This document shows, in pieces, positions 1 through 64,000 of a stretch of 64,000 bases of DNA (positions are counted from its first letter, which is position 1; each line of letters begins with the position of its first letter). The DNA is taken from assembly GCA_031288535.1 (NCBI GenBank), contig JAITRF010000034.1, positions 1-64,000 on the forward strand. The letters are read 5' to 3'. Below the pieces are notes generated by a model. That model ran no database searches. It saw only the letters and a program-made list of their open reading frames with translations, and had not been told where the DNA came from. The DNA is from Desulfovibrio sp. (GTDB lineage Bacteria > Desulfobacterota > Desulfovibrionia > Desulfovibrionales > Desulfovibrionaceae). The position numbers and the translations under genes are program-made.

Positions 1-829
1 GACCCCCAGATTTTCGAACAGGGGCCCGTCAAAGGACGCGGAGTATTCGTGCTTGCGGAACTTGGGCTGCAGATCGGCCGTGCTGGAATTTTCCCTGTCA
101 AGGGACTGGTCCTCGGTAAAGCGCATTTTCGTCCAGAGATCGTTGGTGTGCCGGTACTTGCCCATGACGTGCCATCTGTCCATGCGCGCGTCGCGCAGCT
201 TGGCGTCCACCACGCCGCCAGTGAAACCGCCGTATTCCGCGGAAATGTTTTCCGAATATACCGTGATGGATTCAAGGAGGCTGCGGTCGAGGAAGAGGTT
301 CTGCGCCTCGCCCCGGGGCTGGCCGGTGGCGGCGGCGGCCTCGCCGTGATACAGGCCGCCGGGGTTCATGTTGCTGTTGTTGCTGACCCCGTTCAGGGTG
401 AAGTTGTTCTCGTAGTGCTTGCTGCCCCGGATGGAAATTCGGGGCGGGGCGATTTCACCGCCAAGGGCGCCGCTACGCGAATTCTGATCGAACTGGATGT
501 TGGATTTGCCCCGCAGGGCGTCGGTCACCGTGCCGGTGGCAGAAGGGGCTAGTTTGATGAAGTTCCGGTCGAGCGTCGTGGCGCCGGGATGATCGTCGTC
601 CTCCCGCACCTGCACTTCTTCCAGCCTGTACACCTGGCCTTGTTCCGGGGTATTGGCCGGCTCTTCCGCCGTTTGATGGGGGGGGGGGGGGGGGGGGTGT
701 TTTGTCAGCCACGGCAAAGGCCGGGCACAGGGCGAGAGCCAGTCCCAGAGCTGCCGCCAGAAGGCGCGGCATGCTTTCCCAACGCCGCGCCGCCGCAATG
801 CGCGCCGTCATTGTGATGTGTGTCGCCAT
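1..829 (-). CDS. TonB-dependent receptor, N-terminal part, runs off window; frameshifted at a poly-C20 tract (putative phase-OFF)
   Basis: ATG at 829 with GGAGGG RBS, signal peptide MPRLLAAALGLALALCPAFAVADKT. Minus-strand C20 tract (678-697). In the other frame after the tract: QTAEEPANTPEQGQVYRLEEVQVREDDDHPGATTLDRNFIKLAPSATGTVTDALRGKSNIQFDQN...ITVYSENISAEYGGFTGGVVDAKLRD, typical plug domain. Confidence 0.85.
678..697. repeat. Mononucleotide G20 (coding-strand C20) tract, candidate slipped-strand phase-variation switch
   Basis: 20 consecutive G on + strand, inside the 5' coding region of the TonB-dependent receptor. Confidence 0.9.
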
Positions 830-959
830 TCGGTCCCTCCCGATTTTCATTCGTTGTGCCGCAATTCGGCCTGTCGCCTCGTACATCGGCGGAAAGGGAC
901 CCGGGAGATCCGGACGGCGGCGGCGGGCTGACGGCGCATGATCAACTCCTTCAAGGTTG

Positions 960-2210
960 TCAGGTTCCCCGCGTCCCGGTTTCGCGCCCGAGCGGACCGA
1001 AGGCCAGGGCGGCGATGCAGCCGGGCAGGCCGGTGCAGGCGACAAGAAACAGGGCCGCGAGATCAAGCCTGCGCGCCCTGCGGCAGCAGGCGTAGAACAG
1101 ACCCAGAGCGCAGACGACGCCCAGCGCGGCGAAACCGGGATTCGGGGCAAAACGCAGGTCAAAGAACTGGCTCAACACGAACGGGGTGAGCAGGGACAGG
1201 CCCTTGTCCAAAAGTTCGGACCGGGCCCGGACGGCTTCCGGCAACAAGGCGCTGTACCGGCGCAGGGGACGGAAGTCCCGATCCAGCGCGGCATAGCGCA
1301 CCGGCGCGGCAACGCCGGACAAATCGTGTTCAATCATGGTCCGGTACAGGGCCGTGGAACGCAGACTGAGCGTGTTGACGCGCGGATCCCAACTTTCAGA
1401 CGGCAGCCTGAGCAGGCGGTCGCCGTACATAAGCAGATACGGCCCCGCCCCGGCCGCAAGCGCGGCGTAAAAGCCCCGGCTTTCGTGTTCCTCGACAATA
1501 AGGGCCAGCGTATCCCGCGGCGCGACGAGGCCGGTGGCGCGGCACACGGGTTCGCCACGCGCCATCTGCAGTTGAAATATCCCGCCATTGCCGTCAATGA
1601 AGACCAGCCCCTCGTCAAAGGGCTTGTAGATCGAGGGATTGCTTGCGGCCAGGCGCAGGGGAAATACCGCCCCGGCCCGTTTTATTTCGGCTGTGAAGCG
1701 GACGGATTTTTCCCCGTTCAGACTCCCGTCGGCGCAACGCAGAAAGCTGATCCCGTCTGCCCCGACGACCAGCACGTCGTCGGGCAGTTCGAGCGATACT
1801 CCTTCAGGGACGGATTCAAACAGCGCATGCACAGGAAATTTCCGCCCGAAAATCTCGCGCGGGGTCAGGCTGCTGAAGTAGCGCAAATTCTTTTCCGCCT
1901 CTTCAAAGGAAAAAACGCGCCCGTCAAGCGTAATGGGGAAGCCGCCCCATTTGCGGACGTTGCCCGGAAAAACCAGCGGCATAAGCCGCTGTGCTTCGCG
2001 CGTGGGGAGTAAACGGCCGTCCTCGTCCCGAAAGCGTATGCCCTTGGGACCCATTTCCCAGATCATGAAGCGGCGCGTAAGCGGGCTGTATTCGCCGCTC
2101 AACTGGAAACGATCCGCCCGCGTGGCCCGGCCGTAGACATAGGGGATGAACCAGACCAGCACGAGGACGCAGATCAGCATGGCGGCAAAGCGCGGCGTAT
2201 GGATGCTCAC
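960..2210 (-). CDS. Membrane-anchored protein of an ABC-2 type locus (DUF4857-like)
   Basis: GTG start at 2210 overlapping the upstream stop (GTGA); N-terminal TM (FAAMLICVLVLVWFIPYVYG) and C-terminal TM pair; family name is from memory. Confidence 0.6.
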   Translation of the reverse strand: MSIHTPRFAAMLICVLVLVWFIPYVYGRATRADRFQLSGEYSPLTRRFMIWEMGPKGIRFRDEDGRLLPTREAQRLMPLVFPGNVRKWGGFPITLDGRVFSFEEAEKNLRYFSSLTPREIFGRKFPVHALFESVPEGVSLELPDDVLVVGADGISFLRCADGSLNGEKSVRFTAEIKRAGAVFPLRLAASNPSIYKPFDEGLVFIDGNGGIFQLQMARGEPVCRATGLVAPRDTLALIVEEHESRGFYAALAAGAGPYLLMYGDRLLRLPSESWDPRVNTLSLRSTALYRTMIEHDLSGVAAPVRYAALDRDFRPLRRYSALLPEAVRARSELLDKGLSLLTPFVLSQFFDLRFAPNPGFAALGVVCALGLFYACCRRARRLDLAALFLVACTGLPGCIAALAFGPLGRETGTRGT

Positions 2211-2899
2211 CTTTGTCCCTCCTTGACGCGCAGGGCCGCGGATTCGAGCGCCAGGGGCCAGAGCAGGCAGGCCAGGACATACGGCCACATGTTGCCGCCC
2301 AGCGGAGAATAGCCATTGCCGGCCGTCAGCAGGGTGACATAGCCAAAGCCGAGCAGGCCGAACAGAATTGCGCGCGCCGGACGCGGCTCGGCCAGCACGG
2401 CGGCCGTGGAGCAATAGGAGGCAAAACCGGCCAAACCCCAAGGCGGCAGGGTGCCGAGCATGGGCAGGGCCAGTTCGCGGGGAAAGCCCATGCGCGCGAA
2501 GACCAGGGCCAGACCACCGACGGCGGCGCAAAGCAGCGCAAGATTGAGCAGCAGGCCGTAACCGACCGCCGTGTACATGGAAACCCGGTAGGACACCGGC
2601 AGGTGGAACATAAGACGCAGCCTGCGGCCCGAGCATTCCGGCACGAACTGCAAGGCCGCGAAAAACATTCCGGCGGCGGCCAAAACCCACGACAAGCGGC
2701 TGAAATGCACGGTCTGCTTGACGATAAGCTCATACCACAAAGCCGGCGCGCCGTGCATGGCTACAAAGCCCTTATACATCAGGCTGACGTCGCACAACGC
2801 GGCCGCAAGCGCCGCAAAGGGGATCCAGAACAGCAGGCGGACCTTGATCCATTCCTTCATGCACGCCGCCCGCAGAATGCTCCGTATATCGCCGCCCAT
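2207..2899 (-). CDS. ABC transporter permease-like multi-TM membrane protein
   Basis: Multiple hydrophobic helices; directly after ATPase gene and overlapping next gene. Confidence 0.65.
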   Translation of the reverse strand: MGGDIRSILRAACMKEWIKVRLLFWIPFAALAAALCDVSLMYKGFVAMHGAPALWYELIVKQTVHFSRLSWVLAAAGMFFAALQFVPECSGRRLRLMFHLPVSYRVSMYTAVGYGLLLNLALLCAAVGGLALVFARMGFPRELALPMLGTLPPWGLAGFASYCSTAAVLAEPRPARAILFGLLGFGYVTLLTAGNGYSPLGGNMWPYVLACLLWPLALESAALRVKEGQR

Positions 2900-2900
2900 A

Positions 2901-3818
2901 TCAGTACCTGCCGGTAAGACCGATGAACGCGTCTTCAAAACTCAGGGGCTGCTGCGCAAGCTGGTCCAGAGCCTCGGTTTCAAGCCCCAGACCCGCAAGG
3001 TGGCCGCGCATGGCGTCGAGCGGCGCGAACCCGTACACGGCGACGTCGCGCCTGCCGGCCTCAATACTATGCACCGGGCCTCCCCGGGTCTGCGTCGGCG
3101 CAAGCTCCCGAAGGCGCGGCTCATAACGCGCCGGCAGTGTGTACCCGAAAAATCCCGCCATAAAGCTGTCTCTGGTTCCGCTGACGATAATTTCGCCCTC
3201 ATGGATGATCAGCACGTCGTCGAGAAAAGAATCCAGTTCCTGAACGATGTGCGAGGTCAACAGCACGGTCGTGCCCCGCACGTCCACATATTCGCGCAGA
3301 AATTCCAGGAACAGGCGGCGGTAGCCGACGTCAAGCCCCATGGAATAATCGTCCAGAATCATCAGTTCGGGGCATTGGGCGAGGATCAGCCCCAGAATTA
3401 CCTGCGAACGCTGCCCGCAGGACAGGCGCGACACCTTGCGGCTGTGAGGAACGTCCACAAGACGGTTGACGAGATCGTAGTAAAGATCGCGATCCCAGGC
3501 CGGGTAAAAGGCCGCGTGGTAGCGCTCGATCTCCGCGATAGTCATGAAATCGTACTGCACGAAGCCTTCATGGAGCAGACCTATCCGGCGCCGCTCCAGG
3601 GGGGGAATGGCGTGGCCGGGGTGGCCGAGTATCGAACACGCGCCCGCATCCGGCCGCAAAAAACCCATCAGTATGTTGATGGTCGTGCTTTTGCCCGCCC
3701 CGTTTTTACCGAGCAGGCCGACAATGCCCCCCTGCTCCACCGTAAAGCTAACTCCGTGCAGCACTTCTCTGCCTCCATAGGCGAACCGCAGACCCTCGCA
3801 GGCGATCAGCGCGATCAT
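2901..3818 (-). CDS. ABC transporter ATP-binding protein
   Basis: Walker A GLLGKNGAGKST, signature LSCGQ, Walker B LMILDDYSMGLD, H-loop LLTSHIVQEL. Confidence 0.92.
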   Translation of the reverse strand: MIALIACEGLRFAYGGREVLHGVSFTVEQGGIVGLLGKNGAGKSTTINILMGFLRPDAGACSILGHPGHAIPPLERRRIGLLHEGFVQYDFMTIAEIERYHAAFYPAWDRDLYYDLVNRLVDVPHSRKVSRLSCGQRSQVILGLILAQCPELMILDDYSMGLDVGYRRLFLEFLREYVDVRGTTVLLTSHIVQELDSFLDDVLIIHEGEIIVSGTRDSFMAGFFGYTLPARYEPRLRELAPTQTRGGPVHSIEAGRRDVAVYGFAPLDAMRGHLAGLGLETEALDQLAQQPLSFEDAFIGLTGRY

Positions 3819-6703
3819 GGCCCTTTTCCTTCGGAAGGGGGCGGGGCGTCGGCCGTTACGATCAGGCAGGAGAAGGGGGCCTCGGCAAAGATGGCGCGCG
3901 CCTCGGCCGACACCGCTTCGGGGGGGATAGAAGCGACCAGGTCGGCGAATTCATTATTCCATTGCGGGTAGGGACGGCCGTACAACAGTTCGTCGCTCAC
4001 CATGCGGTGCCAGACTTGCGTCTTTTTCCGGTTGGTGGACCAGGCGGTCAGCATGGGTTTACGCGCCAGGTCGAGTTCTTCTCCGCCCACTCCCTGTTCG
4101 GCAAGCGCCCCGGCAACGGAGCGGGCCGCCTCCAGGACTTGGCCGCTGTTCGCGGGAGTGGCGGAAATTTCGAACTGCAGCAGACCGAAATCCTCGTCGT
4201 CCACAAAATTCCAGTAGAACGCGGAAGGACTGTAGGATGCGCCGAGTTCTTCGCGCAACCGCGCGCGCAGCCGATCCCGAAGAACGAGAGCCACAAACCG
4301 GCGGGTCGCGAGCAGGGACCGATTTTTCTCATCCCCGAGCGGGCGGAACCAGGCCATACGCACCACGGTTTTGGCGACGGGGTCGTCCACCACGCGCACA
4401 TGCCGTTCGGTTTCGGGAAAAGAGGGCGGCGCGGCCAGACGCGGCCCGAGGGCGGCGGGCGCCGGCGCGGCGCCGAAAAGTCCGGCCGCCAGGGCCAAAG
4501 CCGCCTCCGGTTCAAAATCGCCGCTGATAAGCAGATGCGCGGGACCGCCTCTTCTGGTTTCCCTGACGCTGGCGACAATTTCCGCCAGACCGACGCCCCT
4601 GGCGTCCGTTTCTTCCAAAGCGGCGAAGCGTTTTGCCGGGCCGAAAAAATATCTCCGCCATTCCGCCCTGTCCACGCCGTCCACAGTGTGGAAACGCCGG
4701 CGGCTGTTCAGGGCCAGGCTTTGCAATACCCTGTTCCGGGCGATTTCCGTAGGCGCAGGATCCGTGTACTGCGTCCAGACGGCCTGGAGCATGAGCTCCA
4801 GATGTTCGCTGCCTCCGGAAGCGGCAATGGACGAAGACTGCGCGCCGTAGTCCTCGACTACTTTGATGCCGCGCCCCTGTAGCAGGAAATCCGTGTCCGC
4901 CCTGGTCAACGCCCCGATTCCCCCCTGCCCGAGCACTGCGGTCGTCATGCGGGCGAGCGGCACCGCGGCATCGGGCAGGGCCAGAAACCCGTTGCCGAAG
5001 AACAGACTGGCCATGACCGTATTTTTTTCGTACCGGATCGGGAGCAGATGGATGCGCAGGCCGTTTTCCAGAACCGCCGTGCGCAGCGTCGGGGCGTCCT
5101 CCCCCAGAGAACGGGTCCGCAATTCCGGCAACCGCGCGGGAGGCGGCGGCAATTCAAGATAGGGGAAAGGCCGGGCGCCGGCTTCGCCGGTAGCGATGGA
5201 CAGGGTATCGGCCGTTTTCCACGCTTCCAGGATATCCTGTTCCGCGTTCGGGAGTTCCAGATTGCCGCTGAGGTGGATGGTCCGGTTTTCAGGAGCGAAG
5301 GCGGAGCGCAGGGCCGCGTTGACCTGATCCGGAGTGATGGCCGGGGCCATTGCGGCGAAATTTTCCCGATCGTTTTCCTCGGTAGTGAACACCTTGTCCT
5401 GATTGGCGGCGGCGACGAACATGCCGGCGATTTCGCCGCTGGAGAGGCCGGCGCGTTTGCCGGCGGCGCGCTCGAGGCTCTGCCCGAGCAGGCGCTTGGC
5501 CTGCTCCACTTCCCTCTGCGAAAATCCCCGCGCCAGCGCGCCTTGCATTTCTTCGGCCAGCGCCCGCAACGCCGTCTTCCAGTTCGACGCCTCCGTAACG
5601 GCGCCCATGCTCACGACAGGCATCAGGCTGTCGCGGGAACGATCCCGGAAATGCGCGGCGTTCCATATCCCCGGCTGCCGCTCTTCGCGCATTTTCAGGC
5701 GTTGGCGCAGGCACAGGGCCGCGACGTCGCCGGTGAAAGCGGCCCGGAGATCCTCTGAGGTGTTGCGTTGATGCCGGCGCGGGTGCAGGACCAGCACGGA
5801 AATATGGACCCCGGTGATGTTCCGGGTATGCAAAACGGCGCGCAATGGAGGCGTTTCCGGCGTGCCCAGGGACGTTATTTCCGGCGCGGGACGCTTTGCG
5901 CGCATATCCGAGAAAGCCTGCTCAATCATGGGTTCGATCCCGCCGGGATCGACTTCGCCGACGGCCACCAGCATCATCCGCTCCGGCGTGTACCACCTGT
6001 GGTAGAAATTGAGGAGTTTTTCCCGGTTGGCGCTACGAACGCAGGCCTCGGTGCCGATCGTCTCGTGAACGAAGGCCGTGCCCGCAAAGACGGTCTGCCG
6101 GTACCGTACCCCCGCCCTGGCTTCTTCGCTGTCTCTGGCGTTCTTTTCCGCGAGGATGACGCCCACTTCGTCCCGGACCTCTTTTTCATCCATGGTCATG
6201 CCGTCTGCAAAGTCGCGCAGGATGTCCAGACCCATGCGCAGAGACCCGGAATCGGCCGAAGCCAGATTGAGCTTGTACACTGTTTCCGCAAACGAGGTAT
6301 GGGCATTGGTGTCGCCGCCGAAACTCATGCCGTTCTTCTGGAAGAAAGGAATCAGCGATCCGGGGGGGAAACGCCGTGTACCGTTGAAGGCCATGTGTTC
6401 GACAAAATGCGCGTACCCCCGCTCCTCGTCGGTTTCCATCAGTGAACCGGCCTGGACGTTGAGATACAGGCTGACGCGTCCAGACGGCACGGCGTTGGGA
6501 ATGACGGCGTAGCGCATGCCGTTCGTGAGCCGGCCGAACCGGACCGCCGGATCCGGCGCGAGATCGCTGCCTTCATGCGCCCATGGCCCGCCGTACCAGG
6601 AAAGTTCCGCGGCCTGCCCCCGCGCTTGGGCGAAGAGCAGCAGGTACGGCAGCAAAACAAGCGCGGCGAGGCGGCGCGACAGCAGAGTCAATGTCGGGAT
6701 CAT
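3815..6703 (-). CDS. M16 (pitrilysin) family zinc metallopeptidase, secreted
   Basis: HFVEHMAFNGT inverted zinc motif (HxxEH); two-half M16 architecture, 962 aa; N-terminal signal-like sequence. Confidence 0.93.
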   Translation of the reverse strand: MIPTLTLLSRRLAALVLLPYLLLFAQARGQAAELSWYGGPWAHEGSDLAPDPAVRFGRLTNGMRYAVIPNAVPSGRVSLYLNVQAGSLMETDEERGYAHFVEHMAFNGTRRFPPGSLIPFFQKNGMSFGGDTNAHTSFAETVYKLNLASADSGSLRMGLDILRDFADGMTMDEKEVRDEVGVILAEKNARDSEEARAGVRYRQTVFAGTAFVHETIGTEACVRSANREKLLNFYHRWYTPERMMLVAVGEVDPGGIEPMIEQAFSDMRAKRPAPEITSLGTPETPPLRAVLHTRNITGVHISVLVLHPRRHQRNTSEDLRAAFTGDVAALCLRQRLKMREERQPGIWNAAHFRDRSRDSLMPVVSMGAVTEASNWKTALRALAEEMQGALARGFSQREVEQAKRLLGQSLERAAGKRAGLSSGEIAGMFVAAANQDKVFTTEENDRENFAAMAPAITPDQVNAALRSAFAPENRTIHLSGNLELPNAEQDILEAWKTADTLSIATGEAGARPFPYLELPPPPARLPELRTRSLGEDAPTLRTAVLENGLRIHLLPIRYEKNTVMASLFFGNGFLALPDAAVPLARMTTAVLGQGGIGALTRADTDFLLQGRGIKVVEDYGAQSSSIAASGGSEHLELMLQAVWTQYTDPAPTEIARNRVLQSLALNSRRRFHTVDGVDRAEWRRYFFGPAKRFAALEETDARGVGLAEIVASVRETRRGGPAHLLISGDFEPEAALALAAGLFGAAPAPAALGPRLAAPPSFPETERHVRVVDDPVAKTVVRMAWFRPLGDEKNRSLLATRRFVALVLRDRLRARLREELGASYSPSAFYWNFVDDEDFGLLQFEISATPANSGQVLEAARSVAGALAEQGVGGEELDLARKPMLTAWSTNRKKTQVWHRMVSDELLYGRPYPQWNNEFADLVASIPPEAVSAEARAIFAEAPFSCLIVTADAPPPSEGKGP

Positions 6704-6736
6704 GGCTCTCTCAAGTGAAATTATTGAATAAAATAT

Positions 6737-6751
6737 TGATTATGACTATCA
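6737..6751. promoter_or_regulatory. Putative Fur box upstream of the M16-ABC-TonB operon
   Basis: TGATTATGACTATCA matches 12 of 14 specified positions of TGATAATnATTATCA. Confidence 0.5.
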
Positions 6752-7020
6752 AGTTCAAAATAGTTGAAATTTTTCCGGCTGTCAAGCGTCTCTGCGCAAA
6801 GCCGAGGCATCCAGAGCAATTTCACTTTGAGATTATGCTTGTGCTGGTGGCGGCCCGTTACGCCACATGTCAGGCAAGAGGCGGGGACGCAGAGATAGTG
6901 ATCGAGGCCGTATTGCCGCGCCACCGTGTCGATGTATCCGAGATCGGCTTCCGGCAACGGGACGTTCACGCGCACACGCTTGCTGCGCGGCGCCACCGTA
7001 ACAAAACTGGGGAAAATTTA

Positions 7021-7279
7021 AGGAAGGAAGGACTGATTTATTTTTGAGATATCTTTGCTCTCTGTAGTCAAAATAAATATTTAAACGAGTTACTGTCGAG
7101 GGGGTCCGGGGGAAATCATTATCGCTGCCGTCGTCATCCGTACGGCTCGAAGTTTGGACGGAATTACGCCAAAAACAGACACCCACGGCTGTCGTCATCC
7201 GTCCGGCTCGAATACTTGCCTACGGCTGACGCTCCTCCGGCGGGGTTTGGGGCGGAGCCCCAATTAATCAGCTCTTCCT
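7021..7279 (+). repeat. Dispersed ~200-260 bp non-coding repeat, copy A (with internal 61-bp-offset duplication)
   Basis: Inverted near-identical copy at 27243-27440; shared blocks CTGATTTATTTTTGAGAT, ATTATCGCTGCCGTCGTCATCCGTACGGCTCGAAG, CTTGCCTACGGCTGACGCT. Confidence 0.85.
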
Positions 7280-7286
7280 TAATGAA

Positions 7287-8420
7287 TTATCCGCCCTGTT
7301 TGCCCGAACCGAAGCCGAGGCGGCCGCGCAATATCTCCTGAAATTCATCAGCATAGATATCCAGCATTACCGCCACAAGCCCGAGGATCATCGGCCCGTA
7401 GAGCAGTCCGAACACCCCGAAAACATTGATCCCGCCCAAGATGGACATGAAGATGAAAATTACCGGCAACTTGGCCCCTCCGCGCAAAAGCACGGGACGC
7501 AAAATGCTGTCGATGCTCGTGACCAGTATGCCGCACCACAGGGCAAGAAAAAGGGCGCTCTTCCATTCCCCCATGATCAATAGCACGATGACCGCCGGTC
7601 CCCACACCAAACCGGTGCCGACGACTGGCACGAAGGCGGCGAAAACCATGACCGCGCCCCAGAAAAGGGCGGGAATGCCCACGAAGGCGAACCCCATCCC
7701 CCCGGCCACCCCCTGCAGGACGGCCACGGAAAACCCGCCCACCAGGACCGAGCGCGATATCTTGCGCAGACTCTCCATGACCACCTCGGTCTGGGCGGAC
7801 TTCAAAGGGAGAAGATAGGCCATGCGCCGGACCAGGGCCTCTCCGTCAATGAACAAAAAAAACATGATCAGCAGCACCAGCAGCAGATTCCCGAAAAACA
7901 ACAGCGTGTTGCCGACCAGGGACGTGGCGTGGCGCAGGAGGAACTGACCCGCCTGGCTGGACAGGCTGGTGAGGTTCTGCCTTATGTCCTCGGCGGTGAT
8001 GGTGAATTCCGGGACATACTCCTGCACGCGCAGCAGAAACGGCTCGATATGCGTTTTCAGGACTTCGCTCCAGTGCGCCCCGCCCAGCCATTGGTTCATG
8101 GCGCCGATGCTGCTCTTGGCCTGGGGGACAAACCCGGCCACAAACAGCCAGACCAGGGCGGCGATCAGCAGGGTTATGCAGGACAGCACGATCAGGGCCG
8201 CCGGGATCCGCCTGCCCCGGGTCAGCGCGAGACAGCGGCGGTAGATGGGAAAACTGATGGCCGTAAACACGCAGGCCAGGATGATGCTGTGCAGAAACGG
8301 CCGCATCAGGCAAAAGAGAAGATAGAAGGAAAACAAAAGAAGGACGAGGAAAAAGCGGAAAAAAATATTGTTCCCCTCCGGGGGCATGCCCTGGCCGGAA
8401 AGGGGCGCGCCCGGACTCAC
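7287..8420 (-). CDS. AI-2E/PerM (UPF0118) family membrane transporter
   Basis: GTG start overlapping mazG stop; multi-TM sequence typical of family. Confidence 0.85.
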   Translation of the reverse strand: MSPGAPLSGQGMPPEGNNIFFRFFLVLLLFSFYLLFCLMRPFLHSIILACVFTAISFPIYRRCLALTRGRRIPAALIVLSCITLLIAALVWLFVAGFVPQAKSSIGAMNQWLGGAHWSEVLKTHIEPFLLRVQEYVPEFTITAEDIRQNLTSLSSQAGQFLLRHATSLVGNTLLFFGNLLLVLLIMFFLFIDGEALVRRMAYLLPLKSAQTEVVMESLRKISRSVLVGGFSVAVLQGVAGGMGFAFVGIPALFWGAVMVFAAFVPVVGTGLVWGPAVIVLLIMGEWKSALFLALWCGILVTSIDSILRPVLLRGGAKLPVIFIFMSILGGINVFGVFGLLYGPMILGLVAVMLDIYADEFQEILRGRLGFGSGKQGG

Positions 8421-9226
8421 CTCCCCTCCCCGTTTTTCTCGCCGCTCTTGGCCAGATCCCAGAGGGCGTTTTTTTCCTCCATGCCGAGTTCCGCGAATTC
8501 CCGCCCATTTTTGCCGGCAGCTTGCTCCATGAGGGAAAAACGCCTGAGAAAACGTTGCGCGGAAGCGTCCAGGGCGGCGCTCGCCTTGATCCCCTTGCGT
8601 CTGCCCAGTTCCACCAGGGTAAAAATAACGTCCCCAAGCTCACGCTCCTGAGCGGCTTTATCCTCCGAAGCAAAAGCGTCCAGAAGCTCCAGCCACTCGG
8701 CCTCGACCTGCTGCTCCACGTCGGAATCGCTCTCCCAGGTGAACCCGGCCCCGGCCGCCTTGGAGTGGATGCGATAGGCCTTGAGCAGGGGAGGAAGGCT
8801 TTCCGGAAGACCGGCGAACACCCCGGCCGGTTTTTCACGATCCCCGGCCTTTTCGGAACGCTTTATCTCCTCCCAGGCCGCGAGCAGTTCTTCCCGCGAC
8901 CCGAACGCGGCATCGGAAAAGACATGGGGGTGGCGGCGGATCATTTTGAGCCTGCTGCCCTCCAGCACCTCGGAGAGGCCGAATTCGCCCTTCTCTTCAT
9001 AGAGGGCGCTGATAAAGAGGAGCAAAAAGAACACGTCGCCCAGCTCGTCCGCCGCCGCCGCGCTTTCTCCGCGCCTGATCGCCGCCGCAAGCTCGTGGGC
9101 TTCCTCGATAACGTATTCGCACAGGCTCTCCGGGCTCTGTTCCCGATCCCAGGGGCAGCCCTCCGGAGATAAAAGCTTGTCTATAACATCCCGCAATGCG
9201 GATAATTTTTCAACAGCGGCGTTCAC
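8417..9226 (-). CDS. mazG: Nucleoside triphosphate pyrophosphohydrolase MazG
   Basis: CPWDREQSPESLCEYVIEEAHELAAAI and ELGDVFFLLLF motifs. Confidence 0.93.
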   Translation of the reverse strand: MNAAVEKLSALRDVIDKLLSPEGCPWDREQSPESLCEYVIEEAHELAAAIRRGESAAAADELGDVFFLLLFISALYEEKGEFGLSEVLEGSRLKMIRRHPHVFSDAAFGSREELLAAWEEIKRSEKAGDREKPAGVFAGLPESLPPLLKAYRIHSKAAGAGFTWESDSDVEQQVEAEWLELLDAFASEDKAAQERELGDVIFTLVELGRRKGIKASAALDASAQRFLRRFSLMEQAAGKNGREFAELGMEEKNALWDLAKSGEKNGEGR

Positions 9227-9252
9227 GGCATGTCACCCCGGGCGGGAAGCGG

Positions 9253-9720
9253 CTATACGGCAAAGGAAGGCAGAAGCGAACGGGCGAAAACCACCAGAAA
9301 ATCCAGATGGGCGGCCAGGACGGATTTCTTCAGAAAGGGGGAATCCGGCACAAAGCGCTGCATGAGGGCAATGGCCACGGCGCAGACGAAAACACCCTTG
9401 CACAGGCCGATCAGGGCGCCGAAGAGGCTGTCCAGCCTGGCATTCGGGCTGAATACCCGGCGGGCCACAAGCGAACATAAAAAAACCACAATCATGGCCG
9501 CAACGAAAATAATGACGTAGGAAAGCCCGGCGGCCCACCCCGGGTCGGCTATGACCCCGTCGAACTGGGGCGAAACCGTGGGATAGAAACGCCCGGCCAG
9601 GAAAAAGCCAAGAAATATTCCGGCCAGACCGGCCACCTCGCCGATAAGGCCGCGCAACATCCCGCGCACAAGAAACAGAAGCAGCAGAATGCCAAGCCCG
9701 ATATCCAGAATGCTGATCAC
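9253..9720 (-). CDS. CvpA family membrane protein
   Basis: ISILDIGLGILLLLFLVRGMLRGLIGEVAGL; GTG start at 9720. Confidence 0.85.
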   Translation of the reverse strand: MISILDIGLGILLLLFLVRGMLRGLIGEVAGLAGIFLGFFLAGRFYPTVSPQFDGVIADPGWAAGLSYVIIFVAAMIVVFLCSLVARRVFSPNARLDSLFGALIGLCKGVFVCAVAIALMQRFVPDSPFLKKSVLAAHLDFLVVFARSLLPSFAV

Positions 9721-9919
9721 AAAAACCTCCTCACAAACCCGGCCTGGATGCCGTACGCCGGATATCTTCAGCAATATGGCCGCTGTTGTCAATGGGAATT
9801 GTCGACGGGAATTTTCGGCGGAAATTTGCAATTCCCCGCAAAGCGTGCTATGCTGGCAAAGCGACAAGGCGCAGAAGGCGCAAAAATCCTGAAGCCAGTA
9901 CCGTATCGAGATTTTTTGC

Positions 9920-9954
9920 TTGACCTCGGCCGTGGCAAGTGTATATTATATACA
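9920..9954 (+). promoter_or_regulatory. Promoter with palindrome over the -10 region, upstream of CoA-transferase operon
   Basis: TTGACC 9920-9925, TATATT 9942-9947 (16 bp spacer), perfect 7-1-7 palindrome TGTATATtATATACA 9940-9954. Confidence 0.5.
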
Positions 9955-10320
9955 AATGTTCAAGGCCGACGGATGAGCTGAGAAAAAGCAACGGGACAGG
10001 CATGAGCTATCTTGTATTTTCCGCAAAAAACCTGTTGACTCCATGCGCTTTGCCGCAACGCCGCGCCCGCATCGCCCGGCGAAGAAATTACCGTCAAGCG
10101 ACGCCTTGAACCGATGTCGCCGTCAGAAATCACCATGCATACCCTGACGGATCCGCAGGGGCGACGCCGCGGGGCGATTTGGCGCGACGTTTCGCATTTC
10201 AGGCGCCTGGTTGCCTTAATCTCCCTACAGACTGCCCGGTTGAAAGGACGAGGGGCATAGCGGCTCGCGACTTTCGGTCCGTGGCTTGACAACCCGTTAA
10301 ATCCTTATCAGGAGTGGATC

Positions 10321-11868
10321 ATGGTCAAATTTATCAGTCTTGAGGAAGCCGCGGCCCTAGTGAAGGACAACGACACCCTGGCGACGGAAGGATTCGTTGG
10401 CAACGCTTTCCCCGAACAACTGGCCGTCGCCCTGAAGGAGCGTTTTCTTAAAACCGGCTCCCCCAAAGGCCTTACCCTCGTGTATGCCGCCGGGCAGGGC
10501 AGGGGCGCGGGAACGGGACTTGACCATCTGGGGCATGAAGGACTTCTCAGGCGGATCATCGCCGGCCACTACAATCTCAGCCCTTCGCTCGGAAAATTGA
10601 TTTCCGGGGACAAAGTCGAGGCCTACAACCTGCCTCAGGGCACCATCTCGCAGTTGTACCGCGATACGGCCGCCGGCAAAATCGGCACCATCACCCACGT
10701 CGGCCTCAAAACCTTTGTGGATCCGCGCCTGGACGGGGGCAAGCTCAATTCCAAGACCACGGAAGACATAGTGGAAGTCGTCAATGTCAGCGGGCACGAA
10801 CTGCTCCTGTACAAGGCCATCCCCCTGAACGTCTGCTTCCTGCGCGCCAGCTTCTCCGATGAGAAGGGCAACATTTCCCTGGAAAGGGAAAGCGTGAACT
10901 TGAACGGGCTCTCCATCGCCCAGGCGGTGAAAAGAAACGGCGGCACGGTCATCGTCCAGGTCGGCCAGATCGTGAAAAACGGCACGCTCAAAGCCAAGGC
11001 CGTGAGCATTCCCGGCATCTGCGTCGACGCGGTGGTAGAGGTGCCCTTCGAGCAGATAACCGAAACGCCCGCAAGCATGGTCGACGTCTATGCCGGTTCG
11101 CGCCGCATTCCGACCAGTTCCCTCCCCCCCCTGCCCCTGGACGAGCGGAAAATCATCGGCCGGCGCGCGGCCTTTGAACTTGAACCCAACTCCATAGTCA
11201 ACCTGGGCATAGGCATGCCGGAATCCGTGGCCATGGTGGCCAACGAGGAAGGCATCGGCGACTATATGACCCTGACCGTGGAAGCCGGGCCCGTGGGCGG
11301 AGTACCCGCCGGAGGCATGCACTTCGGCGCCTCGGTCAATCCGGAATGCATCCTGGATCAGGCCTACCAGTTCGACTTCTATGACGGCGGCGGCCTGGAC
11401 CTCGCCTATCTCGGCCTTGCCGAATGCGACGAAAAAGGCAACATCAACGTCAGCAAAATGGGCCCGCGCGTCACCGGCTGCGGAGGCTTCATCAACATCA
11501 CCCAGAACGCCAAACGCCTCTTCTACTGCGGCACCTTTACCGCCAAAGGCCTGAAAATAAAGGCCGACAACGGCAAGTTGGTCATCGTCCAGGAAGGCGA
11601 GGTAAAAAAATTCCTGAAGAAGGTCGGACACGTGACCTTCAGCGGCGAATACGCCGCCGCAATCGGCCAGCAGGTGCGCTACATAACCGAACGCGCCGTG
11701 TTCGAACTGAAAAAGGACGGCCTGCACCTCATCGAGATCGCGCCGGGCATCGACATTGAAAAAGACATCCTGAACCAGATGGAGTTCAAACCGATCATCA
11801 AAGGCACTCCGGAGCTGATGGACGCCCGAATTTTCAAGGACGCCGTCATAGGGCTCGATAAAAAATAA
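10321..11868 (+). CDS. Acyl-CoA:acetate/3-ketoacid CoA-transferase
   Basis: Fused CoA transferase family I domains; NSIVNLGIGMPESVA and related motifs. Confidence 0.9.
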   Translation: MVKFISLEEAAALVKDNDTLATEGFVGNAFPEQLAVALKERFLKTGSPKGLTLVYAAGQGRGAGTGLDHLGHEGLLRRIIAGHYNLSPSLGKLISGDKVEAYNLPQGTISQLYRDTAAGKIGTITHVGLKTFVDPRLDGGKLNSKTTEDIVEVVNVSGHELLLYKAIPLNVCFLRASFSDEKGNISLERESVNLNGLSIAQAVKRNGGTVIVQVGQIVKNGTLKAKAVSIPGICVDAVVEVPFEQITETPASMVDVYAGSRRIPTSSLPPLPLDERKIIGRRAAFELEPNSIVNLGIGMPESVAMVANEEGIGDYMTLTVEAGPVGGVPAGGMHFGASVNPECILDQAYQFDFYDGGGLDLAYLGLAECDEKGNINVSKMGPRVTGCGGFINITQNAKRLFYCGTFTAKGLKIKADNGKLVIVQEGEVKKFLKKVGHVTFSGEYAAAIGQQVRYITERAVFELKKDGLHLIEIAPGIDIEKDILNQMEFKPIIKGTPELMDARIFKDAVIGLDKK

Positions 11869-11876
11869 GCCACCCA

Positions 11877-11917
11877 GGCGCCCTCCCTCCCCCCGGGAAC
11901 GGAGGGCGCCAAATTTT
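11877..11917 (+). terminator. Rho-independent terminator/attenuator
   Basis: Perfect stem GGCGCCCTCC...GGAGGGCGCC followed by AAATTTTT. Confidence 0.75.
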
Positions 11918-11976
11918 TCCCGCCACGCGGCAGGTTACGAATTTCCCGTTAACCCCCAACAGTGAAGGAGAGAAAC

Positions 11977-12756
11977 ATGGCCTACGAGAACCTGCTTTTC
12001 GAAGTTGAAGGCAAGGTAGCCCTGATCACCATGAACAGGCCGAAAGCCCTCAACGCCCTGAACAACGCCCTTCTCACGGACCTGAACAACGCTTTGAGCG
12101 AAGTGGCCGGAAACGATCAGATCAAAGGCGCCATCATCACCGGCGCCGGCGAAAAGTCCTTCGTGGCGGGCGCGGACATCAGCCAGATGGCCTCATACAC
12201 CCCAGACGAGAGCCGGGTCTACATGGCCTTCGCCCAACAGATTTTCAACCGCATCGAGGCTATTGAAAAACCGATCATGGCGGCTGTGAACGGCTTTGCC
12301 CTCGGCGGCGGCAACGAGCTGTGCATGGCCTGCGATTTCCGCTATGCCAGCGAAACGGCGGTCTTCGGCCAGCCCGAAGTCAACCTCGGCATCATGCCCG
12401 GATTCGGCGGCAGCCAGCGTCTGCCCCGGCTCGTGAACCCCGGCATCGCCAAAGAACTGCTCTTGTCCGGCCGCAACGTGAAGGCGGACGAGGCCCTGAA
12501 AATCGGCCTGGTAAGCAAAGTCTGCGCGCCTGCCGACCTCATCCCGGAAGCCAAGAAAATCATGGCCACCATCGTCTCCAAGCCCGCGCACTCCCTGCGT
12601 TACTGCAAGGTCTCCGTAAACCGCGGCATGGACACGGACATCTACAAGGCCATCGGACTGGAACTCGAACTCATTTCTCTTTGCTTCTCCTACGAAGATC
12701 AGAAAGAAGGCATGAAAGCCTTCCTGGAAAAACGTCCCGCGCAGTTCAAGAGCTGA
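11977..12756 (+). CDS. Enoyl-CoA hydratase/isomerase (crotonase)
   Basis: ITMNRPKALNALN, AGADISQM, NGFALGGGNELCMACD, PGFGGSQRLPRLV motifs; AAGGAG RBS. Confidence 0.95.
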   Translation: MAYENLLFEVEGKVALITMNRPKALNALNNALLTDLNNALSEVAGNDQIKGAIITGAGEKSFVAGADISQMASYTPDESRVYMAFAQQIFNRIEAIEKPIMAAVNGFALGGGNELCMACDFRYASETAVFGQPEVNLGIMPGFGGSQRLPRLVNPGIAKELLLSGRNVKADEALKIGLVSKVCAPADLIPEAKKIMATIVSKPAHSLRYCKVSVNRGMDTDIYKAIGLELELISLCFSYEDQKEGMKAFLEKRPAQFKS

Positions 12757-12996
12757 ACGGAGAACGGCGGACTTTACACCGGCCCGGCGCGAAATCGCTA
12801 CGGCCGGTTTGCCTTGCCCTGCGCCGGAGCTTCTCCGGCGCGGTCGGGGCGGGTTAAGGATCTGCACGGCAAATCCTTGCGGAGCGGTTCGACATTTTCA
12901 AAGTCAACCCGCTCCATCTGATGGAAACGAAGGGAGCGGCGCGTCCGTTCCGCCGCATGTGCGGCCCGTCAACCTTGTAACTCTGGAGATGAGACT

Positions 12997-14391
12997 ATGG
13001 TTATTGGTATTATAGGCTCTCTTATCCTGTTGACGATCATCGCCTACAGGGGGCTTTCGGTCATACTCTTCGCCCCTGTGTGCGCCCTGCTCGCCTGCAT
13101 CACGGCGGGCTGGCCGCTGCTGCCCTCCTACACGGAAATCTTCATGACCAGAGGCGTTATTTACGTCAAGAACTTCTTCCCCATATTCCTGCTGGGGGCC
13201 GTGTTCGGCAAGATTATGGAAGAAAGCGGCTGCGCGCGCTCCATAGCCAAACTCTTCGCCGAAAAACTCGGTTCCAAGCACGCCTGCGTGGCCGTGGCCC
13301 TGACCACCGCCGTGCTCACTTACGGCGGCATCAGCATGTTTGTGGCGCCCTTTGCCGTGTATCCGTTCGCCTACGCCCTGTTCAAGGACGCCGGAATTCC
13401 CCGCCGCCTCATCCCCGGCTCCATCTGCATAGGCACCTTTACCTTCGCCATGACCTGCATGCCCGGCTCCCCGCAAATCCAGAACATGATTCCGGCCAAC
13501 TACTTCGGCACCACGCTCTTCGCGGCCCCGGTGTTCGGCATCTGCGGAACCATAATACTGGCCGGCGCATCCATGCTCTGGATAGGCTGGCGCCAGAAGT
13601 CCCTTATGCACGAGGGCTTCGGAGAGCTGGATCTGCGTTCCACCACGGACTTTGACGACGGCGTGCCCCTGCCCAACCCCTGGCTGGCCATGATCCCGCT
13701 GTTCGTAGTGCTGGCCGGCAACGTCATCCTGACCTTCTTCGTCATCAACACCTGGGACAACGCCATCATGGCCTCGGTGCCCAAACAGCCCCTCGGCCTG
13801 AGCAAGATCCCGGTGGCCAACTGGGCATTGTTGATCTCACTGGTCGCCTCGATCCTGGTGGCCATAGGCATAAGCTGGAAGCAGTTCTCGGCCCGCAAAA
13901 ACCTTGGCGCCACCTTAAACGCCGGGGCGATCGGCTCTCTGCTCGCGATCATGAACACGGCTTCCGAGGTCGGTTACGGCAACGTGGTCAGCTCCCTGCC
14001 CGGCTTTGAATCCGTCAAGCAGTTTCTGATGGGCATCAATTTCGGCGGCAGCCCCTTGATGTCCGAGTTCGTTACTGTTAACGTACTCGCCGGCGTGACC
14101 GGCTCCGCCTCGGGCGGCATGAGCATAGCCCTGGAAGCCATGGGCAAGACTTTCCTCGAGTGGGGCGCCACGGTCGGTGTAGGACCCGATCTGCTGCACC
14201 GGGTCGCGGCCATGGCCTCCGGCGGTCTGGACTCCCTGCCGCACAACGGCGCCATCATCACACTCATGGCCATCACCGGCATGACCCACCGCCAGTCCTA
14301 TCCCGACTGCGGCATGGTTTCGGTCGTGATGCCCATAGTGGTTACCTTCATTCTGGTGATTATCTGGACCCTGTTCGGATTCACCTCGTAA
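12997..14391 (+). CDS. GntP family permease (gluconate/hydroxybutyrate permease-like)
   Basis: GntP-type multi-TM sequence (GKIMEESGCARSIAKLFAEKLG, SGSASGGMSIALEAMG, HNGAIITLMAITG). Confidence 0.85.
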   Translation: MVIGIIGSLILLTIIAYRGLSVILFAPVCALLACITAGWPLLPSYTEIFMTRGVIYVKNFFPIFLLGAVFGKIMEESGCARSIAKLFAEKLGSKHACVAVALTTAVLTYGGISMFVAPFAVYPFAYALFKDAGIPRRLIPGSICIGTFTFAMTCMPGSPQIQNMIPANYFGTTLFAAPVFGICGTIILAGASMLWIGWRQKSLMHEGFGELDLRSTTDFDDGVPLPNPWLAMIPLFVVLAGNVILTFFVINTWDNAIMASVPKQPLGLSKIPVANWALLISLVASILVAIGISWKQFSARKNLGATLNAGAIGSLLAIMNTASEVGYGNVVSSLPGFESVKQFLMGINFGGSPLMSEFVTVNVLAGVTGSASGGMSIALEAMGKTFLEWGATVGVGPDLLHRVAAMASGGLDSLPHNGAIITLMAITGMTHRQSYPDCGMVSVVMPIVVTFILVIIWTLFGFTS

Positions 14392-14438
14392 ACCGGTTCC
14401 TCAGGCTGGCGTCATGCCGGTCGCGGAATGACATCTCA

Positions 14439-14477
14439 CAGAGCGGTTTAACATCGGAAAATGTATAAACCGCTCTG
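14439..14477. repeat. REP-like palindrome / possible terminator
   Basis: Perfect 12 bp stem CAGAGCGGTTTA...TAAACCGCTCTG. Confidence 0.7.
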
Positions 14478-14679
14478 AGTAAGTGTTACAGCGTACCAGG
14501 GCCGTTTGCGCCGGGGCCGGGTCCCGGCGGAAAAGGCCCGGCCGAAATTTCCCGGCGGCAAGCCGCGCCATGCGGGGAGTGTCGGAAAGAGCCGCGCGGG
14601 CCGGGGAACCCCCTTCCCGAAACCACGCCGTTTCGACGCCGGAAACCGGAAGGGCACTTTTAACATAAGGATACGGAAG

Positions 14680-16179
14680 ATGTTTTTTGCGAAAACAGTC
14701 GGCGCCAAGCCCCATGTCCCCACCAAGACACTTTCGTCCGCGCTTTTGTGCCTGACGGCGGTCCTCATGCTTGTTCTGCCGGAGACGGGTTTGTGCGCGG
14801 GCCACCTGCACGAGGCCAGCGAAAAACTCGGCACCCAACTCTCGGTATTATGGGTTGCCCCCTTTGTCTGCATGCTGCTCTCCATCGCGATATTTCCCCT
14901 GACCGCGCCCCATTTCTGGGAACACAACTTCGGCAAGGTGGCCGTGTTCTGGGGTCTGGCCTTCCTTGTACCCTTCGCCCTCGTCTTCGGCCCGTCCCTC
15001 GCTCTTTACGAATTTCTGCACGCCATGCTTCTGGAATACTTCCCCTTCATCATCCTGCTCCTGGCGCTGTTTACCGTGGCCGGGGGCATACGCCTCAAGG
15101 GGACGCTCGCGGGTTCGCCCCCGGTGAACACCGCTATTCTGGCCATAGGGACATTTCTGGCGAGCTGGATGGGCACAACCGGCGCGGCCATGCTTCTGAT
15201 CCGCCCCCTGCTGCGGGCCAACGCCCACCGCAAATACCGGGTGCACAGCGTGGTCTTTTTCATCTTCCTGGTGGCCAACATCGGCGGTTCGCTCACCCCT
15301 CTCGGGGATCCGCCCCTTTTCCTGGGTTTTCTGCAGGGTGTGGACTTTTTCTGGACTTTGACGCACCTTTTCCCGTCTACCCTGCTTGCCGCCTGCATCC
15401 TGCTCGCGCTGTTCTTCGCCGTCGACACGGTTCTGTTCGCCAAAGAGGGACGCCCGGCGGCCCCGAACGCATCGGGAGGGGAAAAACTCGGCCTGGACGG
15501 AAAGGTCAATTTTCCGCTGCTGGCCTGCATAGTGCTGCTGGTGCTCATAAGCGGCATATGGAACCCGCATGTGGATTTCACGTTTTACGAGATACGCGTG
15601 GAGCTGCAAAACGTCCTGCGGGACCTGCTGCTTCTGTGCGTGGCCTTTGCCTCGTGGAAAATCACCTCGCAAGAATGCCGCAGACTCAACGAATTCACCT
15701 GGGGACCGATTAAGGAAGTGGCCAAACTCTTCCTCGGCATCTTCATAAGCATGATCCCGGCTCTGGCCATCCTGAAGGCCGGCAGCCACGGAGCCCTGGC
15801 AAGCCTCATCAGCATGGTGAGCGACAACGGACAGCCCATCAACGCCATGTTTTTCTGGCTCACCGGCGCGCTTTCAAGCTTCCTTGACAACGCCCCGACC
15901 TATCTGGTATTTTTTAATACGGCCGGCGGACTCTCCGGAGTAAACCCGGAAATGTTCGCCCAACAACTCATGGGGCCGTGGGCGCCTACTCTTGCAGCCG
16001 TTTCCTCGGGGGCGGTCTTTATGGGGGCGAACTCCTACATAGGCAACGCTCCGAATTTTATGGTGCGCTCCATCGCGGAAGAACTCGGCGTAAAGATGCC
16101 CAGCTTCTTCGGCTACATGGCATGGTCGGTGGGGATTCTCATTCCGGTGTTCATCCTGCTGACTTTTATCTTTTTCTAA
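14680..16179 (+). CDS. NhaD/CitM-like sodium:proton antiporter or anion permease
   Basis: Ion-transporter superfamily sequence (NIGGSLTPLGDPPLFLGFLQGV, SSFLDNAPTYLVF, GANSYIGNAPNFMVRSIAE). Confidence 0.85.
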   Translation: MFFAKTVGAKPHVPTKTLSSALLCLTAVLMLVLPETGLCAGHLHEASEKLGTQLSVLWVAPFVCMLLSIAIFPLTAPHFWEHNFGKVAVFWGLAFLVPFALVFGPSLALYEFLHAMLLEYFPFIILLLALFTVAGGIRLKGTLAGSPPVNTAILAIGTFLASWMGTTGAAMLLIRPLLRANAHRKYRVHSVVFFIFLVANIGGSLTPLGDPPLFLGFLQGVDFFWTLTHLFPSTLLAACILLALFFAVDTVLFAKEGRPAAPNASGGEKLGLDGKVNFPLLACIVLLVLISGIWNPHVDFTFYEIRVELQNVLRDLLLLCVAFASWKITSQECRRLNEFTWGPIKEVAKLFLGIFISMIPALAILKAGSHGALASLISMVSDNGQPINAMFFWLTGALSSFLDNAPTYLVFFNTAGGLSGVNPEMFAQQLMGPWAPTLAAVSSGAVFMGANSYIGNAPNFMVRSIAEELGVKMPSFFGYMAWSVGILIPVFILLTFIFF

Positions 16180-16233
16180 ATTCGTGACAGGGTAAAACTT
16201 TTATCTCACCAGCTTAACCAGTATGAGGAAGCT

Positions 16234-17016
16234 ATGAAAAAAATCGCTGTTTGCTACAAGTGGGTGCTTTCGGACACGGACATCCGCGTCGACGAAAAGA
16301 CCCGCAGCCTGAACATGGAAAAATGCAAGTACCAGGTCAATGAGTATGACCGCAACGGCCTGGAATGCGGAGTGCAAATCAAAAAAGCCTCCGGACGCGA
16401 GCTGGTGGGGATAACCCTGGGCAAGGACACGGCTTCTTCGGCCAAAGACGCCCTCTCCCGCGGCCTGGACTCCGTCTTCTACCTTGACGACGCCGCCCTT
16501 GCCGACATCGACAAAATCGGCGCGGCCAAGGCCCTGGCCGGCATGATCAAAAAAGTCGGCGATGTGGACGTGGTGATCTGCTCCGAGGCCTCCAGCGACG
16601 ATTTCGCCCAGCAGACCGGCCCCCGCATCGCGGCCCTGCTGGGTTGGCCTTCGGTGAGCTATGCGACCAAGGTGGAAGTGAACGGCGACTCTTTCACGCT
16701 GGAGCGCAAACTGGACGACGGCATTGAGTGCGTCAGCGTCGCTGCGCCTCTGGTGATCACGATTTCTCCCGAAGTGGGCGAGGCGCCCATCCCCGGGGTC
16801 AAAGACATACTCGGCGCCAAAAAGAAACCGGCCAACGCCCTCGCCATCGGCGACACCGGCCTTTCGGCCGACGCCCTGAAGCCCGCTTCCGCAATCGTCA
16901 GCGTTCTCGCCCCCGAAACCTCGCGCAAGAGGCAGCGGATGAACCCGGACGGAGTCAGCCTGGATCAGGCGGCCGCCGCCCTTGTCAAAGAACTTTCCCA
17001 AGCCGGAATCTTGTAA
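16234..17016 (+). CDS. fixA: Electron transfer flavoprotein beta subunit / FixA
   Basis: MKKIAVCYKWVLSDTDIRVD, ETF beta family, followed by FixB, FixC, FixX. Confidence 0.9.
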   Translation: MKKIAVCYKWVLSDTDIRVDEKTRSLNMEKCKYQVNEYDRNGLECGVQIKKASGRELVGITLGKDTASSAKDALSRGLDSVFYLDDAALADIDKIGAAKALAGMIKKVGDVDVVICSEASSDDFAQQTGPRIAALLGWPSVSYATKVEVNGDSFTLERKLDDGIECVSVAAPLVITISPEVGEAPIPGVKDILGAKKKPANALAIGDTGLSADALKPASAIVSVLAPETSRKRQRMNPDGVSLDQAAAALVKELSQAGIL

Positions 17017-17028
17017 AAGGAGATCGTC

Positions 17029-17958
17029 ATGCGAGATATATGGATAGTCGCCGAAAACCCCGCCTGGGCCGCGACCCTCGTCAGCGCCGCCAAAAGCCTT
17101 GACGCGGACTGCGCCATAACCGCCTTTGTCAAAGGCGATGAAGCGGCCGCAAAAGACGCCGTAACGTACGGCGCCGCCTCCGCCTTCGCCCTGCCCCTTC
17201 CCGCGGCCGGTCTGTGGGAGGACTACGCCCCGACCCTGGCGGAAAAGGCCAAAACGGACAAACCCGCCTTCATCCTGGTCAGCGCCTCCCGGCGCGGGCG
17301 GGATCTGGCCGCAAGAACGGCCGCCCTGCTTGAGGCCCCCTGCTTCAGCGATGCCGCGCAACTGGCCCTGTCCGGCAATGCTTTCAGTTGCGGCACCTCG
17401 GTGTTCGGCGGCACGGCCGTGCGCACGTCCTCCACAAGCGCCCCGGTGGTGATAGTCACTCTGGGGGCAAAAAGCTATGAACCGGCGGCGGCGGACGCTT
17501 CCCGCTCCGGCGCGGTAGCCACCCTCCCGTACAGCGCCGGCGCCGCCAAGGTGACCGAACGCAAACCGCGCGTGAAACAATCCGTCAATCTTCCCGAAGC
17601 CGCCAAGGTGGTCGGTGTCGGACGCGGATTCTCCGAAGAAAAGGACATCGCCGCCGCGCGCGAGCTGGCCGCGGCAATCGGAGCGGAAGTCGGCTGCTCG
17701 CGTCCCATCGCCGAATTCTTCAAATGGATGCCGGAGGAATGCTATATAGGCATTTCCGGTCAGATACTCAAACCCCAGCTCTATGTCGCCGTCGGCATTT
17801 CCGGGCAGGCGCAGCACACTTTCGGCGTGCGCGACGCCAAGGTGATCGTCAGCATCAACAAGGATGAAGAATGCCTTATGCACCAGAACGCCGACTACTA
17901 TATCGTCGGGACCTGGCAGGATGCCATTCCGGCCATCGTCAAGGCGGCGAAAGGTTGA
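17029..17958 (+). CDS. fixB: Electron transfer flavoprotein alpha subunit / FixB
   Basis: C-terminal FAD domain: GRGFSEEKDI...GAEVGCSRPIAE...YIGISGQILKPQLYVAVGISGQAQHTFGVRDAKVIVSINKDEECLM. Confidence 0.95.
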   Translation: MRDIWIVAENPAWAATLVSAAKSLDADCAITAFVKGDEAAAKDAVTYGAASAFALPLPAAGLWEDYAPTLAEKAKTDKPAFILVSASRRGRDLAARTAALLEAPCFSDAAQLALSGNAFSCGTSVFGGTAVRTSSTSAPVVIVTLGAKSYEPAAADASRSGAVATLPYSAGAAKVTERKPRVKQSVNLPEAAKVVGVGRGFSEEKDIAAARELAAAIGAEVGCSRPIAEFFKWMPEECYIGISGQILKPQLYVAVGISGQAQHTFGVRDAKVIVSINKDEECLMHQNADYYIVGTWQDAIPAIVKAAKG

Positions 17959-18033
17959 CAACGGCGCGTCCAGGCCGCGAAAACAGCGGGGGATGCAAGT
18001 CCCCCGCCCTTCTCACCGACAAGGAGAAAAAAC

Positions 18034-19317
18034 ATGGCTGATTATGACGCCATAGTCGTCGGCGCCGGCCTCTCTGGTAGCACCGCGGCGTATTGCATGG
18101 CAAAAGCGGGCTTGAGCGTTCTCGTCGTGGAACGCGGAGACGCGGCCGGCACGAAGAATGTCACGGGCGGCCGTCTTTATGCCCACAGTCTGGAAAAAAT
18201 AATCCCGGGATTCGCGGACGAGGCCCCGGTCGAACGCAAGGTGGTGCGCGAACGCATCTCCATGGTGACCGACGAAAGCTGTTTCACCGCGGATTTCAGC
18301 TCCTCCCGCTTCCAGAACCCGGCCAGCGCGTCTTATACCGTGCTGCGCGCGGAGTTCGATCCCTGGCTTGCCGGCAAGGCGGAGGAGGCGGGTTGTGACG
18401 TCGTCTGTCCGGCCGTGGCCGACGAGCTTTTGCGGGAAAACGGCAAAATAACGGGCATCAAGGCTGGAGACGACGAACTGACCGCCGAGGTAGTGCTTCT
18501 GGCCGACGGGGTAAACAGCCTTCTGGCCCAGAAGGCCGGATTGAAGAAAGAACTCTCGCCCCACCATGTGGCCGTAGGGGCCAAAGAGGTGGTGGAACTC
18601 TCAAGCGGGATCATCAACGACCGCTTCAACCTGAACGAGGGAGAAGGTCTCGCCCAGCTTTTCGCCGGGTCGCCCTCCCGGGGCATGGTGGGCGGCGGCT
18701 TTTTATATACCAACAAAACCAGCCTCTGCGTCGGTCTGGTCGTGACCGTGGCCCATATGGCAAAATCTCCCGACCGTCTGCCCGACATGCTCGAATCCTT
18801 CCGGCAGAGCGCCGCCCTCAAACCGCTTCTGGAAGGCGGCAAAATCATCGAATACAGCGCCCACCTCGTCCCTGAAGGCGGCATCCACATGATCCCGACC
18901 CTGAGCGCGGACAACGTGCTCGTTTTGGGCGACGCCGCCGGGTTCTGCCTCAACCTCGGGTTTACCGTGCGCGGTATGGACTACGCCATAGGCTCGGGCG
19001 CGCTCGCGGCGGAAACCGTGATCGAGGCGAAACAAAAGGGCGATTTCAGCAACGCCGTACTCTGCGGCTATCAGACGCGCCTTGAGAACAGCTTTGTCAT
19101 GCAGGACATGCGCACGCACAAAAACGCCCCGGATTTCATCGAGCATACCCCGCGCATGTTCAAAGAATACCCGGAACTCGTGGAGAACATCTTCGCGGAT
19201 ATGTTCACGGTGTCCGGGCCTTCCAAACTGATGCTGAAAAAAGCCCTGCCCTATGTCCGCAAGGCCGGGCTGCTCAACCTCATGCTTGACGGATTCAAAG
19301 GATCAAGGGCACTGTAA
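18034..19317 (+). CDS. fixC: FAD-dependent oxidoreductase FixC (ETF-quinone oxidoreductase-like)
   Basis: YDAIVVGAGLSGSTAAYCMAKAGLSVLVVERG and downstream fixX with stop/start overlap. Confidence 0.93.
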   Translation: MADYDAIVVGAGLSGSTAAYCMAKAGLSVLVVERGDAAGTKNVTGGRLYAHSLEKIIPGFADEAPVERKVVRERISMVTDESCFTADFSSSRFQNPASASYTVLRAEFDPWLAGKAEEAGCDVVCPAVADELLRENGKITGIKAGDDELTAEVVLLADGVNSLLAQKAGLKKELSPHHVAVGAKEVVELSSGIINDRFNLNEGEGLAQLFAGSPSRGMVGGGFLYTNKTSLCVGLVVTVAHMAKSPDRLPDMLESFRQSAALKPLLEGGKIIEYSAHLVPEGGIHMIPTLSADNVLVLGDAAGFCLNLGFTVRGMDYAIGSGALAAETVIEAKQKGDFSNAVLCGYQTRLENSFVMQDMRTHKNAPDFIEHTPRMFKEYPELVENIFADMFTVSGPSKLMLKKALPYVRKAGLLNLMLDGFKGSRAL

Positions 19318-19598
19318 TGAACGTCGAACAAAAACTGTCGATAAACAAGTTCGTTGTGGACGAGGGCAACCCCCATATCGTGATCCACCAGGAAAAAATG
19401 GATGCGGAAGCCGTAAAGGCCCTGACCGTGGTCTGTCCGGCCGGCCTCTACACGCTGAACGACAAGGGGCAGCTTATCTTTGAAGTCGCCGGCTGTCTTG
19501 AATGCGGCACCTGCCGCGTAGCCGTCGCGCACCTTCCCGGCGCCATGGAATGGAACCATCCGCGTCCCTCGTTCGGCGTGCTGTACCGTTGCGGTTGA
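19317..19598 (+). CDS. fixX: Ferredoxin-like protein FixX
   Basis: NKFVVDEGNPHIVI...CPAGLYTLNDKGQLIFEVAGCLECGTCRV. Confidence 0.93.
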   Translation: MNVEQKLSINKFVVDEGNPHIVIHQEKMDAEAVKALTVVCPAGLYTLNDKGQLIFEVAGCLECGTCRVAVAHLPGAMEWNHPRPSFGVLYRCG

Positions 19599-19750
19599 AA
19601 ACATCCGCCGACCTTGAGGGCGAAGCCCGCCGTTTTCTGATGGCCGCACGGAGTTTCGCCGGCGGCCATCAGTCGTAGATAACAGGGCTGACGCATCTAA
19701 ATTTTATATTGTTAATTCAGAATATTATGATATACGCCTTTGAGATTCAC

Positions 19751-19848
19751 GGCGGCGGCAAAGCCGCCTTGCTCCTTACGAAGCCTGCGGCTTCGGGCGA
19801 TGCTTGCGCATCGCCGCAGGGCTGACGCAACAAGATGCGTCAGCCCTG
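19751..19848. repeat. Multi-hairpin intergenic element (copy 1)
   Basis: Consecutive hairpins GGCGGC/GCCGCC, GAAGCC/GGCTTC, GGCGATGC/GCATCGCC, CAGGGCTGACGCA/TGCGTCAGCCCTG; homologous to 51114-51183. Confidence 0.8.
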
Positions 19849-19958
19849 TCGTAGATAATAATAAATATTGCCTCTTTCCCGTTGAACGTGTATTGACTTC
19901 TGCTTCAGCGCGGGCGCAGCATGCCGATTGCACAGCCCGCCCCAATTTTGGAGGAACT

Positions 19959-20504
19959 ATGCTCAGCAGTATCGCTTACGCCATGGGACCCAGCCCTTCC
20001 GGGGGCGGCGGGGGAGATGCCTTTACTTCTTTTGTTCCGCTTATCCTCATGTTCGCGGTTTTTTATTTCCTGCTCATACGCCCGCAACAAAAACGCGCCA
20101 AAGAACTTAAAAACATGCTCGCCAGCCTGAAGCCGGGCGATGAGGTTCTGACAAGCGGCGGCATCTACGGACGCATCCTGGAAACGGCGGAAAACCATGT
20201 GATCCTGGACACGGGCGAGGTAGAGCTGAAAATATCCAGGGCGGCGGTGACCTCGGTGGTCGCCCAAGCCAGGGTCGAACCGATCAGAAAATCGAAGAAG
20301 GGCGCCGAATCCAAAGGCAAGAACGCGAGAAAACCCGTCCGCGAGGCCGAAAGAACCGTGGAATCGGACAGTGAGGACGCCCGTCCCGACAAAGACGCCG
20401 ACCCCGCGCCGGAGGTCGAAGCTCCGAAAGCCGAAACGGACGGGGAAATACAGCCCGAAGCGGATGAAACATCCAACGCGCCAGAGGACGGCAAAGAGAA
20501 ATGA
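19959..20504 (+). CDS. yajC: Preprotein translocase subunit YajC with charged C-terminal extension
   Basis: LILMFAVFYFLLIRPQQKRAKELKNMLASLKPGDEVLTSGGIYGRI. Confidence 0.93.
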   Translation: MLSSIAYAMGPSPSGGGGGDAFTSFVPLILMFAVFYFLLIRPQQKRAKELKNMLASLKPGDEVLTSGGIYGRILETAENHVILDTGEVELKISRAAVTSVVAQARVEPIRKSKKGAESKGKNARKPVREAERTVESDSEDARPDKDADPAPEVEAPKAETDGEIQPEADETSNAPEDGKEK

Positions 20505-20706
20505 CGGTCCAAAGGCAGTGCGTGATGTCAAGCCGCGTTCAAAACGGGTGCGGAAAGGCACGCCCGCTTCGGCGCTTTACGGCGGCAATCAACGCCCCGC
20601 GCCTTATCGCAGTTAACGCCTCAAATAGCCGCTTACCGGCGGGTTGCAGGCAAAGCCTTCAGCCGATACCAATTCGCTCCCTGTCGGTCGCAACTTGGTA
20701 TAAATC

Positions 20707-20752
20707 GGGAATCTCCTGAAGAGACAGGTTTAGGACCGTAAAGGAAGTTTTG
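20707..20752 (+). promoter_or_regulatory. 5' leader element shared with cmk leader
   Basis: 31/39 identities to 26020-26058 running into the start codon; paired small stems in both copies. Confidence 0.55.
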
Positions 20753-22369
20753 ATGAAACAGGGCCTTATCTGGCGCATCCCGCTGGCCGTGATCATCCTG
20801 CTTGTCTCGGTGATCTTCGTGCTGCCGACCTTTCTCTTCCCTCCCCCCCCGCCGGGGGCGAAGGAAAAGGAAAGAAGCGGTCTGGCCGCTCTCCTGCCCT
20901 CATCCAGGGTAAACCTCGGACTGGACCTGATGGGCGGCATACACCTTACCCTGGAAGTGGAGACGCAAAAAGCCCTGGAGGCGTCTCTTTCCCAAATGGG
21001 CCAGGACCTGATAAGCGAAGCCGCCTCCAAGGGCATCCTCATGACCCGGCCGATCCTTTCTCCCGAAGGCCGCCTTGAGTTCAGTCTGGCCTCGGCGGAA
21101 AAAAACGAACAGTTCAGGACTCTGCTCTCCGATCTCTTCAACCAGATGGAAACCGTATCCGCCACCCCCTCTCCGGACGGGCGCATCGCCTACGTCCTGG
21201 CTCTGACGGACACCGCCAGGGACAGAACCCTGGCGCTGACCGTGGACCAGGCCCTGACCACCATACGCAACCGCATTGACCAGTTCGGAGTGGCGGAGCC
21301 GGATGTGCGCAAGGAACAGGGGGGCAGCCGCATCAGCATCCAGCTTCCCGGCATGTCCGACCCGCAACGGGCCGTGGAAATCATCGGCAAGACGGCGCAT
21401 CTGGAATTCCGCATAGTGCGCGACGACGTGGACCCCAAAAACCGCAACGTCCCGCGCGGAGTGCAAATCCTGCCTCAGGAATACAAAGACGCTTACGGCG
21501 ACTTCGTTCAGACGCCTCTGGCCGTGGAAGAGGCGGTCGCGCTTACCGGCGAGCACATCACCAACGCGGCGCCTGCCTTTGACCAGTCCGGCAACGCCAT
21601 AGTCGGTCTTACCTTCGACCGGAGAGGGGCGGACATCTTCAGCCGCGTGACCGGACAGAACGTCAACAAGAGAATGGCCATAGTGCTGGACGGCAAAGTG
21701 TATTCCGCCCCCAGGATCGAAAGCAAAATCGACGGGGGACGGGCCAGCATCACCGGAAACTTCACCCCGGCGACGGCCAGCGATCTGGCCGTGGTGCTGC
21801 GCGCCGGCGCCCTGCCGGCCCCGGTTCTGATTATGGAGCAACGCACCGTCGGCCCCTCTCTGGGACAGGAATCCATCAACATGGGGGTTACGGCGGCCCT
21901 TGTCGGAGGCGTGGCGATCATCGTCTTTATGAGCGTCTACTACAGCCTGTCCGGGGTAATCTCCAGTTTCATGCTTTTTCTGGACATTCTCATGATCCTG
22001 GCCGGCCTTTCCATTTTCGGGGCCACGCTTACCTTGCCGGGCATAGCCGGCATAGTGCTGACCCTCGGCATGGCCGTAGACGCCAACGTGCTTATTTTTG
22101 AACGCATCAGGGAAGAACTGCGCCGGGGGCTCACTCCGGCTGCGGCGGTGGAGGCGGGATTCTCCCGCGCTATGCTGGCCATTACGGATTCCAACCTGAC
22201 CACCATTCTGGCCGCCCTGATTCTTTACCAGTTCGGGACAGGGCCCGTGCGGGGCTTTGCCGTCACCTTGAGCATCGGGGTCCTGGTTTCCATGTTCACG
22301 GCCATATTCGTATCGCACATAATTTTTGACATCTGGATCGGCAGAACCGGCCGCAGGCCGAGCATCTGA
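20753..22369 (+). CDS. secD: Protein translocase subunit SecD
   Basis: LGLDLMGGIHLTLEV, IRNRIDQFGVAEPDV, GMAVDANVLIFERIREEL. Confidence 0.97.
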   Translation: MKQGLIWRIPLAVIILLVSVIFVLPTFLFPPPPPGAKEKERSGLAALLPSSRVNLGLDLMGGIHLTLEVETQKALEASLSQMGQDLISEAASKGILMTRPILSPEGRLEFSLASAEKNEQFRTLLSDLFNQMETVSATPSPDGRIAYVLALTDTARDRTLALTVDQALTTIRNRIDQFGVAEPDVRKEQGGSRISIQLPGMSDPQRAVEIIGKTAHLEFRIVRDDVDPKNRNVPRGVQILPQEYKDAYGDFVQTPLAVEEAVALTGEHITNAAPAFDQSGNAIVGLTFDRRGADIFSRVTGQNVNKRMAIVLDGKVYSAPRIESKIDGGRASITGNFTPATASDLAVVLRAGALPAPVLIMEQRTVGPSLGQESINMGVTAALVGGVAIIVFMSVYYSLSGVISSFMLFLDILMILAGLSIFGATLTLPGIAGIVLTLGMAVDANVLIFERIREELRRGLTPAAAVEAGFSRAMLAITDSNLTTILAALILYQFGTGPVRGFAVTLSIGVLVSMFTAIFVSHIIFDIWIGRTGRRPSI

Positions 22370-22469
22370 CGAACCGGCCGCGCGGCGCACCGGTCCTGCG
22401 GCTGATTTACGGAATTTACCGGGAATTTAAATTGCGGTTATTCTGCCCTGAAGCGACAAGGCGGTAAAA

Positions 22470-23579
22470 ATGGGCTTTCATTTTGTACCCGACGATCTGA
22501 ATATTAATTTCACCGGCATACGCAAAATTTCCTATGCCGTTTCCATTTTCCTGATCCTGGCCGGCATCGGCTCGCTGATCCTTGCGGGCGGACCGCGTTA
22601 CGGCATTGATTTCGCCGGAGGCACAACCGCGCAGATAAAATTTGAAAAACCCGTTTCCGACGAGGAACTCAAAAAATCCCTGGAAGCAAGTTCCCTGCCG
22701 GGATTGGTGGTGCAGCAGTTCGGATCGGACGGGGCCACCTATCTGCTGCGCATCTCCACCATGCCGGAAACTTCCGATGGCATGCACAGACTTGTGACGG
22801 GAGCGCTGGATGCCTCGCTCGCGGGAGCGAAATACGAGATCCAGCGCATGGAGACGGTCGGCCCGAAGGTCGGGGCGGATCTGCGCGCCCAGGCCGTAGA
22901 AGCCATATACTACGCCCTGTTGCTTATTTCCATTTATGTGTCCGGCCGCTTTGAACACCGCTGGTTCACCGCCGGCTTTATCGCCTGCGCCTTGGGCGGA
23001 ACGATGTTCGGGCTGGGTTATCTGGGCCTGAACAAGACTGTCCTGGTCGGCGCGGCCGTGATCATGACCCTGGTTCTCTGCTGGAAATTCAAACTGGTCT
23101 TCGCCATGGGCGCGGTCATCTCCATCCTGCACGATCTCCTGATCACAATCGGGCTTTACTCCATCCTGGGCCGGGAGTTCGATCTCACCACCATTGCCGC
23201 CCTCCTTACGGTTGTCGGCTATTCCCTGAACGACACAATCATAGTCTATGACCGCATCAGGGAAAACCTGCACAACGACGTGGTCTCGCCTCTGGAGCAG
23301 GTCATCAATTCCAGCATCAATCAGACCATATCCAGAACGGTGCTCACTTCCGGCACCACCCTCATAGCTATCCTGGCCCTGCTGATTTTCGGCGGCGGCA
23401 CGATTTTTGACTTCGCCCTGACGGTTTTCATAGGCGTGTTCATCGGGACCGCTTCTTCCATTTTTGTCGCCAGTCCCGTACTCCTCGCCTTTGAATCGGA
23501 CATCAACCGCGAGGGCTTCCGACCGAAAAAAGACACCCGCGCCCGAAGCGCGGACGGACGGCTGGCCGCCCAGGTCTGA
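22470..23579 (+). CDS. secF: Protein translocase subunit SecF
   Basis: YGIDFAGGT, GYSLNDTIIVYDRIREN, RTVLTSGTTLIAILALLIFGGG. Confidence 0.97.
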   Translation: MGFHFVPDDLNINFTGIRKISYAVSIFLILAGIGSLILAGGPRYGIDFAGGTTAQIKFEKPVSDEELKKSLEASSLPGLVVQQFGSDGATYLLRISTMPETSDGMHRLVTGALDASLAGAKYEIQRMETVGPKVGADLRAQAVEAIYYALLLISIYVSGRFEHRWFTAGFIACALGGTMFGLGYLGLNKTVLVGAAVIMTLVLCWKFKLVFAMGAVISILHDLLITIGLYSILGREFDLTTIAALLTVVGYSLNDTIIVYDRIRENLHNDVVSPLEQVINSSINQTISRTVLTSGTTLIAILALLIFGGGTIFDFALTVFIGVFIGTASSIFVASPVLLAFESDINREGFRPKKDTRARSADGRLAAQV

Positions 23580-23617
23580 TCCGAACCTGAGCCCCCAAAG
23601 CCCGCAACCGTCAGACT

Positions 23618-24772
23618 ATGTCCCCCGCAGGCAACAAGCTCATACGCGGCGCCCTGCTTGCCCTTTTGATCATCGCAGCCCTGTTCGCCTACAGGCATTT
23701 CCAGCGCGGCAAAGGAGAAGAAGAGGCTCCGAAACCGAGAACGGTCGGCGTCGCCGCAGCCGGCATCGGCTCCGTAAACGTCTATTTCCAGGCCATAGGC
23801 ACCGTCACGCCACCCAGTACTGTCACGGTCCGCAGCCGGGTGGACGGCGAACTTGTCGCCCTGCACTTCGTCGAAGGCCAGTTTGTGCAGGAAGGCGATC
23901 TGCTGGCGGAGATCGATCCCCGCCCCTACCAGGTGCAGTTGCAACAAGCCAAAGGCGCGCTGGCCACGGACGAGGCCCTGCTCAAACAGGCCGTACTTGA
24001 ACTTGAACGCTACCGCAAGCTGATCCGGGAACACTCCGTATCCGAGCAGCAGGTTGAAACCCAGGAAGGGACGGTCGGACGCCAGGAGGGCGCGGTCATC
24101 TCCGGACGGGCGGCCGTTGCCGAGGCTGAACTCATGCTGACCTACTGCCGCATCACCGCTCCGATATCCGGACAGACAGGCTTGCGCCAGGTTGACCCGG
24201 GAAACATGATCCGCGCCTCGGACAGCACGGGCATAGTGGTCATCACCCAGATGCGGCCCATGAACGTCGTCTTCACTTTGGTGGAGAACCGGATCGGCGA
24301 AGTCCTGCGGGCAATGCGCGCGGGCGGTCCGCTCAAGGTGGAAGCCTGGGGGCAGGATAACGGCGTGTTGCTGGAAAGCGGGGAACTGCTCAGCCTGGAC
24401 AACCGGATCGACACCGCCACCGGAACCGTCAAAGCCAAGGCGGTCTTTGCCAACAAAGAGGGGCGGCTTTTTCCCAACCAGTTCGTAAACACCCGCCTGC
24501 TTGTGAAAACCCTGCAAGACGTGCTGATCATTCCCTCCGCCGCCGTGCAGCGCAACAACGAGGGTTTTTTCGTCTATGCGGCTGAGGATGGAAAGGCAAA
24601 ACTGCGCGCCATACGTTGCGGATATTCCGAAGACGGGCGGACTGTGGTCGAAGAAGGCCTGAAGCCGGGGGAAACAGTGGTGACGGACGGGGTGGACCGG
24701 CTTCGCGACGGTATGCCCATATCCTGGCGGACCCCTGAAGAAAATGCCGCCGCGACAGGAGATGCTCCATGA
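23618..24772 (+). CDS. RND/MFP efflux periplasmic adaptor (HlyD/MdtA-like)
   Basis: Membrane anchor followed by biotinyl-lipoyl-like region (VNVYFQAIGTVTPPSTVTVRSRVDGELVALHFVEGQFVQEGDLLAEIDPRPYQ). Confidence 0.92.
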   Translation: MSPAGNKLIRGALLALLIIAALFAYRHFQRGKGEEEAPKPRTVGVAAAGIGSVNVYFQAIGTVTPPSTVTVRSRVDGELVALHFVEGQFVQEGDLLAEIDPRPYQVQLQQAKGALATDEALLKQAVLELERYRKLIREHSVSEQQVETQEGTVGRQEGAVISGRAAVAEAELMLTYCRITAPISGQTGLRQVDPGNMIRASDSTGIVVITQMRPMNVVFTLVENRIGEVLRAMRAGGPLKVEAWGQDNGVLLESGELLSLDNRIDTATGTVKAKAVFANKEGRLFPNQFVNTRLLVKTLQDVLIIPSAAVQRNNEGFFVYAAEDGKAKLRAIRCGYSEDGRTVVEEGLKPGETVVTDGVDRLRDGMPISWRTPEENAAATGDAP

Positions 24773-25911
24773 GTAAAACCGCCTTTCCCATACGCCCGGA
24801 GATTCTGGATTTTGAGGAATACAGTCCGGGACTTTCCATAGAGGACATCCGGCGGCGCTTCGGTCTGGACAGAATCATCAAGATGGCCAGCAACGAGAAC
24901 CCCTTGGGGGTTTCACCCCTGGCCCTCGAGGCCATGCGCAGGCACGCCGCCTTTGCCTTCCGCTATCCGAGAGGCTGCGCCCCGGATCTGTGCGCGGCCC
25001 TGGCCGCATACCACCGTCTGCCGGAAAACTGTTTCGTGCCCGGCAACGGCTCGGACGAGATAGTCGATCTTCTCCTGCGCGTCTGCCCCAGTCCGGGCAG
25101 GCACAATGTCGTGGCCTGCCGGTCGTCCTTCAGCATGTACCGCATCGCGAGCAGGCTCTGCGGCGTGGAATTCCGCGCCGTCCCGCGCCGGGACGATTTT
25201 GCCTTTGACTACGGAATGTTACTTGAAGCTGTCGACGAAAACACCGCCCTTGTCTTCATTGCCAGCCCGGACAATCCTTCAGGCTTCTGCCCGCCTTGGG
25301 AAGACCTGGCCGCCCTGGCCCGCGCCCTTCCTTCTTCCTGCCTGCTGGTGCTGGACGAGGCCTATGCGGATTTCTGCGGCGACATCGCCGCCCATTCCCT
25401 GTTGCCGCGCTTTGGCGAATTCGGCAATCTGGTCGTCCTGCGCACTTTTTCCAAAGCCTTCGGTCTGGCCGGCATCCGCCTGGGCTACGGCGTCATGCCC
25501 GAGCGTCTGGCGGACGCGTTGCGTTCCGCGCACATGCCCTTTTCCATAAGCATCCTGGCGGAAGCGGCCGGGATCGCCGCCTTGGGCGATCGTGATTTTT
25601 ATGAGCGGACCCTGAGTGTGGTCTCAGAGGGACGCTCTTTCCTGACGGAAACTCTGGCCGGGATGGGCTGTACCTGTTTCCCTTCCCTGGCCAATTTCCT
25701 GATGTTCAAGCCCCCGGCAGGACGCGGGACGGCGGTGGAGATATTTGAAGGGCTGCTTGCGCGCGGTCTGATTATCCGCTCCCTGAAAAGCTACGGGCTG
25801 CCGGAACATCTGCGGGTCAGCGTGGGGATGCCCGAGGAAAACAGTCTCTTTATAAACGCCCTACGGGAACTGATCGCATGTTTCAGTCCACAGCCGGCTC
25901 GATCCGCCTGA
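24769..25911 (+). CDS. hisC: Histidinol-phosphate aminotransferase
   Basis: ASNENPLGVSP, LRTFSKAFGLAGIRLGYG PLP-lysine motif. Confidence 0.93.
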   Translation: MSKTAFPIRPEILDFEEYSPGLSIEDIRRRFGLDRIIKMASNENPLGVSPLALEAMRRHAAFAFRYPRGCAPDLCAALAAYHRLPENCFVPGNGSDEIVDLLLRVCPSPGRHNVVACRSSFSMYRIASRLCGVEFRAVPRRDDFAFDYGMLLEAVDENTALVFIASPDNPSGFCPPWEDLAALARALPSSCLLVLDEAYADFCGDIAAHSLLPRFGEFGNLVVLRTFSKAFGLAGIRLGYGVMPERLADALRSAHMPFSISILAEAAGIAALGDRDFYERTLSVVSEGRSFLTETLAGMGCTCFPSLANFLMFKPPAGRGTAVEIFEGLLARGLIIRSLKSYGLPEHLRVSVGMPEENSLFINALRELIACFSPQPARSA

Positions 25912-26008
25912 TAACTTCCATCCCGGCGGATGGGAGCCGGGTGGATTGCCCCTTCCCTGAAGCAAGGGGCTACCGGCACGGCATGCACGGCAAAGCCTTG
26001 CGTCAAGC

Positions 26009-26055
26009 GGAAATATCCCTGAAGGGAGAGGTTTCAAACCACAAAGGAATTTTTG
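26009..26055 (+). promoter_or_regulatory. 5' leader element shared with secD leader
   Basis: TATCCCTGAAGGGAGAGGTTTCAAACCACAAAGGAATTTTTGATG; see 20707-20752. Confidence 0.55.
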
Positions 26056-27228
26056 ATGAATTCGAGAAAACTCCCGCTCATAACCATCGACGGTCCCGCC
26101 GGCGCGGGTAAAAGCACTTTGGCCGAACGCGTCGCCAAGACCTTGGGCATAGCCTGCCTGGACACGGGGGCGATGTTCCGCACTTTGGCCGTGGTCCTGT
26201 GTAACCAGGGATTTGACCCGGAAAAATCCGACCCGGAGCGTTGGGACCTGGACGCGGCATTTGCCGCCTGCTCCTTCAGCCTCGGGGAATGCGAAGGGAA
26301 CTTGCGGCTTTTTTGCAACAAGGCCCCGGTCGGAGAAGAGATACGCACGGAAAAGGCGGGCATGGCGGCGGCGCAAATAGCCGTAAACGCCCGGGTCCGC
26401 AACTTTTTGAAAGAGGAACAGCAAAAGCTCGGGAAACTCCATCCCCTAGTCGCCGAAGGCAGGGATACGGGCACGGTGATCTTTCCCGACGCCCTGTGCA
26501 AGATATACCTGGAGGCATCGGCAAAGGTCCGGGCGTTGCGCCGTTGTGAACAGTTGCGCCGGGCGGGCGTCGCGGCTGATCCGGCGGAGATTGAGGAAAA
26601 AATCCGGGAACGGGATTTGCAGGACAGCGGCAGGGCATTGGCGCCCCTGCGCCCGGCCGCCGACGCCCGGATCATTGATACCACGGAAAAAAATCCGGAC
26701 GAAGTCTTTGCGGAGATCATGCGGGCCGTGGCCGAAGCGCGCGTCGCCGCCCCGGCCGCATGGCCGATGCGCCGCAAGGACAGGGAAATTTCGCGCGAAG
26801 CGGCCCTGGACCTGCTGCGCCGGGCCGAATACGGGATACTGGCCCTGGACGACGGCAGTTCCTGGCCCTATGCCGTGCCCCTGTCCTTTGTCCTGCTCGG
26901 GGAAAACATCTATTTCCACTGTGCGACAAAAGGGCGCAAGCTGGACATCCTGAAAATCAACAACAGAGCCTGTTTCACCGCCGTATCCGACGTGCGGGCG
27001 GTGTTCGCGAACAGCTTCAGCACCTGCTACAGCAGCGCCATGGTTTTCGGGCGTGTCCTGCCTGTGGAGGACAGGGAAGAAAAAAACCGGGCGCTAGACG
27101 CCCTTGCCTGGAAATATCTGCCTGAGCACGCCCCGCAAGCCGGCGGCTACATCGAAAAAAGCTTTCAACGCACCGCGGTGTGCAAGCTCGTCCCGGAACT
27201 GATAAACGCAAAGGCGAGAACCGCATAG
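26056..27228 (+). CDS. cmk: Cytidylate kinase fused to C-terminal pyridoxamine-5'-phosphate-oxidase-like (NimA-type) domain
   Basis: N-term PLITIDGPAGAGKSTLAERVAKTLGIACLDTGAMFR and EGRDTGTVIFPDA; C-term MRRKDREISREAALDLLRRAEYGILALDDGSSWPYAVPLSFVLLGENIYFHCATKGRKLDILKIN. Confidence 0.9.
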   Translation: MNSRKLPLITIDGPAGAGKSTLAERVAKTLGIACLDTGAMFRTLAVVLCNQGFDPEKSDPERWDLDAAFAACSFSLGECEGNLRLFCNKAPVGEEIRTEKAGMAAAQIAVNARVRNFLKEEQQKLGKLHPLVAEGRDTGTVIFPDALCKIYLEASAKVRALRRCEQLRRAGVAADPAEIEEKIRERDLQDSGRALAPLRPAADARIIDTTEKNPDEVFAEIMRAVAEARVAAPAAWPMRRKDREISREAALDLLRRAEYGILALDDGSSWPYAVPLSFVLLGENIYFHCATKGRKLDILKINNRACFTAVSDVRAVFANSFSTCYSSAMVFGRVLPVEDREEKNRALDALAWKYLPEHAPQAGGYIEKSFQRTAVCKLVPELINAKARTA

Positions 27229-27242
27229 ATTTCTATAAATTT

Positions 27243-27440
27243 TTGAGGAAGGGCCGATTAATTGGGACTCCTCCCCAAACTCCGCCGGGGAAGCGTCAGC
27301 CGTAGGCAAGTCTTCGAGCCGTACGGATGACGACGGCAGCGATAATGGTTTTCCCCGGACTCCCTCAATAGTAACTCATTGAAATATCTATTGAGAGTAC
27401 AGAGGGCAAAGCCATCTCAAAAATAAATCAGTGCTTCCCC
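27243..27440 (-). repeat. Dispersed ~200 bp non-coding repeat, copy B (inverted relative to copy A)
   Basis: Reverse complement aligns along its length to 7021-7279. Confidence 0.85.
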
Positions 27441-27473
27441 AACAAGGACAAAGACGTCTTGCATAAACGCGCC

Positions 27474-28718
27474 CTACAGGAAATACCAGGCTATGGACCC
27501 CAGAAGCAGAAACGCCGGAGGCAGCGACGCGCAAAGGGAAAGAGGCCAGGAAAGACGCAGGGCTCCGCGACAGCCGCCGACCAGGGAAACCATGAACCAG
27601 ACGGCGGCGATAGGCGGACCGACAAAGGGGACAACGCACAGGACGAACGAAGCGGGCGCATAGCTGACCACTTTGTAGATCAGGACAAAATCCGCCCGTT
27701 CCGGGGCAAAAAGGCGCATGACCAGACGGATGCAGCCGACGACAAAAAGCTGCATGAGGCCGAGCGCAATCGGCGCCAGTAAAATCAGCACCGGCAGGGC
27801 CATGCGGCCGACGGGCAGAGGCAGAACCCCGGGAAGCAAGGCTTCCGCCGCCATACTCCAGGCCAGCGAACCGAAAACGCAGATATAACCCATCAGGATG
27901 AAAAAAAGATAGCCGGGCGCAAGAGAACCTCTGTTGCTGAAAGAGGCGAAAAAGGACGGCCCCCCGAACATAACTCCGCGCAAAGTGGCCATGAACCCGC
28001 CGACCCACCCGCATTCAGCCGGGTTTTCCCAAGGGACGGACCGTGCCTCCTCTTCCTCGCCCGCGAAGGAAAGAAAATCCTCGTCTTCTTCGTTATCTGG
28101 AAACTCTTTGAGCCGTCCCAAATCCCGCACCGGGATGGAGGAGCGATCGTCTCTGAGCAGGCCCATGTCCTGATCTACCCTTTCTTCAGGCGGCGGACCG
28201 TCTCCGGCATAGATAAAAACCGGCGCACGGCCCGTCTCTCTCTCCTCCGCGCCCAAAGCGGGGACGGGAACAATCCCGCTAGCCGAGGTAACTCCACCTT
28301 CTTGCGGCAACGGCAAACCCCGCGCATCGGGAGCCGCATCTACGGGCGGCGCAAACCTTTGCACATCCCGCTCCGGCCTTTCTCCTCCGCTTAACGTCCG
28401 ACAGGCCTCGTCCCGCAACGAAGCGCCCGCGCTGTCATCGGTCCTGCGGGCGTCTACGCCAAAATCCGCCCTGCCCTCAACGCTTGTGACCGCGCTCCCC
28501 GACAGGCGCGCGTCTATGTCGGTCCGGGGCGCGGATGCCGGAAAAGGCCGGTCCGTCCCCTGCGGAAATCCGGATTTTTCCGGCTCTCCGCGCGGGCGTA
28601 CGGACCGGAAGCGAAACCGGCAGCCGCATCTGGGACAACTGGCCACTTCCGCCCGGGGCGGAATTTTGCTTTCGCTGATGCTGCGGGTATGCTCGCATTG
28701 CGGACAACGAATTACCAT
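27474..28718 (-). CDS. MJ0042-type zinc-ribbon protein with C-terminal Yip1-like membrane domain
   Basis: MVIRCPQCEHTRSISESKIPPRAEVASCPRCGCRFRFR; C-terminal TM region. Confidence 0.75.
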   Translation of the reverse strand: MVIRCPQCEHTRSISESKIPPRAEVASCPRCGCRFRFRSVRPRGEPEKSGFPQGTDRPFPASAPRTDIDARLSGSAVTSVEGRADFGVDARRTDDSAGASLRDEACRTLSGGERPERDVQRFAPPVDAAPDARGLPLPQEGGVTSASGIVPVPALGAEERETGRAPVFIYAGDGPPPEERVDQDMGLLRDDRSSIPVRDLGRLKEFPDNEEDEDFLSFAGEEEEARSVPWENPAECGWVGGFMATLRGVMFGGPSFFASFSNRGSLAPGYLFFILMGYICVFGSLAWSMAAEALLPGVLPLPVGRMALPVLILLAPIALGLMQLFVVGCIRLVMRLFAPERADFVLIYKVVSYAPASFVLCVVPFVGPPIAAVWFMVSLVGGCRGALRLSWPLSLCASLPPAFLLLGSIAWYFL

Positions 28719-28924
28719 CTTCCGATTCTACCTTTTTGCAAACCCGTTCAGGTTTGCAAGGCCGCCGGCAATGCCGCCCATACGCAAAAGCCGCGGCAAG
28801 GGTTACGTACCCGCAGGCCGTTCGTGCCTTTCCGGCGCCGAACGTCCCGCGCTCCTCCACGGCTTTTGTAGCGCATTTCAAGCCCGAAGGGAAACGGCAA
28901 ATACCGTCTCCCCAAGGCGTGAAA

Positions 28925-30835
28925 CTATTTTACTTCAGTAAAATCGGCATCCACGACGTCTTCGTCAGCCTTTCTCCCCTGTCCGCTCTGCGCCCCCACA
29001 TCCGCCCCTCCATCGGCGGCGGCCCCTCCTTCGGACTTTTGGGCGTACAACTGCTCGGCAAGCTTGTGCGAGGAGTTGGAAAGCTGATCCATGGCAGTCT
29101 TTATGGCTTCTACGGAATCTCCCTCCATTGCCTTTTTCAGAGCGGCGGTCGCGCTCTCGATGTCGGATTTCACAGCGGCATCCACTTTGCCGCCAAGATC
29201 ATGCAGGGACTTTTCAGTCGCATAAATCAACGAATCCGCATGATTGCGCACTTCAATAAGTTCGAGTTTCTTCTTGTCCTCGTCGGCATGGGATTCGGCT
29301 TCCTTGATCAGGCGTTGTATTTCGTTTTCCGAAAGGCCGGAGGAGGCGGTGATGCGGATGGTTTGCTCCTTGCCCGTTCCCATGTCTTTGGCCGAGACGT
29401 TTACTATGCCGTTGGCGTCTATATCAAAGGAGACCTCGATCTGCGGCAGTCCGCGCGGAGCGGGAGGGATGCCGGTAAGCTCGAAGCGCCCGAGGGTCAT
29501 GTTGTCCGCGGCCATATTCCGTTCGCCCTGAAGCACATGAATGGACACCGAGGGCTGGTTGTCCGCGGCCGTCGTGAAAACCTGGCTCTTGCGCGTGGGA
29601 ATCGTGGTGTTGCGGTCTATGAGTCTGGTCATCACCCCGCCCAGAGTTTCAATGCCCAAAGACAGCGGGGTAACGTCGAGAAGCAGCACGTCCTTCACGT
29701 CCCCGGCCAGGATGCCGCCCTGGATGGCTGCGCCCATGGCCACGACCTCGTCCGGGTTCACCGAGCGGTTCGGCTCTTTGGCGAAAAATTCCTGCACGGA
29801 CTTCTGCACCAGCGGCATCCTGGTCATGCCGCCGACCAGCACAACTTCGTTGATGTCTTTGGCCGAGAGGCCGGCGTCGGCCAAGGCCTTCCGGCACGGT
29901 TCGACAGTGCGCTGCACCAGATCCTGCACCATGGACTCCAGCTTGGCTCTGGAAAGCTTCATGAGCAGATGCTTCGGGCCGGTCTGATCCGCCGTGATGA
30001 AGGGCAGATTGACCTCTGTTTCCATGCTGGTCGACAAATCCTTCTTGGCTTTTTCCGCCGCTTCTTTAAGGCGTTGAAGGGCAAGGCGATCCTTGGAAAG
30101 ATCCACACCGCTCTCTTTTCTGAACTCCTCAACCAGCCAGTTGATCACGCGCTGGTCGAAATCCTCGCCGCCAAGAAAGGTGTCGCCGTTGGTGGCCCGC
30201 ACTTCGACCACGCCGTCGCCGACTTCCAGAATGGATATGTCAAAGGTGCCGCCGCCTAGGTCGAAAACGGCGATCTTCTCGTTGGTTTTGCGATCCGAAC
30301 CATAGGCCAGAGATGCGGCGGTAGGCTCGTTGATGATGCGCTTTACGTCCAGCCCGGCGATGCGTCCGGCGTCTTTGGTCGCCTGACGCTGGGAATCGTT
30401 AAAGTAGGCCGGGACGGTGATTACAGCTTCCGTGACCGGTTCTCCGAGATAAGCCTCGGCGTCGGCCTTGAGCTTGCCCAGGATCATGGCGGAAATTTCC
30501 GCGGCCGTGTAGGTGCGGCCCTCAATCTCAACAGCGGCGTCGCCGTTTTTGTCGGCGACTATGCGATAGGGACTGTGCTTCTTCCACTCCCGGATTTCCG
30601 GCGCGTCGGACTTGCGTCCCATCAGGCGCTTGATCCCGAACACCGTGCGTTCCGGGTTGGTCACAGCCTGGCGCTTGGCTATATCTCCAACCAGACGTTC
30701 CTTGTCCGTGAAACCGACAATCGACGGCGTCGTGCGTCCTCCCTCCGGGTTGGTTATACACTTGGCATCCTTACCTTCCATGACAAAAACGCAGGAATTG
30801 GTGGTGCCGAGATCTATCCCTATTATTTTGCCCAT
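28925..30835 (-). CDS. dnaK: Molecular chaperone DnaK
   Basis: [34 protein letters not shown], full-length 636 aa; AGGAGG RBS. Confidence 0.98.
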
Positions 30836-30944
30836 ATATCAAGTCCTCCTAGGATGTGTCATGTCGTCTCACGCACATAGGTAACAACGATTTTGCAAAC
30901 GTCCAGAGGATTGGCGAGAAAAAAAAGCAAAATAGCCGCACGGC

Positions 30945-30973
30945 TTGACCGGAAAAGAAAGCCGTAATATAAA
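30945..30973 (+). promoter_or_regulatory. Predicted sigma70 promoter for TRAP transporter operon
   Basis: TTGACC-N17-TATAAA upstream of dctP-like gene. Confidence 0.5.
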
Positions 30974-31122
30974 GCTGAAAATGTGTATTTCCCGGCCTTG
31001 AGGCTGCAGATAACCCAAGCCGGGCCTTTGGCAGTCTTGAGGCTTTGCCGGCGACCCGCCTAACTCCGGGCACATGCCTGCAAGCGCACCCCTTTCCCGC
31101 ACCATCCACCGGAGGCGTCACT

Positions 31123-32109
31123 ATGAAACGCTTGAGTATCGTTCTCTTGGCCTTGGCCGTCCTCTCATTCGGGCTGGTTACGGCGGCCCACTCGGCCGTC
31201 ACCATCCAAATCGCCGGAATGAAGCCCGAAGGAGAACCGGAAACCCTCGGCATGCACAAGTTCGGCGAGATTCTGACCAAACTCTCGGCAGGCAAATATG
31301 AGGTCAAGGTCTTCCCGAACAGCCAGCTCGGCAAAGAAAACGCCTATATAGCCAGCACCCGGCGCGGCACGATCCAGATGTGCGCCACCGGGACGCAGAC
31401 ATCCGCCCTGTTCCCGGCCATGGCCATGCTTGAAACCCCCATGCTTTTCAGCAGCCTGGATCACGCCCGGCGCGCCATGAACGGAAAAACCTTCGAACTG
31501 ATCAACAAGGGATTTCCGGAAAAATCCGGTCTGCGCACCTTAAACGCCTTCCCCCTCGGATTTCGCCATTTCTATTCCAAAAAAGCCCTGAAAAGCATGG
31601 ATGACCTGAAGGGACTGAAAATGCGCGTCCCCAACATCCCGCTCTACGTGAACTTCGCCAAGGAATGCGGGATCAGCGGGCAGCCCATGCCCTTTGCGGA
31701 AGTGCCGGCGGCCCTGGATCAGGGCGTCATCGACGGCGGCGACAGCCCCCTGGCCGACATCATGGCCCTCAAGATGTATGAAATCACGCCGAACATCACT
31801 TTGAGCGGGCATATCCTCGTCATCCATTCCCTGTATATAAACGAAGAATTCTACAGCAAACTTCCGGATCAGGACAGGGCCTGGTTCGACCAGGCGGCCA
31901 GGGAATCCGCCGATTACGTCTGGGACCTGATGGCCGACCTTGAAAAAGAAGCCGTCAAAGCCATTACCTCCGGGGGCGGCAAAATCACCGAACCTTCGCC
32001 GGAATTCCGCGCCGCCATGCTCGAAGCCGGGAAAAGAAGCTGGTCCCTCTTTTACGACACCGTTCCCAACGCCAAGGAAATTCTCGACAGCGCCGCGGAA
32101 TACAAATAA
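31123..32109 (+). CDS. TRAP transporter substrate-binding protein (DctP family)
   Basis: Signal peptide, DctP fold motifs (LKGLKMRVPNIPLYV, GVIDGGDSPLADI). Confidence 0.93.
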   Translation: MKRLSIVLLALAVLSFGLVTAAHSAVTIQIAGMKPEGEPETLGMHKFGEILTKLSAGKYEVKVFPNSQLGKENAYIASTRRGTIQMCATGTQTSALFPAMAMLETPMLFSSLDHARRAMNGKTFELINKGFPEKSGLRTLNAFPLGFRHFYSKKALKSMDDLKGLKMRVPNIPLYVNFAKECGISGQPMPFAEVPAALDQGVIDGGDSPLADIMALKMYEITPNITLSGHILVIHSLYINEEFYSKLPDQDRAWFDQAARESADYVWDLMADLEKEAVKAITSGGGKITEPSPEFRAAMLEAGKRSWSLFYDTVPNAKEILDSAAEYK

Positions 32110-32165
32110 GCGCCGCAACGCAAACCCGGGAGGGGACAAACTCCGCTCTCCCTCAAAACGGACCC

Positions 32166-32200
32166 GGAGCGGTTTATGCATTTCGGTGTTAAACCGCTCC
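32166..32200. repeat. REP-like palindrome / possible intra-operon attenuator
   Basis: Perfect 11 bp stem GGAGCGGTTTA...TAAACCGCTCC. Confidence 0.7.
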
Positions 32201-32213
32201 AAACGGCGTAGGC

Positions 32214-32297
32214 CAGCCGGAAACCTCCCGGCCGACGATCTCCGCGTCGGGAAGTTTACTTTTCAGTGCGTATAGCTGCAACAATACGGAGGCGGAT
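32214..32297 (+). promoter_or_regulatory. Conserved leader element shared with the response-regulator gene at 63399
   Basis: CAGCCGGAAAC ... AAGTTTACTTTTCA ... ACGGAGG in same order and near-identical spacing in both leaders. Confidence 0.6.
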
Positions 32298-32882
32298 ATG
32301 TCCGATCGTGAAGAAATGCGGCATGAGCCGGACAACTTGGCCGGCGGCCCGTCCGCGGGGGCAAAAAGCCCGGCTCCGGCGACCAAAACCGAGACCCCGG
32401 GGGAATTTGCCTTTCAGCTGTTCTGCGCGGTCATCTTTCTCGGCATGATCGGCCTCGTCTTCTACAACGCCTTTCTTCGCTACGTCTTCGGTTCCAGTTT
32501 CACGCCGAGCGAGGAATGGGCACGTTTTCTCTTTATCTACATCACCTTTTTCGGAGCCATAGAAGCTTTTTACCGCAACAAGCACATCGCTGTGGACATG
32601 TTCGTCGGACTGTTGCGGGGCGCGACGCGCAAAACCGTGGACGTCGCGGCCTCGCTGCTCACCCTGGTCGCCTTGGCCTTCATGCTCTGGGGAGGAATAA
32701 TCCTGGTCGAACAGACCATGGACACTTACTCCGTGGCGACCGACATCAACCTGGCCTTCATCAACGGTTCTCTGCCCATTATGGCGGGGGCCGCGCTCGT
32801 CATCCGCATCAGGGACTTTTTCCGCCTTCTCAAAAAACCGGCCGGTGAATTTACCAGAAACATTGCGCCGAACCTGGATTGA
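32298..32882 (+). CDS. TRAP transporter small permease (DctQ family)
   Basis: Four-TM DctQ-like sequence between DctP and DctM genes. Confidence 0.9.
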   Translation: MSDREEMRHEPDNLAGGPSAGAKSPAPATKTETPGEFAFQLFCAVIFLGMIGLVFYNAFLRYVFGSSFTPSEEWARFLFIYITFFGAIEAFYRNKHIAVDMFVGLLRGATRKTVDVAASLLTLVALAFMLWGGIILVEQTMDTYSVATDINLAFINGSLPIMAGAALVIRIRDFFRLLKKPAGEFTRNIAPNLD

Positions 32883-32902
32883 AACAACACGGGGACCAAA
32901 CT

Positions 32903-34189
32903 ATGGAACAGTTGTTTTTTTTCTTCGGCAGCCTCTTTTTATTCCTGGCTATGGGCATCCCCATCTCCATGGTGCTCATGCTCTGCTCGATGGTCCTCAT
33001 GTACTCGAGCGGCGTATGGGACGTGATGATAATTCCGAACATCATGCTGGACGGAGCGGACAATTTCCCTCTGATGGCCATCCCCTTCTTTATCTTCGCC
33101 GGGGAAATCATGGCCGCCGGAGGACTTTCCAAACGCGTGGTGCAACTCGCCCAGCTTATCATCGGCCGGGTAAAGGGCGGCCTCGGCTACGCTGCCATCC
33201 TGGCCAGCATCATCTTTGCCGGACTCATGGGCAGTTCGGTCGGTGAAGCAGCCGCTCTCGGCGGACTGCTCCTGCCCATGATGAAAGAAGCCGGCTATGA
33301 CCACGGCCGCGCCGGCGGCATCATCGCCTCCGGGGCCATTCTGGGGCCCATCATCCCCCCCAGCACCAACTTCATAATCCTCGGGGCAACGGTAAGCCTT
33401 TCCATTACCAGGCTCTTCATGATCGGGCTTTTCCCCGGCCTGCTTCTGGGTTTCGGACTGATGATCGTCTGGTTTTTCATAGTGCGCAAAGACGGCTACA
33501 CCGAGATCATCACCTTCACCCGCGCCGAAGCCATAGCCATTCTCAAGGATGCCATCCCCGCCTTCATGTTGCCGGTCCTGCTGCTCGGCGGCATCCGTTT
33601 CGGGGTCTTCACTCCCACCGAGGGCGGAGCCTTCGCGGCCGTCTTCGCCATCGTCGTCTGCATGTGCTATTATCGGGAACTGCCCCTGCGCGGCCTCCTG
33701 CGCGTCAGCGTCGCCGCCGCCCGCACGACGGCGGTGGTCATGCTTATCGTGGCGACGGCCACGGCTGTGGGATACTTTATCACCCTGGCCCAGATACCCA
33801 CGCACATAGCCAGCGTTTTTTCCAATTACATCGACTCCCCGCGCATCCTGCTCACGATCATCATGATGTTCCTGCTTGTGGCCGGGATGGTCATGGACCT
33901 CACCCCCAACGTCCTGATCTTCGCCCCGGTCTTTTACCCCCTGATCCAGCAGGCGGGCATCGACCCTTACCATTTCGGCCTGCTCTTCATTCTCAACCTC
34001 GGCATCGGGGTCATCACTCCGCCGGTGGGCACGGTCCTTTACGTGGTGTGCGGCATAGGCAACATCTCCCTCATGCACTTGGTACGCAAGATGCTGCCCT
34101 TCATAATGATGGAAATTGCCATACTCTTTTTGCTGGTCTATTTCCCCGCCCTCTCGCTGACGCCCCTCAAATGGCTGATGAGCGGCTAG
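32903..34189 (+). CDS. TRAP transporter large permease (DctM family)
   Basis: GLMGSSVGEAAALGGLLLPMMKEAGYDHGRAGGIIASGAILGPIIPPSTNFI. Confidence 0.95.
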   Translation: MEQLFFFFGSLFLFLAMGIPISMVLMLCSMVLMYSSGVWDVMIIPNIMLDGADNFPLMAIPFFIFAGEIMAAGGLSKRVVQLAQLIIGRVKGGLGYAAILASIIFAGLMGSSVGEAAALGGLLLPMMKEAGYDHGRAGGIIASGAILGPIIPPSTNFIILGATVSLSITRLFMIGLFPGLLLGFGLMIVWFFIVRKDGYTEIITFTRAEAIAILKDAIPAFMLPVLLLGGIRFGVFTPTEGGAFAAVFAIVVCMCYYRELPLRGLLRVSVAAARTTAVVMLIVATATAVGYFITLAQIPTHIASVFSNYIDSPRILLTIIMMFLLVAGMVMDLTPNVLIFAPVFYPLIQQAGIDPYHFGLLFILNLGIGVITPPVGTVLYVVCGIGNISLMHLVRKMLPFIMMEIAILFLLVYFPALSLTPLKWLMSG

Positions 34190-34191
34190 AT

Positions 34192-34311
34192 CAGTTCAAC
34201 TTTGAAAAGTTGGACTGCGCTCTGCAAGGATTTGCTTGCAAATCCTTGCCGCGAAATGCTTGCAGGCGGGCTTTGCTCGCCGTTAAGCAAGCATTTCAAG
34301 CGTAAACGCTC
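34192..34311 (+). repeat. Modular REP-like palindromic element
   Basis: CAGTTCAACTTTGAAA...GGACTG, AAGGATTTGC/GCAAATCCTT, AAATGCTTGC...GCAAGCATTT; related copies at 44561-44682 and 45998-46093. Confidence 0.8.
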
Positions 34312-34336
34312 TAATGTGAAACGCGCAGGTTGAAAT

Positions 34337-35101
34337 ATGCCCTACCTCGGCAAACACTGTTTCGTCCTCGACCTGGACGGCACGGTCTACCTAGGCGACA
34401 AGCCCATCGCCGGGGCTGTGGACTTCATCCTCCGTCGTTGGGGAGACTGCGATTTCCATTTTTTGAGCAACAATACCTCCAAGGGACCCGGCACCTATCT
34501 GGAAAAACTCCGGCGCATGGGCATCATCGCCGAAGAAAACCGCCTCCTGTCGCCTACGCTCCCTCTGGTCGAGCATTTGCGCGCCCAAAACATCCGCGCA
34601 GCTTACCTCGTGGGCAACCGGGACTACGAAAAAGCCCTGCGCGAAGCCATGCCGGAGTTGCGCCTTGAACCGGGGGAGGCCCAGGCGGTCATCCTGGCCT
34701 ACGATACGGAACTGACTTACGAAAAACTGGTTATTTCCGCGCATCTCCTGCAAAAGCCGCACATAGCCTACCTGGCCACGCACCCGGACCTCGTATGCCC
34801 CGACCCGGCCGGTCCCCTGCCGGACGTCGGCAGTTTTATCGCCCTCTACCAGAAAGCCACCGGCCGCCTGCCGGATCGGATATTCGGAAAACCCGACCCG
34901 GCGGTCCTCTCCCCCCTCCTCGTCCGCTACCCGCGCAAACAAATGGTCATGGTCGGGGATCGCCTGAGCACCGACAAAAAACTAGCTGAAAACGCCGGCA
35001 TAGACTTCGTGCTGGTTTTAAGCGGGGAAGCGACCCTTGAAGACCTTGCCGGGGAAAGCCGAAAACCCTGGAAAGTCGTGCAGGACCTCGGCGACCTGTG
35101 A
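34337..35101 (+). CDS. HAD-IIA family (NagD-like) phosphatase
   Basis: CFVLDLDGTVYLGDKPIAGAVDFI, NNTSKGP, MVGDRLSTD. Confidence 0.9.
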   Translation: MPYLGKHCFVLDLDGTVYLGDKPIAGAVDFILRRWGDCDFHFLSNNTSKGPGTYLEKLRRMGIIAEENRLLSPTLPLVEHLRAQNIRAAYLVGNRDYEKALREAMPELRLEPGEAQAVILAYDTELTYEKLVISAHLLQKPHIAYLATHPDLVCPDPAGPLPDVGSFIALYQKATGRLPDRIFGKPDPAVLSPLLVRYPRKQMVMVGDRLSTDKKLAENAGIDFVLVLSGEATLEDLAGESRKPWKVVQDLGDL

Positions 35102-35154
35102 TTTCGCTCCTTGCCTTTCGCGCTAAGGCATGGGATAAGGAAATCAGGACAGCC

Positions 35155-38100
35155 ATGAACAAGACCTTAAAGACCCGCGTCGTCGTGATCGGCGGCGGGG
35201 CGACCGGGACCGGAACCGCGCGGGACCTGTCCATGCGCGGCATCCCCTGCATCCTGCTCGAACAGGGCGACCTTTGCGCCGGCGCCAGTTCGCGCTTTCA
35301 CGGACTGCTGCACAGCGGCGCGCGCTATGCGGTCGGAGACCCGGAAGCGGCCCGCGAATGCATCTCCGAAAACCGGATACTGCGCCGCATCGCCCCCAAC
35401 TGCGTCGAAAAAACCGAAGGCTGGTTCACCCTCTGCGCGCAGGACGACCCGGCTTACGCGCCCGTCTGGCTTGCGGCCTGCGCACATTGCGGCATTGCCG
35501 CGCAGGAAATCGCTCCGGCAAAAGCGTTCGAGCTTGAACCCAATATGAGCCGGGATATAAAAGCCGTTTACCGGGTGCCGGACTCCGCCGTGGACGGCTT
35601 TCGCATGGTCGGGCACAATGCCGCCTCCGCCCGCCTGCACGGTGCGCGAATTTATCCCTACACCCGAGTCACGGACATCATTACGGAACAGGGGCGAATT
35701 GTCGGCGTCCTGGCCCAAAACCGCGCCGCCGGCGAGACAATCCGGATCGAATGCGAATATCTCATCAACGCCTCCGGGGCCTGGGCCGGACAGGTTGCGG
35801 CCCTGGCCGGGATTACACTCGGAGTCTCCCCGGACCGCGGACTCCTGCTCGCCTTCAACCATCGCTTTACAGACAGGATAATCAACCGCCTGCGCAAATC
35901 CCAGGACGGCGATATTTTCGTGCCCCACGGCAACATAACCATCTTCGGAACCACATCTGTCCCCGTCGACAACCCGGACGACACCGGAGTGGAGACAAAA
36001 GAAGCCCTTCGTCTTCTGGAGGAAGGAGAAGCCGTTTTCCCCAGGCTGCGCGACTACCGCATCCTGCGGGCCTTTGCCGGAACCCGCCCGCTATATTCCC
36101 CGGACGCCGCCTCCGGCCGGTCGGCCACGCGCAATTTCGTGATCTTGGATCATGAGCCGGACGGCCTTGAGGGCATGGCCACGGTCACCGGAGGAAAATT
36201 CACATCTTTCAGGCTCATGGCGGAAAAAATCAGCAACCTGGCCGCAAAACGCCTGGACGTGGCCGCTCCCTGCCGCACCGCTCAAGAACCGCTTGTCCCT
36301 GAACCCTCCAAACGTCTGCTGCGCCGCGCGGCCAAGGTGTTCCCCCTGGCCGGGGCCGACCCGGCGCTCGCGCGTCTGGGTCTTGACCTGGAAAAAGCCG
36401 TCGCCGCCGCCGAATCCGCTCCCTGGAAAAAAAACTTGCTCTGCGAATGCGAAATGGTCACACGGGCGGAATTTGAAACAGCGGCGGCCGAGGTCGCAGG
36501 GCAATACGCCAAGGCCCGCCCCGAAGCCTCACCCGGAGAAGGCAACTCCCCATCCTTGCGGCAAAAAGCAAACGCGCCTTCCGCTGAAAAAACGCACGGC
36601 TTTCACGCCCTGACCGCCCTGAACGACTTGCGCAGACGCACGCGCATGGGCATGGGCACCTGCCAGGGAAACTTCTGCGCTCTGCGCGCCGGGGCCGCTC
36701 TGGCGGAATCCGACGTACTGCATCCGCTTGATCCGCAAAAAATGCTGCGGGAATTTCTTGAGGAACGCTGGCGCGGCATCCGTCCCCTGCTCTGGGGCAA
36801 ACAACTGCGCGAGGTGGAGCTGGAGCGCGGCATCTATATGGCCTCCCTCAATATTGACGGACGGCCGCCGCAATACCCGGACCCCGCTCCTTACACCGGC
36901 GAAGACGCGACGGCCGGAAAAAACGCCGCTTTCCCGCCTCCTCGCACAGTCCACGGCGGGAACGGCTTGCCTGTTTCAGGAAAAAGCGCCTCGTCCTCCG
37001 GCGTGGAGGGTTACGAGGTAATAGTTGTGGGGGCGGGGCTCGCCGGACTCGCCGCCGCGGTAAGCGCGGCCGAACGGGGCAGGAAAACCCTTTTGCTGAG
37101 CAACGGCGCCGGAACCCTGAGCATAGGAGGCGGCACCATAGATATTCTCGGCTATCTCAAAGGCGAGCCGGTCAGAGAGGATCCAATCTCCGCCTTCAAA
37201 AGCCTCGAGCCGGAACATCCCTATGCCCTGCTGGGCGCCGATGCCGTATTGGAAGCTCTGGAATTCATACAAAAACTTTCTAACGAAGAGGGAGAGTGCC
37301 TGGTTCAGGCCGGTAGCCGGGAGAGCGGCAACGCCTGGCTGCCCACATCCGCCGGAACCCTGAAACCTGTATGGCTGGCCGGTCCGGGCACGGACCCGGC
37401 CGCGCTGCGCTGCGCCCGTTCTCTGGCCGTGGCCGGGGTCGAGGGACTGAAAGATTTTTCCCCGCGCATGCTCGCGCGCGGCCTCTCCCAGACCGAAACC
37501 TTCGCCGGGAAAAGCCTGCTCCCGGTCATGCTGCCCTCGCCCCTGGCGCACTCCGGGGAGCGCGACCTCAGTTCCCTTGATCTGGCCCGTTTCGCGGACA
37601 GCCCCGAAGGAACCGACTGGCTGTGCCGTGAACTGGCAAAGATCGCGGCCAAGGCGCAAGCGCTGCTTGTCCCGGCCATCCTGGGCGTTTGCGGGACTGC
37701 CGGCATACATTCCAAGCTGCTCGCAACGCTCGGCCTGCCCGTAATGGAGGCCATCTGCCCTCCCCCGGCCGTCGCCGGGCTGCGCATACAGCGCAAGTTG
37801 CGCGAAAGACTGCGAGAATTGTCCGTTTCCGTTTTTGACAACATCGAAATCAGCGGCGCCAGGGTTGAAAACGGACGCTGTCTCTGGCTCGAAACTCAGA
37901 AAGACGGCAAAGGCCCCGCATATCCGGCCGAATCCTTCGTCATCGCCACCGGCGGAGTTTTCGGCAACGGCATAAATACTTCACCCGGCAAAGCCTTTGA
38001 AAGCATCTTCAAACTGCCCCTGCCCATGCCGGAAAGAACCGAAGAATGGTCGGAAACGCTTTTCTTCGCGTCAAAATCACACCCGTTTGCACGCATGGGG

Positions 38101-38265
38101 GTCGCAGTCAACAAAGAACTGCATCCTGTGGACGAAAACGGGGCGCAGGTGCTCGACAATGTTTTTTTTGCTGGAAAAACTCTGGGCGGCTATGATTTCG
38201 CCTCGGAAAAGTCCGGCAGCGGCGTAGCTCTCTGCACCGGACGCTTCGCCGGCGCAAAGGCGTGA
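35155..38265 (+). CDS. glpAB: Anaerobic glycerol-3-phosphate dehydrogenase, fused GlpA-GlpB
   Basis: N-term TRVVVIGGGATGTGTARDLSMRGIPCILLEQGDLCAGASSRFHGLLHSGARYA (GlpA) with BFD-type cysteines; C-term YEVIVVGAGLAGLAAAVSAAERGRKTLLLSNGAGTLSIGGGTIDILGYL (GlpB); one uninterrupted ORF. Confidence 0.92.
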   Translation: MNKTLKTRVVVIGGGATGTGTARDLSMRGIPCILLEQGDLCAGASSRFHGLLHSGARYAVGDPEAARECISENRILRRIAPNCVEKTEGWFTLCAQDDPAYAPVWLAACAHCGIAAQEIAPAKAFELEPNMSRDIKAVYRVPDSAVDGFRMVGHNAASARLHGARIYPYTRVTDIITEQGRIVGVLAQNRAAGETIRIECEYLINASGAWAGQVAALAGITLGVSPDRGLLLAFNHRFTDRIINRLRKSQDGDIFVPHGNITIFGTTSVPVDNPDDTGVETKEALRLLEEGEAVFPRLRDYRILRAFAGTRPLYSPDAASGRSATRNFVILDHEPDGLEGMATVTGGKFTSFRLMAEKISNLAAKRLDVAAPCRTAQEPLVPEPSKRLLRRAAKVFPLAGADPALARLGLDLEKAVAAAESAPWKKNLLCECEMVTRAEFETAAAEVAGQYAKARPEASPGEGNSPSLRQKANAPSAEKTHGFHALTALNDLRRRTRMGMGTCQGNFCALRAGAALAESDVLHPLDPQKMLREFLEERWRGIRPLLWGKQLREVELERGIYMASLNIDGRPPQYPDPAPYTGEDATAGKNAAFPPPRTVHGGNGLPVSGKSASSSGVEGYEVIVVGAGLAGLAAAVSAAERGRKTLLLSNGAGTLSIGGGTIDILGYLKGEPVREDPISAFKSLEPEHPYALLGADAVLEALEFIQKLSNEEGECLVQAGSRESGNAWLPTSAGTLKPVWLAGPGTDPAALRCARSLAVAGVEGLKDFSPRMLARGLSQTETFAGKSLLPVMLPSPLAHSGERDLSSLDLARFADSPEGTDWLCRELAKIAAKAQALLVPAILGVCGTAGIHSKLLATLGLPVMEAICPPPAVAGLRIQRKLRERLRELSVSVFDNIEISGARVENGRCLWLETQKDGKGPAYPAESFVIATGGVFGNGINTSPGKAFESIFKLPLPMPERTEEWSETLFFASKSHPFARMGVAVNKELHPVDENGAQVLDNVFFAGKTLGGYDFASEKSGSGVALCTGRFAGAKA

Positions 38266-38268
38266 TTT

Positions 38269-39465
38269 ATGAAGAGCGGCGCGCTGCACAACCCCGACGA
38301 CTGCACGGCCTGCGCGATCTGCACCATGCACTGCCCGGTGGCCGCAGCCACCCTCAAGTTCCGCGGGCCCAAGCTGACGGGACCGGCCTACGAACGCTTC
38401 CGGCTGTCCGGCTTTGAAGACGACGCGTCTCTGGAATATTGCTCAAACTGCAAAAACTGCGAAATCGCCTGCCCCTCCGGAGTGCCGATCGCCGATTTCA
38501 ACATGCTGGCCCGAGCCGAGTATTCCACCGGACACGGCCACGCGGCCCGCGATATGCTGACCGGACACAGCGGCGACCTCGGCAAACTCTCCTCCCCTCT
38601 GCCCGCCTTTCTTCTAAACGCCGGCATGAAAAACCGCCTGACCCGCTCCCTGCTCGACCGGGCCGGCATAGACAAACGCGCCCCCCTGCCCGCTTTCGCT
38701 CCCCTGTCGGAACGCCGCCGGCTGCGCAAAAAAAATCGCGGTCTGAAACCCGATCTCGCCCTTTTCCCCGGCTGCTTCGCACGCTATTACGACCCGAACG
38801 CCGCTCTGGACATCATCTGCCTGCTGGAAACCGCCGGCTACACCGTCGACGTGCCGGACGAATTCGTATGCTGCGGACTCCCCCTGCTGACCGGAGGACT
38901 GTACGAAGCGGCCCGCAAACGAGCCCGGATCAACTCCAAAATTCTTGCCCGCCTGGCTGAAAACAATATCCCGGTCGTTTCCCCCTGCCCAAGCTGCGCC
39001 CTGATGCTGCGCCACGAATACGGAAAACTCTTTTCAAGCGACGCACGCGTCAACAGCTACCCGGCGTCCGAGGCCGGGGACTTCATCCTGGGCTTAATCG
39101 CCCAAGGCCGCCTTTCTCTCAAAAACGCCCGCGCCCCGCGTGATCTCCTCGCCTACCACGCTCCCTGCCACCTGCGCGCGTTAGGCGTCGGACTGCCCGC
39201 CCTGGAAATCCTTAAACGCATCCCCGGCCTGCAAGTGGAAAACATGGACGCAGGTTGCTGCGGCATCTCAGGCAGCTACGGCTTCAAAAAAGGAAAATAC
39301 GAAGTAGCCATGCGCATCGGCCAAAACCTCTTCCGCTCCCTGAAAGACAGCGGGGCAAAAATCGGCCTTAGCGAATGCGGAACCTGCCGCGTACAGATGA
39401 CGCACGGCTCCGGCCTGCCCGCCGCCCATCCCCTCTCCATACTGCGCGCGAGCCTCGCAAAATAG
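38269..39465 (+). CDS. glpC: Anaerobic glycerol-3-phosphate dehydrogenase subunit C (Fe-S, CCG domains)
   Basis: CTACAICTMHCP, CSNCKNCEIACP, CCG motifs (CCGLPLLTGG, CCGISGSYGF). Confidence 0.92.
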   Translation: MKSGALHNPDDCTACAICTMHCPVAAATLKFRGPKLTGPAYERFRLSGFEDDASLEYCSNCKNCEIACPSGVPIADFNMLARAEYSTGHGHAARDMLTGHSGDLGKLSSPLPAFLLNAGMKNRLTRSLLDRAGIDKRAPLPAFAPLSERRRLRKKNRGLKPDLALFPGCFARYYDPNAALDIICLLETAGYTVDVPDEFVCCGLPLLTGGLYEAARKRARINSKILARLAENNIPVVSPCPSCALMLRHEYGKLFSSDARVNSYPASEAGDFILGLIAQGRLSLKNARAPRDLLAYHAPCHLRALGVGLPALEILKRIPGLQVENMDAGCCGISGSYGFKKGKYEVAMRIGQNLFRSLKDSGAKIGLSECGTCRVQMTHGSGLPAAHPLSILRASLAK

Positions 39466-39549
39466 AGGATTTTGCGCTTGAGATTGCCGCTTGACGGCAG
39501 AGCAGGTTCGCCCGCGACAATCTCGCGGACGTTGCTACGCTTCGCGCCG

Positions 39550-39597
39550 CCGGAGCATTTCACCGTAACGGATATTTTCAATGATGAAATGCTCCGG
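39550..39597. terminator. Possible bidirectional terminator between convergent glpC and metY
   Basis: Perfect 13 bp inverted repeat CCGGAGCATTTCA...TGAAATGCTCCGG. Confidence 0.5.
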
Positions 39598-39615
39598 TTC
39601 CTTATGCTTTACCGT

Positions 39616-40908
39616 TCAGATTATGTCCAGGGCATCGGAGAGCGCGCCGATGATGTCGTCGATATGTTCAAGTCCGACGGACAGGCGGATCAGGTCGGAG
39701 TGCAATCCGCCCGCTGCCTGCGCCTCCTCGGACAGCTGGGAATGCGTCGTGGAGGAAGAGTGGATGATCAGGCTTTTGGCGTCTCCGACATTGGCGAGCA
39801 GGCTGAAGAGTTCGATGTTGTCCACCAGCTTTATGGCCGAGGCTTCCCCGCCTTTGACGCCGAAGACCACCATGCCTCCCGCCCCCTTGGGCAGGTATTT
39901 TTGCGTCGCCGCATAGCTCGGGTCTTCTGACAGACCGGGGTAGCGCACCCAGGTGACCTTGGGGTGTTTTTGCAGGTATTGGGCCACCTGGAGCGCGTTT
40001 TCGCTATGTCTGGCCATGCGCAGGGGCAGGGTTTCCACGCCTTGCAGGAACTGCCAGGCGGCGTCCGGGGCAAGGGTCGGACCCTGGTTGCGCAGACCCA
40101 CGGTACGCAGGCGCAGGGCAAAGGCCACAGGATTCAGGTCTCCCAGATCGTGCGCGAAGCGCAGGCCGTGGTAGCCCCTGTCCGGTTCGTTGTAGAGAGT
40201 GAATTTCGGGTCCGTCCAATCGAATTTCCCGGCATCAATGACGATGCCTCCTATGCCTGCTCCGTGTCCGCCGATCCATTTGCTGAGGGAGTGAATCACG
40301 ATGTCCGCTCCGTATTCGATGGGGCGCAGAAGGGTCGGGGGGGTGAAGGTGGCGTCGACAAGCAGCGGCAGGTGGTGTTTTTTCGCTATGGCGGCGTAGC
40401 CTTCGACATCCGCCACATCCAGAAGGGGGTTGCCGATGGTTTCGATAAATATGGCGCGGGTTCTGGCATTGACGGCCTTGTCCACGGCGACGAAGTCGTT
40501 GATCGGCGTAAAATGCACCTTGATGTCCTGCTGGGGGAGGATGGCGTCAAACATGGTGTAGGTGCCGCCGTAGAGGTTGACGGCGCTGACCAGTTCATCC
40601 CCGGAGCGCAGGATGTTGGCAATGGAAAAGTAGACGGCCGAGGTGCCGCTGGACAGGGAAAGGCCGGCGGCTCCGCCGTCAAGGGCGGCCAGGCGTTTTT
40701 CCAGAACATCGTTGGTGGGGTTCATCAACCGGGCATAGATATTCCCAAGTTCGCGCAAAGCGAAAAGATCCGCTCCATGTTTGGAATCTCTGAACTTGTA
40801 AGCAGTGGTGCGGTAAACGGGCACGGCTCTGGCCAAAGTGGCCGGGTCGGCGTCCTCCTGTCCGACGTGCAGGGCCAGTGTCTCTATGCGATAGGGGTGT
40901 TTGGGCAT
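39616..40908 (-). CDS. metY: O-acetylhomoserine sulfhydrylase/aminocarboxypropyltransferase
   Basis: ETLALHVGQEDADPATLARAVPVYRTTAYKF, SLSKWIGGHGAGIGGIVID. Confidence 0.92.
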   Translation of the reverse strand: MPKHPYRIETLALHVGQEDADPATLARAVPVYRTTAYKFRDSKHGADLFALRELGNIYARLMNPTNDVLEKRLAALDGGAAGLSLSSGTSAVYFSIANILRSGDELVSAVNLYGGTYTMFDAILPQQDIKVHFTPINDFVAVDKAVNARTRAIFIETIGNPLLDVADVEGYAAIAKKHHLPLLVDATFTPPTLLRPIEYGADIVIHSLSKWIGGHGAGIGGIVIDAGKFDWTDPKFTLYNEPDRGYHGLRFAHDLGDLNPVAFALRLRTVGLRNQGPTLAPDAAWQFLQGVETLPLRMARHSENALQVAQYLQKHPKVTWVRYPGLSEDPSYAATQKYLPKGAGGMVVFGVKGGEASAIKLVDNIELFSLLANVGDAKSLIIHSSSTTHSQLSEEAQAAGGLHSDLIRLSVGLEHIDDIIGALSDALDII

Positions 40909-41132
40909 GCTGACCTTCCTTGTTCTGTAAATTTTAGAGCGGGTGGACCTTGACGCCTGCTCCGGCGGCCACGGGCAAAAGCAGGATATATAAATTTGCC
41001 GGCGCCGGAAATATCAAATTCGCATATCCTTATTCCATTGCCGACTGCAAATTTCATAATTTGCGCCTGCAAATGAAATGGCGCGACAGGACGCCGCAGG
41101 CGGCGTGAACAAAGCAAAAACCGCATTTTTTT

Positions 41133-41174
41133 GCGATCTTCACACCTGTTACGGCAGTGCAGGCGTGACATCCC
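41133..41174 (-). repeat. Dispersed hairpin element (copy 1)
   Basis: Reverse complement GGGATGTCACGCCTGCACTGCCGTAACAGGTGTGAAGATCGC aligns to 53106-53146. Confidence 0.75.
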
Positions 41175-41186
41175 AACAGGCCTTGT

Positions 41187-44100
41187 CTACCAGTCCAGGG
41201 TCGCCTTGAAGGCCCGCGCCATATCTTCCACATCGACACTGAACAGTTCCGCGCCTCCAAAGGACAGGCAAAGTTCCGTCCCGGCGCATACCGTCCCTAT
41301 ACGGGCGGCATCGTGTCCAGGACGACCACAAGCAAACAGCGCCTCAAAGGCGCCGCTTTTGTCTTCCGGCACGGCAACCAGCAGGCGGCTTGCCGATTCC
41401 GCATACAAAAGCGAAGTCACGGCATCTTCCGGCCCCTGTCCCTCAAACCCCGATCGGGGCACGCGATCAAGGTCGACACCTGCGCCCAGCCGGCCGCCTA
41501 TGCACATCTCGGCCAGGGCCACGCACAGCCCGCCGTCCGACAAATCGTGGCAGGAGCTGACCAGCTTTTGGCGCATGGCCTCGTGGAGCAAAAAATATCT
41601 CGCCCGCGCCGTTTCGGCCACAACTTCAGGAACAGCGCCTCCCCGAAGCCCCAGTTCGTCTGCGATTTCGCTTCCGGCCAGCTCCGGCCGGGTTACCCCG
41701 AGGATATAGATCCGCTCTCCCGCCCGCTTGAAATCACTGCTCACGGCCAAAGACACGTCCGGGATGAAGCCCAGAACGGAAAAAAGCAGGGCGGGCGGAA
41801 TCGATATCTTGATCCCGCCCCCGGTATAGTCGTTTTTCATGGAATCCTTGCCGGACACGCAGGGCAGGTCATAGGCCAGGCATAAATCTTCCAGGGCCTG
41901 ACAGGCGCGCACAAGCTGGGCAAGTTTGTATTCCCCGTCCGGGGTCTTTTCCGAACGCACCGGATCGCACCAGCAAAAATTGTCCACCCCGGCCAGACGC
42001 TCCGGATCGGCGCCCACCGCCACCGCGTTGCGCACCGCCTCGTCCACTGCGTTGGCGGCCATCCAATAGGTATCAGCATCGCTGAACTTCGGGCAAATGC
42101 CATGGGACAGGACGATACCCGCCTCGCAGGCCAGAACCGGGCGCAGAACCGCCGCATCCGAAGGGCCGTCGCGCATCGCTCCCACCAAGGGTTTGATCGC
42201 GCTGCCTCCTTTGACTTCATGGTCGTATTGGCGGATCAGATATTCCTTGCTGCAGATATTTAGGCGACCGAGCATGCGCAGCAGCAACTCGCGATGTTCA
42301 ATCCCGCCTTGCTTTCTCACCCGCTCCGGGCTTGTCTCCACTCCGTCGGCGTCCGTCAGGACGCTGACCCTAGCCGGATAAGCGGCCGGACGCTCCCAGC
42401 GCGCGCGCAGTTCCATACGCGGCAATCCGTGATGCATGAAATCCATACGTAGCCGAGTGACCTGAACATCTCCGTAGACGACATGGAAAAACCCGGAATC
42501 CGTAAATTCACCCAAAGCGCTGGCTTCCACGTCCATCTCTCCCGCCAGTTCCAGGAAAGCCTGCAAGTTGTCCTTCGGCACGGCCAGGGTCATACGTTCC
42601 TGCGCCTCTGACAGAAGAATTTCCCAAGGCCGCAGGCCATCGTATTTGAGAGGGGCTTTGGCCAGATCCAGGATACAGCCGCCGGTGTCCTCTGCCATTT
42701 CGCCTACGGAGGAAGAAAGCCCGCCCGCCCCGTTGTCCGTGATCGAGTTATAAAGGCCGAGATCTCGCGCCCGTATGATAAAATCGTAAAGTTTGCGCTG
42801 AGTTATGGGATCGCCGATCTGCACGGCCGTGGCCGGGGAATCCTCGTGCAGTTCCTCGGAAGAAAAGGTCGCGCCGTGGATGCCGTCCTTGCCTATCCGG
42901 CCTCCGGCCATGACCACCGCATCCCCCGCAACGGCTTTCTTCTCATAGCCGCGCCGCCCGTGAATGCGGGCCGGCAAAAGACCGACAGTCCCGCAATAGA
43001 CAAGCGGTTTGCCCAGAAAACGCCGGTCAAAAACCATGGAGCCGTTTACCGTGGGTATGCCGCTCTTGTTGCCGCCGTCTTTCACCCCCTCGCCCACCCC
43101 TTCCATGATCCGGCGCGGGTGCAGAATGCGCGGGGGCAACTCGCCGTCGTAAAAGGGAGAGGCAAAACAAAACACGTCCGTATTGCAGACAAGTTCCGCC
43201 CCCAGACCTGTACCCATGGGATCGCGGTTCACTCCGACAATGCCTGTCAGCGCTCCCCCGTAAGGGTCCAGAGCGGAAGGGCTGTTGTGCGTTTCCACCT
43301 TGATGCAGATGTCGTAGTCCTCGTTAAAGGCCACGACTCCCGCATTGTCCCTGAAAACCGAACGGCAGAAATCACGCTTTCCGAGCTTTTCCCTGATCCT
43401 GGCCGTGACCTGCCGGATGCGGCTGTCGTACAGGCCGTCTATCACCTCTTTGCGGCCCGTTTCCGCATCTTCGTAACCTATGCGCGCGGCAAAAATTTTG
43501 TGCTTGCAATGCTCGGACCAAGTCTGGGCCAGCACTTCCATCTCCGCATCGGTGGGGTCCTTGGCCTGCTCCGGGGGAAACCCGGCCGCAAGCCGTTCGC
43601 CTACCGTGTCGGGGCGGGAAAAATAGGCGCGCGCGGCCCGCAATTCCTCCAGCGAAAGCGCCCAGGTGTTTTGCCGGCTTAAGTCCAGCATTTCCGCATC
43701 TGACATGGAAGTCAGGGGCACGCGCTCCACAGCGGCGCTGGCCGCGCCGCTGACCCCGGCGGCGCGCGGCGCAAACCCCGGATTAACCCGCCAATCCTCC
43801 CCGCTCTTCAAGCTGTATCGCTGGATAAGCTCGTTTACCAGCAGATCGCGGGCTATGCGCTCCGCATCCGCCCTGCTCAAAGCGCCCTGCAGATGGCAGC
43901 GGACGGCCGTATATGCGGCCAACGCCCGCTTATCCGCGATACCCAGGACAAGGGCCAGGGTATCGCGGGCGGTGCGCCCTTCGTTATCAGTCACGCCGGG
44001 GCGGAAGGCGGCTTCGATTATCCAGTCCGCGTCCGAAGGGAAAGGGGAAAGAGATGCGTCCTGAAGCACAGGATCATGCAACGCCGCCTTCTCAATAGCG

Positions 44101-44261
44101 TCCTGCAGCTCGTCGCTTCCCAGGCCATCCACAATATAGGCCTTGGTCAGCCTGACTCCCTCGACTTCCAGACCAAGCGCATCGCGAATCCGCCGCGCCA
44201 AGTTGCGGCCGATGCAATCATCCAGGTCCGGTTTCAATCGCACTTCCAAAGTGTAAAGCAT
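41187..44261 (-). CDS. purL: Phosphoribosylformylglycinamidine synthase (PurL, with PurS-like N-terminus)
   Basis: EVRLKPDLDDCIGRNLARRIRDALGL; TWSEHCKHKIF; VETHNSPSALDPYGGALTGIVGVNRDPMG; KDSMKNDY. Confidence 0.95.
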   Translation of the reverse strand: MLYTLEVRLKPDLDDCIGRNLARRIRDALGLEVEGVRLTKAYIVDGLGSDELQDAIEKAALHDPVLQDASLSPFPSDADWIIEAAFRPGVTDNEGRTARDTLALVLGIADKRALAAYTAVRCHLQGALSRADAERIARDLLVNELIQRYSLKSGEDWRVNPGFAPRAAGVSGAASAAVERVPLTSMSDAEMLDLSRQNTWALSLEELRAARAYFSRPDTVGERLAAGFPPEQAKDPTDAEMEVLAQTWSEHCKHKIFAARIGYEDAETGRKEVIDGLYDSRIRQVTARIREKLGKRDFCRSVFRDNAGVVAFNEDYDICIKVETHNSPSALDPYGGALTGIVGVNRDPMGTGLGAELVCNTDVFCFASPFYDGELPPRILHPRRIMEGVGEGVKDGGNKSGIPTVNGSMVFDRRFLGKPLVYCGTVGLLPARIHGRRGYEKKAVAGDAVVMAGGRIGKDGIHGATFSSEELHEDSPATAVQIGDPITQRKLYDFIIRARDLGLYNSITDNGAGGLSSSVGEMAEDTGGCILDLAKAPLKYDGLRPWEILLSEAQERMTLAVPKDNLQAFLELAGEMDVEASALGEFTDSGFFHVVYGDVQVTRLRMDFMHHGLPRMELRARWERPAAYPARVSVLTDADGVETSPERVRKQGGIEHRELLLRMLGRLNICSKEYLIRQYDHEVKGGSAIKPLVGAMRDGPSDAAVLRPVLACEAGIVLSHGICPKFSDADTYWMAANAVDEAVRNAVAVGADPERLAGVDNFCWCDPVRSEKTPDGEYKLAQLVRACQALEDLCLAYDLPCVSGKDSMKNDYTGGGIKISIPPALLFSVLGFIPDVSLAVSSDFKRAGERIYILGVTRPELAGSEIADELGLRGGAVPEVVAETARARYFLLHEAMRQKLVSSCHDLSDGGLCVALAEMCIGGRLGAGVDLDRVPRSGFEGQGPEDAVTSLLYAESASRLLVAVPEDKSGAFEALFACGRPGHDAARIGTVCAGTELCLSFGGAELFSVDVEDMARAFKATLDW

Positions 44262-44348
44262 ACAAACTCCGAAAACCGGCGCGAACGCCGCCACAAAAAG
44301 CCAGACCTCCGCTTGACCGGAGAAAAAAGTTGTTATACCTGGGACAAA

Positions 44349-44682
44349 GCGGTTTAAGGAAGCGCCGGGTTATTCCCTTGAGGGGACTTTGCCCGCCGTA
44401 AAGCAGGCGTTTCAAGCGTAAACCGCCAAGGGTTCGGCAAACTCGGCGGACATTCCGCAGGATGCGAAAAAGCATACAGAACCTTGGCGAAGCTCGCAAG
44501 TGCCCCGCGAAGGCGAACTTGCTCCGTCGTAAGCGACAATCTCAAACGTAAACTGCTCCAGAGCATTTTACGCTTGAAATGCTTGCTTAACGGCGGGCAA
44601 AGCCCGCCTGCAAGCATTTTGCGGCAAGGATTTGCAAGCAAATCCTCGCAGAGCAGTCCAAATTTCAAAGTTGAACTGCTCG
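44349..44682. repeat. Cluster of REP-like palindromic modules in the purL-nikR divergent intergenic region
   Basis: AGCGGTTTA...TAAACCGC, TAAACTGCTC..., and full-length inverted copy of the 34192-34311 element at 44561-44682. Confidence 0.75.
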
Positions 44683-44722
44683 AGAAAAAAATCGTTCCGG
44701 CAGTGGAAGAACTGGAGTTTTT

Positions 44723-45142
44723 ATGGGAAGCACCATCCGCTTCGGCGTGTCTCTGGATTCCGATTTGCTGGAACGCTTTGACGAGCTTTCACGGGCAAGC
44801 GGCTATCATACCCGCTCGGAGGCTATACGGGATCTGATCCGCAAAAACCTGGTGCAACAGGAATGGGAAAACAGCGAGGCGGAATCCGCCGCCACCCTTA
44901 CCCTGGTTTACGACCACCACAAAAGCGATCTGGCCCAGCGCATAACCTCGGCCCAACACGATGCGCACGAGTTGATTGTCACCACCCTGCATGTGCACCT
45001 GGACCACCATAACTGTCTTGAAGTCCTGGTGCTCAAAGGTCCCGGCGCCGAACTGCTTGAACTCGGACGCCGCCTGATTGCCGTCAAGGACGTCAAGTTC
45101 GGCAAACTTTGCTTAGCCACGACCGGAGAAAACCTCCCCTGA
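44723..45142 (+). CDS. nikR: Nickel-responsive transcriptional regulator NikR
   Basis: RHH N-term [22 protein letters not shown]; metal site [18 protein letters not shown]. Confidence 0.93.
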
Positions 45143-45171
45143 CCCAGGCATTCCCAAACGCGACCAACATC

Positions 45172-45996
45172 ATGAAAGACGTGCAAAACACCCCGGCTGA
45201 CGTGGCAATGCCCATTGACAGCGTAGGGGTGCGCAATCTGAGCCTGCCGATCTCCGTAAGCCGACGTGAAGGCGGCGCGCAGTCCACCGTTGCCCTTGTC
45301 GAACTGGGGGTGGATCTGCCGGCCCATTTCAAAGGCACGCACATGAGCCGGTTTATCGAGGTACTGGAAAGGCGACAGGAGGATCTGAGCTACAAGAGCA
45401 TCCGAGGTCTGCTGGAAAACATTCTGGAGCGTCTGGACGCGCGCAAGGCCCGTGTCACATTCGACTTTACCTTTTTCATGCCCAGACCCTCCCCGGTCAG
45501 CAAATCCACCGCCCTGCAAAGTTACCGCTGCAAAATCACCGGAGAACTTTCCCGTGCCGGGGAAAACAGGCTCGACTTTGTTCTGGAAGTAATAGTCCCG
45601 GTCATGACCGTCTGCCCCTGCTCCAAGGCCATCAGCGCAGAAGGGGCGCACAGCCAGAGAACGGAAGTCCGCCTCACCCTGCATCTCAAAAATTTCTGCT
45701 GGCTGGAAGACTTCATTGAAATCGCGGAATCCTCTGGTTCAGCGCCGGTTTATCCCCTGCTGAAACGCGATGATGAAAAATTCGTCACCGAGCAGGCCTT
45801 CGCAAATCCCTGCTTTGTGGAGGATGTTGTGCGTAATATTGCGGAAAAACTGGAAAACAACCAGCATATCTCTTGGTTCAAAGTCGAAGTGGAAAGCTTT
45901 GAATCCATCCACGCCCATAACGCCTTCGCCAGGATCGAACGCCATACCGAACCTGATGCCGGTATTTCCCGCGGCGGGTTCTGCAGCGTGGCCTAG
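45172..45996 (+). CDS. folE2: GTP cyclohydrolase FolE2
   Basis: FolE2 family sequence ([42 protein letters not shown]). Confidence 0.93.
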
Positions 45997-45997
45997 G

Positions 45998-46093
45998 CAG
46001 TTCAACTTTGAAATTTGGACTGCTCTGCAAGGATTTGCCTGCAAATCCTTGCCGCGAAATGTTTGTAGGCGGGCTTTGCCCGCCTGCGGCAAT
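45998..46093 (+). repeat. Modular REP-like palindromic element
   Basis: CAGTTCAACTTTGAAATTTGGACTGCTCTGCAAGGATTTGCCTGCAAATCCTTGCCGCGAAATG, matches 34192-34311. Confidence 0.8.
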
Positions 46094-46136
46094 CCGGCCG
46101 CTCTGAACCGCTACAACCCCTGGAAACGACACGCGG

Positions 46137-48191
46137 TCATATCCACCACCCTTCCCTGACCGCGCCGCACACCGCCACGGTGAGGCGGGCAAGCTCCTCT
46201 TTGCTGATTATGTACGGGGGCATAAGGTAGATCAGCCGGTTGAAGGGGCGAATCCACACCCCGTGTTCTTCGACGAAATAGCGCACCAGCCTTTGCACGT
46301 TCACCGGCCTTTCCATTTCCAGAACCCCTATGGCGCCCAGCACGCGCACATCGGCAACTCCCCCAAACCCCTTGCAGGGCTCAAGACCCAAGCGCAGACC
46401 GGCCTCTATGCCCAAGACCCGGTCCCGCCATTCCCCGCTGCCCAAAATGTCCAGACTCGCTCCGGCTACGGCGCAGGCCAGCGGGTTGGCCATAAAGGTC
46501 GGCCCGTGCATCAGAATCCCGCCCCGCCGGGAGATGCCCTCGGCCACGGCATCGCTCGCCAGCACTGCAGAGAGGGTGATAACTCCGCCGGTCAGCGCCT
46601 TGCCCAGACACATGATATCCGGGCTCACCCGCGCCCATTCGCAGGCGAACAACCTGCCGGTGCGGCCGAAACCGGTGGCTATCTCATCCAGAATCAGCAG
46701 ACAGCCGTGCTCCAGACACAATTCCCGCGCCCTGTACAGATAATCCGGATGATAAAACCACATGCCGCCCGCGCCCTGCACGATCGGCTCCAGAATAAGG
46801 GCGGCGATCTCCCTGCCCCGCACCTTGAAGATATTTTCCAGTTCCTGCGCGGACTGCGAGGTATAGAGGGCGTCGAAACGGCATTCCGGTCTGGGCGCGA
46901 AAATCTGCTCGGGCAGAACCCCCTGAAAGAGCGAGTGCATGCCGTTCACCGGATCGCATACGCTCATGGCTCCCAAAGTATCGCCGTGATAAGCCCCGCG
47001 CAGGGCGAGAATGCGCTTTTTCTCCGGTCTGCCGAGGGCCATCTGATATTGAAGGGCCATCTTGAGGGCGACTTCCACCGCCACCGAACCGGAATCCGCA
47101 TAAAAAATCTTTTCCAGGCCAGCAGGGGCGATTTCAAGCAGCCTGCGTCCCAAATCCACAGCCGGGGCGTGGGTGAAGCCTCCGAACATGACGTGGGGCA
47201 TGCGCCCCGCCTGCCCGCGCAGGCTTTGCAGCAGCTCGGCCCGCCCGTAGCCGTGCGCCGCGCACCACCACGAAGACATGCCGTCCACCAGAAAACGTCC
47301 GTCGCGCAGAATTATGCTCGCTCCCCGCGCGCGTACGGCCTCGTACGCCCTTGGCTGGAGCGCGGGCGAACTGTAAGGATGCCAGAGATGCTCCCGGTCA
47401 AAATCCAGGATTGAAGCGGCGTAAGCCGTATCGGCCCGGCACGGGGCGCAAAGCGCGGCCGCCGCCGCGGACAACACCCCGGAGGCTTTCTCCCAGGCGC
47501 GCTCGCGCCGTCTCGCGTCCAGCGCCAGCAATCCGGGGACAAAGGGAAGCTCTCCCAGACAAGGCAAAGCGCCCCGCCGGGAAATAATCGCCCCGTTATC
47601 CCCATGAATGCGCCTTTCCAGATCGCCTTCCCTACCCGAAGCAGGCGCGCTCGCGTTCAGCAGCACAAAGCCGCAAGGCTCGATTCCGCGCCCGCGCGCG
47701 GCTTCTATGGAAAGCAGGGCGTGGTTGATCGCCCCCAGACGATTCGGTACGGCCAACACCAAAGACGCGTCCAGACACGCGAAAAAATCCAGCAGGCTCT
47801 CCTCTTCGTTCAAAGGGGTCAAAAGCCCGCCCGCGCCCTCAAGCAGCACGAAATCAGCCCCTGACTGATCGAGACAGGCGCGCAGATCAAGGTTCAGTCC
47901 GGCGACGCTTATATCCCGCCCCTCCAAGCGGGCGGCCAGATGCGGAGAAGCAGGGGCGCGCAGGGTGACAAGAGCCGCGCTCTGCGCCTGCGGACAGGCC
48001 TGCCGGTAGACTTCCACATCCGGGGCAAGCAACTCCCCGCCCGGGGCCTCATAGCAACCGGTCTGGACGGGTTTTACCGCCAGAACCCCGCGCCCAAGCG
48101 CATGCGCCGCGCGCGCCAGCGCGGCGCAAAGCACGGTTTTGCCGACACCGGTATCCGTGCCGCAAACGCAGATCAAACGGAGTTCAGCCAT
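46137..48191 (-). CDS. bioDA: Fused dethiobiotin synthetase (BioD) - DAPA aminotransferase (BioA)
   Basis: N-term ICVCGTDTGVGKTVLCAAL and KPVQTGCYEAP; C-term DREHLWHPYSSP, DGMSSWWCAAHGYG, LILDEIATGFGRTG; single ORF. Confidence 0.93.
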   Translation of the reverse strand: MAELRLICVCGTDTGVGKTVLCAALARAAHALGRGVLAVKPVQTGCYEAPGGELLAPDVEVYRQACPQAQSAALVTLRAPASPHLAARLEGRDISVAGLNLDLRACLDQSGADFVLLEGAGGLLTPLNEEESLLDFFACLDASLVLAVPNRLGAINHALLSIEAARGRGIEPCGFVLLNASAPASGREGDLERRIHGDNGAIISRRGALPCLGELPFVPGLLALDARRRERAWEKASGVLSAAAAALCAPCRADTAYAASILDFDREHLWHPYSSPALQPRAYEAVRARGASIILRDGRFLVDGMSSWWCAAHGYGRAELLQSLRGQAGRMPHVMFGGFTHAPAVDLGRRLLEIAPAGLEKIFYADSGSVAVEVALKMALQYQMALGRPEKKRILALRGAYHGDTLGAMSVCDPVNGMHSLFQGVLPEQIFAPRPECRFDALYTSQSAQELENIFKVRGREIAALILEPIVQGAGGMWFYHPDYLYRARELCLEHGCLLILDEIATGFGRTGRLFACEWARVSPDIMCLGKALTGGVITLSAVLASDAVAEGISRRGGILMHGPTFMANPLACAVAGASLDILGSGEWRDRVLGIEAGLRLGLEPCKGFGGVADVRVLGAIGVLEMERPVNVQRLVRYFVEEHGVWIRPFNRLIYLMPPYIISKEELARLTVAVCGAVREGWWI

Positions 48192-48212
48192 GCAAAGATT
48201 TCTTTCCGGACC

Positions 48213-49658
48213 TCAGGCGGGGCCTTTATGAAAATCCCGCCCGTATACATCGTCGAAACGGACGATGTCGTCCTCTCCGAGGTAGGAGCCGGTCTGAATT
48301 TCAATAAGCTCCAAAGGGATGCGTCCGGGGTTTTCCACTCTGTGGACAGCGCCCAAAGGGATGTAGACGGATTCGTCCTCCCTGACGATGCTCGTATCCC
48401 CGGCCAAGGTGACCCTGGCCGTGCCCCGCACCAGAATCCAGTGCTCGGATCGGTGGTGGTGCATCTGCTTGGAGAGTATCCCGCCAGGTTTCACCACAAT
48501 GAGCTTGACCTGAAAACGCTCGCCCGCGACCAGGTTTACAAATGAACCCCACGGCCTGAAGACGCGCAGATGATTGTCCGCTTCATACCGCCCGCGTTTC
48601 CTCAGTTCCTCAAGCACAAGACGCACGTCCTGGCTGCGCCCGCGCGGCATGACCAGCACGGCGTCGGAGGTTTCAACGACATCAATGCCGTCGATGCCCA
48701 AAACGGCCACAAGCCTGTGTTCGGCATGCACATAGCTGTTTTTCGCGTCCACCTGCACGATGTCCCCGCGCAGCACGTTGCCGGCAGCGTCCCTGGTCCC
48801 GGACTCATAAAAGGATTCCCAGGAACCCATGTCGCTCCAAGCCGCATCAAGGCGCGCCACGCAGGCCCTCTTCGTATGCTCCATCACCGCATAGTCCATG
48901 GAGATGCCGGGACAGGCGGCGAACTCCGCTTCGGGAAAGCGGATGAAATCCAGGTCCTTCATGCGGCCGTTCCATACCGAACGACATATTGCGCAGACCT
49001 CGGGGGCATGGTTCTCAAGTTCCTCCCAGAACACCGAGGCCCTGAACATGAACATGCCGCTGTTCCACAAACAGTTTCCATCCGCAAGCATGGTCCTTGC
49101 GCCCTCTTCGTCCGGCTTTTCCACAAACTTTCCGACCTCGAAGAGGCCGGGACAAATCTCCCGGCCTGTGCGGATATAGCCGAAGCCTGTCTCCGGCCTG
49201 CCCGGCTTCACGCCGAACACCGCTATCTTCCCCGCCTGCGCTCCGCGCGCGGCGAGACGCACGGCATCGGCAAAGGCTTCCACCGGCTCGATGACATGGT
49301 CCGAACTCAGGACCAGGATCAGGGGGTCATCGCGCTCCATAGAGGCGCACAGGGTTCCAAGGGCTATGGCCGGGGCGGTATTGCGCCCTGCTGGCTCCAG
49401 AAGTATGGAGGCCCTGTCCCCGCTTTCCGCCAGCAGCCCCAGCTCCTGCAAGGCGGTTGCGGCCAGGAAGCGGTGTCCCTCGTTGCAGATCGCTATGGGC
49501 GGCGCGCAATCCGGCAGGGAAAGAGCACGGGCGACCGTGCGGGTAAACAGGGTGTCTCCTCCCAGATCCATAAACTGTTTGGGATAAAATCCGCGCGACA
49601 GAGGCCAGAGACGGGTTCCGCTGCCGCCGGACAAGATGAGCGGGTAAATCTTTTCCAA
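48213..49658 (-). CDS. Mannose-1-phosphate guanylyltransferase/mannose-6-phosphate isomerase
   Basis: YPLILSGGSGTRLWPLSRGFYPKQF; C-terminal cupin RPWGSFVNLVAGERFQVKLIVVKPGGILSKQMHHHRSEHW. Confidence 0.95.
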   Translation of the reverse strand: MEKIYPLILSGGSGTRLWPLSRGFYPKQFMDLGGDTLFTRTVARALSLPDCAPPIAICNEGHRFLAATALQELGLLAESGDRASILLEPAGRNTAPAIALGTLCASMERDDPLILVLSSDHVIEPVEAFADAVRLAARGAQAGKIAVFGVKPGRPETGFGYIRTGREICPGLFEVGKFVEKPDEEGARTMLADGNCLWNSGMFMFRASVFWEELENHAPEVCAICRSVWNGRMKDLDFIRFPEAEFAACPGISMDYAVMEHTKRACVARLDAAWSDMGSWESFYESGTRDAAGNVLRGDIVQVDAKNSYVHAEHRLVAVLGIDGIDVVETSDAVLVMPRGRSQDVRLVLEELRKRGRYEADNHLRVFRPWGSFVNLVAGERFQVKLIVVKPGGILSKQMHHHRSEHWILVRGTARVTLAGDTSIVREDESVYIPLGAVHRVENPGRIPLELIEIQTGSYLGEDDIVRFDDVYGRDFHKGPA

Positions 49659-49675
49659 GACAGTTCTCCTCTTTG

Positions 49676-51040
49676 TCAGAGCTTCGCGCGCGCCCAGCGC
49701 GCGAGTTTGTCCGCCTCCCTGATCAGAGAGAGATGGTCAAGGGCGAGATAGGCGCCGTCCTTGTATAAAATCCGACCTTCGACCATGCACAGGCGCACCT
49801 CCTGTCCGCAGGCGGAGTACGCCGGAAGGGAGACGGGATTGTACACGGGCAGCAAATTCGGGGAAGTCAGGTCGAGGGCGATGAGGTCCGCCGGGCATCC
49901 GGGAACAAGCCTCCCCAGTTCCGGCCAACCCAGAGCCGAGGCCCCGCCCAGAGTGGCCATGTCCAGCACTTCCTGGGCCGTGCAGACCGTCGGGTCCTGA
50001 CTGTATACTTTGTGCAGCAGAGCGCAGGCGCGCATTTCCATAAAGAGATTGAGGCTGTTGTTGCTGGCCGCTCCGTCCGTGCCAAGGCCGGGCAGAATGC
50101 CGCGCCGCAGCATGGCCGGGACCGGCGCCACCCCGGAGGCCAGCTTCATGTTGCTGCCGGGATTGTGCGCCACCTTGGCCCCGGAAGCCGCGATCTCGTC
50201 CAGTTCCTCCTCGTTGAGCATGACACAGTGCGCGAAGGTGGTCGATGGACCGAGCAGCCCCAGTTCGCGGCAGTAGGCCAGAGGACGCAGGCCGTTTTCC
50301 TCAAGGCAGGCCCGCACTTCGCGCCCGGTCTCGCTCAGGTGGATGTGCAGGGGCAGACCCAGTTCCGCGGCCAGCTCGGCGCTGGCGCGCAAGACATCGG
50401 CTCCGGCGGTATAGACGGTGTGCGGCATCACAGCAACACGGAGCCTGCTGTGACCCTTATAACGCAAAACCTGGGCGCGCACCTTTTCATGCGCGGCTTC
50501 ATACCCCGGGGACGCCGGGGTGGGGAAGGAAAAAACGGCCTCGCCCAACAGGACGCGCAGCCCGGATTTGTCCGCAGCCGCAGCTACGCTGTCCTCAAAA
50601 AGGTACATGTCCGCAAAGGCCGTGCAGCCGAAACGGGTCATCTCCGCGCAACCGATCAGCGCGCCCATTTCGGTTATTTCCGCCGTAAGCCTTTGTTCAT
50701 TCGGGAAAATATACCTGGTCAGCCACTCTTCCAAAGGCATGTCGTCGGCCAAACCGCGGAAAAACGTCATGGGACAATGGGTATGGGCATTGATCAGCCC
50801 GGGCATGATCAAAGACCGCCCGAGATCCAGGCGCTCTCCGGGCCGCAGGTGAGCAAGCTCCTCCTGGCTTCCCAAGGCGGCAATCCTGCCGTCGTGCACG
50901 GCGATGGCGGCCTTTTCCAGAACCCGGCGCCCGCTGTCCTGAGTCAGAGCCAGATCCGCCGTGAGCAGCAGATCACAATCCGTTAGAGGCTGAGGGATGG
51001 GCACTGGTTTTGTCTCCGGTCGCTTTGGGCCTTGCGCCAT
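49676..51040 (-). CDS. Amidohydrolase, MTA/SAH deaminase-like
   Basis: MPGLINAHTHCPMTFFRGLADDMPLEEWLTRYIFPNE; HIHLSETGREV; LGTDGAASNN. Confidence 0.9.
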   Translation of the reverse strand: MAQGPKRPETKPVPIPQPLTDCDLLLTADLALTQDSGRRVLEKAAIAVHDGRIAALGSQEELAHLRPGERLDLGRSLIMPGLINAHTHCPMTFFRGLADDMPLEEWLTRYIFPNEQRLTAEITEMGALIGCAEMTRFGCTAFADMYLFEDSVAAAADKSGLRVLLGEAVFSFPTPASPGYEAAHEKVRAQVLRYKGHSRLRVAVMPHTVYTAGADVLRASAELAAELGLPLHIHLSETGREVRACLEENGLRPLAYCRELGLLGPSTTFAHCVMLNEEELDEIAASGAKVAHNPGSNMKLASGVAPVPAMLRRGILPGLGTDGAASNNSLNLFMEMRACALLHKVYSQDPTVCTAQEVLDMATLGGASALGWPELGRLVPGCPADLIALDLTSPNLLPVYNPVSLPAYSACGQEVRLCMVEGRILYKDGAYLALDHLSLIREADKLARWARAKL

Positions 51041-51113
51041 GTTTATATTATTCCCTACAATGTCCGCAAGGCCCGCCGACGCAAAAAAACGCGCCGTGCG
51101 CCTTGTTCCACGC

Positions 51114-51183
51114 GAAGCCTGCGGTTTCAGGCGAGGCTTCCGCATCGCCCGCGGGGCAGATGCGATAAGGCGCGTCTGCCCCG
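51114..51183. repeat. Multi-hairpin intergenic element (copy 2)
   Basis: GAAGCCTGCGGTTTCAGGCGAGGCTTCCGCATCGCCCGCGGGGCAGATGCGATAAGGCGCGTCTGCCCCG aligns with 19780-19848. Confidence 0.8.
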
Positions 51184-51329
51184 CGGCTTCAGTCCGGGCC
51201 TTGACGAGTGTGTTTTTTACCTTTATGCATAGCCATCCCCTGTACGGGCTGTGTAAACAGGGGAAATGGAGAAAAAATGGACGGTCCTTGGACGTTTCCG
51301 CTTTATAACAACAAAATCGATAATATTAA

Positions 51330-51361
51330 TGCGTTTGTCAATTAGTGCGTTTGTCAATTAA
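51330..51361. promoter_or_regulatory. Tandem 16-bp direct repeat upstream of the dsr operon, candidate operator
   Basis: TGCGTTTGTCAATTAG TGCGTTTGTCAATTAA (15/16 identical, 16 bp period). Confidence 0.55.
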
Positions 51362-51429
51362 CGCAATTTCCGGCATACAAGTCCCGGCTTTTATGATTAC
51401 GCAACAATATATCCGGATGTAAGCGATCC

Positions 51430-52113
51430 ATGAGTGTACGGGAATATTTTCACAGTCGCAGGGAAACAATAGTCCGCCTGTGGACGGAGGCAGTCTATAC
51501 CTTATATCCATTTGAAACTACTGGCTTTTTAAGAACAAGACAGGATCCTTTCGCCAATCCGGTCGCGGACATGACGCGGGAAGCCGGTTCAGTCATCTAC
51601 GACGCGGTCGCCGGTGCGGACATAAAAATCGAAGACATAAAAAACGCCCTGGATCGCTTTGTGAAATGGCGAGCCGCGCAGCAAGAAGCGCCAAGCCGGG
51701 GAATCGGCGTTTTGCTGTTGATGAAACCGATTCTGCGCGAAGAGGTCCTGCCGGGTCTGGCCGGGCAGGGAAACATCAAGGACTATCTCGACGCGGAATC
51801 CAGGCTGGATACCCTGGCGCTTCTGGCCTTCGACATGTATCTGGCGGCGCGTGAAAAACTGGCGCAGGCGCGCGTCAAGGAAATACGCCTGCGCTATGCC
51901 CAGCTTGAACGCTGGGCGCAAGGACGCCTGACCGGTTCCTGCGCAAAAGAGGCAAAGCAAGCGGAAAACCCGGAACGGGAAGAGTCCGGAAACCGTCCGC
52001 TCCACCCGCAACCGCTTTCCGCGCCGCCCGACGACGACGATGCGGGCAAGAAACGCGACCGCAAAGAACGAGGTAAAGAATGCTCTCATCATTGCTGCTG
52101 GTCCTCCTCATAG
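51430..52113 (+). CDS. RsbRD N-terminal domain-like protein preceding dsrM
   Basis: SVREYFHSRRETIVRLWTEAVYTLYPFETTGFLRTRQDPFANPVA; overlaps dsrM start by 34 bp. Confidence 0.8.
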   Translation: MSVREYFHSRRETIVRLWTEAVYTLYPFETTGFLRTRQDPFANPVADMTREAGSVIYDAVAGADIKIEDIKNALDRFVKWRAAQQEAPSRGIGVLLLMKPILREEVLPGLAGQGNIKDYLDAESRLDTLALLAFDMYLAAREKLAQARVKEIRLRYAQLERWAQGRLTGSCAKEAKQAENPEREESGNRPLHPQPLSAPPDDDDAGKKRDRKERGKECSHHCCWSSS

Positions 52114-53093
52114 GGGCCGCCGCCTGGGCCGGGGCACAGGCCGGGTTTTACCTGCTCCTCGGCGCGGTCCTGCCCTATTCGGCGGTTCTCGTCTTCATCG
52201 CCGGGCTGGTCCGGCGCATGATCTACTGGGCCGGATCGCCCGTTCCCTTCACTATTCCGGTAACCGGCGGACAGGAGGAATCACTCGGCTTCATAAGGCA
52301 GGCGAAAACCGACTGTCCGAGCGGCGCGTCCGGGGTATGGGCGCGCATGTTTTTTGAAGTCGCGTTCTTTCGTTCCCTTTTTCGGAACACCTCGGCCGAG
52401 ATACAGGAAGATTGCCTGCTGACAAAGGGACCGCGCTCCATCTACAGTTCCTCGAAATGGCTGTGGGCCTTCGCCCTGCTTTTCCACTACAGCATTTTGC
52501 TGGTTTTTCTGCGCCATTTTCGCTTTTTCATGGAACCGACGCCTTCTTGCATACGTTTTCTGGAATCCCTGGACGGCATCATGGAGTTGGGTTCGCCGCG
52601 CTTTTTCCTTAGTGCGGGACTCATGCTCGCGGCGCTCTTTTTTCTGCTCGGGAGACGATTTTTTAACGAAAGGCTGCGCTACATCTCCCTGCCCGGCGAC
52701 TATTTCCCCTTGCTCCTGCTAATCGGCATTGCCGGGACGGGCATCTGTCTGCGCTATTTCGACAAGGCGGACACGACCGCGATCAAGGTCTTCATTATGA
52801 GCCTCACGCATTTCGCGCCGGTTTCGCCGCAGGGACTCTCCCCTCTGTTCTTTACGCATCTTGCGCTTGTGTGCGCCCTGCTGCTCTACTTCCCCTTTTC
52901 CAAACTCACGCACATGGTCGGGATATTTTTCAGCCCCACGCGCAACGCGCCCAACAACTCGCGCCGAGTGCGGCGTGTAAACCCATGGAACCCGCCTGAT
53001 CAGTATTTCACTTACGCCGAGTACGAGGATCTTTACCGGGAAGCCATGGCCGAAGCCGGCCTGCCCCTGGAAAAGCAGCCCGACGGGACGTAA
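52080..53093 (+). CDS. dsrM: Sulfite-reduction-associated complex membrane protein DsrM
   Basis: NarI-like membrane cytochrome; gene order M-K-J-O-P. Confidence 0.93.
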   Translation: MLSSLLLVLLIGAAAWAGAQAGFYLLLGAVLPYSAVLVFIAGLVRRMIYWAGSPVPFTIPVTGGQEESLGFIRQAKTDCPSGASGVWARMFFEVAFFRSLFRNTSAEIQEDCLLTKGPRSIYSSSKWLWAFALLFHYSILLVFLRHFRFFMEPTPSCIRFLESLDGIMELGSPRFFLSAGLMLAALFFLLGRRFFNERLRYISLPGDYFPLLLLIGIAGTGICLRYFDKADTTAIKVFIMSLTHFAPVSPQGLSPLFFTHLALVCALLLYFPFSKLTHMVGIFFSPTRNAPNNSRRVRRVNPWNPPDQYFTYAEYEDLYREAMAEAGLPLEKQPDGT

Positions 53094-53105
53094 TTCTGTT
53101 CCAGT

Positions 53106-53146
53106 GGGATGTCACGCCTGATCTGTCGTAACAGGCGTGAGGACTG
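53106..53146 (+). repeat. Dispersed hairpin element (copy 2) between dsrM and dsrK
   Basis: GGGATGTCACGCCTGATCTGTCGTAACAGGCGTGAGGACTGC; stem TCACGCCTG/CAGGCGTGA. Confidence 0.75.
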
Positions 53147-53203
53147 CTTCGCGGATGTCCGAAAAATTACAGTGCGCATTTATCCGGGAAAGGAGACTTC
53201 AGC

Positions 53204-54841
53204 ATGGCAAAATTACCGCCGCCCCAAACCCTCATCGCCGACCGGCCGTCTTTTCCGGATCAGCCCTGGTTCGACACGAGGCCAAGCTTCGCTCCGGGGA
53301 ACTTTTGCTATCCCGCGAAAAAAGAAACCATGGAAACTCTGCACATGCCCAATCCCCACGAGTGGGATCCGGCGGCGGACGACTGGGGACTGCCGGACGA
53401 CTGGGAGCGCATTCTCTGTGACGCCTTTGCCGAAAGGCTTGAGAAACACCGCTCTCTCAAGCTGTTTATGGACATCTGCGTGCGCTGCGGGGCCTGCGCC
53501 GACAAATGTCACTTTTTCCTCGGCACCAACGACCCAAAGAACATGCCCGTCCTGCGGGCCGAGCTTCTGCGTTCGCTTTACCGCCGCAGCCACAGCCTGT
53601 CCGGCAGGGTGCTCGGCAAAGCGGCGGGGGCGCGTTCCTGGGACAAAGGCGTCGTCAAGGAGCTTTTCTATTACGCCTACCAGTGTACCGAATGCCGCCG
53701 CTGTTCCCTGTTCTGTCCCTACGGAGTGGACACGGCGGAAATCACCATGATCGTGCGTGAACTGCTGCACGAGGTTGGACTGGGCACACACTGGATCATG
53801 GATCCCGTCAAAAATTGCAGCTTCACCGGCAACCACCTGGGCATCCAACCCCATTCCTTTGTGGAAATAGTGGAAATGCTGGCCGACGACTGTGAAACTG
53901 TCACCGGCATCCGCCCCAAAACGCCCTTCAACAAAAAGAATGCCGAAATACTCTTCATCACCCCTTCCGGAGACGTGTTCGCTGACCCCGGAATCTACAC
54001 CTTCATGGGCTACCTGCTGCTCTTCCACGAGCTTGACCTTGACTACACCCTGTCCACCTACGCTTCGGAGGGGGGCAACTTCGGCTCCTTCGTCAGCTTC
54101 GACATGGCGAAAAAACTCAACGCCAAGATGTACGCCGAGGCGAAACGCCTGAACGTGAAATGGCTGCTGGGCGGAGAATGCGGGCACATGTGGCGGGTGG
54201 TCAACCAGTACATGGGCACTTACAACGGGCCGGCACCGGCCAACACGACGCCGCCGATCTCCCCCCTGACCGGGACTGTCTTCAAAAACGCGGCTTCTAC
54301 TCGAATGGTGCACATCGCCGAGTTCACCGCCGATCTCATCCACAACGACAAGCTCAACCTGGATCCAAGCCGCAACGACCACTTGATCTCCACCTTCCAT
54401 GATTCCTGCAATCCCGCGCGCAGTATGGGGCTTCTTGACGAACCGCGCTATGTGCTGAGGGCCGTCTGCAACAATTTCGTGGAAATGCCGGAGAACACCA
54501 TCCGCGAACGGACTTTCTGCTGCGGGGCGGGCTCCGGCCTGAACACGGAGGAAATCATGGAACTGCGCATGCGCGCGGGCATGCCCCGCGGCAACGCCCT
54601 GCGCTATGTGCAGCAAAAATTCGGCGTCAACCATCTGGCCTGCATCTGCGCCCTGGACCGCGCCACCCTGCCGCCGCTCGCGGACTACTGGGCGCCGGGG
54701 GTAACCGTAAGCGGCCTGCACGAACTGGTGGGCAACGCCCTGATCATGAAGGGCGAGGGCCGACGCACGATGGACCTGCGTCAGGAAGACCTGCCCGGCG
54801 TGGACGACGCCGAGCCCGAAGAGCCGGGGGAGGACGGATAA
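53204..54841 (+). CDS. dsrK: Sulfite-reduction-associated complex protein DsrK (HdrD-like)
   Basis: CVRCGACADKCHFFLGTNDPKNMPVLRAELLR; CTECRRCSLFCPYGVDTAEI; CCGAGSGLNTEE. Confidence 0.96.
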   Translation: MAKLPPPQTLIADRPSFPDQPWFDTRPSFAPGNFCYPAKKETMETLHMPNPHEWDPAADDWGLPDDWERILCDAFAERLEKHRSLKLFMDICVRCGACADKCHFFLGTNDPKNMPVLRAELLRSLYRRSHSLSGRVLGKAAGARSWDKGVVKELFYYAYQCTECRRCSLFCPYGVDTAEITMIVRELLHEVGLGTHWIMDPVKNCSFTGNHLGIQPHSFVEIVEMLADDCETVTGIRPKTPFNKKNAEILFITPSGDVFADPGIYTFMGYLLLFHELDLDYTLSTYASEGGNFGSFVSFDMAKKLNAKMYAEAKRLNVKWLLGGECGHMWRVVNQYMGTYNGPAPANTTPPISPLTGTVFKNAASTRMVHIAEFTADLIHNDKLNLDPSRNDHLISTFHDSCNPARSMGLLDEPRYVLRAVCNNFVEMPENTIRERTFCCGAGSGLNTEEIMELRMRAGMPRGNALRYVQQKFGVNHLACICALDRATLPPLADYWAPGVTVSGLHELVGNALIMKGEGRRTMDLRQEDLPGVDDAEPEEPGEDG

Positions 54842-55225
54842 ATGTACAACGCCAGACCGGTGCTTGCCGGGATAGCCATAGTCGCGGTCCTGTTCAGCGC
54901 CCCTTTCTGGGTGGGACGGCTGGGGCGAGATTACAAAGACGCCGGCATCGTGCCGCCGAAAGACGAAAAAAACTGTATCGAGGATACGGAGCTCATGCGC
55001 TCCAGGCACATGCAGCTGCTCAACGAGTGGAGAGACGAGGCCCTGCGCGGGGAAAACCGCTCCTACACCGCCGCAGACGGCAGAATCTGGACTGTAAGCC
55101 TGCAGAACACCTGCCTGAGCTGCCATGCCAACTACCGCGAATTCTGCGAGCGATGCCACGAGGCCAGCAGCGTCTATCCCTATTGCTGGACCTGCCATGT
55201 CATACCCGTGGAGATCAAAAAATGA
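54842..55225 (+). CDS. dsrJ: Triheme cytochrome c DsrJ
   Basis: CLSCH, CERCH, CWTCH heme motifs and N-terminal signal anchor. Confidence 0.95.
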   Translation: MYNARPVLAGIAIVAVLFSAPFWVGRLGRDYKDAGIVPPKDEKNCIEDTELMRSRHMQLLNEWRDEALRGENRSYTAADGRIWTVSLQNTCLSCHANYREFCERCHEASSVYPYCWTCHVIPVEIKK

Positions 55226-55995
55226 ACAGACGCGGCTTTATAAAAGCGGCCGGACTGTCGGCTTTCGCCCTGATCGGCGGCGCGGCCCCCTTTGACGAAG
55301 CTTTGGCCGGGATCGCCCCCGGACGGTACGGCAGGAACGAAAAAGCCTTGCGCGCGAAGCGCTGGGGCATGGTCGTCAAAACGCGCGAATTCAGAAGGCC
55401 GGAAGACTACGCCTTTCTTGCCGATGTCTGCCGCAAAGAGCACAACGTACCGCGCATAGACGGCCCCCAGAACGTCAAATGGCTGTGGCACGACACCTTC
55501 GCGCGCGTCTTTCCCGACGCCGTGAACGACTATCCGGACGAGAGGACTCGCTCTTCCGTCTTTCCCCTGCTGTGCAACCATTGTGACAACCCGCCCTGCG
55601 TGCGCGTCTGCCCGACCGGGGCCACCTACAAGACCGAAGACGGCATTGTGGCGATAGACTACCACCGTTGCATAGGCTGCCGCTTCTGCATGGCCGGCTG
55701 TCCTTACGGGGCGCGCTCTTTCAACTTCAAAGACCCCCGCCTGTTCCTGCCGGATCCGCCTCCGAACCCGGCTTTTCCGACGCGCATGATCGGGGTGGTG
55801 GAAAAGTGCAACTTCTGCGCGGAGCGTCTGGCCGTCGGCCGGATGCCGGCCTGCGTCGAGGCCTCGGACGGCCGCATCCTCTTCGGGGATCTGGAAGACC
55901 CGGAATCCGGGCCGCGCCGGGCGCTGGCCGCAAACTACAGCATACGCCGCAAGCCATCTCTCGGCACCCGGCCCGGCGTTTATTACATCATCTAG
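55222..55995 (+). CDS. dsrO: Periplasmic Fe-S protein DsrO
   Basis: MNRRGFIKAAGL leader; CDNPPCVRVCPTGATY, CIGCRFCMAGCPYGAR, CNFCAERL. Confidence 0.95.
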   Translation: MNRRGFIKAAGLSAFALIGGAAPFDEALAGIAPGRYGRNEKALRAKRWGMVVKTREFRRPEDYAFLADVCRKEHNVPRIDGPQNVKWLWHDTFARVFPDAVNDYPDERTRSSVFPLLCNHCDNPPCVRVCPTGATYKTEDGIVAIDYHRCIGCRFCMAGCPYGARSFNFKDPRLFLPDPPPNPAFPTRMIGVVEKCNFCAERLAVGRMPACVEASDGRILFGDLEDPESGPRRALAANYSIRRKPSLGTRPGVYYII

Positions 55996-56006
55996 GAGGC
56001 CGGACC

Positions 56007-57170
56007 ATGCTCGAAAAACTGCTTTCCGGTCCGAAGACCTACTATCTGTGGCTTCTCTTTCTGCTCTGCCTCATCGCCGGCAGCGGCCTGGTCTACCTGC
56101 AACAGCTACGGGAAGGGCTTTCCCTCACCGGCATGAGCCGGGACGTATCCTGGGGCCTGTATATCTCGCAGTTCACCTATTTTGTCGGGGTCGCGGCATC
56201 GGCGGTCATGCTGGTGCTGCCGACCTATTTCCACCACTACAAAAAATTCAGGCGCATGATCATTTTCGGCGAATTCATGGCCGTGGCGGCGGTGGTCATG
56301 TGCGCCCTGTTCATCGTGGTGGATTTGGGGCAGCCGCAACGCATGCTGAACGTCATGCTCCACCCCGCGCCGTCTTCAGTCATGTTCTATGACATGCTGG
56401 TGCTCACCGGCTATCTCGCGCTAAACGTCGTCATCGGCTGGACGACACTGGAAGCCGAACGCCTGGAAACTGAACCCCCGAGATGGATAAAGCCGCTTGT
56501 CTATCTTTCCATACTCTGGGCCTTTTCCATCCATACCGTCACGGCCTTCCTCTATGCCGGCATTCCCGGCCGCCATTACTGGCTTACCGCCATCATGGCC
56601 GCCCGCTTCCTCTCTTCGGCCTTCTGCTCCGGCCCGGCGCTGCTGCTCTTGCTGCTCTTCCTCGTGCGGCGTCTGACAGGCTTCGATCCCGGCCGGGAAG
56701 CCGTAAAAACCCTGACCACCATCATTGTCTATGCCATGTGCGTCAATGTCTTCTTCTACCTGCTGGAGTTGTTCACCGCCTTCTACAGCGGCATCCCCGG
56801 ACACAGCGAACCCATAGCCTTACTCTTTGCCGGGCACGGGGGGCATTGGGTAAGCCGCTGGATGTGGGCCGCGGCGGCTATGGCCCTGCTGTCCCTGGCG
56901 CTTCTGCTCCCTCCTTCCCTGCGGGAGCATCGGGCGATTTTGCCCGCGGCGCTTGCCCTGCTGGTGGCCGCCACCTGGATCGACAAGGGATTAGGGCTTT
57001 TGATCGGCGGCTTCACGCCCAATATGTTCGAGGAGATCACCTTGTATACGCCGACAGGCAGTGAAATAACCATCGCGCTCGGCGTGTGCGCCGTCGGCGC
57101 TCTGGTGCTGTCACTGCTGTGGAAGATGGCCTTGGGAGTAAAAAAAGAAAGCAGGGATTTTGCCGGCTAG
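56007..57170 (+). CDS. dsrP: Membrane quinol-interacting protein DsrP (NrfD-like)
   Basis: NrfD family multi-TM protein at the end of dsrMKJO. Confidence 0.95.
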   Translation: MLEKLLSGPKTYYLWLLFLLCLIAGSGLVYLQQLREGLSLTGMSRDVSWGLYISQFTYFVGVAASAVMLVLPTYFHHYKKFRRMIIFGEFMAVAAVVMCALFIVVDLGQPQRMLNVMLHPAPSSVMFYDMLVLTGYLALNVVIGWTTLEAERLETEPPRWIKPLVYLSILWAFSIHTVTAFLYAGIPGRHYWLTAIMAARFLSSAFCSGPALLLLLLFLVRRLTGFDPGREAVKTLTTIIVYAMCVNVFFYLLELFTAFYSGIPGHSEPIALLFAGHGGHWVSRWMWAAAAMALLSLALLLPPSLREHRAILPAALALLVAATWIDKGLGLLIGGFTPNMFEEITLYTPTGSEITIALGVCAVGALVLSLLWKMALGVKKESRDFAG

Positions 57171-57243
57171 AGCAATTTCACTTTGAAATCGCTCTGGCTG
57201 CCGCGCGAGCGGACGCCCGCCGCGAAGGCGCAAGCGCAAAATG

Positions 57244-58332
57244 CTATAAGCGTACAGGGCACTGGACCCGCCCGGCTTCTTCCAAAATCCGTCCGGCGTC
57301 CTCCAGGGAGAGTTCGAATCCGGTCCAGAGACGGAATTGCGCAACGGCTTGGGCGGCGAAAAATCTTGTTCCGTCCAGGCAGGCCAGTTCCCGCTCCTGC
57401 GCCGCCGCGAGAAATGGGGTCAGGCGGGGGGCATACACCAGATCATAAACCAGGGAAGGGGCGGCCGTGTCCTTGTCGGCCCGTGACCTTCCCCCCTCTT
57501 TTCGGCAAAGCATGGCGAAAGCCTCATCGGGGAGCGGATTTTTACCCGGATGCGCGCCCTGCATGCCGAGCGGCGTCGTATTGACCACCAGCACTCCCTG
57601 TTCCCCGTTCAGGGCTGAAACCCGATCTTCCCAGGCCAGGGCCGAAACCCTCGTTGCCTTCTCCCAGGGCAGGGCGGCCAGCAACTCGCGCGCCTTTTCC
57701 GGACGGCGGGCCGCTACGCTGACCTTTGCAAAATTCATTTCCCGCAAGCCGGCCAGCACGGCGCGGGCAGCCCCGCCGGCCCCGAGGACCAGGGCTTCTG
57801 CCGGGAGTTCAGCCTTGGTCGCGTACTCGCGCAGCGGCAAAAGAAATCCGGCTATATCCGTATTGTCCCCAAAGGCCCCTCCCCTGGCGAAAAGCACGGT
57901 ATTCACAGCCCCGGCCAGGCGAGCCCGGTCGCTGATCCGGTCCAGGAAAGGGAGCACGTGCTCCTTGTAGGGAATGGTCACGCTCAACCCCGCCAGCGGC
58001 AGGGCGCGCGCGGCCTGGAAAAATTCCGGCAGATCCTCTTTTTGTCTTTCAAAAAGACAGTACACGCCGGGGTAGCCGGCGCGGACGAAAGCCAGATTGT
58101 GAAAAGCCGGGCTTAAGCTGTGGCCCACGGGATACCCGAGAATTCCGTAGAGATGCCTGGGTTTCAAGGGGAAGCCGGGTATGCCGTCGGGATGCATATC
58201 CGTGTCGCCGGGGCAGGTGTCGGCATGGCCGGGATATGTGCCAGCGTTACCAGGGCGGATGTCAGCGCCGCCGGAACTGATGTTTGCCGCGCCGGGACGG
58301 GCTTTAGCGCCGTGGTCGTGCCCTGCGCTCAT
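57244..58332 (-). CDS. aroE: Shikimate dehydrogenase with unusual repetitive N-terminal extension
   Basis: YGILGYPVGHSLSPAFHNLAF, NTDIAGFLLPL, LGAGGAARAVL; ATGA overlap with hisG. Confidence 0.9.
   Translation of the reverse strand: MSAGHDHGAKARPGAANISSGGADIRPGNAGTYPGHADTCPGDTDMHPDGIPGFPLKPRHLYGILGYPVGHSLSPAFHNLAFVRAGYPGVYCLFERQKEDLPEFFQAARALPLAGLSVTIPYKEHVLPFLDRISDRARLAGAVNTVLFARGGAFGDNTDIAGFLLPLREYATKAELPAEALVLGAGGAARAVLAGLREMNFAKVSVAARRPEKARELLAALPWEKATRVSALAWEDRVSALNGEQGVLVVNTTPLGMQGAHPGKNPLPDEAFAMLCRKEGGRSRADKDTAAPSLVYDLVYAPRLTPFLAAAQERELACLDGTRFFAAQAVAQFRLWTGFELSLEDAGRILEEAGRVQCPVRL
58180..58263 (-). repeat. Degenerate in-frame 21-bp tandem repeat (4 units) in the aroE 5' coding region
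   Basis: GACATCCGCCCTGGTAACGCT / GGCACATATCCCGGCCATGCC / GACACCTGCCCCGGCGACACG / GATATGCATCCCGACGGCATA. Confidence 0.6.
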
Positions 58333-59207
58333 ATCACCTTGTTCAGGGAGTATTCTATGATGCCCTGGGCTCCGGCCTCCACCAACCTGGGGATGAGTTC
58401 CCTCACTACGCTGGTTTCAATCACTATTTCCAGAGAGAGCCAGTCGGAATCGTGCAAGTGCGCGATGGTCGGGGAATTCAGGGAGGGCACGAGGGACAGA
58501 ATTGCGTCCAGCTTGGGCGCCGGGACATTCATCTTGACCCCCACCAGGGATTCAGCCCGCAGGGCGCCTTGCAGGAGCATGGTGATCTGTTCGATTTTTC
58601 TGCGTTTCCAAGGGTCGGCCCAGGCCTCGCGGTTGGCGATCAGCTGGGTGTTGGTAGTCAGGACCTCGTCGATGACGCGCAATCCGTTGGCCCGGATGGT
58701 GGCGCCGGTTTCCGTGACTTCCACTATGGCATCGGCCAGACCTTCTATGACCTTGGCCTCGGTCGCCCCCCAGGAGTAGTTTATGGTCACGGGGATATTG
58801 CGCGCTTCAAAATATTTCCGGGTGAGTCCCATGATTTCCGTGGCAATGCGTTTGCCAGCCAAATCCTCCGGCCTGTGGTAGGGTGAATCCCCGGCGACGG
58901 CCAGAACCCAGCGGGCCGGGCGATTGCTCAGCTTGGAGTAGACCAGATCCGCCGCGACGACCAAATCCGCGCCGCTTTCCATAGCCCAGTCCTTGCCGGT
59001 GAGGCCGGCGTCCAGAATGCCTTCGCCGACGTACATGCCCATTTCCTGCGGACGGCAGAGGCTGATGGAAAGCTCCGGGTCGTTGACCGCCGGAAAATAA
59101 TTGCGGTGCTGCATGGAAATCTTCCATCCGGACCTGGCGAAGAGGGCGAGTGTGGCGTCTTCCAGAGAACCCTTGGGGATAGCCAGTTTCAGAGTTTGCC
59201 CGGACAT
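58329..59207 (-). CDS. hisG: ATP phosphoribosyltransferase (long form)
   Basis: LKLAIPKGSLEDATLALFARSGWKI; DAGLTGKDWAMESGADLVVAADLVYSK. Confidence 0.95.
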   Translation of the reverse strand: MSGQTLKLAIPKGSLEDATLALFARSGWKISMQHRNYFPAVNDPELSISLCRPQEMGMYVGEGILDAGLTGKDWAMESGADLVVAADLVYSKLSNRPARWVLAVAGDSPYHRPEDLAGKRIATEIMGLTRKYFEARNIPVTINYSWGATEAKVIEGLADAIVEVTETGATIRANGLRVIDEVLTTNTQLIANREAWADPWKRRKIEQITMLLQGALRAESLVGVKMNVPAPKLDAILSLVPSLNSPTIAHLHDSDWLSLEIVIETSVVRELIPRLVEAGAQGIIEYSLNKVI

Positions 59208-59605
59208 TATTTATAGACCTCCTCAGGGTCGAAGACCAAGGGCGAGCAGAAGGCGACGCTTCCGCTTCGCAGTTCGCGGAAAAAACAGCTCCTGTAGCCT
59301 TCATGGCAGGCGGCGCCGCCGATCTGCTCAACACGTAAAAGCAGTGCGTCGCTGTCGCAGTCCAGGCGCGCGGATACCACCTTCTGCACATGCCCGGAGG
59401 TGTCACCCTTGTGCCACAGTGCTTTACGGCTCCGGCTCCAGTAATGCGCCTCCCCGCTCTCCAGGGTTTTTTTCCAGGCATCCTCGTTCATGTAGGCCAG
59501 CATAAGCACTTCGCCGCTTTTATCATCCTGGGCGATCACCGGGATCAGCCCCCCGCCTTTTTCGAAGTCCGGAACGAAACCCACGGCCCCCTCCATGTTC
59601 TTCAT
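59207..59605 (-). CDS. hisI: Phosphoribosyl-AMP cyclohydrolase
   Basis: [44 protein letters not shown]. Confidence 0.96.
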
Positions 59606-59654
59606 ATATCAACTCCTTGTTTTCGGCGAAAATCCGGTTTTCACTCCCGGAAAT

Positions 59655-60725
59655 TCACTCGTCGGCCGCTTCACGCCGCATGAGGTCAATCTCCATTTCC
59701 AAGGCGGCGAGCAACGCCGCGCGATCTCCGCTGACGCTACGGGAAATTTTTCCCTTGCGGAAAATCAGGCCCTTGTCCCGCCCGCCCGCTATGCCGACAT
59801 CGGCCTCGCGCGCTTCTCCCGGACCGTTGACCACGCAACCCATCACGGCCACAGTGAAATGCTCCGCAAGACCCTGCAATTTGTCCTCAACGGCTTCAGC
59901 GAGCCCTATGAGGTCGATTTCCGTGCGTCCGCAGGTCGGGCAGGAGATTATTTCCGGCCCGCGCCGCCTCAGGTTCAGAGCCCCCAGAATATGATAGGCG
60001 GCCGCGACTTCCCGCACCGGGTCGTGCGTGAGCGAAACTCTTATTGTATCCCCAATTCCTTCAGAGAGCAAGATGCCTATGCCCAGTGCCGATTTCACGA
60101 GGCCGCGCGCCAGGGTGCCGGCTTCTGTGACGCCGAGATGCAGGGGATAGGCGCAACGTTTCGCCGCCAGACGGCAGGCGGCTATGGTGCTCATGACGTC
60201 CGAGGATTTCAGGGAGAGCTTGATATCCTCGAAGCCGCGCCGCTCAAGGAACAGCGCGTGGTTGAGCGCGCTCTCCACCATGGCTTCCGGCCCCGGCCCT
60301 CCATAGCGTTTGAGCAGGTTTTTTTCCAGGGAACCGGCGTTTACCCCTATCCTTATGCTGGCCCGGTGCGCCTTGGCGGCGTCTGCTACCCTGGCGAGCC
60401 TTGTTTCTCCGCCGATGTTGCCGGGGTTGATGCGCAGAGCGGCCGCTCCCGCCTCCAGAGAAGAAACGGCGAGGGCGCTGCTGAAATGGATGTCGGCTAT
60501 GACCGGCAGGGGAGAAAGCGCGCAGATGCGGGGCAGGGCGGCGATTGCCCTTTCGTCCGGCACGGCCACGCGCACCAGTTCGCAACCGGCTTCGGCAAGG
60601 CGCCCGATTTGCTCCAGCGTGGCCTCTGCATCGCGGGTATCGGTGTTGGTCATGCTCTGCACTACAACAGGAGCGCCGCCGCCGACCTGAACCCGGCCGA
60701 TATGGATGGCTCTTGTTTCTCTCAT
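59655..60725 (-). CDS. ispG: 4-hydroxy-3-methylbut-2-enyl diphosphate synthase
   Basis: VVVQSMTNTDTRDAEATLEQI, INPGNIGGE, SCPTCGRTEIDL, MGCVVNGPGEAREAD. Confidence 0.97.
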   Translation of the reverse strand: MRETRAIHIGRVQVGGGAPVVVQSMTNTDTRDAEATLEQIGRLAEAGCELVRVAVPDERAIAALPRICALSPLPVIADIHFSSALAVSSLEAGAAALRINPGNIGGETRLARVADAAKAHRASIRIGVNAGSLEKNLLKRYGGPGPEAMVESALNHALFLERRGFEDIKLSLKSSDVMSTIAACRLAAKRCAYPLHLGVTEAGTLARGLVKSALGIGILLSEGIGDTIRVSLTHDPVREVAAAYHILGALNLRRRGPEIISCPTCGRTEIDLIGLAEAVEDKLQGLAEHFTVAVMGCVVNGPGEAREADVGIAGGRDKGLIFRKGKISRSVSGDRAALLAALEMEIDLMRREAADE

Positions 60726-61216
60726 GTCCGTCTTGCGTGGAAAAAATCGCGCAACAGTTTCGCGCACTCGTCTTCCAGCACCCCGCCCAGGCGCCAGACC
60801 CGGTGGTTCAGAAAAGGCAGGTCCAGTCCGTCCAGGCAAGAGTCCACCGCTCCCGCGGCAAAGTCGCGGGCGCCGTAGACCAGGCCGGCCAAGCGGGCAT
60901 GGGGCAGCGCTCCGGCGCACATCAGGCATGGCTCCAGGGTGGAGACAAGAAAACATCCTTCAAGACGGGTGTTTCCGATCCTACGCGCGGCCTGCCGCAG
61001 GGCGAGCATTTCCGCGTGCGCCGTGGGGTCGCGCCGGCCCTCGACCTCATTGCCGGCCCGTCCCGATATGGCGCCGTCCCGGCAGACAAGCAAGGCTCCG
61101 ATTGGCACTTCGCCGCGCCGTCCTGCCGCTTCTGCCTCATACAGGGCTTCGCGCATGAGCTCATCCCAGCCGGAAAATCCGGGCGGCGGAGGCGGGATGA
61201 TGCGATCCGGCGGCAT
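60722..61216 (-). CDS. tadA: tRNA-specific adenosine deaminase
   Basis: VPIGALLV, DPTAHAEMLALRQA, TLEPCLMCAGAL. Confidence 0.95.
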   Translation of the reverse strand: MPPDRIIPPPPPGFSGWDELMREALYEAEAAGRRGEVPIGALLVCRDGAISGRAGNEVEGRRDPTAHAEMLALRQAARRIGNTRLEGCFLVSTLEPCLMCAGALPHARLAGLVYGARDFAAGAVDSCLDGLDLPFLNHRVWRLGGVLEDECAKLLRDFFHARRT

Positions 61217-61236
61217 TGGGTTCGCGATTTACCGGT

Positions 61237-61833
61237 CTACTTGTGTCCGTAACGCAGCACTTCCTCGGGCAGGATGCCAGGGTGGCGCTTGCGCCAGCGG
61301 GCAAGGGCCTCGCGCACCGGCTGGTCGGGGATTTCAAGCTCGAAGCCTATGTCCGGGTGTTCCGGGTTGTCGGCTATGGACCAGGGGTCTATCGTCGTAT
61401 GCATGATCTCCAGTATCCATTGCAAAAGCTGGGTCACCGGCGCCTCGGCCAAGGTGGCCAGCATGACCCGCGCCGTTTCCGCTTCGCGCGGAAAAGGGCA
61501 TTCCCAGACGCGCCGGGCCATGTCCACCAAGTCCAAGGCGGGGGAGGCCATCTCGTCCACTATTTCTTCCAGTTGATCCTGGCTGCCGGAGCCGCATTCG
61601 CAGAGATCCCGCATGGCCTCACGCATGGCCGGGGCGCATTCCTTGAGCATGCGATCAAGGTCCAGGCACAGATCAAAGGGGTTGTCCGAGCCTTCGGCCG
61701 ACAGTTCCTCTCCCCCGGAAAGTTTCAGGGGCGGCTGGGGAATGGGACGGATGAGTATCCCTGCGGCCAGACTGTGCGACAGGGGGCTCAGGGCTTCAGC
61801 CAGATTACGCAGAAACTCGGGGGAAACTCTCAT
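61237..61833 (-). CDS. Conserved-looking hypothetical protein of unknown function
   Basis: 198 aa ORF, good frame, located between tadA and M23 peptidase; no recognised motif. Confidence 0.6.
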   Translation of the reverse strand: MRVSPEFLRNLAEALSPLSHSLAAGILIRPIPQPPLKLSGGEELSAEGSDNPFDLCLDLDRMLKECAPAMREAMRDLCECGSGSQDQLEEIVDEMASPALDLVDMARRVWECPFPREAETARVMLATLAEAPVTQLLQWILEIMHTTIDPWSIADNPEHPDIGFELEIPDQPVREALARWRKRHPGILPEEVLRYGHK

Positions 61834-61843
61834 GGCCCGCGCC

Positions 61844-62752
61844 TCAGTTGAGAATGTAGCGCATGGGATTGACCGGCACTCCGCGCACGTGCACTTCATA
61901 GTGCAGGTGCGGGCCGGTGCTGCGTCCGGTATTGCCCAGGTAGCCGATAACGTCGCCGCGCTGCACATAATCGCTCACGTTTACCGAGGCCTTGGAAAGG
62001 TGAGCGTAGCGGGTGGCTATGCCGTTTCCGTGGTCAATGGTTATGCAGATGCCGTAGGCCCCGTCCGGCCCGGAAAACGTCACCGCCCCCCGCGCCGGGG
62101 CGCGAATCGGAGTACCGATGCGATTTGATATGTCAAGGCCCTGGTGCATGCGCTCGGAACCGGAAAAGGGCGAACGCCGCAGGCCGAACCCTGAGGTCAG
62201 CGTCCCTCGCGCGGGCCAGATTGACGGGGTGGAGAGCAGGGAATCCTTGTTGCTGCGCAAAAGCGTGACGAGAGTCTGCTGTCCGACCTCCTCAAGACTT
62301 ACCGAACCCGAGAGTTCGTCCACCACGCTGTGCAGCCGGCGCATGAAGAGCTCGCGGTGCCTGGCGAGGAGCAGGGGGTTGACCATGTCCCCGGCGCGCG
62401 CCTGGGTTTCCGCGCGCTCCTCGCTATCCTCGGGCGTGTCCTTGTCCACGTTCAGGAGCACGCGCAGTTTGGAGTCGAACAGTTGCACCCGGCGCACGTC
62501 CTTTTCAAGGCTTTCGACCTTGCCCGCAAGGCTCAATATCTGGGCGGTCTGGACGCGCAGGAGCTTTTGCGCGTCGGCCAGCCTGCGGGCCAGTACAGCG
62601 GATTCCGTATAATAACCGAAAAAATACACGGCCGAACCAATTGAGGCGCAAACAAGCAGGAATATGAAAACTCCGAACCAGCCGCGCATGCGCAGCTTGC
62701 GGAAACCGCCTTCCCGATCCTTGAAAATTACTATGTGGTAGTTTTTAAACAA
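61844..62752 (-). CDS. M23 family metallopeptidase (LytM/NlpD-like)
   Basis: MHQGLDISNRIGTPIRAPARGAVTFSG, HGNGIATRYAHLS, GDVIGYLGNTGRSTGPHLHYEVHVRG. Confidence 0.95.
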   Translation of the reverse strand: MFKNYHIVIFKDREGGFRKLRMRGWFGVFIFLLVCASIGSAVYFFGYYTESAVLARRLADAQKLLRVQTAQILSLAGKVESLEKDVRRVQLFDSKLRVLLNVDKDTPEDSEERAETQARAGDMVNPLLLARHRELFMRRLHSVVDELSGSVSLEEVGQQTLVTLLRSNKDSLLSTPSIWPARGTLTSGFGLRRSPFSGSERMHQGLDISNRIGTPIRAPARGAVTFSGPDGAYGICITIDHGNGIATRYAHLSKASVNVSDYVQRGDVIGYLGNTGRSTGPHLHYEVHVRGVPVNPMRYILN

Positions 62753-62764
62753 AGCGGCCCTAAG

Positions 62765-63049
62765 TTAATCAGGCTTGTTATCCTTGCGCCTTTTATCCAG
62801 AAGGGCGCGCGTGAGCCCGGCCAGAAACCCGGCCAAAGCGCCCGTGCCCACCGCTAAGAACATATTGGAACCATAGCCGGAAACGACGTATAATGCGCCG
62901 ACCGCGCCTCCGATCAGGATGCCCCTGGCGAGGCGATCGCCTATGGACACGGCTTTTCCCGGACTGAAGCTGGATGCTGTCTCATTTTCCCATTCTAGCA
63001 ATTTGCCGCCCTGAACACAATGTATATTTTCCCGGCCGCGCTTTTTCAC
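62765..63049 (-). CDS. Small hydrophobic membrane protein (start uncertain)
   Basis: Hydrophobic ILIGGAVGALYVVSGYGSNMFLAVGTGALAGFLAGLTRALL. Confidence 0.5.
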   Translation of the reverse strand: MKKRGRENIHCVQGGKLLEWENETASSFSPGKAVSIGDRLARGILIGGAVGALYVVSGYGSNMFLAVGTGALAGFLAGLTRALLDKRRKDNKPD

Positions 63050-63314
63050 CGGCCCTCTTCAGCTCGCGCGGAGGGAAAACAGACGCGTTCCGGAACCGGA
63101 ATGCGGGTCCCTTGTCCTTGGACCTTTTTTCTTTGGAGCCATTTTTCGTGCGCACGGAGGGAAAATATTCCATTTCTTTAATAATAATGTTTGACGCAGG
63201 ATATAGGGCGAGGTAATATTTTACAAGGAAGTCGGGACCCGGCACGCTTGCTGGTTGCCGTACGGAAAACTGTACATCACCCGCAAGGCCGTTACGCCGC
63301 ATGGCGGCGCGAGT

Positions 63315-63398
63315 CAGCCGGAAACGCGGTTTTCGGCTGAGGTTCCTGCGTTGAAAAGTTTACTTTTCAACGCGCATATCTGTAAACGGAGGTTCACC
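63315..63398 (+). promoter_or_regulatory. Conserved leader element shared with dctQ leader at 32214
   Basis: CAGCCGGAAAC...GTTGAAAAGTTTACTTTTCAAC...ACGGAGG. Confidence 0.6.
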
Positions 63399-63770
63399 AT
63401 GCGCAAGAAGATCCTTGTAGTGGACGACGAACTCCATATCCGCCTGTTGTACCAGGAAGAACTGGAAGGCGGCGAGTATAGCGTTGCGCTCACGGACGGC
63501 CGTACCCCCATAATGGAAGTGATAGCCAAAGAGAAGCCTGATGCCGTGATTCTCGATATAAAGCTCGAGGGCAATCCCTTGACCGGTTTGGATATTCTGC
63601 AGATCATCCGCGCCGCCGACAGCAGTCTGCCGGTGATTTTAAGCACCTCTTACGACAGCTTCCAATACGATCTCAAATCCATAGCCGCCGATGCCTATGT
63701 CGTCAAATCAGTCGATCTGACCATGCTGAAGGACACGATCAAGCGGGTGCTTGCGGGGAAAAAGGCTTGA
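63399..63770 (+). CDS. Stand-alone response regulator receiver protein
   Basis: KKILVVDDELHIRLLYQEELE, DAVILDIKLEG, LSTSYDSF, YVVKSVDL. Confidence 0.92.
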   Translation: MRKKILVVDDELHIRLLYQEELEGGEYSVALTDGRTPIMEVIAKEKPDAVILDIKLEGNPLTGLDILQIIRAADSSLPVILSTSYDSFQYDLKSIAADAYVVKSVDLTMLKDTIKRVLAGKKA

Positions 63771-63794
63771 CGGGTTTATCGCCCACGGTTCACC

Positions 63795-64000
63795 ATGAAT
63801 GAATTCACTGCATCGCTTCTCCATTTCGGGCTGGCTTTCGTGCCAGCCCTTTTCGGTATAATATGCCATGAGGTCGCCCACGGGTACGCCGCCTTCAAAA
63901 TGGGCGACCCCACCGCCAAACACCTGGGCCGGCTTACCTTGAACCCCATAAAACATATAGACCCGATGGGTCTGGGGGTTTTCGTCTTCACGGCGCTGTT
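63795..64000 (+). CDS. M50 family (site-2 protease-like) metallopeptidase, truncated by window end
   Basis: MNEFTASLLHFGLAFVPALFGIICHEVAHGYAAFKMGDPTAKHLGRLTLNPIKHIDPMG. Confidence 0.9.
   Translation, partial: MNEFTASLLHFGLAFVPALFGIICHEVAHGYAAFKMGDPTAKHLGRLTLNPIKHIDPMGLGVFVFTAL

Follow-up and report, generated by a model that had tools for sequence, protein, structure and literature searches.

A FusA-family receptor and a PqqL/FusC-type protease encoded with a predicted Yej peptide importer and a DUF4857 module in Desulfovibrionaceae

The locus at the start of the 64-kb stretch of Desulfovibrio DNA analyzed here (the window) is classified from its sequence as a protease-associated import system of the Fus and YddB-PqqL type. 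This classification follows from the receptor, whose profile matches FusA and YddB, and from the protease, which falls in the PqqL/FusC group, and it supports the likeness to Fus loci that had been proposed in a preliminary description of the same DNA. Relative to the known Fus and YddB-PqqL systems, the new part is probably the inner-membrane portion, which combines a YejABEF peptide importer with a module of an ABC ATPase, a permease, and a DUF4857 protein; in addition, the receptor is probably phase-variable. These findings would extend the Fus family to the Desulfovibrionaceae and, within this one family, the conserved peptide importer offers a concrete and testable answer to the question of what becomes of fragments after an imported substrate has been cut.

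Five genes, all on the minus strand, occupy window positions 1-6703 in the order M16 protease, ABC ATPase, permease, DUF4857 protein, and 5' part of the receptor gene (Table 1). Pfam matches and frame calls bear out both the five co-directional genes of the preliminary description and the tight packing of the first four: the M16 and ABC genes overlap by ATGA, the ABC and permease genes are separated by 1 bp, and the permease and DUF4857 genes overlap by GTGA, with 130 bp between the DUF4857 gene and the receptor gene. The protein that had been called DUF4857-like is a true member of that family. Because window base 1 is also the first base of its contig (C149), the receptor is cut after approximately 266 of approximately 860 residues. 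Window positions 6704-7286 are intergenic and contain a small open frame (91 aa) and, at approximately 7125-7210, short repeated segments.

Table 1. Positions of the genes and sequence elements of the locus in the window.
Feature	Position	Strand	Details
M16 metallopeptidase, predicted N-terminal signal sequence, PqqL/FusC type	3815..6703	-	962 aa; Pfam PF00675 + PF05193
ABC transporter ATPase	2901..3818	-	PF00005 2.8e-20
Membrane permease, predicted partner of the ABC ATPase	2207..2899	-	no Pfam family
DUF4857 protein	960..2210	-	416 aa; PF16149 2.5e-51
FusA-family TonB-dependent receptor, 5' part only	1..829	-	Plug PF07715 3e-07; start ATG 829
Fur-like box GATAGTCATAATCAATATT	6732..6750	-	approximately 28-47 bases upstream of the M16 start codon
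C20 run (coding strand) separating the signal peptide from the plug; putative phase-variation tract	678..697	-	frame analysis

When compared with PDB structures, a profile built from 12 full-length orthologs of the receptor matched FusA (4ZGV, 1.5e-163) and YddB (6OFR, 3.6e-106) and nothing else at 1e-5. Similarly, a fold search with an AlphaFold2 model of the receptor (mean pLDDT 71) returned FusA (5e-56) and YddB (4e-47), followed by the next match at 3e-29. As had been anticipated, the receptor groups with FusA and YddB in both searches and not with cobalamin or siderophore receptors; a siderophore, cobalamin, or SusC-type receptor is ruled out, with siderophore receptors lying far behind. 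The fragment encoded in the window (the first ~266 residues) is 54% identical over residues 55-270 to the full-length receptor of Desulfovibrio sp. OH1186_COT-070 (locus L003), and the profile of orthologs places it in the FusA family and apart from the remaining TonB-dependent receptors.

The M16 profile, in turn, matched the PDB structures 9LDY (M16 family; 4e-116), PqqL (9e-112), and FusC (3e-62), other M16 proteins being far weaker, and this ranking rules out a housekeeping processing peptidase or a mitochondrial-type M16 protein. The zinc residues H98-x-x-E101-H102 and E178 were invariant in four orthologs and again in 11, and the N-terminus, judged by eye, resembles a signal peptide. The protein is accordingly described here as a predicted exported, full-length member of the PqqL/FusC subfamily that retains its zinc site. 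Its supposed affinity to FusC is reflected in the third-ranked match and its supposed non-cytoplasmic location in the signal-peptide-like start, yet by profile it lies nearer to PqqL than to FusC. The family was defined by Grinter et al. (2019; PMC6793856), by whom PqqL and FusC are assigned to a single new M16 subfamily and Fur control and a periplasmic location are reported for PqqL, with its substrates left open; the same paper reports that, in iron-limited LB, PqqL and YddB gave E. coli no growth support.

When 297 genomes of the order were searched with an M16 alignment, 14 carriers were recovered, all of which belong to the window's own family (Desulfovibrionaceae) and which represent seven genera; one of these genomes (G118) is apparently the one that contains L003. 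With the window genome set aside, together with a carrier whose locus is truncated by the end of its contig (G288), the gene context was readable in 12 cases, and in each of the 12 the genes for the receptor, M16, ABC ATPase, permease, DUF4857 protein, YejA, and YejB occur together. Receptor and protease genes are thus linked in the window and in every readable context of other Desulfovibrionaceae. The survey across the family that the preliminary description had proposed adds YejA and YejB to the five genes, which form an incomplete unit to which YejABEF and a TonB energizer would also belong. Among named genomes, the closest M16 protein found is that of OH1186_COT-070 (41% identity), in which these five genes recur in an identical order, the receptor being complete (862 aa) and its gene followed by yejA, yejB, yejE, and yejF; the ABC ATPases of the two loci are 52% identical. 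This co-directional layout, M16-ABC-permease-DUF4857-receptor-yejABEF, is found in L003, G034, G063, G095, G129, and G176. A second layout, in which M16-receptor-ABC-permease-DUF4857 is divergent from yejAB, is found in G236, G190, G138, G233, G158, and G218, where the stretch examined covers just the first yej genes. Additionally, on a short MAG contig (L004), M16 is followed directly by yejA, yejB, and yejE.

The sole strong YejA match in the window genome lies at the very start of another contig (C61), from residue 289 on, and is followed by yejB, yejE, yejF, and genes for DUF3450, TtpC-like, ExbB, ExbD, TonB, and TPR proteins. In G034, the identical order forms one uninterrupted operon after the receptor gene and yejA. 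Because the gene order matches that operon, C61 can with strong support from synteny be placed behind C149, with approximately 2.7 kb missing between the two contigs. Further, the complete A-B-E-F order of yej is present in L003/L132, L119, and L149-L152, and genomes of the family sample that do not carry the operon gave no strong YejA match. From this gene order, YejABEF and the TonB energizer are assigned to the import unit. The likeness to the YejABEF peptide and microcin C importer consists of a binding protein of SBP family 5, a YejB protein above the NCBIfam cut-off for the microcin C permease subfamily (501 vs 445 bits), and a YejE protein slightly below its cut-off (403 vs 439); in contrast to that importer, the genes here are embedded in a receptor-protease cluster. 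The TonB part resembles the TonB2 set of Vibrio, which consists of TtpB (DUF3450), TtpC, ExbB2, ExbD2, TonB2, and TtpD (TPR) (PMC6957404), in that the six corresponding genes stand side by side both on C61 and in G034, but here the set immediately follows yejF in the import operon. A literature search recovered no paper on Yej together with FusA or M16, nor any on Fus in Desulfovibrio, and the main text of PMC6793856 contains none of the terms 'Yej', 'oligopeptide', 'ABC transporter', or 'Desulfo'. Downstream of the G034 operon, just past a large open frame, there are ten copies of GGAA (L134:11157-11196, contig C5).

The ABC-permease-DUF4857 module represents a second inner-membrane component. 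The DUF4857 protein is predicted to have one N-terminal helix, C-terminal membrane helices, and a beta-rich extracytoplasmic domain (AlphaFold2 pLDDT 88); a search with the predicted fold gave no convincing match (TM ~0.2), and the permease had no Pfam match. In every one of the 12 readable contexts, the permease ortholog is flanked by the ABC and DUF4857 genes, and in G034 (L119:4372-6366) the permease and DUF4857 protein are fused into one protein of 664 aa, which supports the idea that the two act as one complex. What looked like an ABC-permease-DUF4857 fusion in G024 consists of overlapping frames, leaving that in G034 as the only true fusion of permease and DUF4857. A distinct module of this kind is present in the locus, as had been proposed, but it is not restricted to loci with M16: copies that lack an M16 neighbor lie beside a Fur-family gene (L123:311-778), beside feoB (L124:9661-12171), and near DUF4198 proteins. 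In a further case, from a distant genome (L172; G340:C45:109000-128500), the module accompanies a FusA-type receptor and a TonB2-like set, with neither M16 nor Yej; a gene for a lipoprotein-like protein of 1060 aa precedes the FusA-type receptor locus there. The DUF4857 locus BT3625-3633 of B. thetaiotaomicron, which is upregulated 37-128-fold under iron depletion, likewise includes a receptor, an ABC ATPase, a hypothetical protein, and a DUF4857 protein, but it differs in its PepSY and DUF4876 proteins and in that no M16 or Yej protein is listed for it (PMC10434189). Because the module adjoins a Fur-family gene or feoB, and because of the response of BT3625-3633 to iron depletion, we infer that the task of this so far uncharacterized module lies on the iron side of uptake.

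A link to iron is also suggested by the region upstream of the M16 gene. The putative Fur box of the preliminary description holds up as a Fur-like site, matching the Fur consensus GATAATGATAATCATTATC at 15 of 19 positions, a consensus that is uncalibrated for this host because no site with at least 13 matches was found upstream of feoB in the same genome. The box is the top-scoring 19-mer of the whole window, and when its own region was shuffled 300 times with dinucleotides preserved, this score was never attained. Comparable sites recur upstream of most orthologs: eight of 13 upstream regions had a shuffle p ≤0.04, and Fisher's combined p was ~1e-8 over all 13 regions, which are not independent, and 1.5e-5 with approximately one region per genus. 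Because the genomes are related, these statistics are treated as indications. Upstream of M16 in L003, G095, and G129, Fur-like sites were absent or weak.

Expression of the receptor may be subject to a further level of control. The C20 run is the only G/C homopolymer above 8 in the window. With 20 C, the frame opened by ATG 829 encodes the signal peptide and ends after 118 codons; among lengths of 14-26 C analyzed, those of 16, 19, 22, or 25 allow the frame to read on into the receptor plug. A change in repeat length would thus shift the frame, as in contingency genes, although the tract is known from one assembly. The length-variable switch described earlier is therefore upheld as regards a tract in a frame-shifting position, and the switch itself is putative. 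That the tract is instead an assembly error, or the gene a decayed one, is unlikely while retaining some weight: the species is represented by a single assembly, a draft of 153 contigs in which homopolymer length is unreliable, and the contig ends 677 bases past the tract. At two other places in this genome, long C runs also lie near contig ends (C78:41-64, 24 C, and C108:17-38, 22 C; L090, L091), with no G/C runs of 12-19 elsewhere in the genome; these may be further contingency tracts or assembly effects. However, the coding sequence is intact on both sides of the C20 tract (signal peptide and plug), and the receptor gene of L003 carries (AG)8 at nearly the same place (nucleotides 128-144, vs 132-152 for the C tract). 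The frame is kept with eight units of this repeat and lost with seven or nine, and no other dinucleotide repeat of at least six units occurs in the 635 kb of loci surveyed. A comparable repeat at that place was absent from 11 of 12 orthologous receptors. Because two different slippage-prone repeats occur at one site of the receptor gene, phase variation is favored, and the receptor is probably phase-variable; a switchable receptor would be expected if it were also a door for phages or toxins.

Taken together, a likely model is that the FusA-family receptor, driven by TonB, admits to the periplasm a protein or peptide that carries iron, and that the M16 protease would capture and cut it there. 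YejABEF would then import the resulting fragments into the cytoplasm, and the ABC-permease-DUF4857 module would handle the iron or cofactor set free. Fur would repress the operon when iron is plentiful, and slippage of the C tract would turn the receptor off and on in this lineage. A more ambitious version, offered tentatively and on balance doubtful, is that a single iron-controlled and phase-variable operon combines capture, its own energizer, cutting, and separate routes for peptide (YejABEF) and metal (ABC-permease-DUF4857), such that both iron and amino acids are used. The cargo could also be a small peptide (ribosomally made, a peptide metallophore, or another oligopeptide) in place of a folded iron protein, with M16 trimming it and Yej importing it as with microcin C. 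This would agree with the confident assignment of YejB to the microcin C permease subfamily and its linkage in every readable context, with the ability of M16 proteases to cleave peptides as well as proteins, and with the occurrence of FusA-family receptors elsewhere in the phylum without protease or Yej. We nevertheless regard it as improbable, given that structures are known for only two relatives of the receptor, namely the ferredoxin receptor FusA and YddB, whose binding site is described as protein-sized (PMC6793856), and that Fur-like control points to iron. Yej systems are tied to antimicrobial-peptide tolerance in some bacteria. A system that takes up antimicrobial peptides of host or bacterial origin and renders them harmless by degradation would suit an on/off receptor with a role in conflict, but it would leave the Fur-like sites, the FusA-family receptor, and the iron association of DUF4857 unexplained, and is considered very improbable.

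The preferred model, in which an iron-bearing protein or peptide is imported and cut, shares with Pectobacterium Fus (FusA, FusB, FusC, and FusD) a FusA-family receptor, a signal-bearing M16 protease, a TonB-type energizer within the cluster, an inner-membrane transporter, and a link to iron. In contrast to Fus, the inner-membrane step is assigned here to YejABEF and the ABC-permease-DUF4857 module, the TonB part is a six-gene set of the Vibrio TonB2 type, the receptor gene contains a C tract, the host belongs to the Desulfovibrionaceae, and ferredoxin is a candidate cargo. YddB-PqqL of E. coli is similar in its homologous receptor and M16 protease, the window protease being closer to PqqL than to FusC, and in regulation, with Fur control reported there (PMC6793856) and Fur-like sites present here; it differs from the present locus, in which a Yej importer, a DUF4857 module, and a TonB set are linked.

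The distribution of the operon is patchy. With M16 in just 14 of the 297 genomes of the order, a widespread presence in the phylum is ruled out. Relatives of the M16 protein in Novosphingobium, Vibrio, and Spirochaetota do not have this neighborhood, and only two loci, both from Zoogloea, have a FusA-type receptor. In a genome of the same genus (G008), the adjoining mazG and AI-2E-family genes are approximately 90% identical to those of the window, and a rubrerythrin-like gene stands where the window has the operon; because such closely similar neighbors occur without it, gain or loss of the operon would be recent on this scale. Elsewhere in the phylum, in families other than this one, FusA-type receptors have different gene neighborhoods that include no M16 or Yej. 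Several of these receptors from other Desulfobacterota families (L174, L176-L179) adjoin genes for proteins of approximately 1000-1170 aa, several of which have lipoprotein-like starts.

Follow-up and report, generated by a model that had tools for sequence, protein, structure and literature searches.

A C20 homopolymer as predicted phase-variation switch of a FusA/YddB-type TonB-dependent receptor in Desulfovibrio

Genes and features of the locus

The stretch of DNA analysed here, called the window throughout, comprises the initial 64 kb (64,000 nucleotides) of a 65.5-kb Desulfovibrio sp. contig (C149), with window base 1 corresponding to contig base 1. The assembly is a draft of 153 contigs and 2.83 Mb with an estimated completeness of 95%. 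At the left end of the window an operon was found on the - strand, which begins with an M16 peptidase gene and leads via two ABC-transporter genes and a DUF4857 gene to a TonB-dependent receptor gene cut by the contig end (Table 1). Among the best PDB matches of the PqqL/FusC-like M16 peptidase were 9ldy (E=8.4e-48) and PqqL 6ofs (E=4.7e-42). The slot of the permease-like protein is likewise occupied in L051 and relatives. Relatives in other genera, Mailhella included, share the operon gene set, which is followed there by a family-5 solute-binding protein, two permeases and an ATPase, in one case also by ExbB/ExbD. In the present genome the solute-binding protein restarts at base 1 of a further contig (C61), with two permeases next to it and an ExbB-like protein later on. 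Judged from this gene order, the operon continues on C61, and approximately 2.9 kb including the receptor barrel are missing between both contigs, a gap length estimated by comparison with the relatives.

Just 226 receptor codons downstream of the tract described below are contained in the assembly, while about 640 codons fall into the gap; a genome search did not find the receptor beta barrel elsewhere in the assembly. For the 226 codons Pfam analysis revealed the plug domain PF07715 (E=1.9e-7). Only two PDB chains matched this part of the protein. One is 4zgv (E=2e-40, residues 32-225), FusA, the receptor for plant ferredoxin. The other is 6ofr (E=4.6e-26), which according to the entry series adjoining PqqL (6ofs, 6oft) represents YddB from the Ydd-PqqL system of E. 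coli. The nearest full-length homologue (L109) is 54% identical over the matched part and matches FusA over 49-871, nearly the full length, with E=7.7e-75. By sequence, the receptor is thus a member of the FusA/YddB family. By its gene content, the locus is a protease-associated import system as PMC6793856 uses the term, with predicted protein import and periplasmic cleavage. Upstream of the M16 peptidase gene the Fur-box-like palindrome TGATTATGACTATCA was the sole match in the window to TGATAATNATTATCA at 2 mismatches, with 0.04 matches expected in 64 kb; no equivalent was found at the corresponding place in L109 or L110. This candidate Fur box would be consistent with an iron-controlled operon.

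Table 1. Features of the receptor operon in the window, and frame-breaking C/G tracts in genes of other Desulfovibrionaceae.
Feature	Position or locus	Strand	Basis or remark
TonB-dependent receptor, N-terminal linker and plug, 226 codons, cut by contig end	1..678	-	PF07715, FusA and YddB matches
OFF frame at 20 C, stop near 473, 118 aa	473..829	-	ORF list, translation
C20 homopolymer, proposed switch	678..697	-	base counts, shuffles, frame translation
Start, signal peptide and first mature residues MATHITMTARIAAARRWESMPRLLAAALGLALALCPAFAVADKT	698..829	-	signal peptide by eye
DUF4857 membrane protein, same operon as receptor	960..2210	-	PF16149, E=2.6e-51
ABC-transporter permease-like membrane protein, same operon	2207..2938	-	by position, no Pfam match
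ABC-transporter ATP-binding protein, same operon	2901..3818	-	PF00005, E=2.8e-20
M16 peptidase, PqqL/FusC-like, first gene of the operon	3815..6703	-	PF00675, PF05193
Fur-box-like palindrome TGATTATGACTATCA, candidate	6737..6751	.	about 34 bp upstream of M16 start
FkbM methyltransferase, G16, after ATG ATA AAT TAT (4 codons)	L105 (G010:C85)		out of frame; same genus
Glycosyltransferase 61, G15	L092 (G005:C58)		out of frame; same genus
Glycosyltransferase 4, C18, 9 codons after ATG	L080 (G104:C97)		out of frame
Acyltransferase 3, G14	L077 (G101:C45)		out of frame
Big_9 adhesin-like protein, C15, 17 codons after ATG	L163 (G103:C40)		out of frame
D12 DNA adenine methylase, G15	L052 (G015:C3)		out of frame

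The C20 tract and the reading frames across it

Direct counting of bases confirmed the C20 homopolymer of the original prediction: window positions 678-697 are exactly 20 G on the + strand, i.e. C20 on the coding strand. The second-longest C/G run within the window measures 8, and a run of 20 was obtained in 0 of 100 dinucleotide shuffles, showing that the tract is longer than chance. Searching the whole genome for C/G runs of at least 9 yielded six runs of 9, a single run of 10, none of 11-19, and one run each of 20, 22 and 24. The tract thus lies well beyond both chance and the run-length distribution of the genome.

The frame opens with an ATG at 829-827, preceded by a Shine-Dalgarno-like GGGAGGG at 841-835, and 132 bases of open frame separate this ATG from the C tract. 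Along the - strand the signal-peptide-like MATHITMTARIAAARRWESMPRLLAAALGLALALCPAFAVADKT is followed by the tract and then by the receptor sequence HQTAEEPANTPEQGQVYRLEEVQV... The proposed location directly after the signal peptide, which was judged by eye, therefore checks out. On its other side the tract is bordered by the TonB-box-like motif LEEVQV. The linker that holds it differs freely from homologue to homologue, both in sequence and in length; in the ON frame the tract encodes about six prolines of this linker before the plug.

Translation from ATG 829 at varied tract lengths gave 118 aa at 20 C and 93 aa at 21 C; at 19, 22 and 25 C the product ran on, with 276 aa or more, until the contig stops, and the frame was likewise open at 16 C. 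Only tract lengths of 1 mod 3 (e.g. 19, 22, 25) continue into the receptor frame, and a unit change of tract length toggles between truncated product and open receptor frame. It had been claimed that the gene is out of frame at 20 C, with a stop at about 473 after 118 aa, and that the receptor needs 1 mod 3 (19 or 22 C); translation agrees with both. We are conscious that an exact tract length is unsafe in a draft and that the assembled 20 may be a base or more off. Since reversible change is, moreover, a prediction, we do not call the gene OFF in the living population.

Integrity of the receptor frame and distribution among relatives

The receptor frame is well preserved. In the alignment of this stretch 31 of the 33 residues invariant in 11 homologues are retained (the L050 homologue, mis-trimmed in the alignment, was left out of this count), no stop occurs within the 226 codons, and the GC content of the three codon positions is 0.61/0.44/0.80, with the GC3 of 0.80 matching the neighbouring genes. 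Therefore, the frameshift must have arisen very recently, unless the gene is in part-time use.

A search of 14 further genomes of the genus found no homologous receptor gene; the DUF4857 gene is likewise absent from them. The distribution of the operon is sporadic: as deduced from the gene content, it was either gained in this genome or lost in the other 14. The tract itself is missing in 12 of 12 homologous genomes, with no C/G run above 6 at the corresponding linker. The absence of the tract from these 12 genomes and of the operon from the 14 other species of the genus gives no sign of evolutionary persistence; together with the location of the barrel part in the assembly gap, it weighs against the proposed switch.

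Predicted switching and its alternatives

We consider it probable that the C20 tract is a contingency locus for slipped-strand ON/OFF phase variation of the protease-associated import receptor. Slipped-strand mispairing during replication would add or remove C residues between signal peptide and plug, each event altering the tract by one base or a few, so that one length class in three would lead to the receptor. At 1 mod 3 lengths signal peptide and receptor would be read in one frame, connected by a poly-proline linker (ON), while at all other lengths the receptor would be missing and an exported peptide, about 93-118 aa long, would be made instead (OFF). The population would then be composed of ON and OFF cells for the uptake of a putative protein-type ligand, which the co-encoded M16 peptidase would cut, with the products of the ABC-transporter genes aiding import. 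As slippage should be frequent at 20 units, a mixed population would be expected whatever length the assembly shows. Tract length presumably varies in the living population, and such change may be under selection. As a prediction, the phase-variation reading put forward originally is supported by the tract itself, its position and the frame arithmetic, by the weakness of the artefact and pseudogene explanations and by comparable tracts in surface-type genes of the family.

The tract may be real and long but wrongly assembled by a base or more; most cells would then carry 19 or 22 C with the gene in frame, and sequencing or assembly error would have produced the apparent OFF state. We regard this as a possibility of some weight, although not the favoured one. 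It is backed by the 153-contig draft status with a contig break 677 bp from the tract, by the error-proneness of homopolymers in sequencing (PMC11140927), by PCR stutter, which rises with tract length (PMC3786947), and by the artefact-type orientation of two further C tracts of this genome, located at the starts of contigs C78 and C108. A length error does not account, however, for some 20 C at a site that is free of such a tract in homologues, and 19 or 22 C would slip equally. Being concerned with the OFF call only, a length error is compatible with switching. That the DNA contains no tract at all, the poly-G stemming from two-colour sequencing or from a false join, appears very improbable. 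Terminal tracts are common indeed, and left contig ends of the genus showed 12 C runs versus 3 G runs (P=0.018), as expected from reads ending in false G. The window tract, in contrast, is a G run on the + strand near a left end, which is opposite to the artefact orientation. Moreover, its flanks are unique, comprising 677 ordinary bases on one side and more than 60,000 on the other, and the signal peptide and the plug of one gene adjoin it in the right order and on the right strand. By orientation and flanks a contig-end poly-G artefact was ruled out for the window tract. Of the two other tracts, the C22 at G000:C108:17-38 carries the typical G-rich tail on the other strand and is likely a contig-end poly-G artefact. 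For the C24 at G000:C78:41-64, with 40 ordinary bases beyond the tract, an artefact is possible, yet it may be real. Neither was counted as support for the switch.

Decay of the receptor into a pseudogene, with the frameshift as one step, was judged very improbable. The sporadic operon, absent in the other 14 genomes of the genus, makes loss plausible, but the retained residues, the 226 codons free of stops and the high GC3 speak against it, as do the neighbouring and downstream genes, which are all open. It is also improbable, to a slightly lesser degree, that the tract has a fixed length and the shift is bypassed by RNA polymerase slippage or ribosomal frameshifting, resulting in some receptor in every cell and hence dose control. 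Long homopolymers can cause transcript slippage and the observed frames are compatible with a bypass, which, however, neither needs nor explains a tract as long as 20; at such a length DNA slippage is expected anyway.

Comparison with known systems

Poly-C/G phase variation has been described chiefly in Neisseria, Campylobacter and Helicobacter. The phasomes of these bacteria resemble the present findings in that genes for surface structures and for modification carry long C/G tracts. In Neisseria meningitidis switching is established for the haemoglobin-uptake genes hmbR and hpuA, which carry poly-G in the reading frame (PMC3786947). Common to these genes and the predicted Desulfovibrionaceae switch is a homopolymer inside the open reading frame of an outer-membrane protein for iron-source uptake, with ON and OFF determined by length mod 3. 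For hpuA, ON at 4, 7, 10 G and so on, i.e. 1 mod 3 (PMC3786947), the rule is even identical. Differences concern the tracts, mostly 8-15 G in Neisseria versus 20 C here, the receptor, which here matches FusA/YddB in the PDB and not a haemoglobin receptor, the bacterium, here a member of the Desulfovibrionaceae, and the status of switching, which was shown in Neisseria and is predicted in Desulfovibrionaceae. With Fus and Ydd-PqqL (FusA, FusC; YddB, PqqL) the locus shares the combination of a FusA-family receptor with a PqqL-type M16 peptidase in an operon as well as the sporadic distribution (PMC6793856). It differs from them by the additional ATPase-permease-DUF4857 set, the family-5 peptide ABC importer and the ExbB-like genes; ABC transporters and phase variation are both absent from the text of PMC6793856.

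A search of titles and abstracts in the open literature, with most subscription papers outside its scope, yielded neither an account of homopolymer phase variation in Desulfovibrio nor one of a phase-variable PqqL-type system. The mechanism is already known; novelty appears to lie in the lineage and in the receptor class. Phages and bacteriocins could plausibly enter cells through receptors of the FusA type. If the prediction is true, it would suggest that putative whole-protein import receptors bear a cost (phage, bacteriocin or immune target) worth switching off, and a simple sequence-based test of heterogeneity in natural populations of Desulfovibrionaceae would be at hand.

Similar tracts in the Desulfovibrionaceae

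C/G runs of 14 or more were found in 106 of 288 genomes of the family, many of them being terminal artefacts. Most tracts of G134 and G252 and many others were set aside as terminal, low-complexity or adjoining N runs. In the near-closed genome G252, nearly 500 bases, almost all of them C, split a DEAD-box-helicase-like gene (L128, G252:C1:2091920-2092400), which is most likely an assembly artefact. Among the tracts left over, which are internal and have unique flanks, several put genes of classes typical for phase variation out of frame (Table 1). These frame-breaking tracts were chosen by inspection and do not represent a counted sample, and their lengths share the sequencing doubt. Internal tracts that remain in frame, i.e. 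those of L167 (MBOAT, C14), L079 and L073, count against the switch reading. In L167 (G079:C23), the C14 of the MBOAT acyltransferase gene directly adjoins a (CT)n-type repeat and is in frame in the assembly.

The mutS gene of the genome under study contains an in-frame C10 (Asp-Pro-Pro-Pro-His) directly before the motif FIRRQT (G000:C48:1942-1952; L031 1501-1510), which is absent in 4 of 4 other members of the genus with readable motif, one of them 89% identical. Slippage at this tract would abolish mismatch repair. It is conceivable, if rather doubtful, that the Desulfovibrionaceae possess a broad poly-C/G phasome for surface glycans, an adhesin, a DNA methylase and the import receptor, with the mutS C10 possibly tuning the switching rate. 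Signs of frame-breaking tracts in surface genes of many family members make this wider question directly testable.
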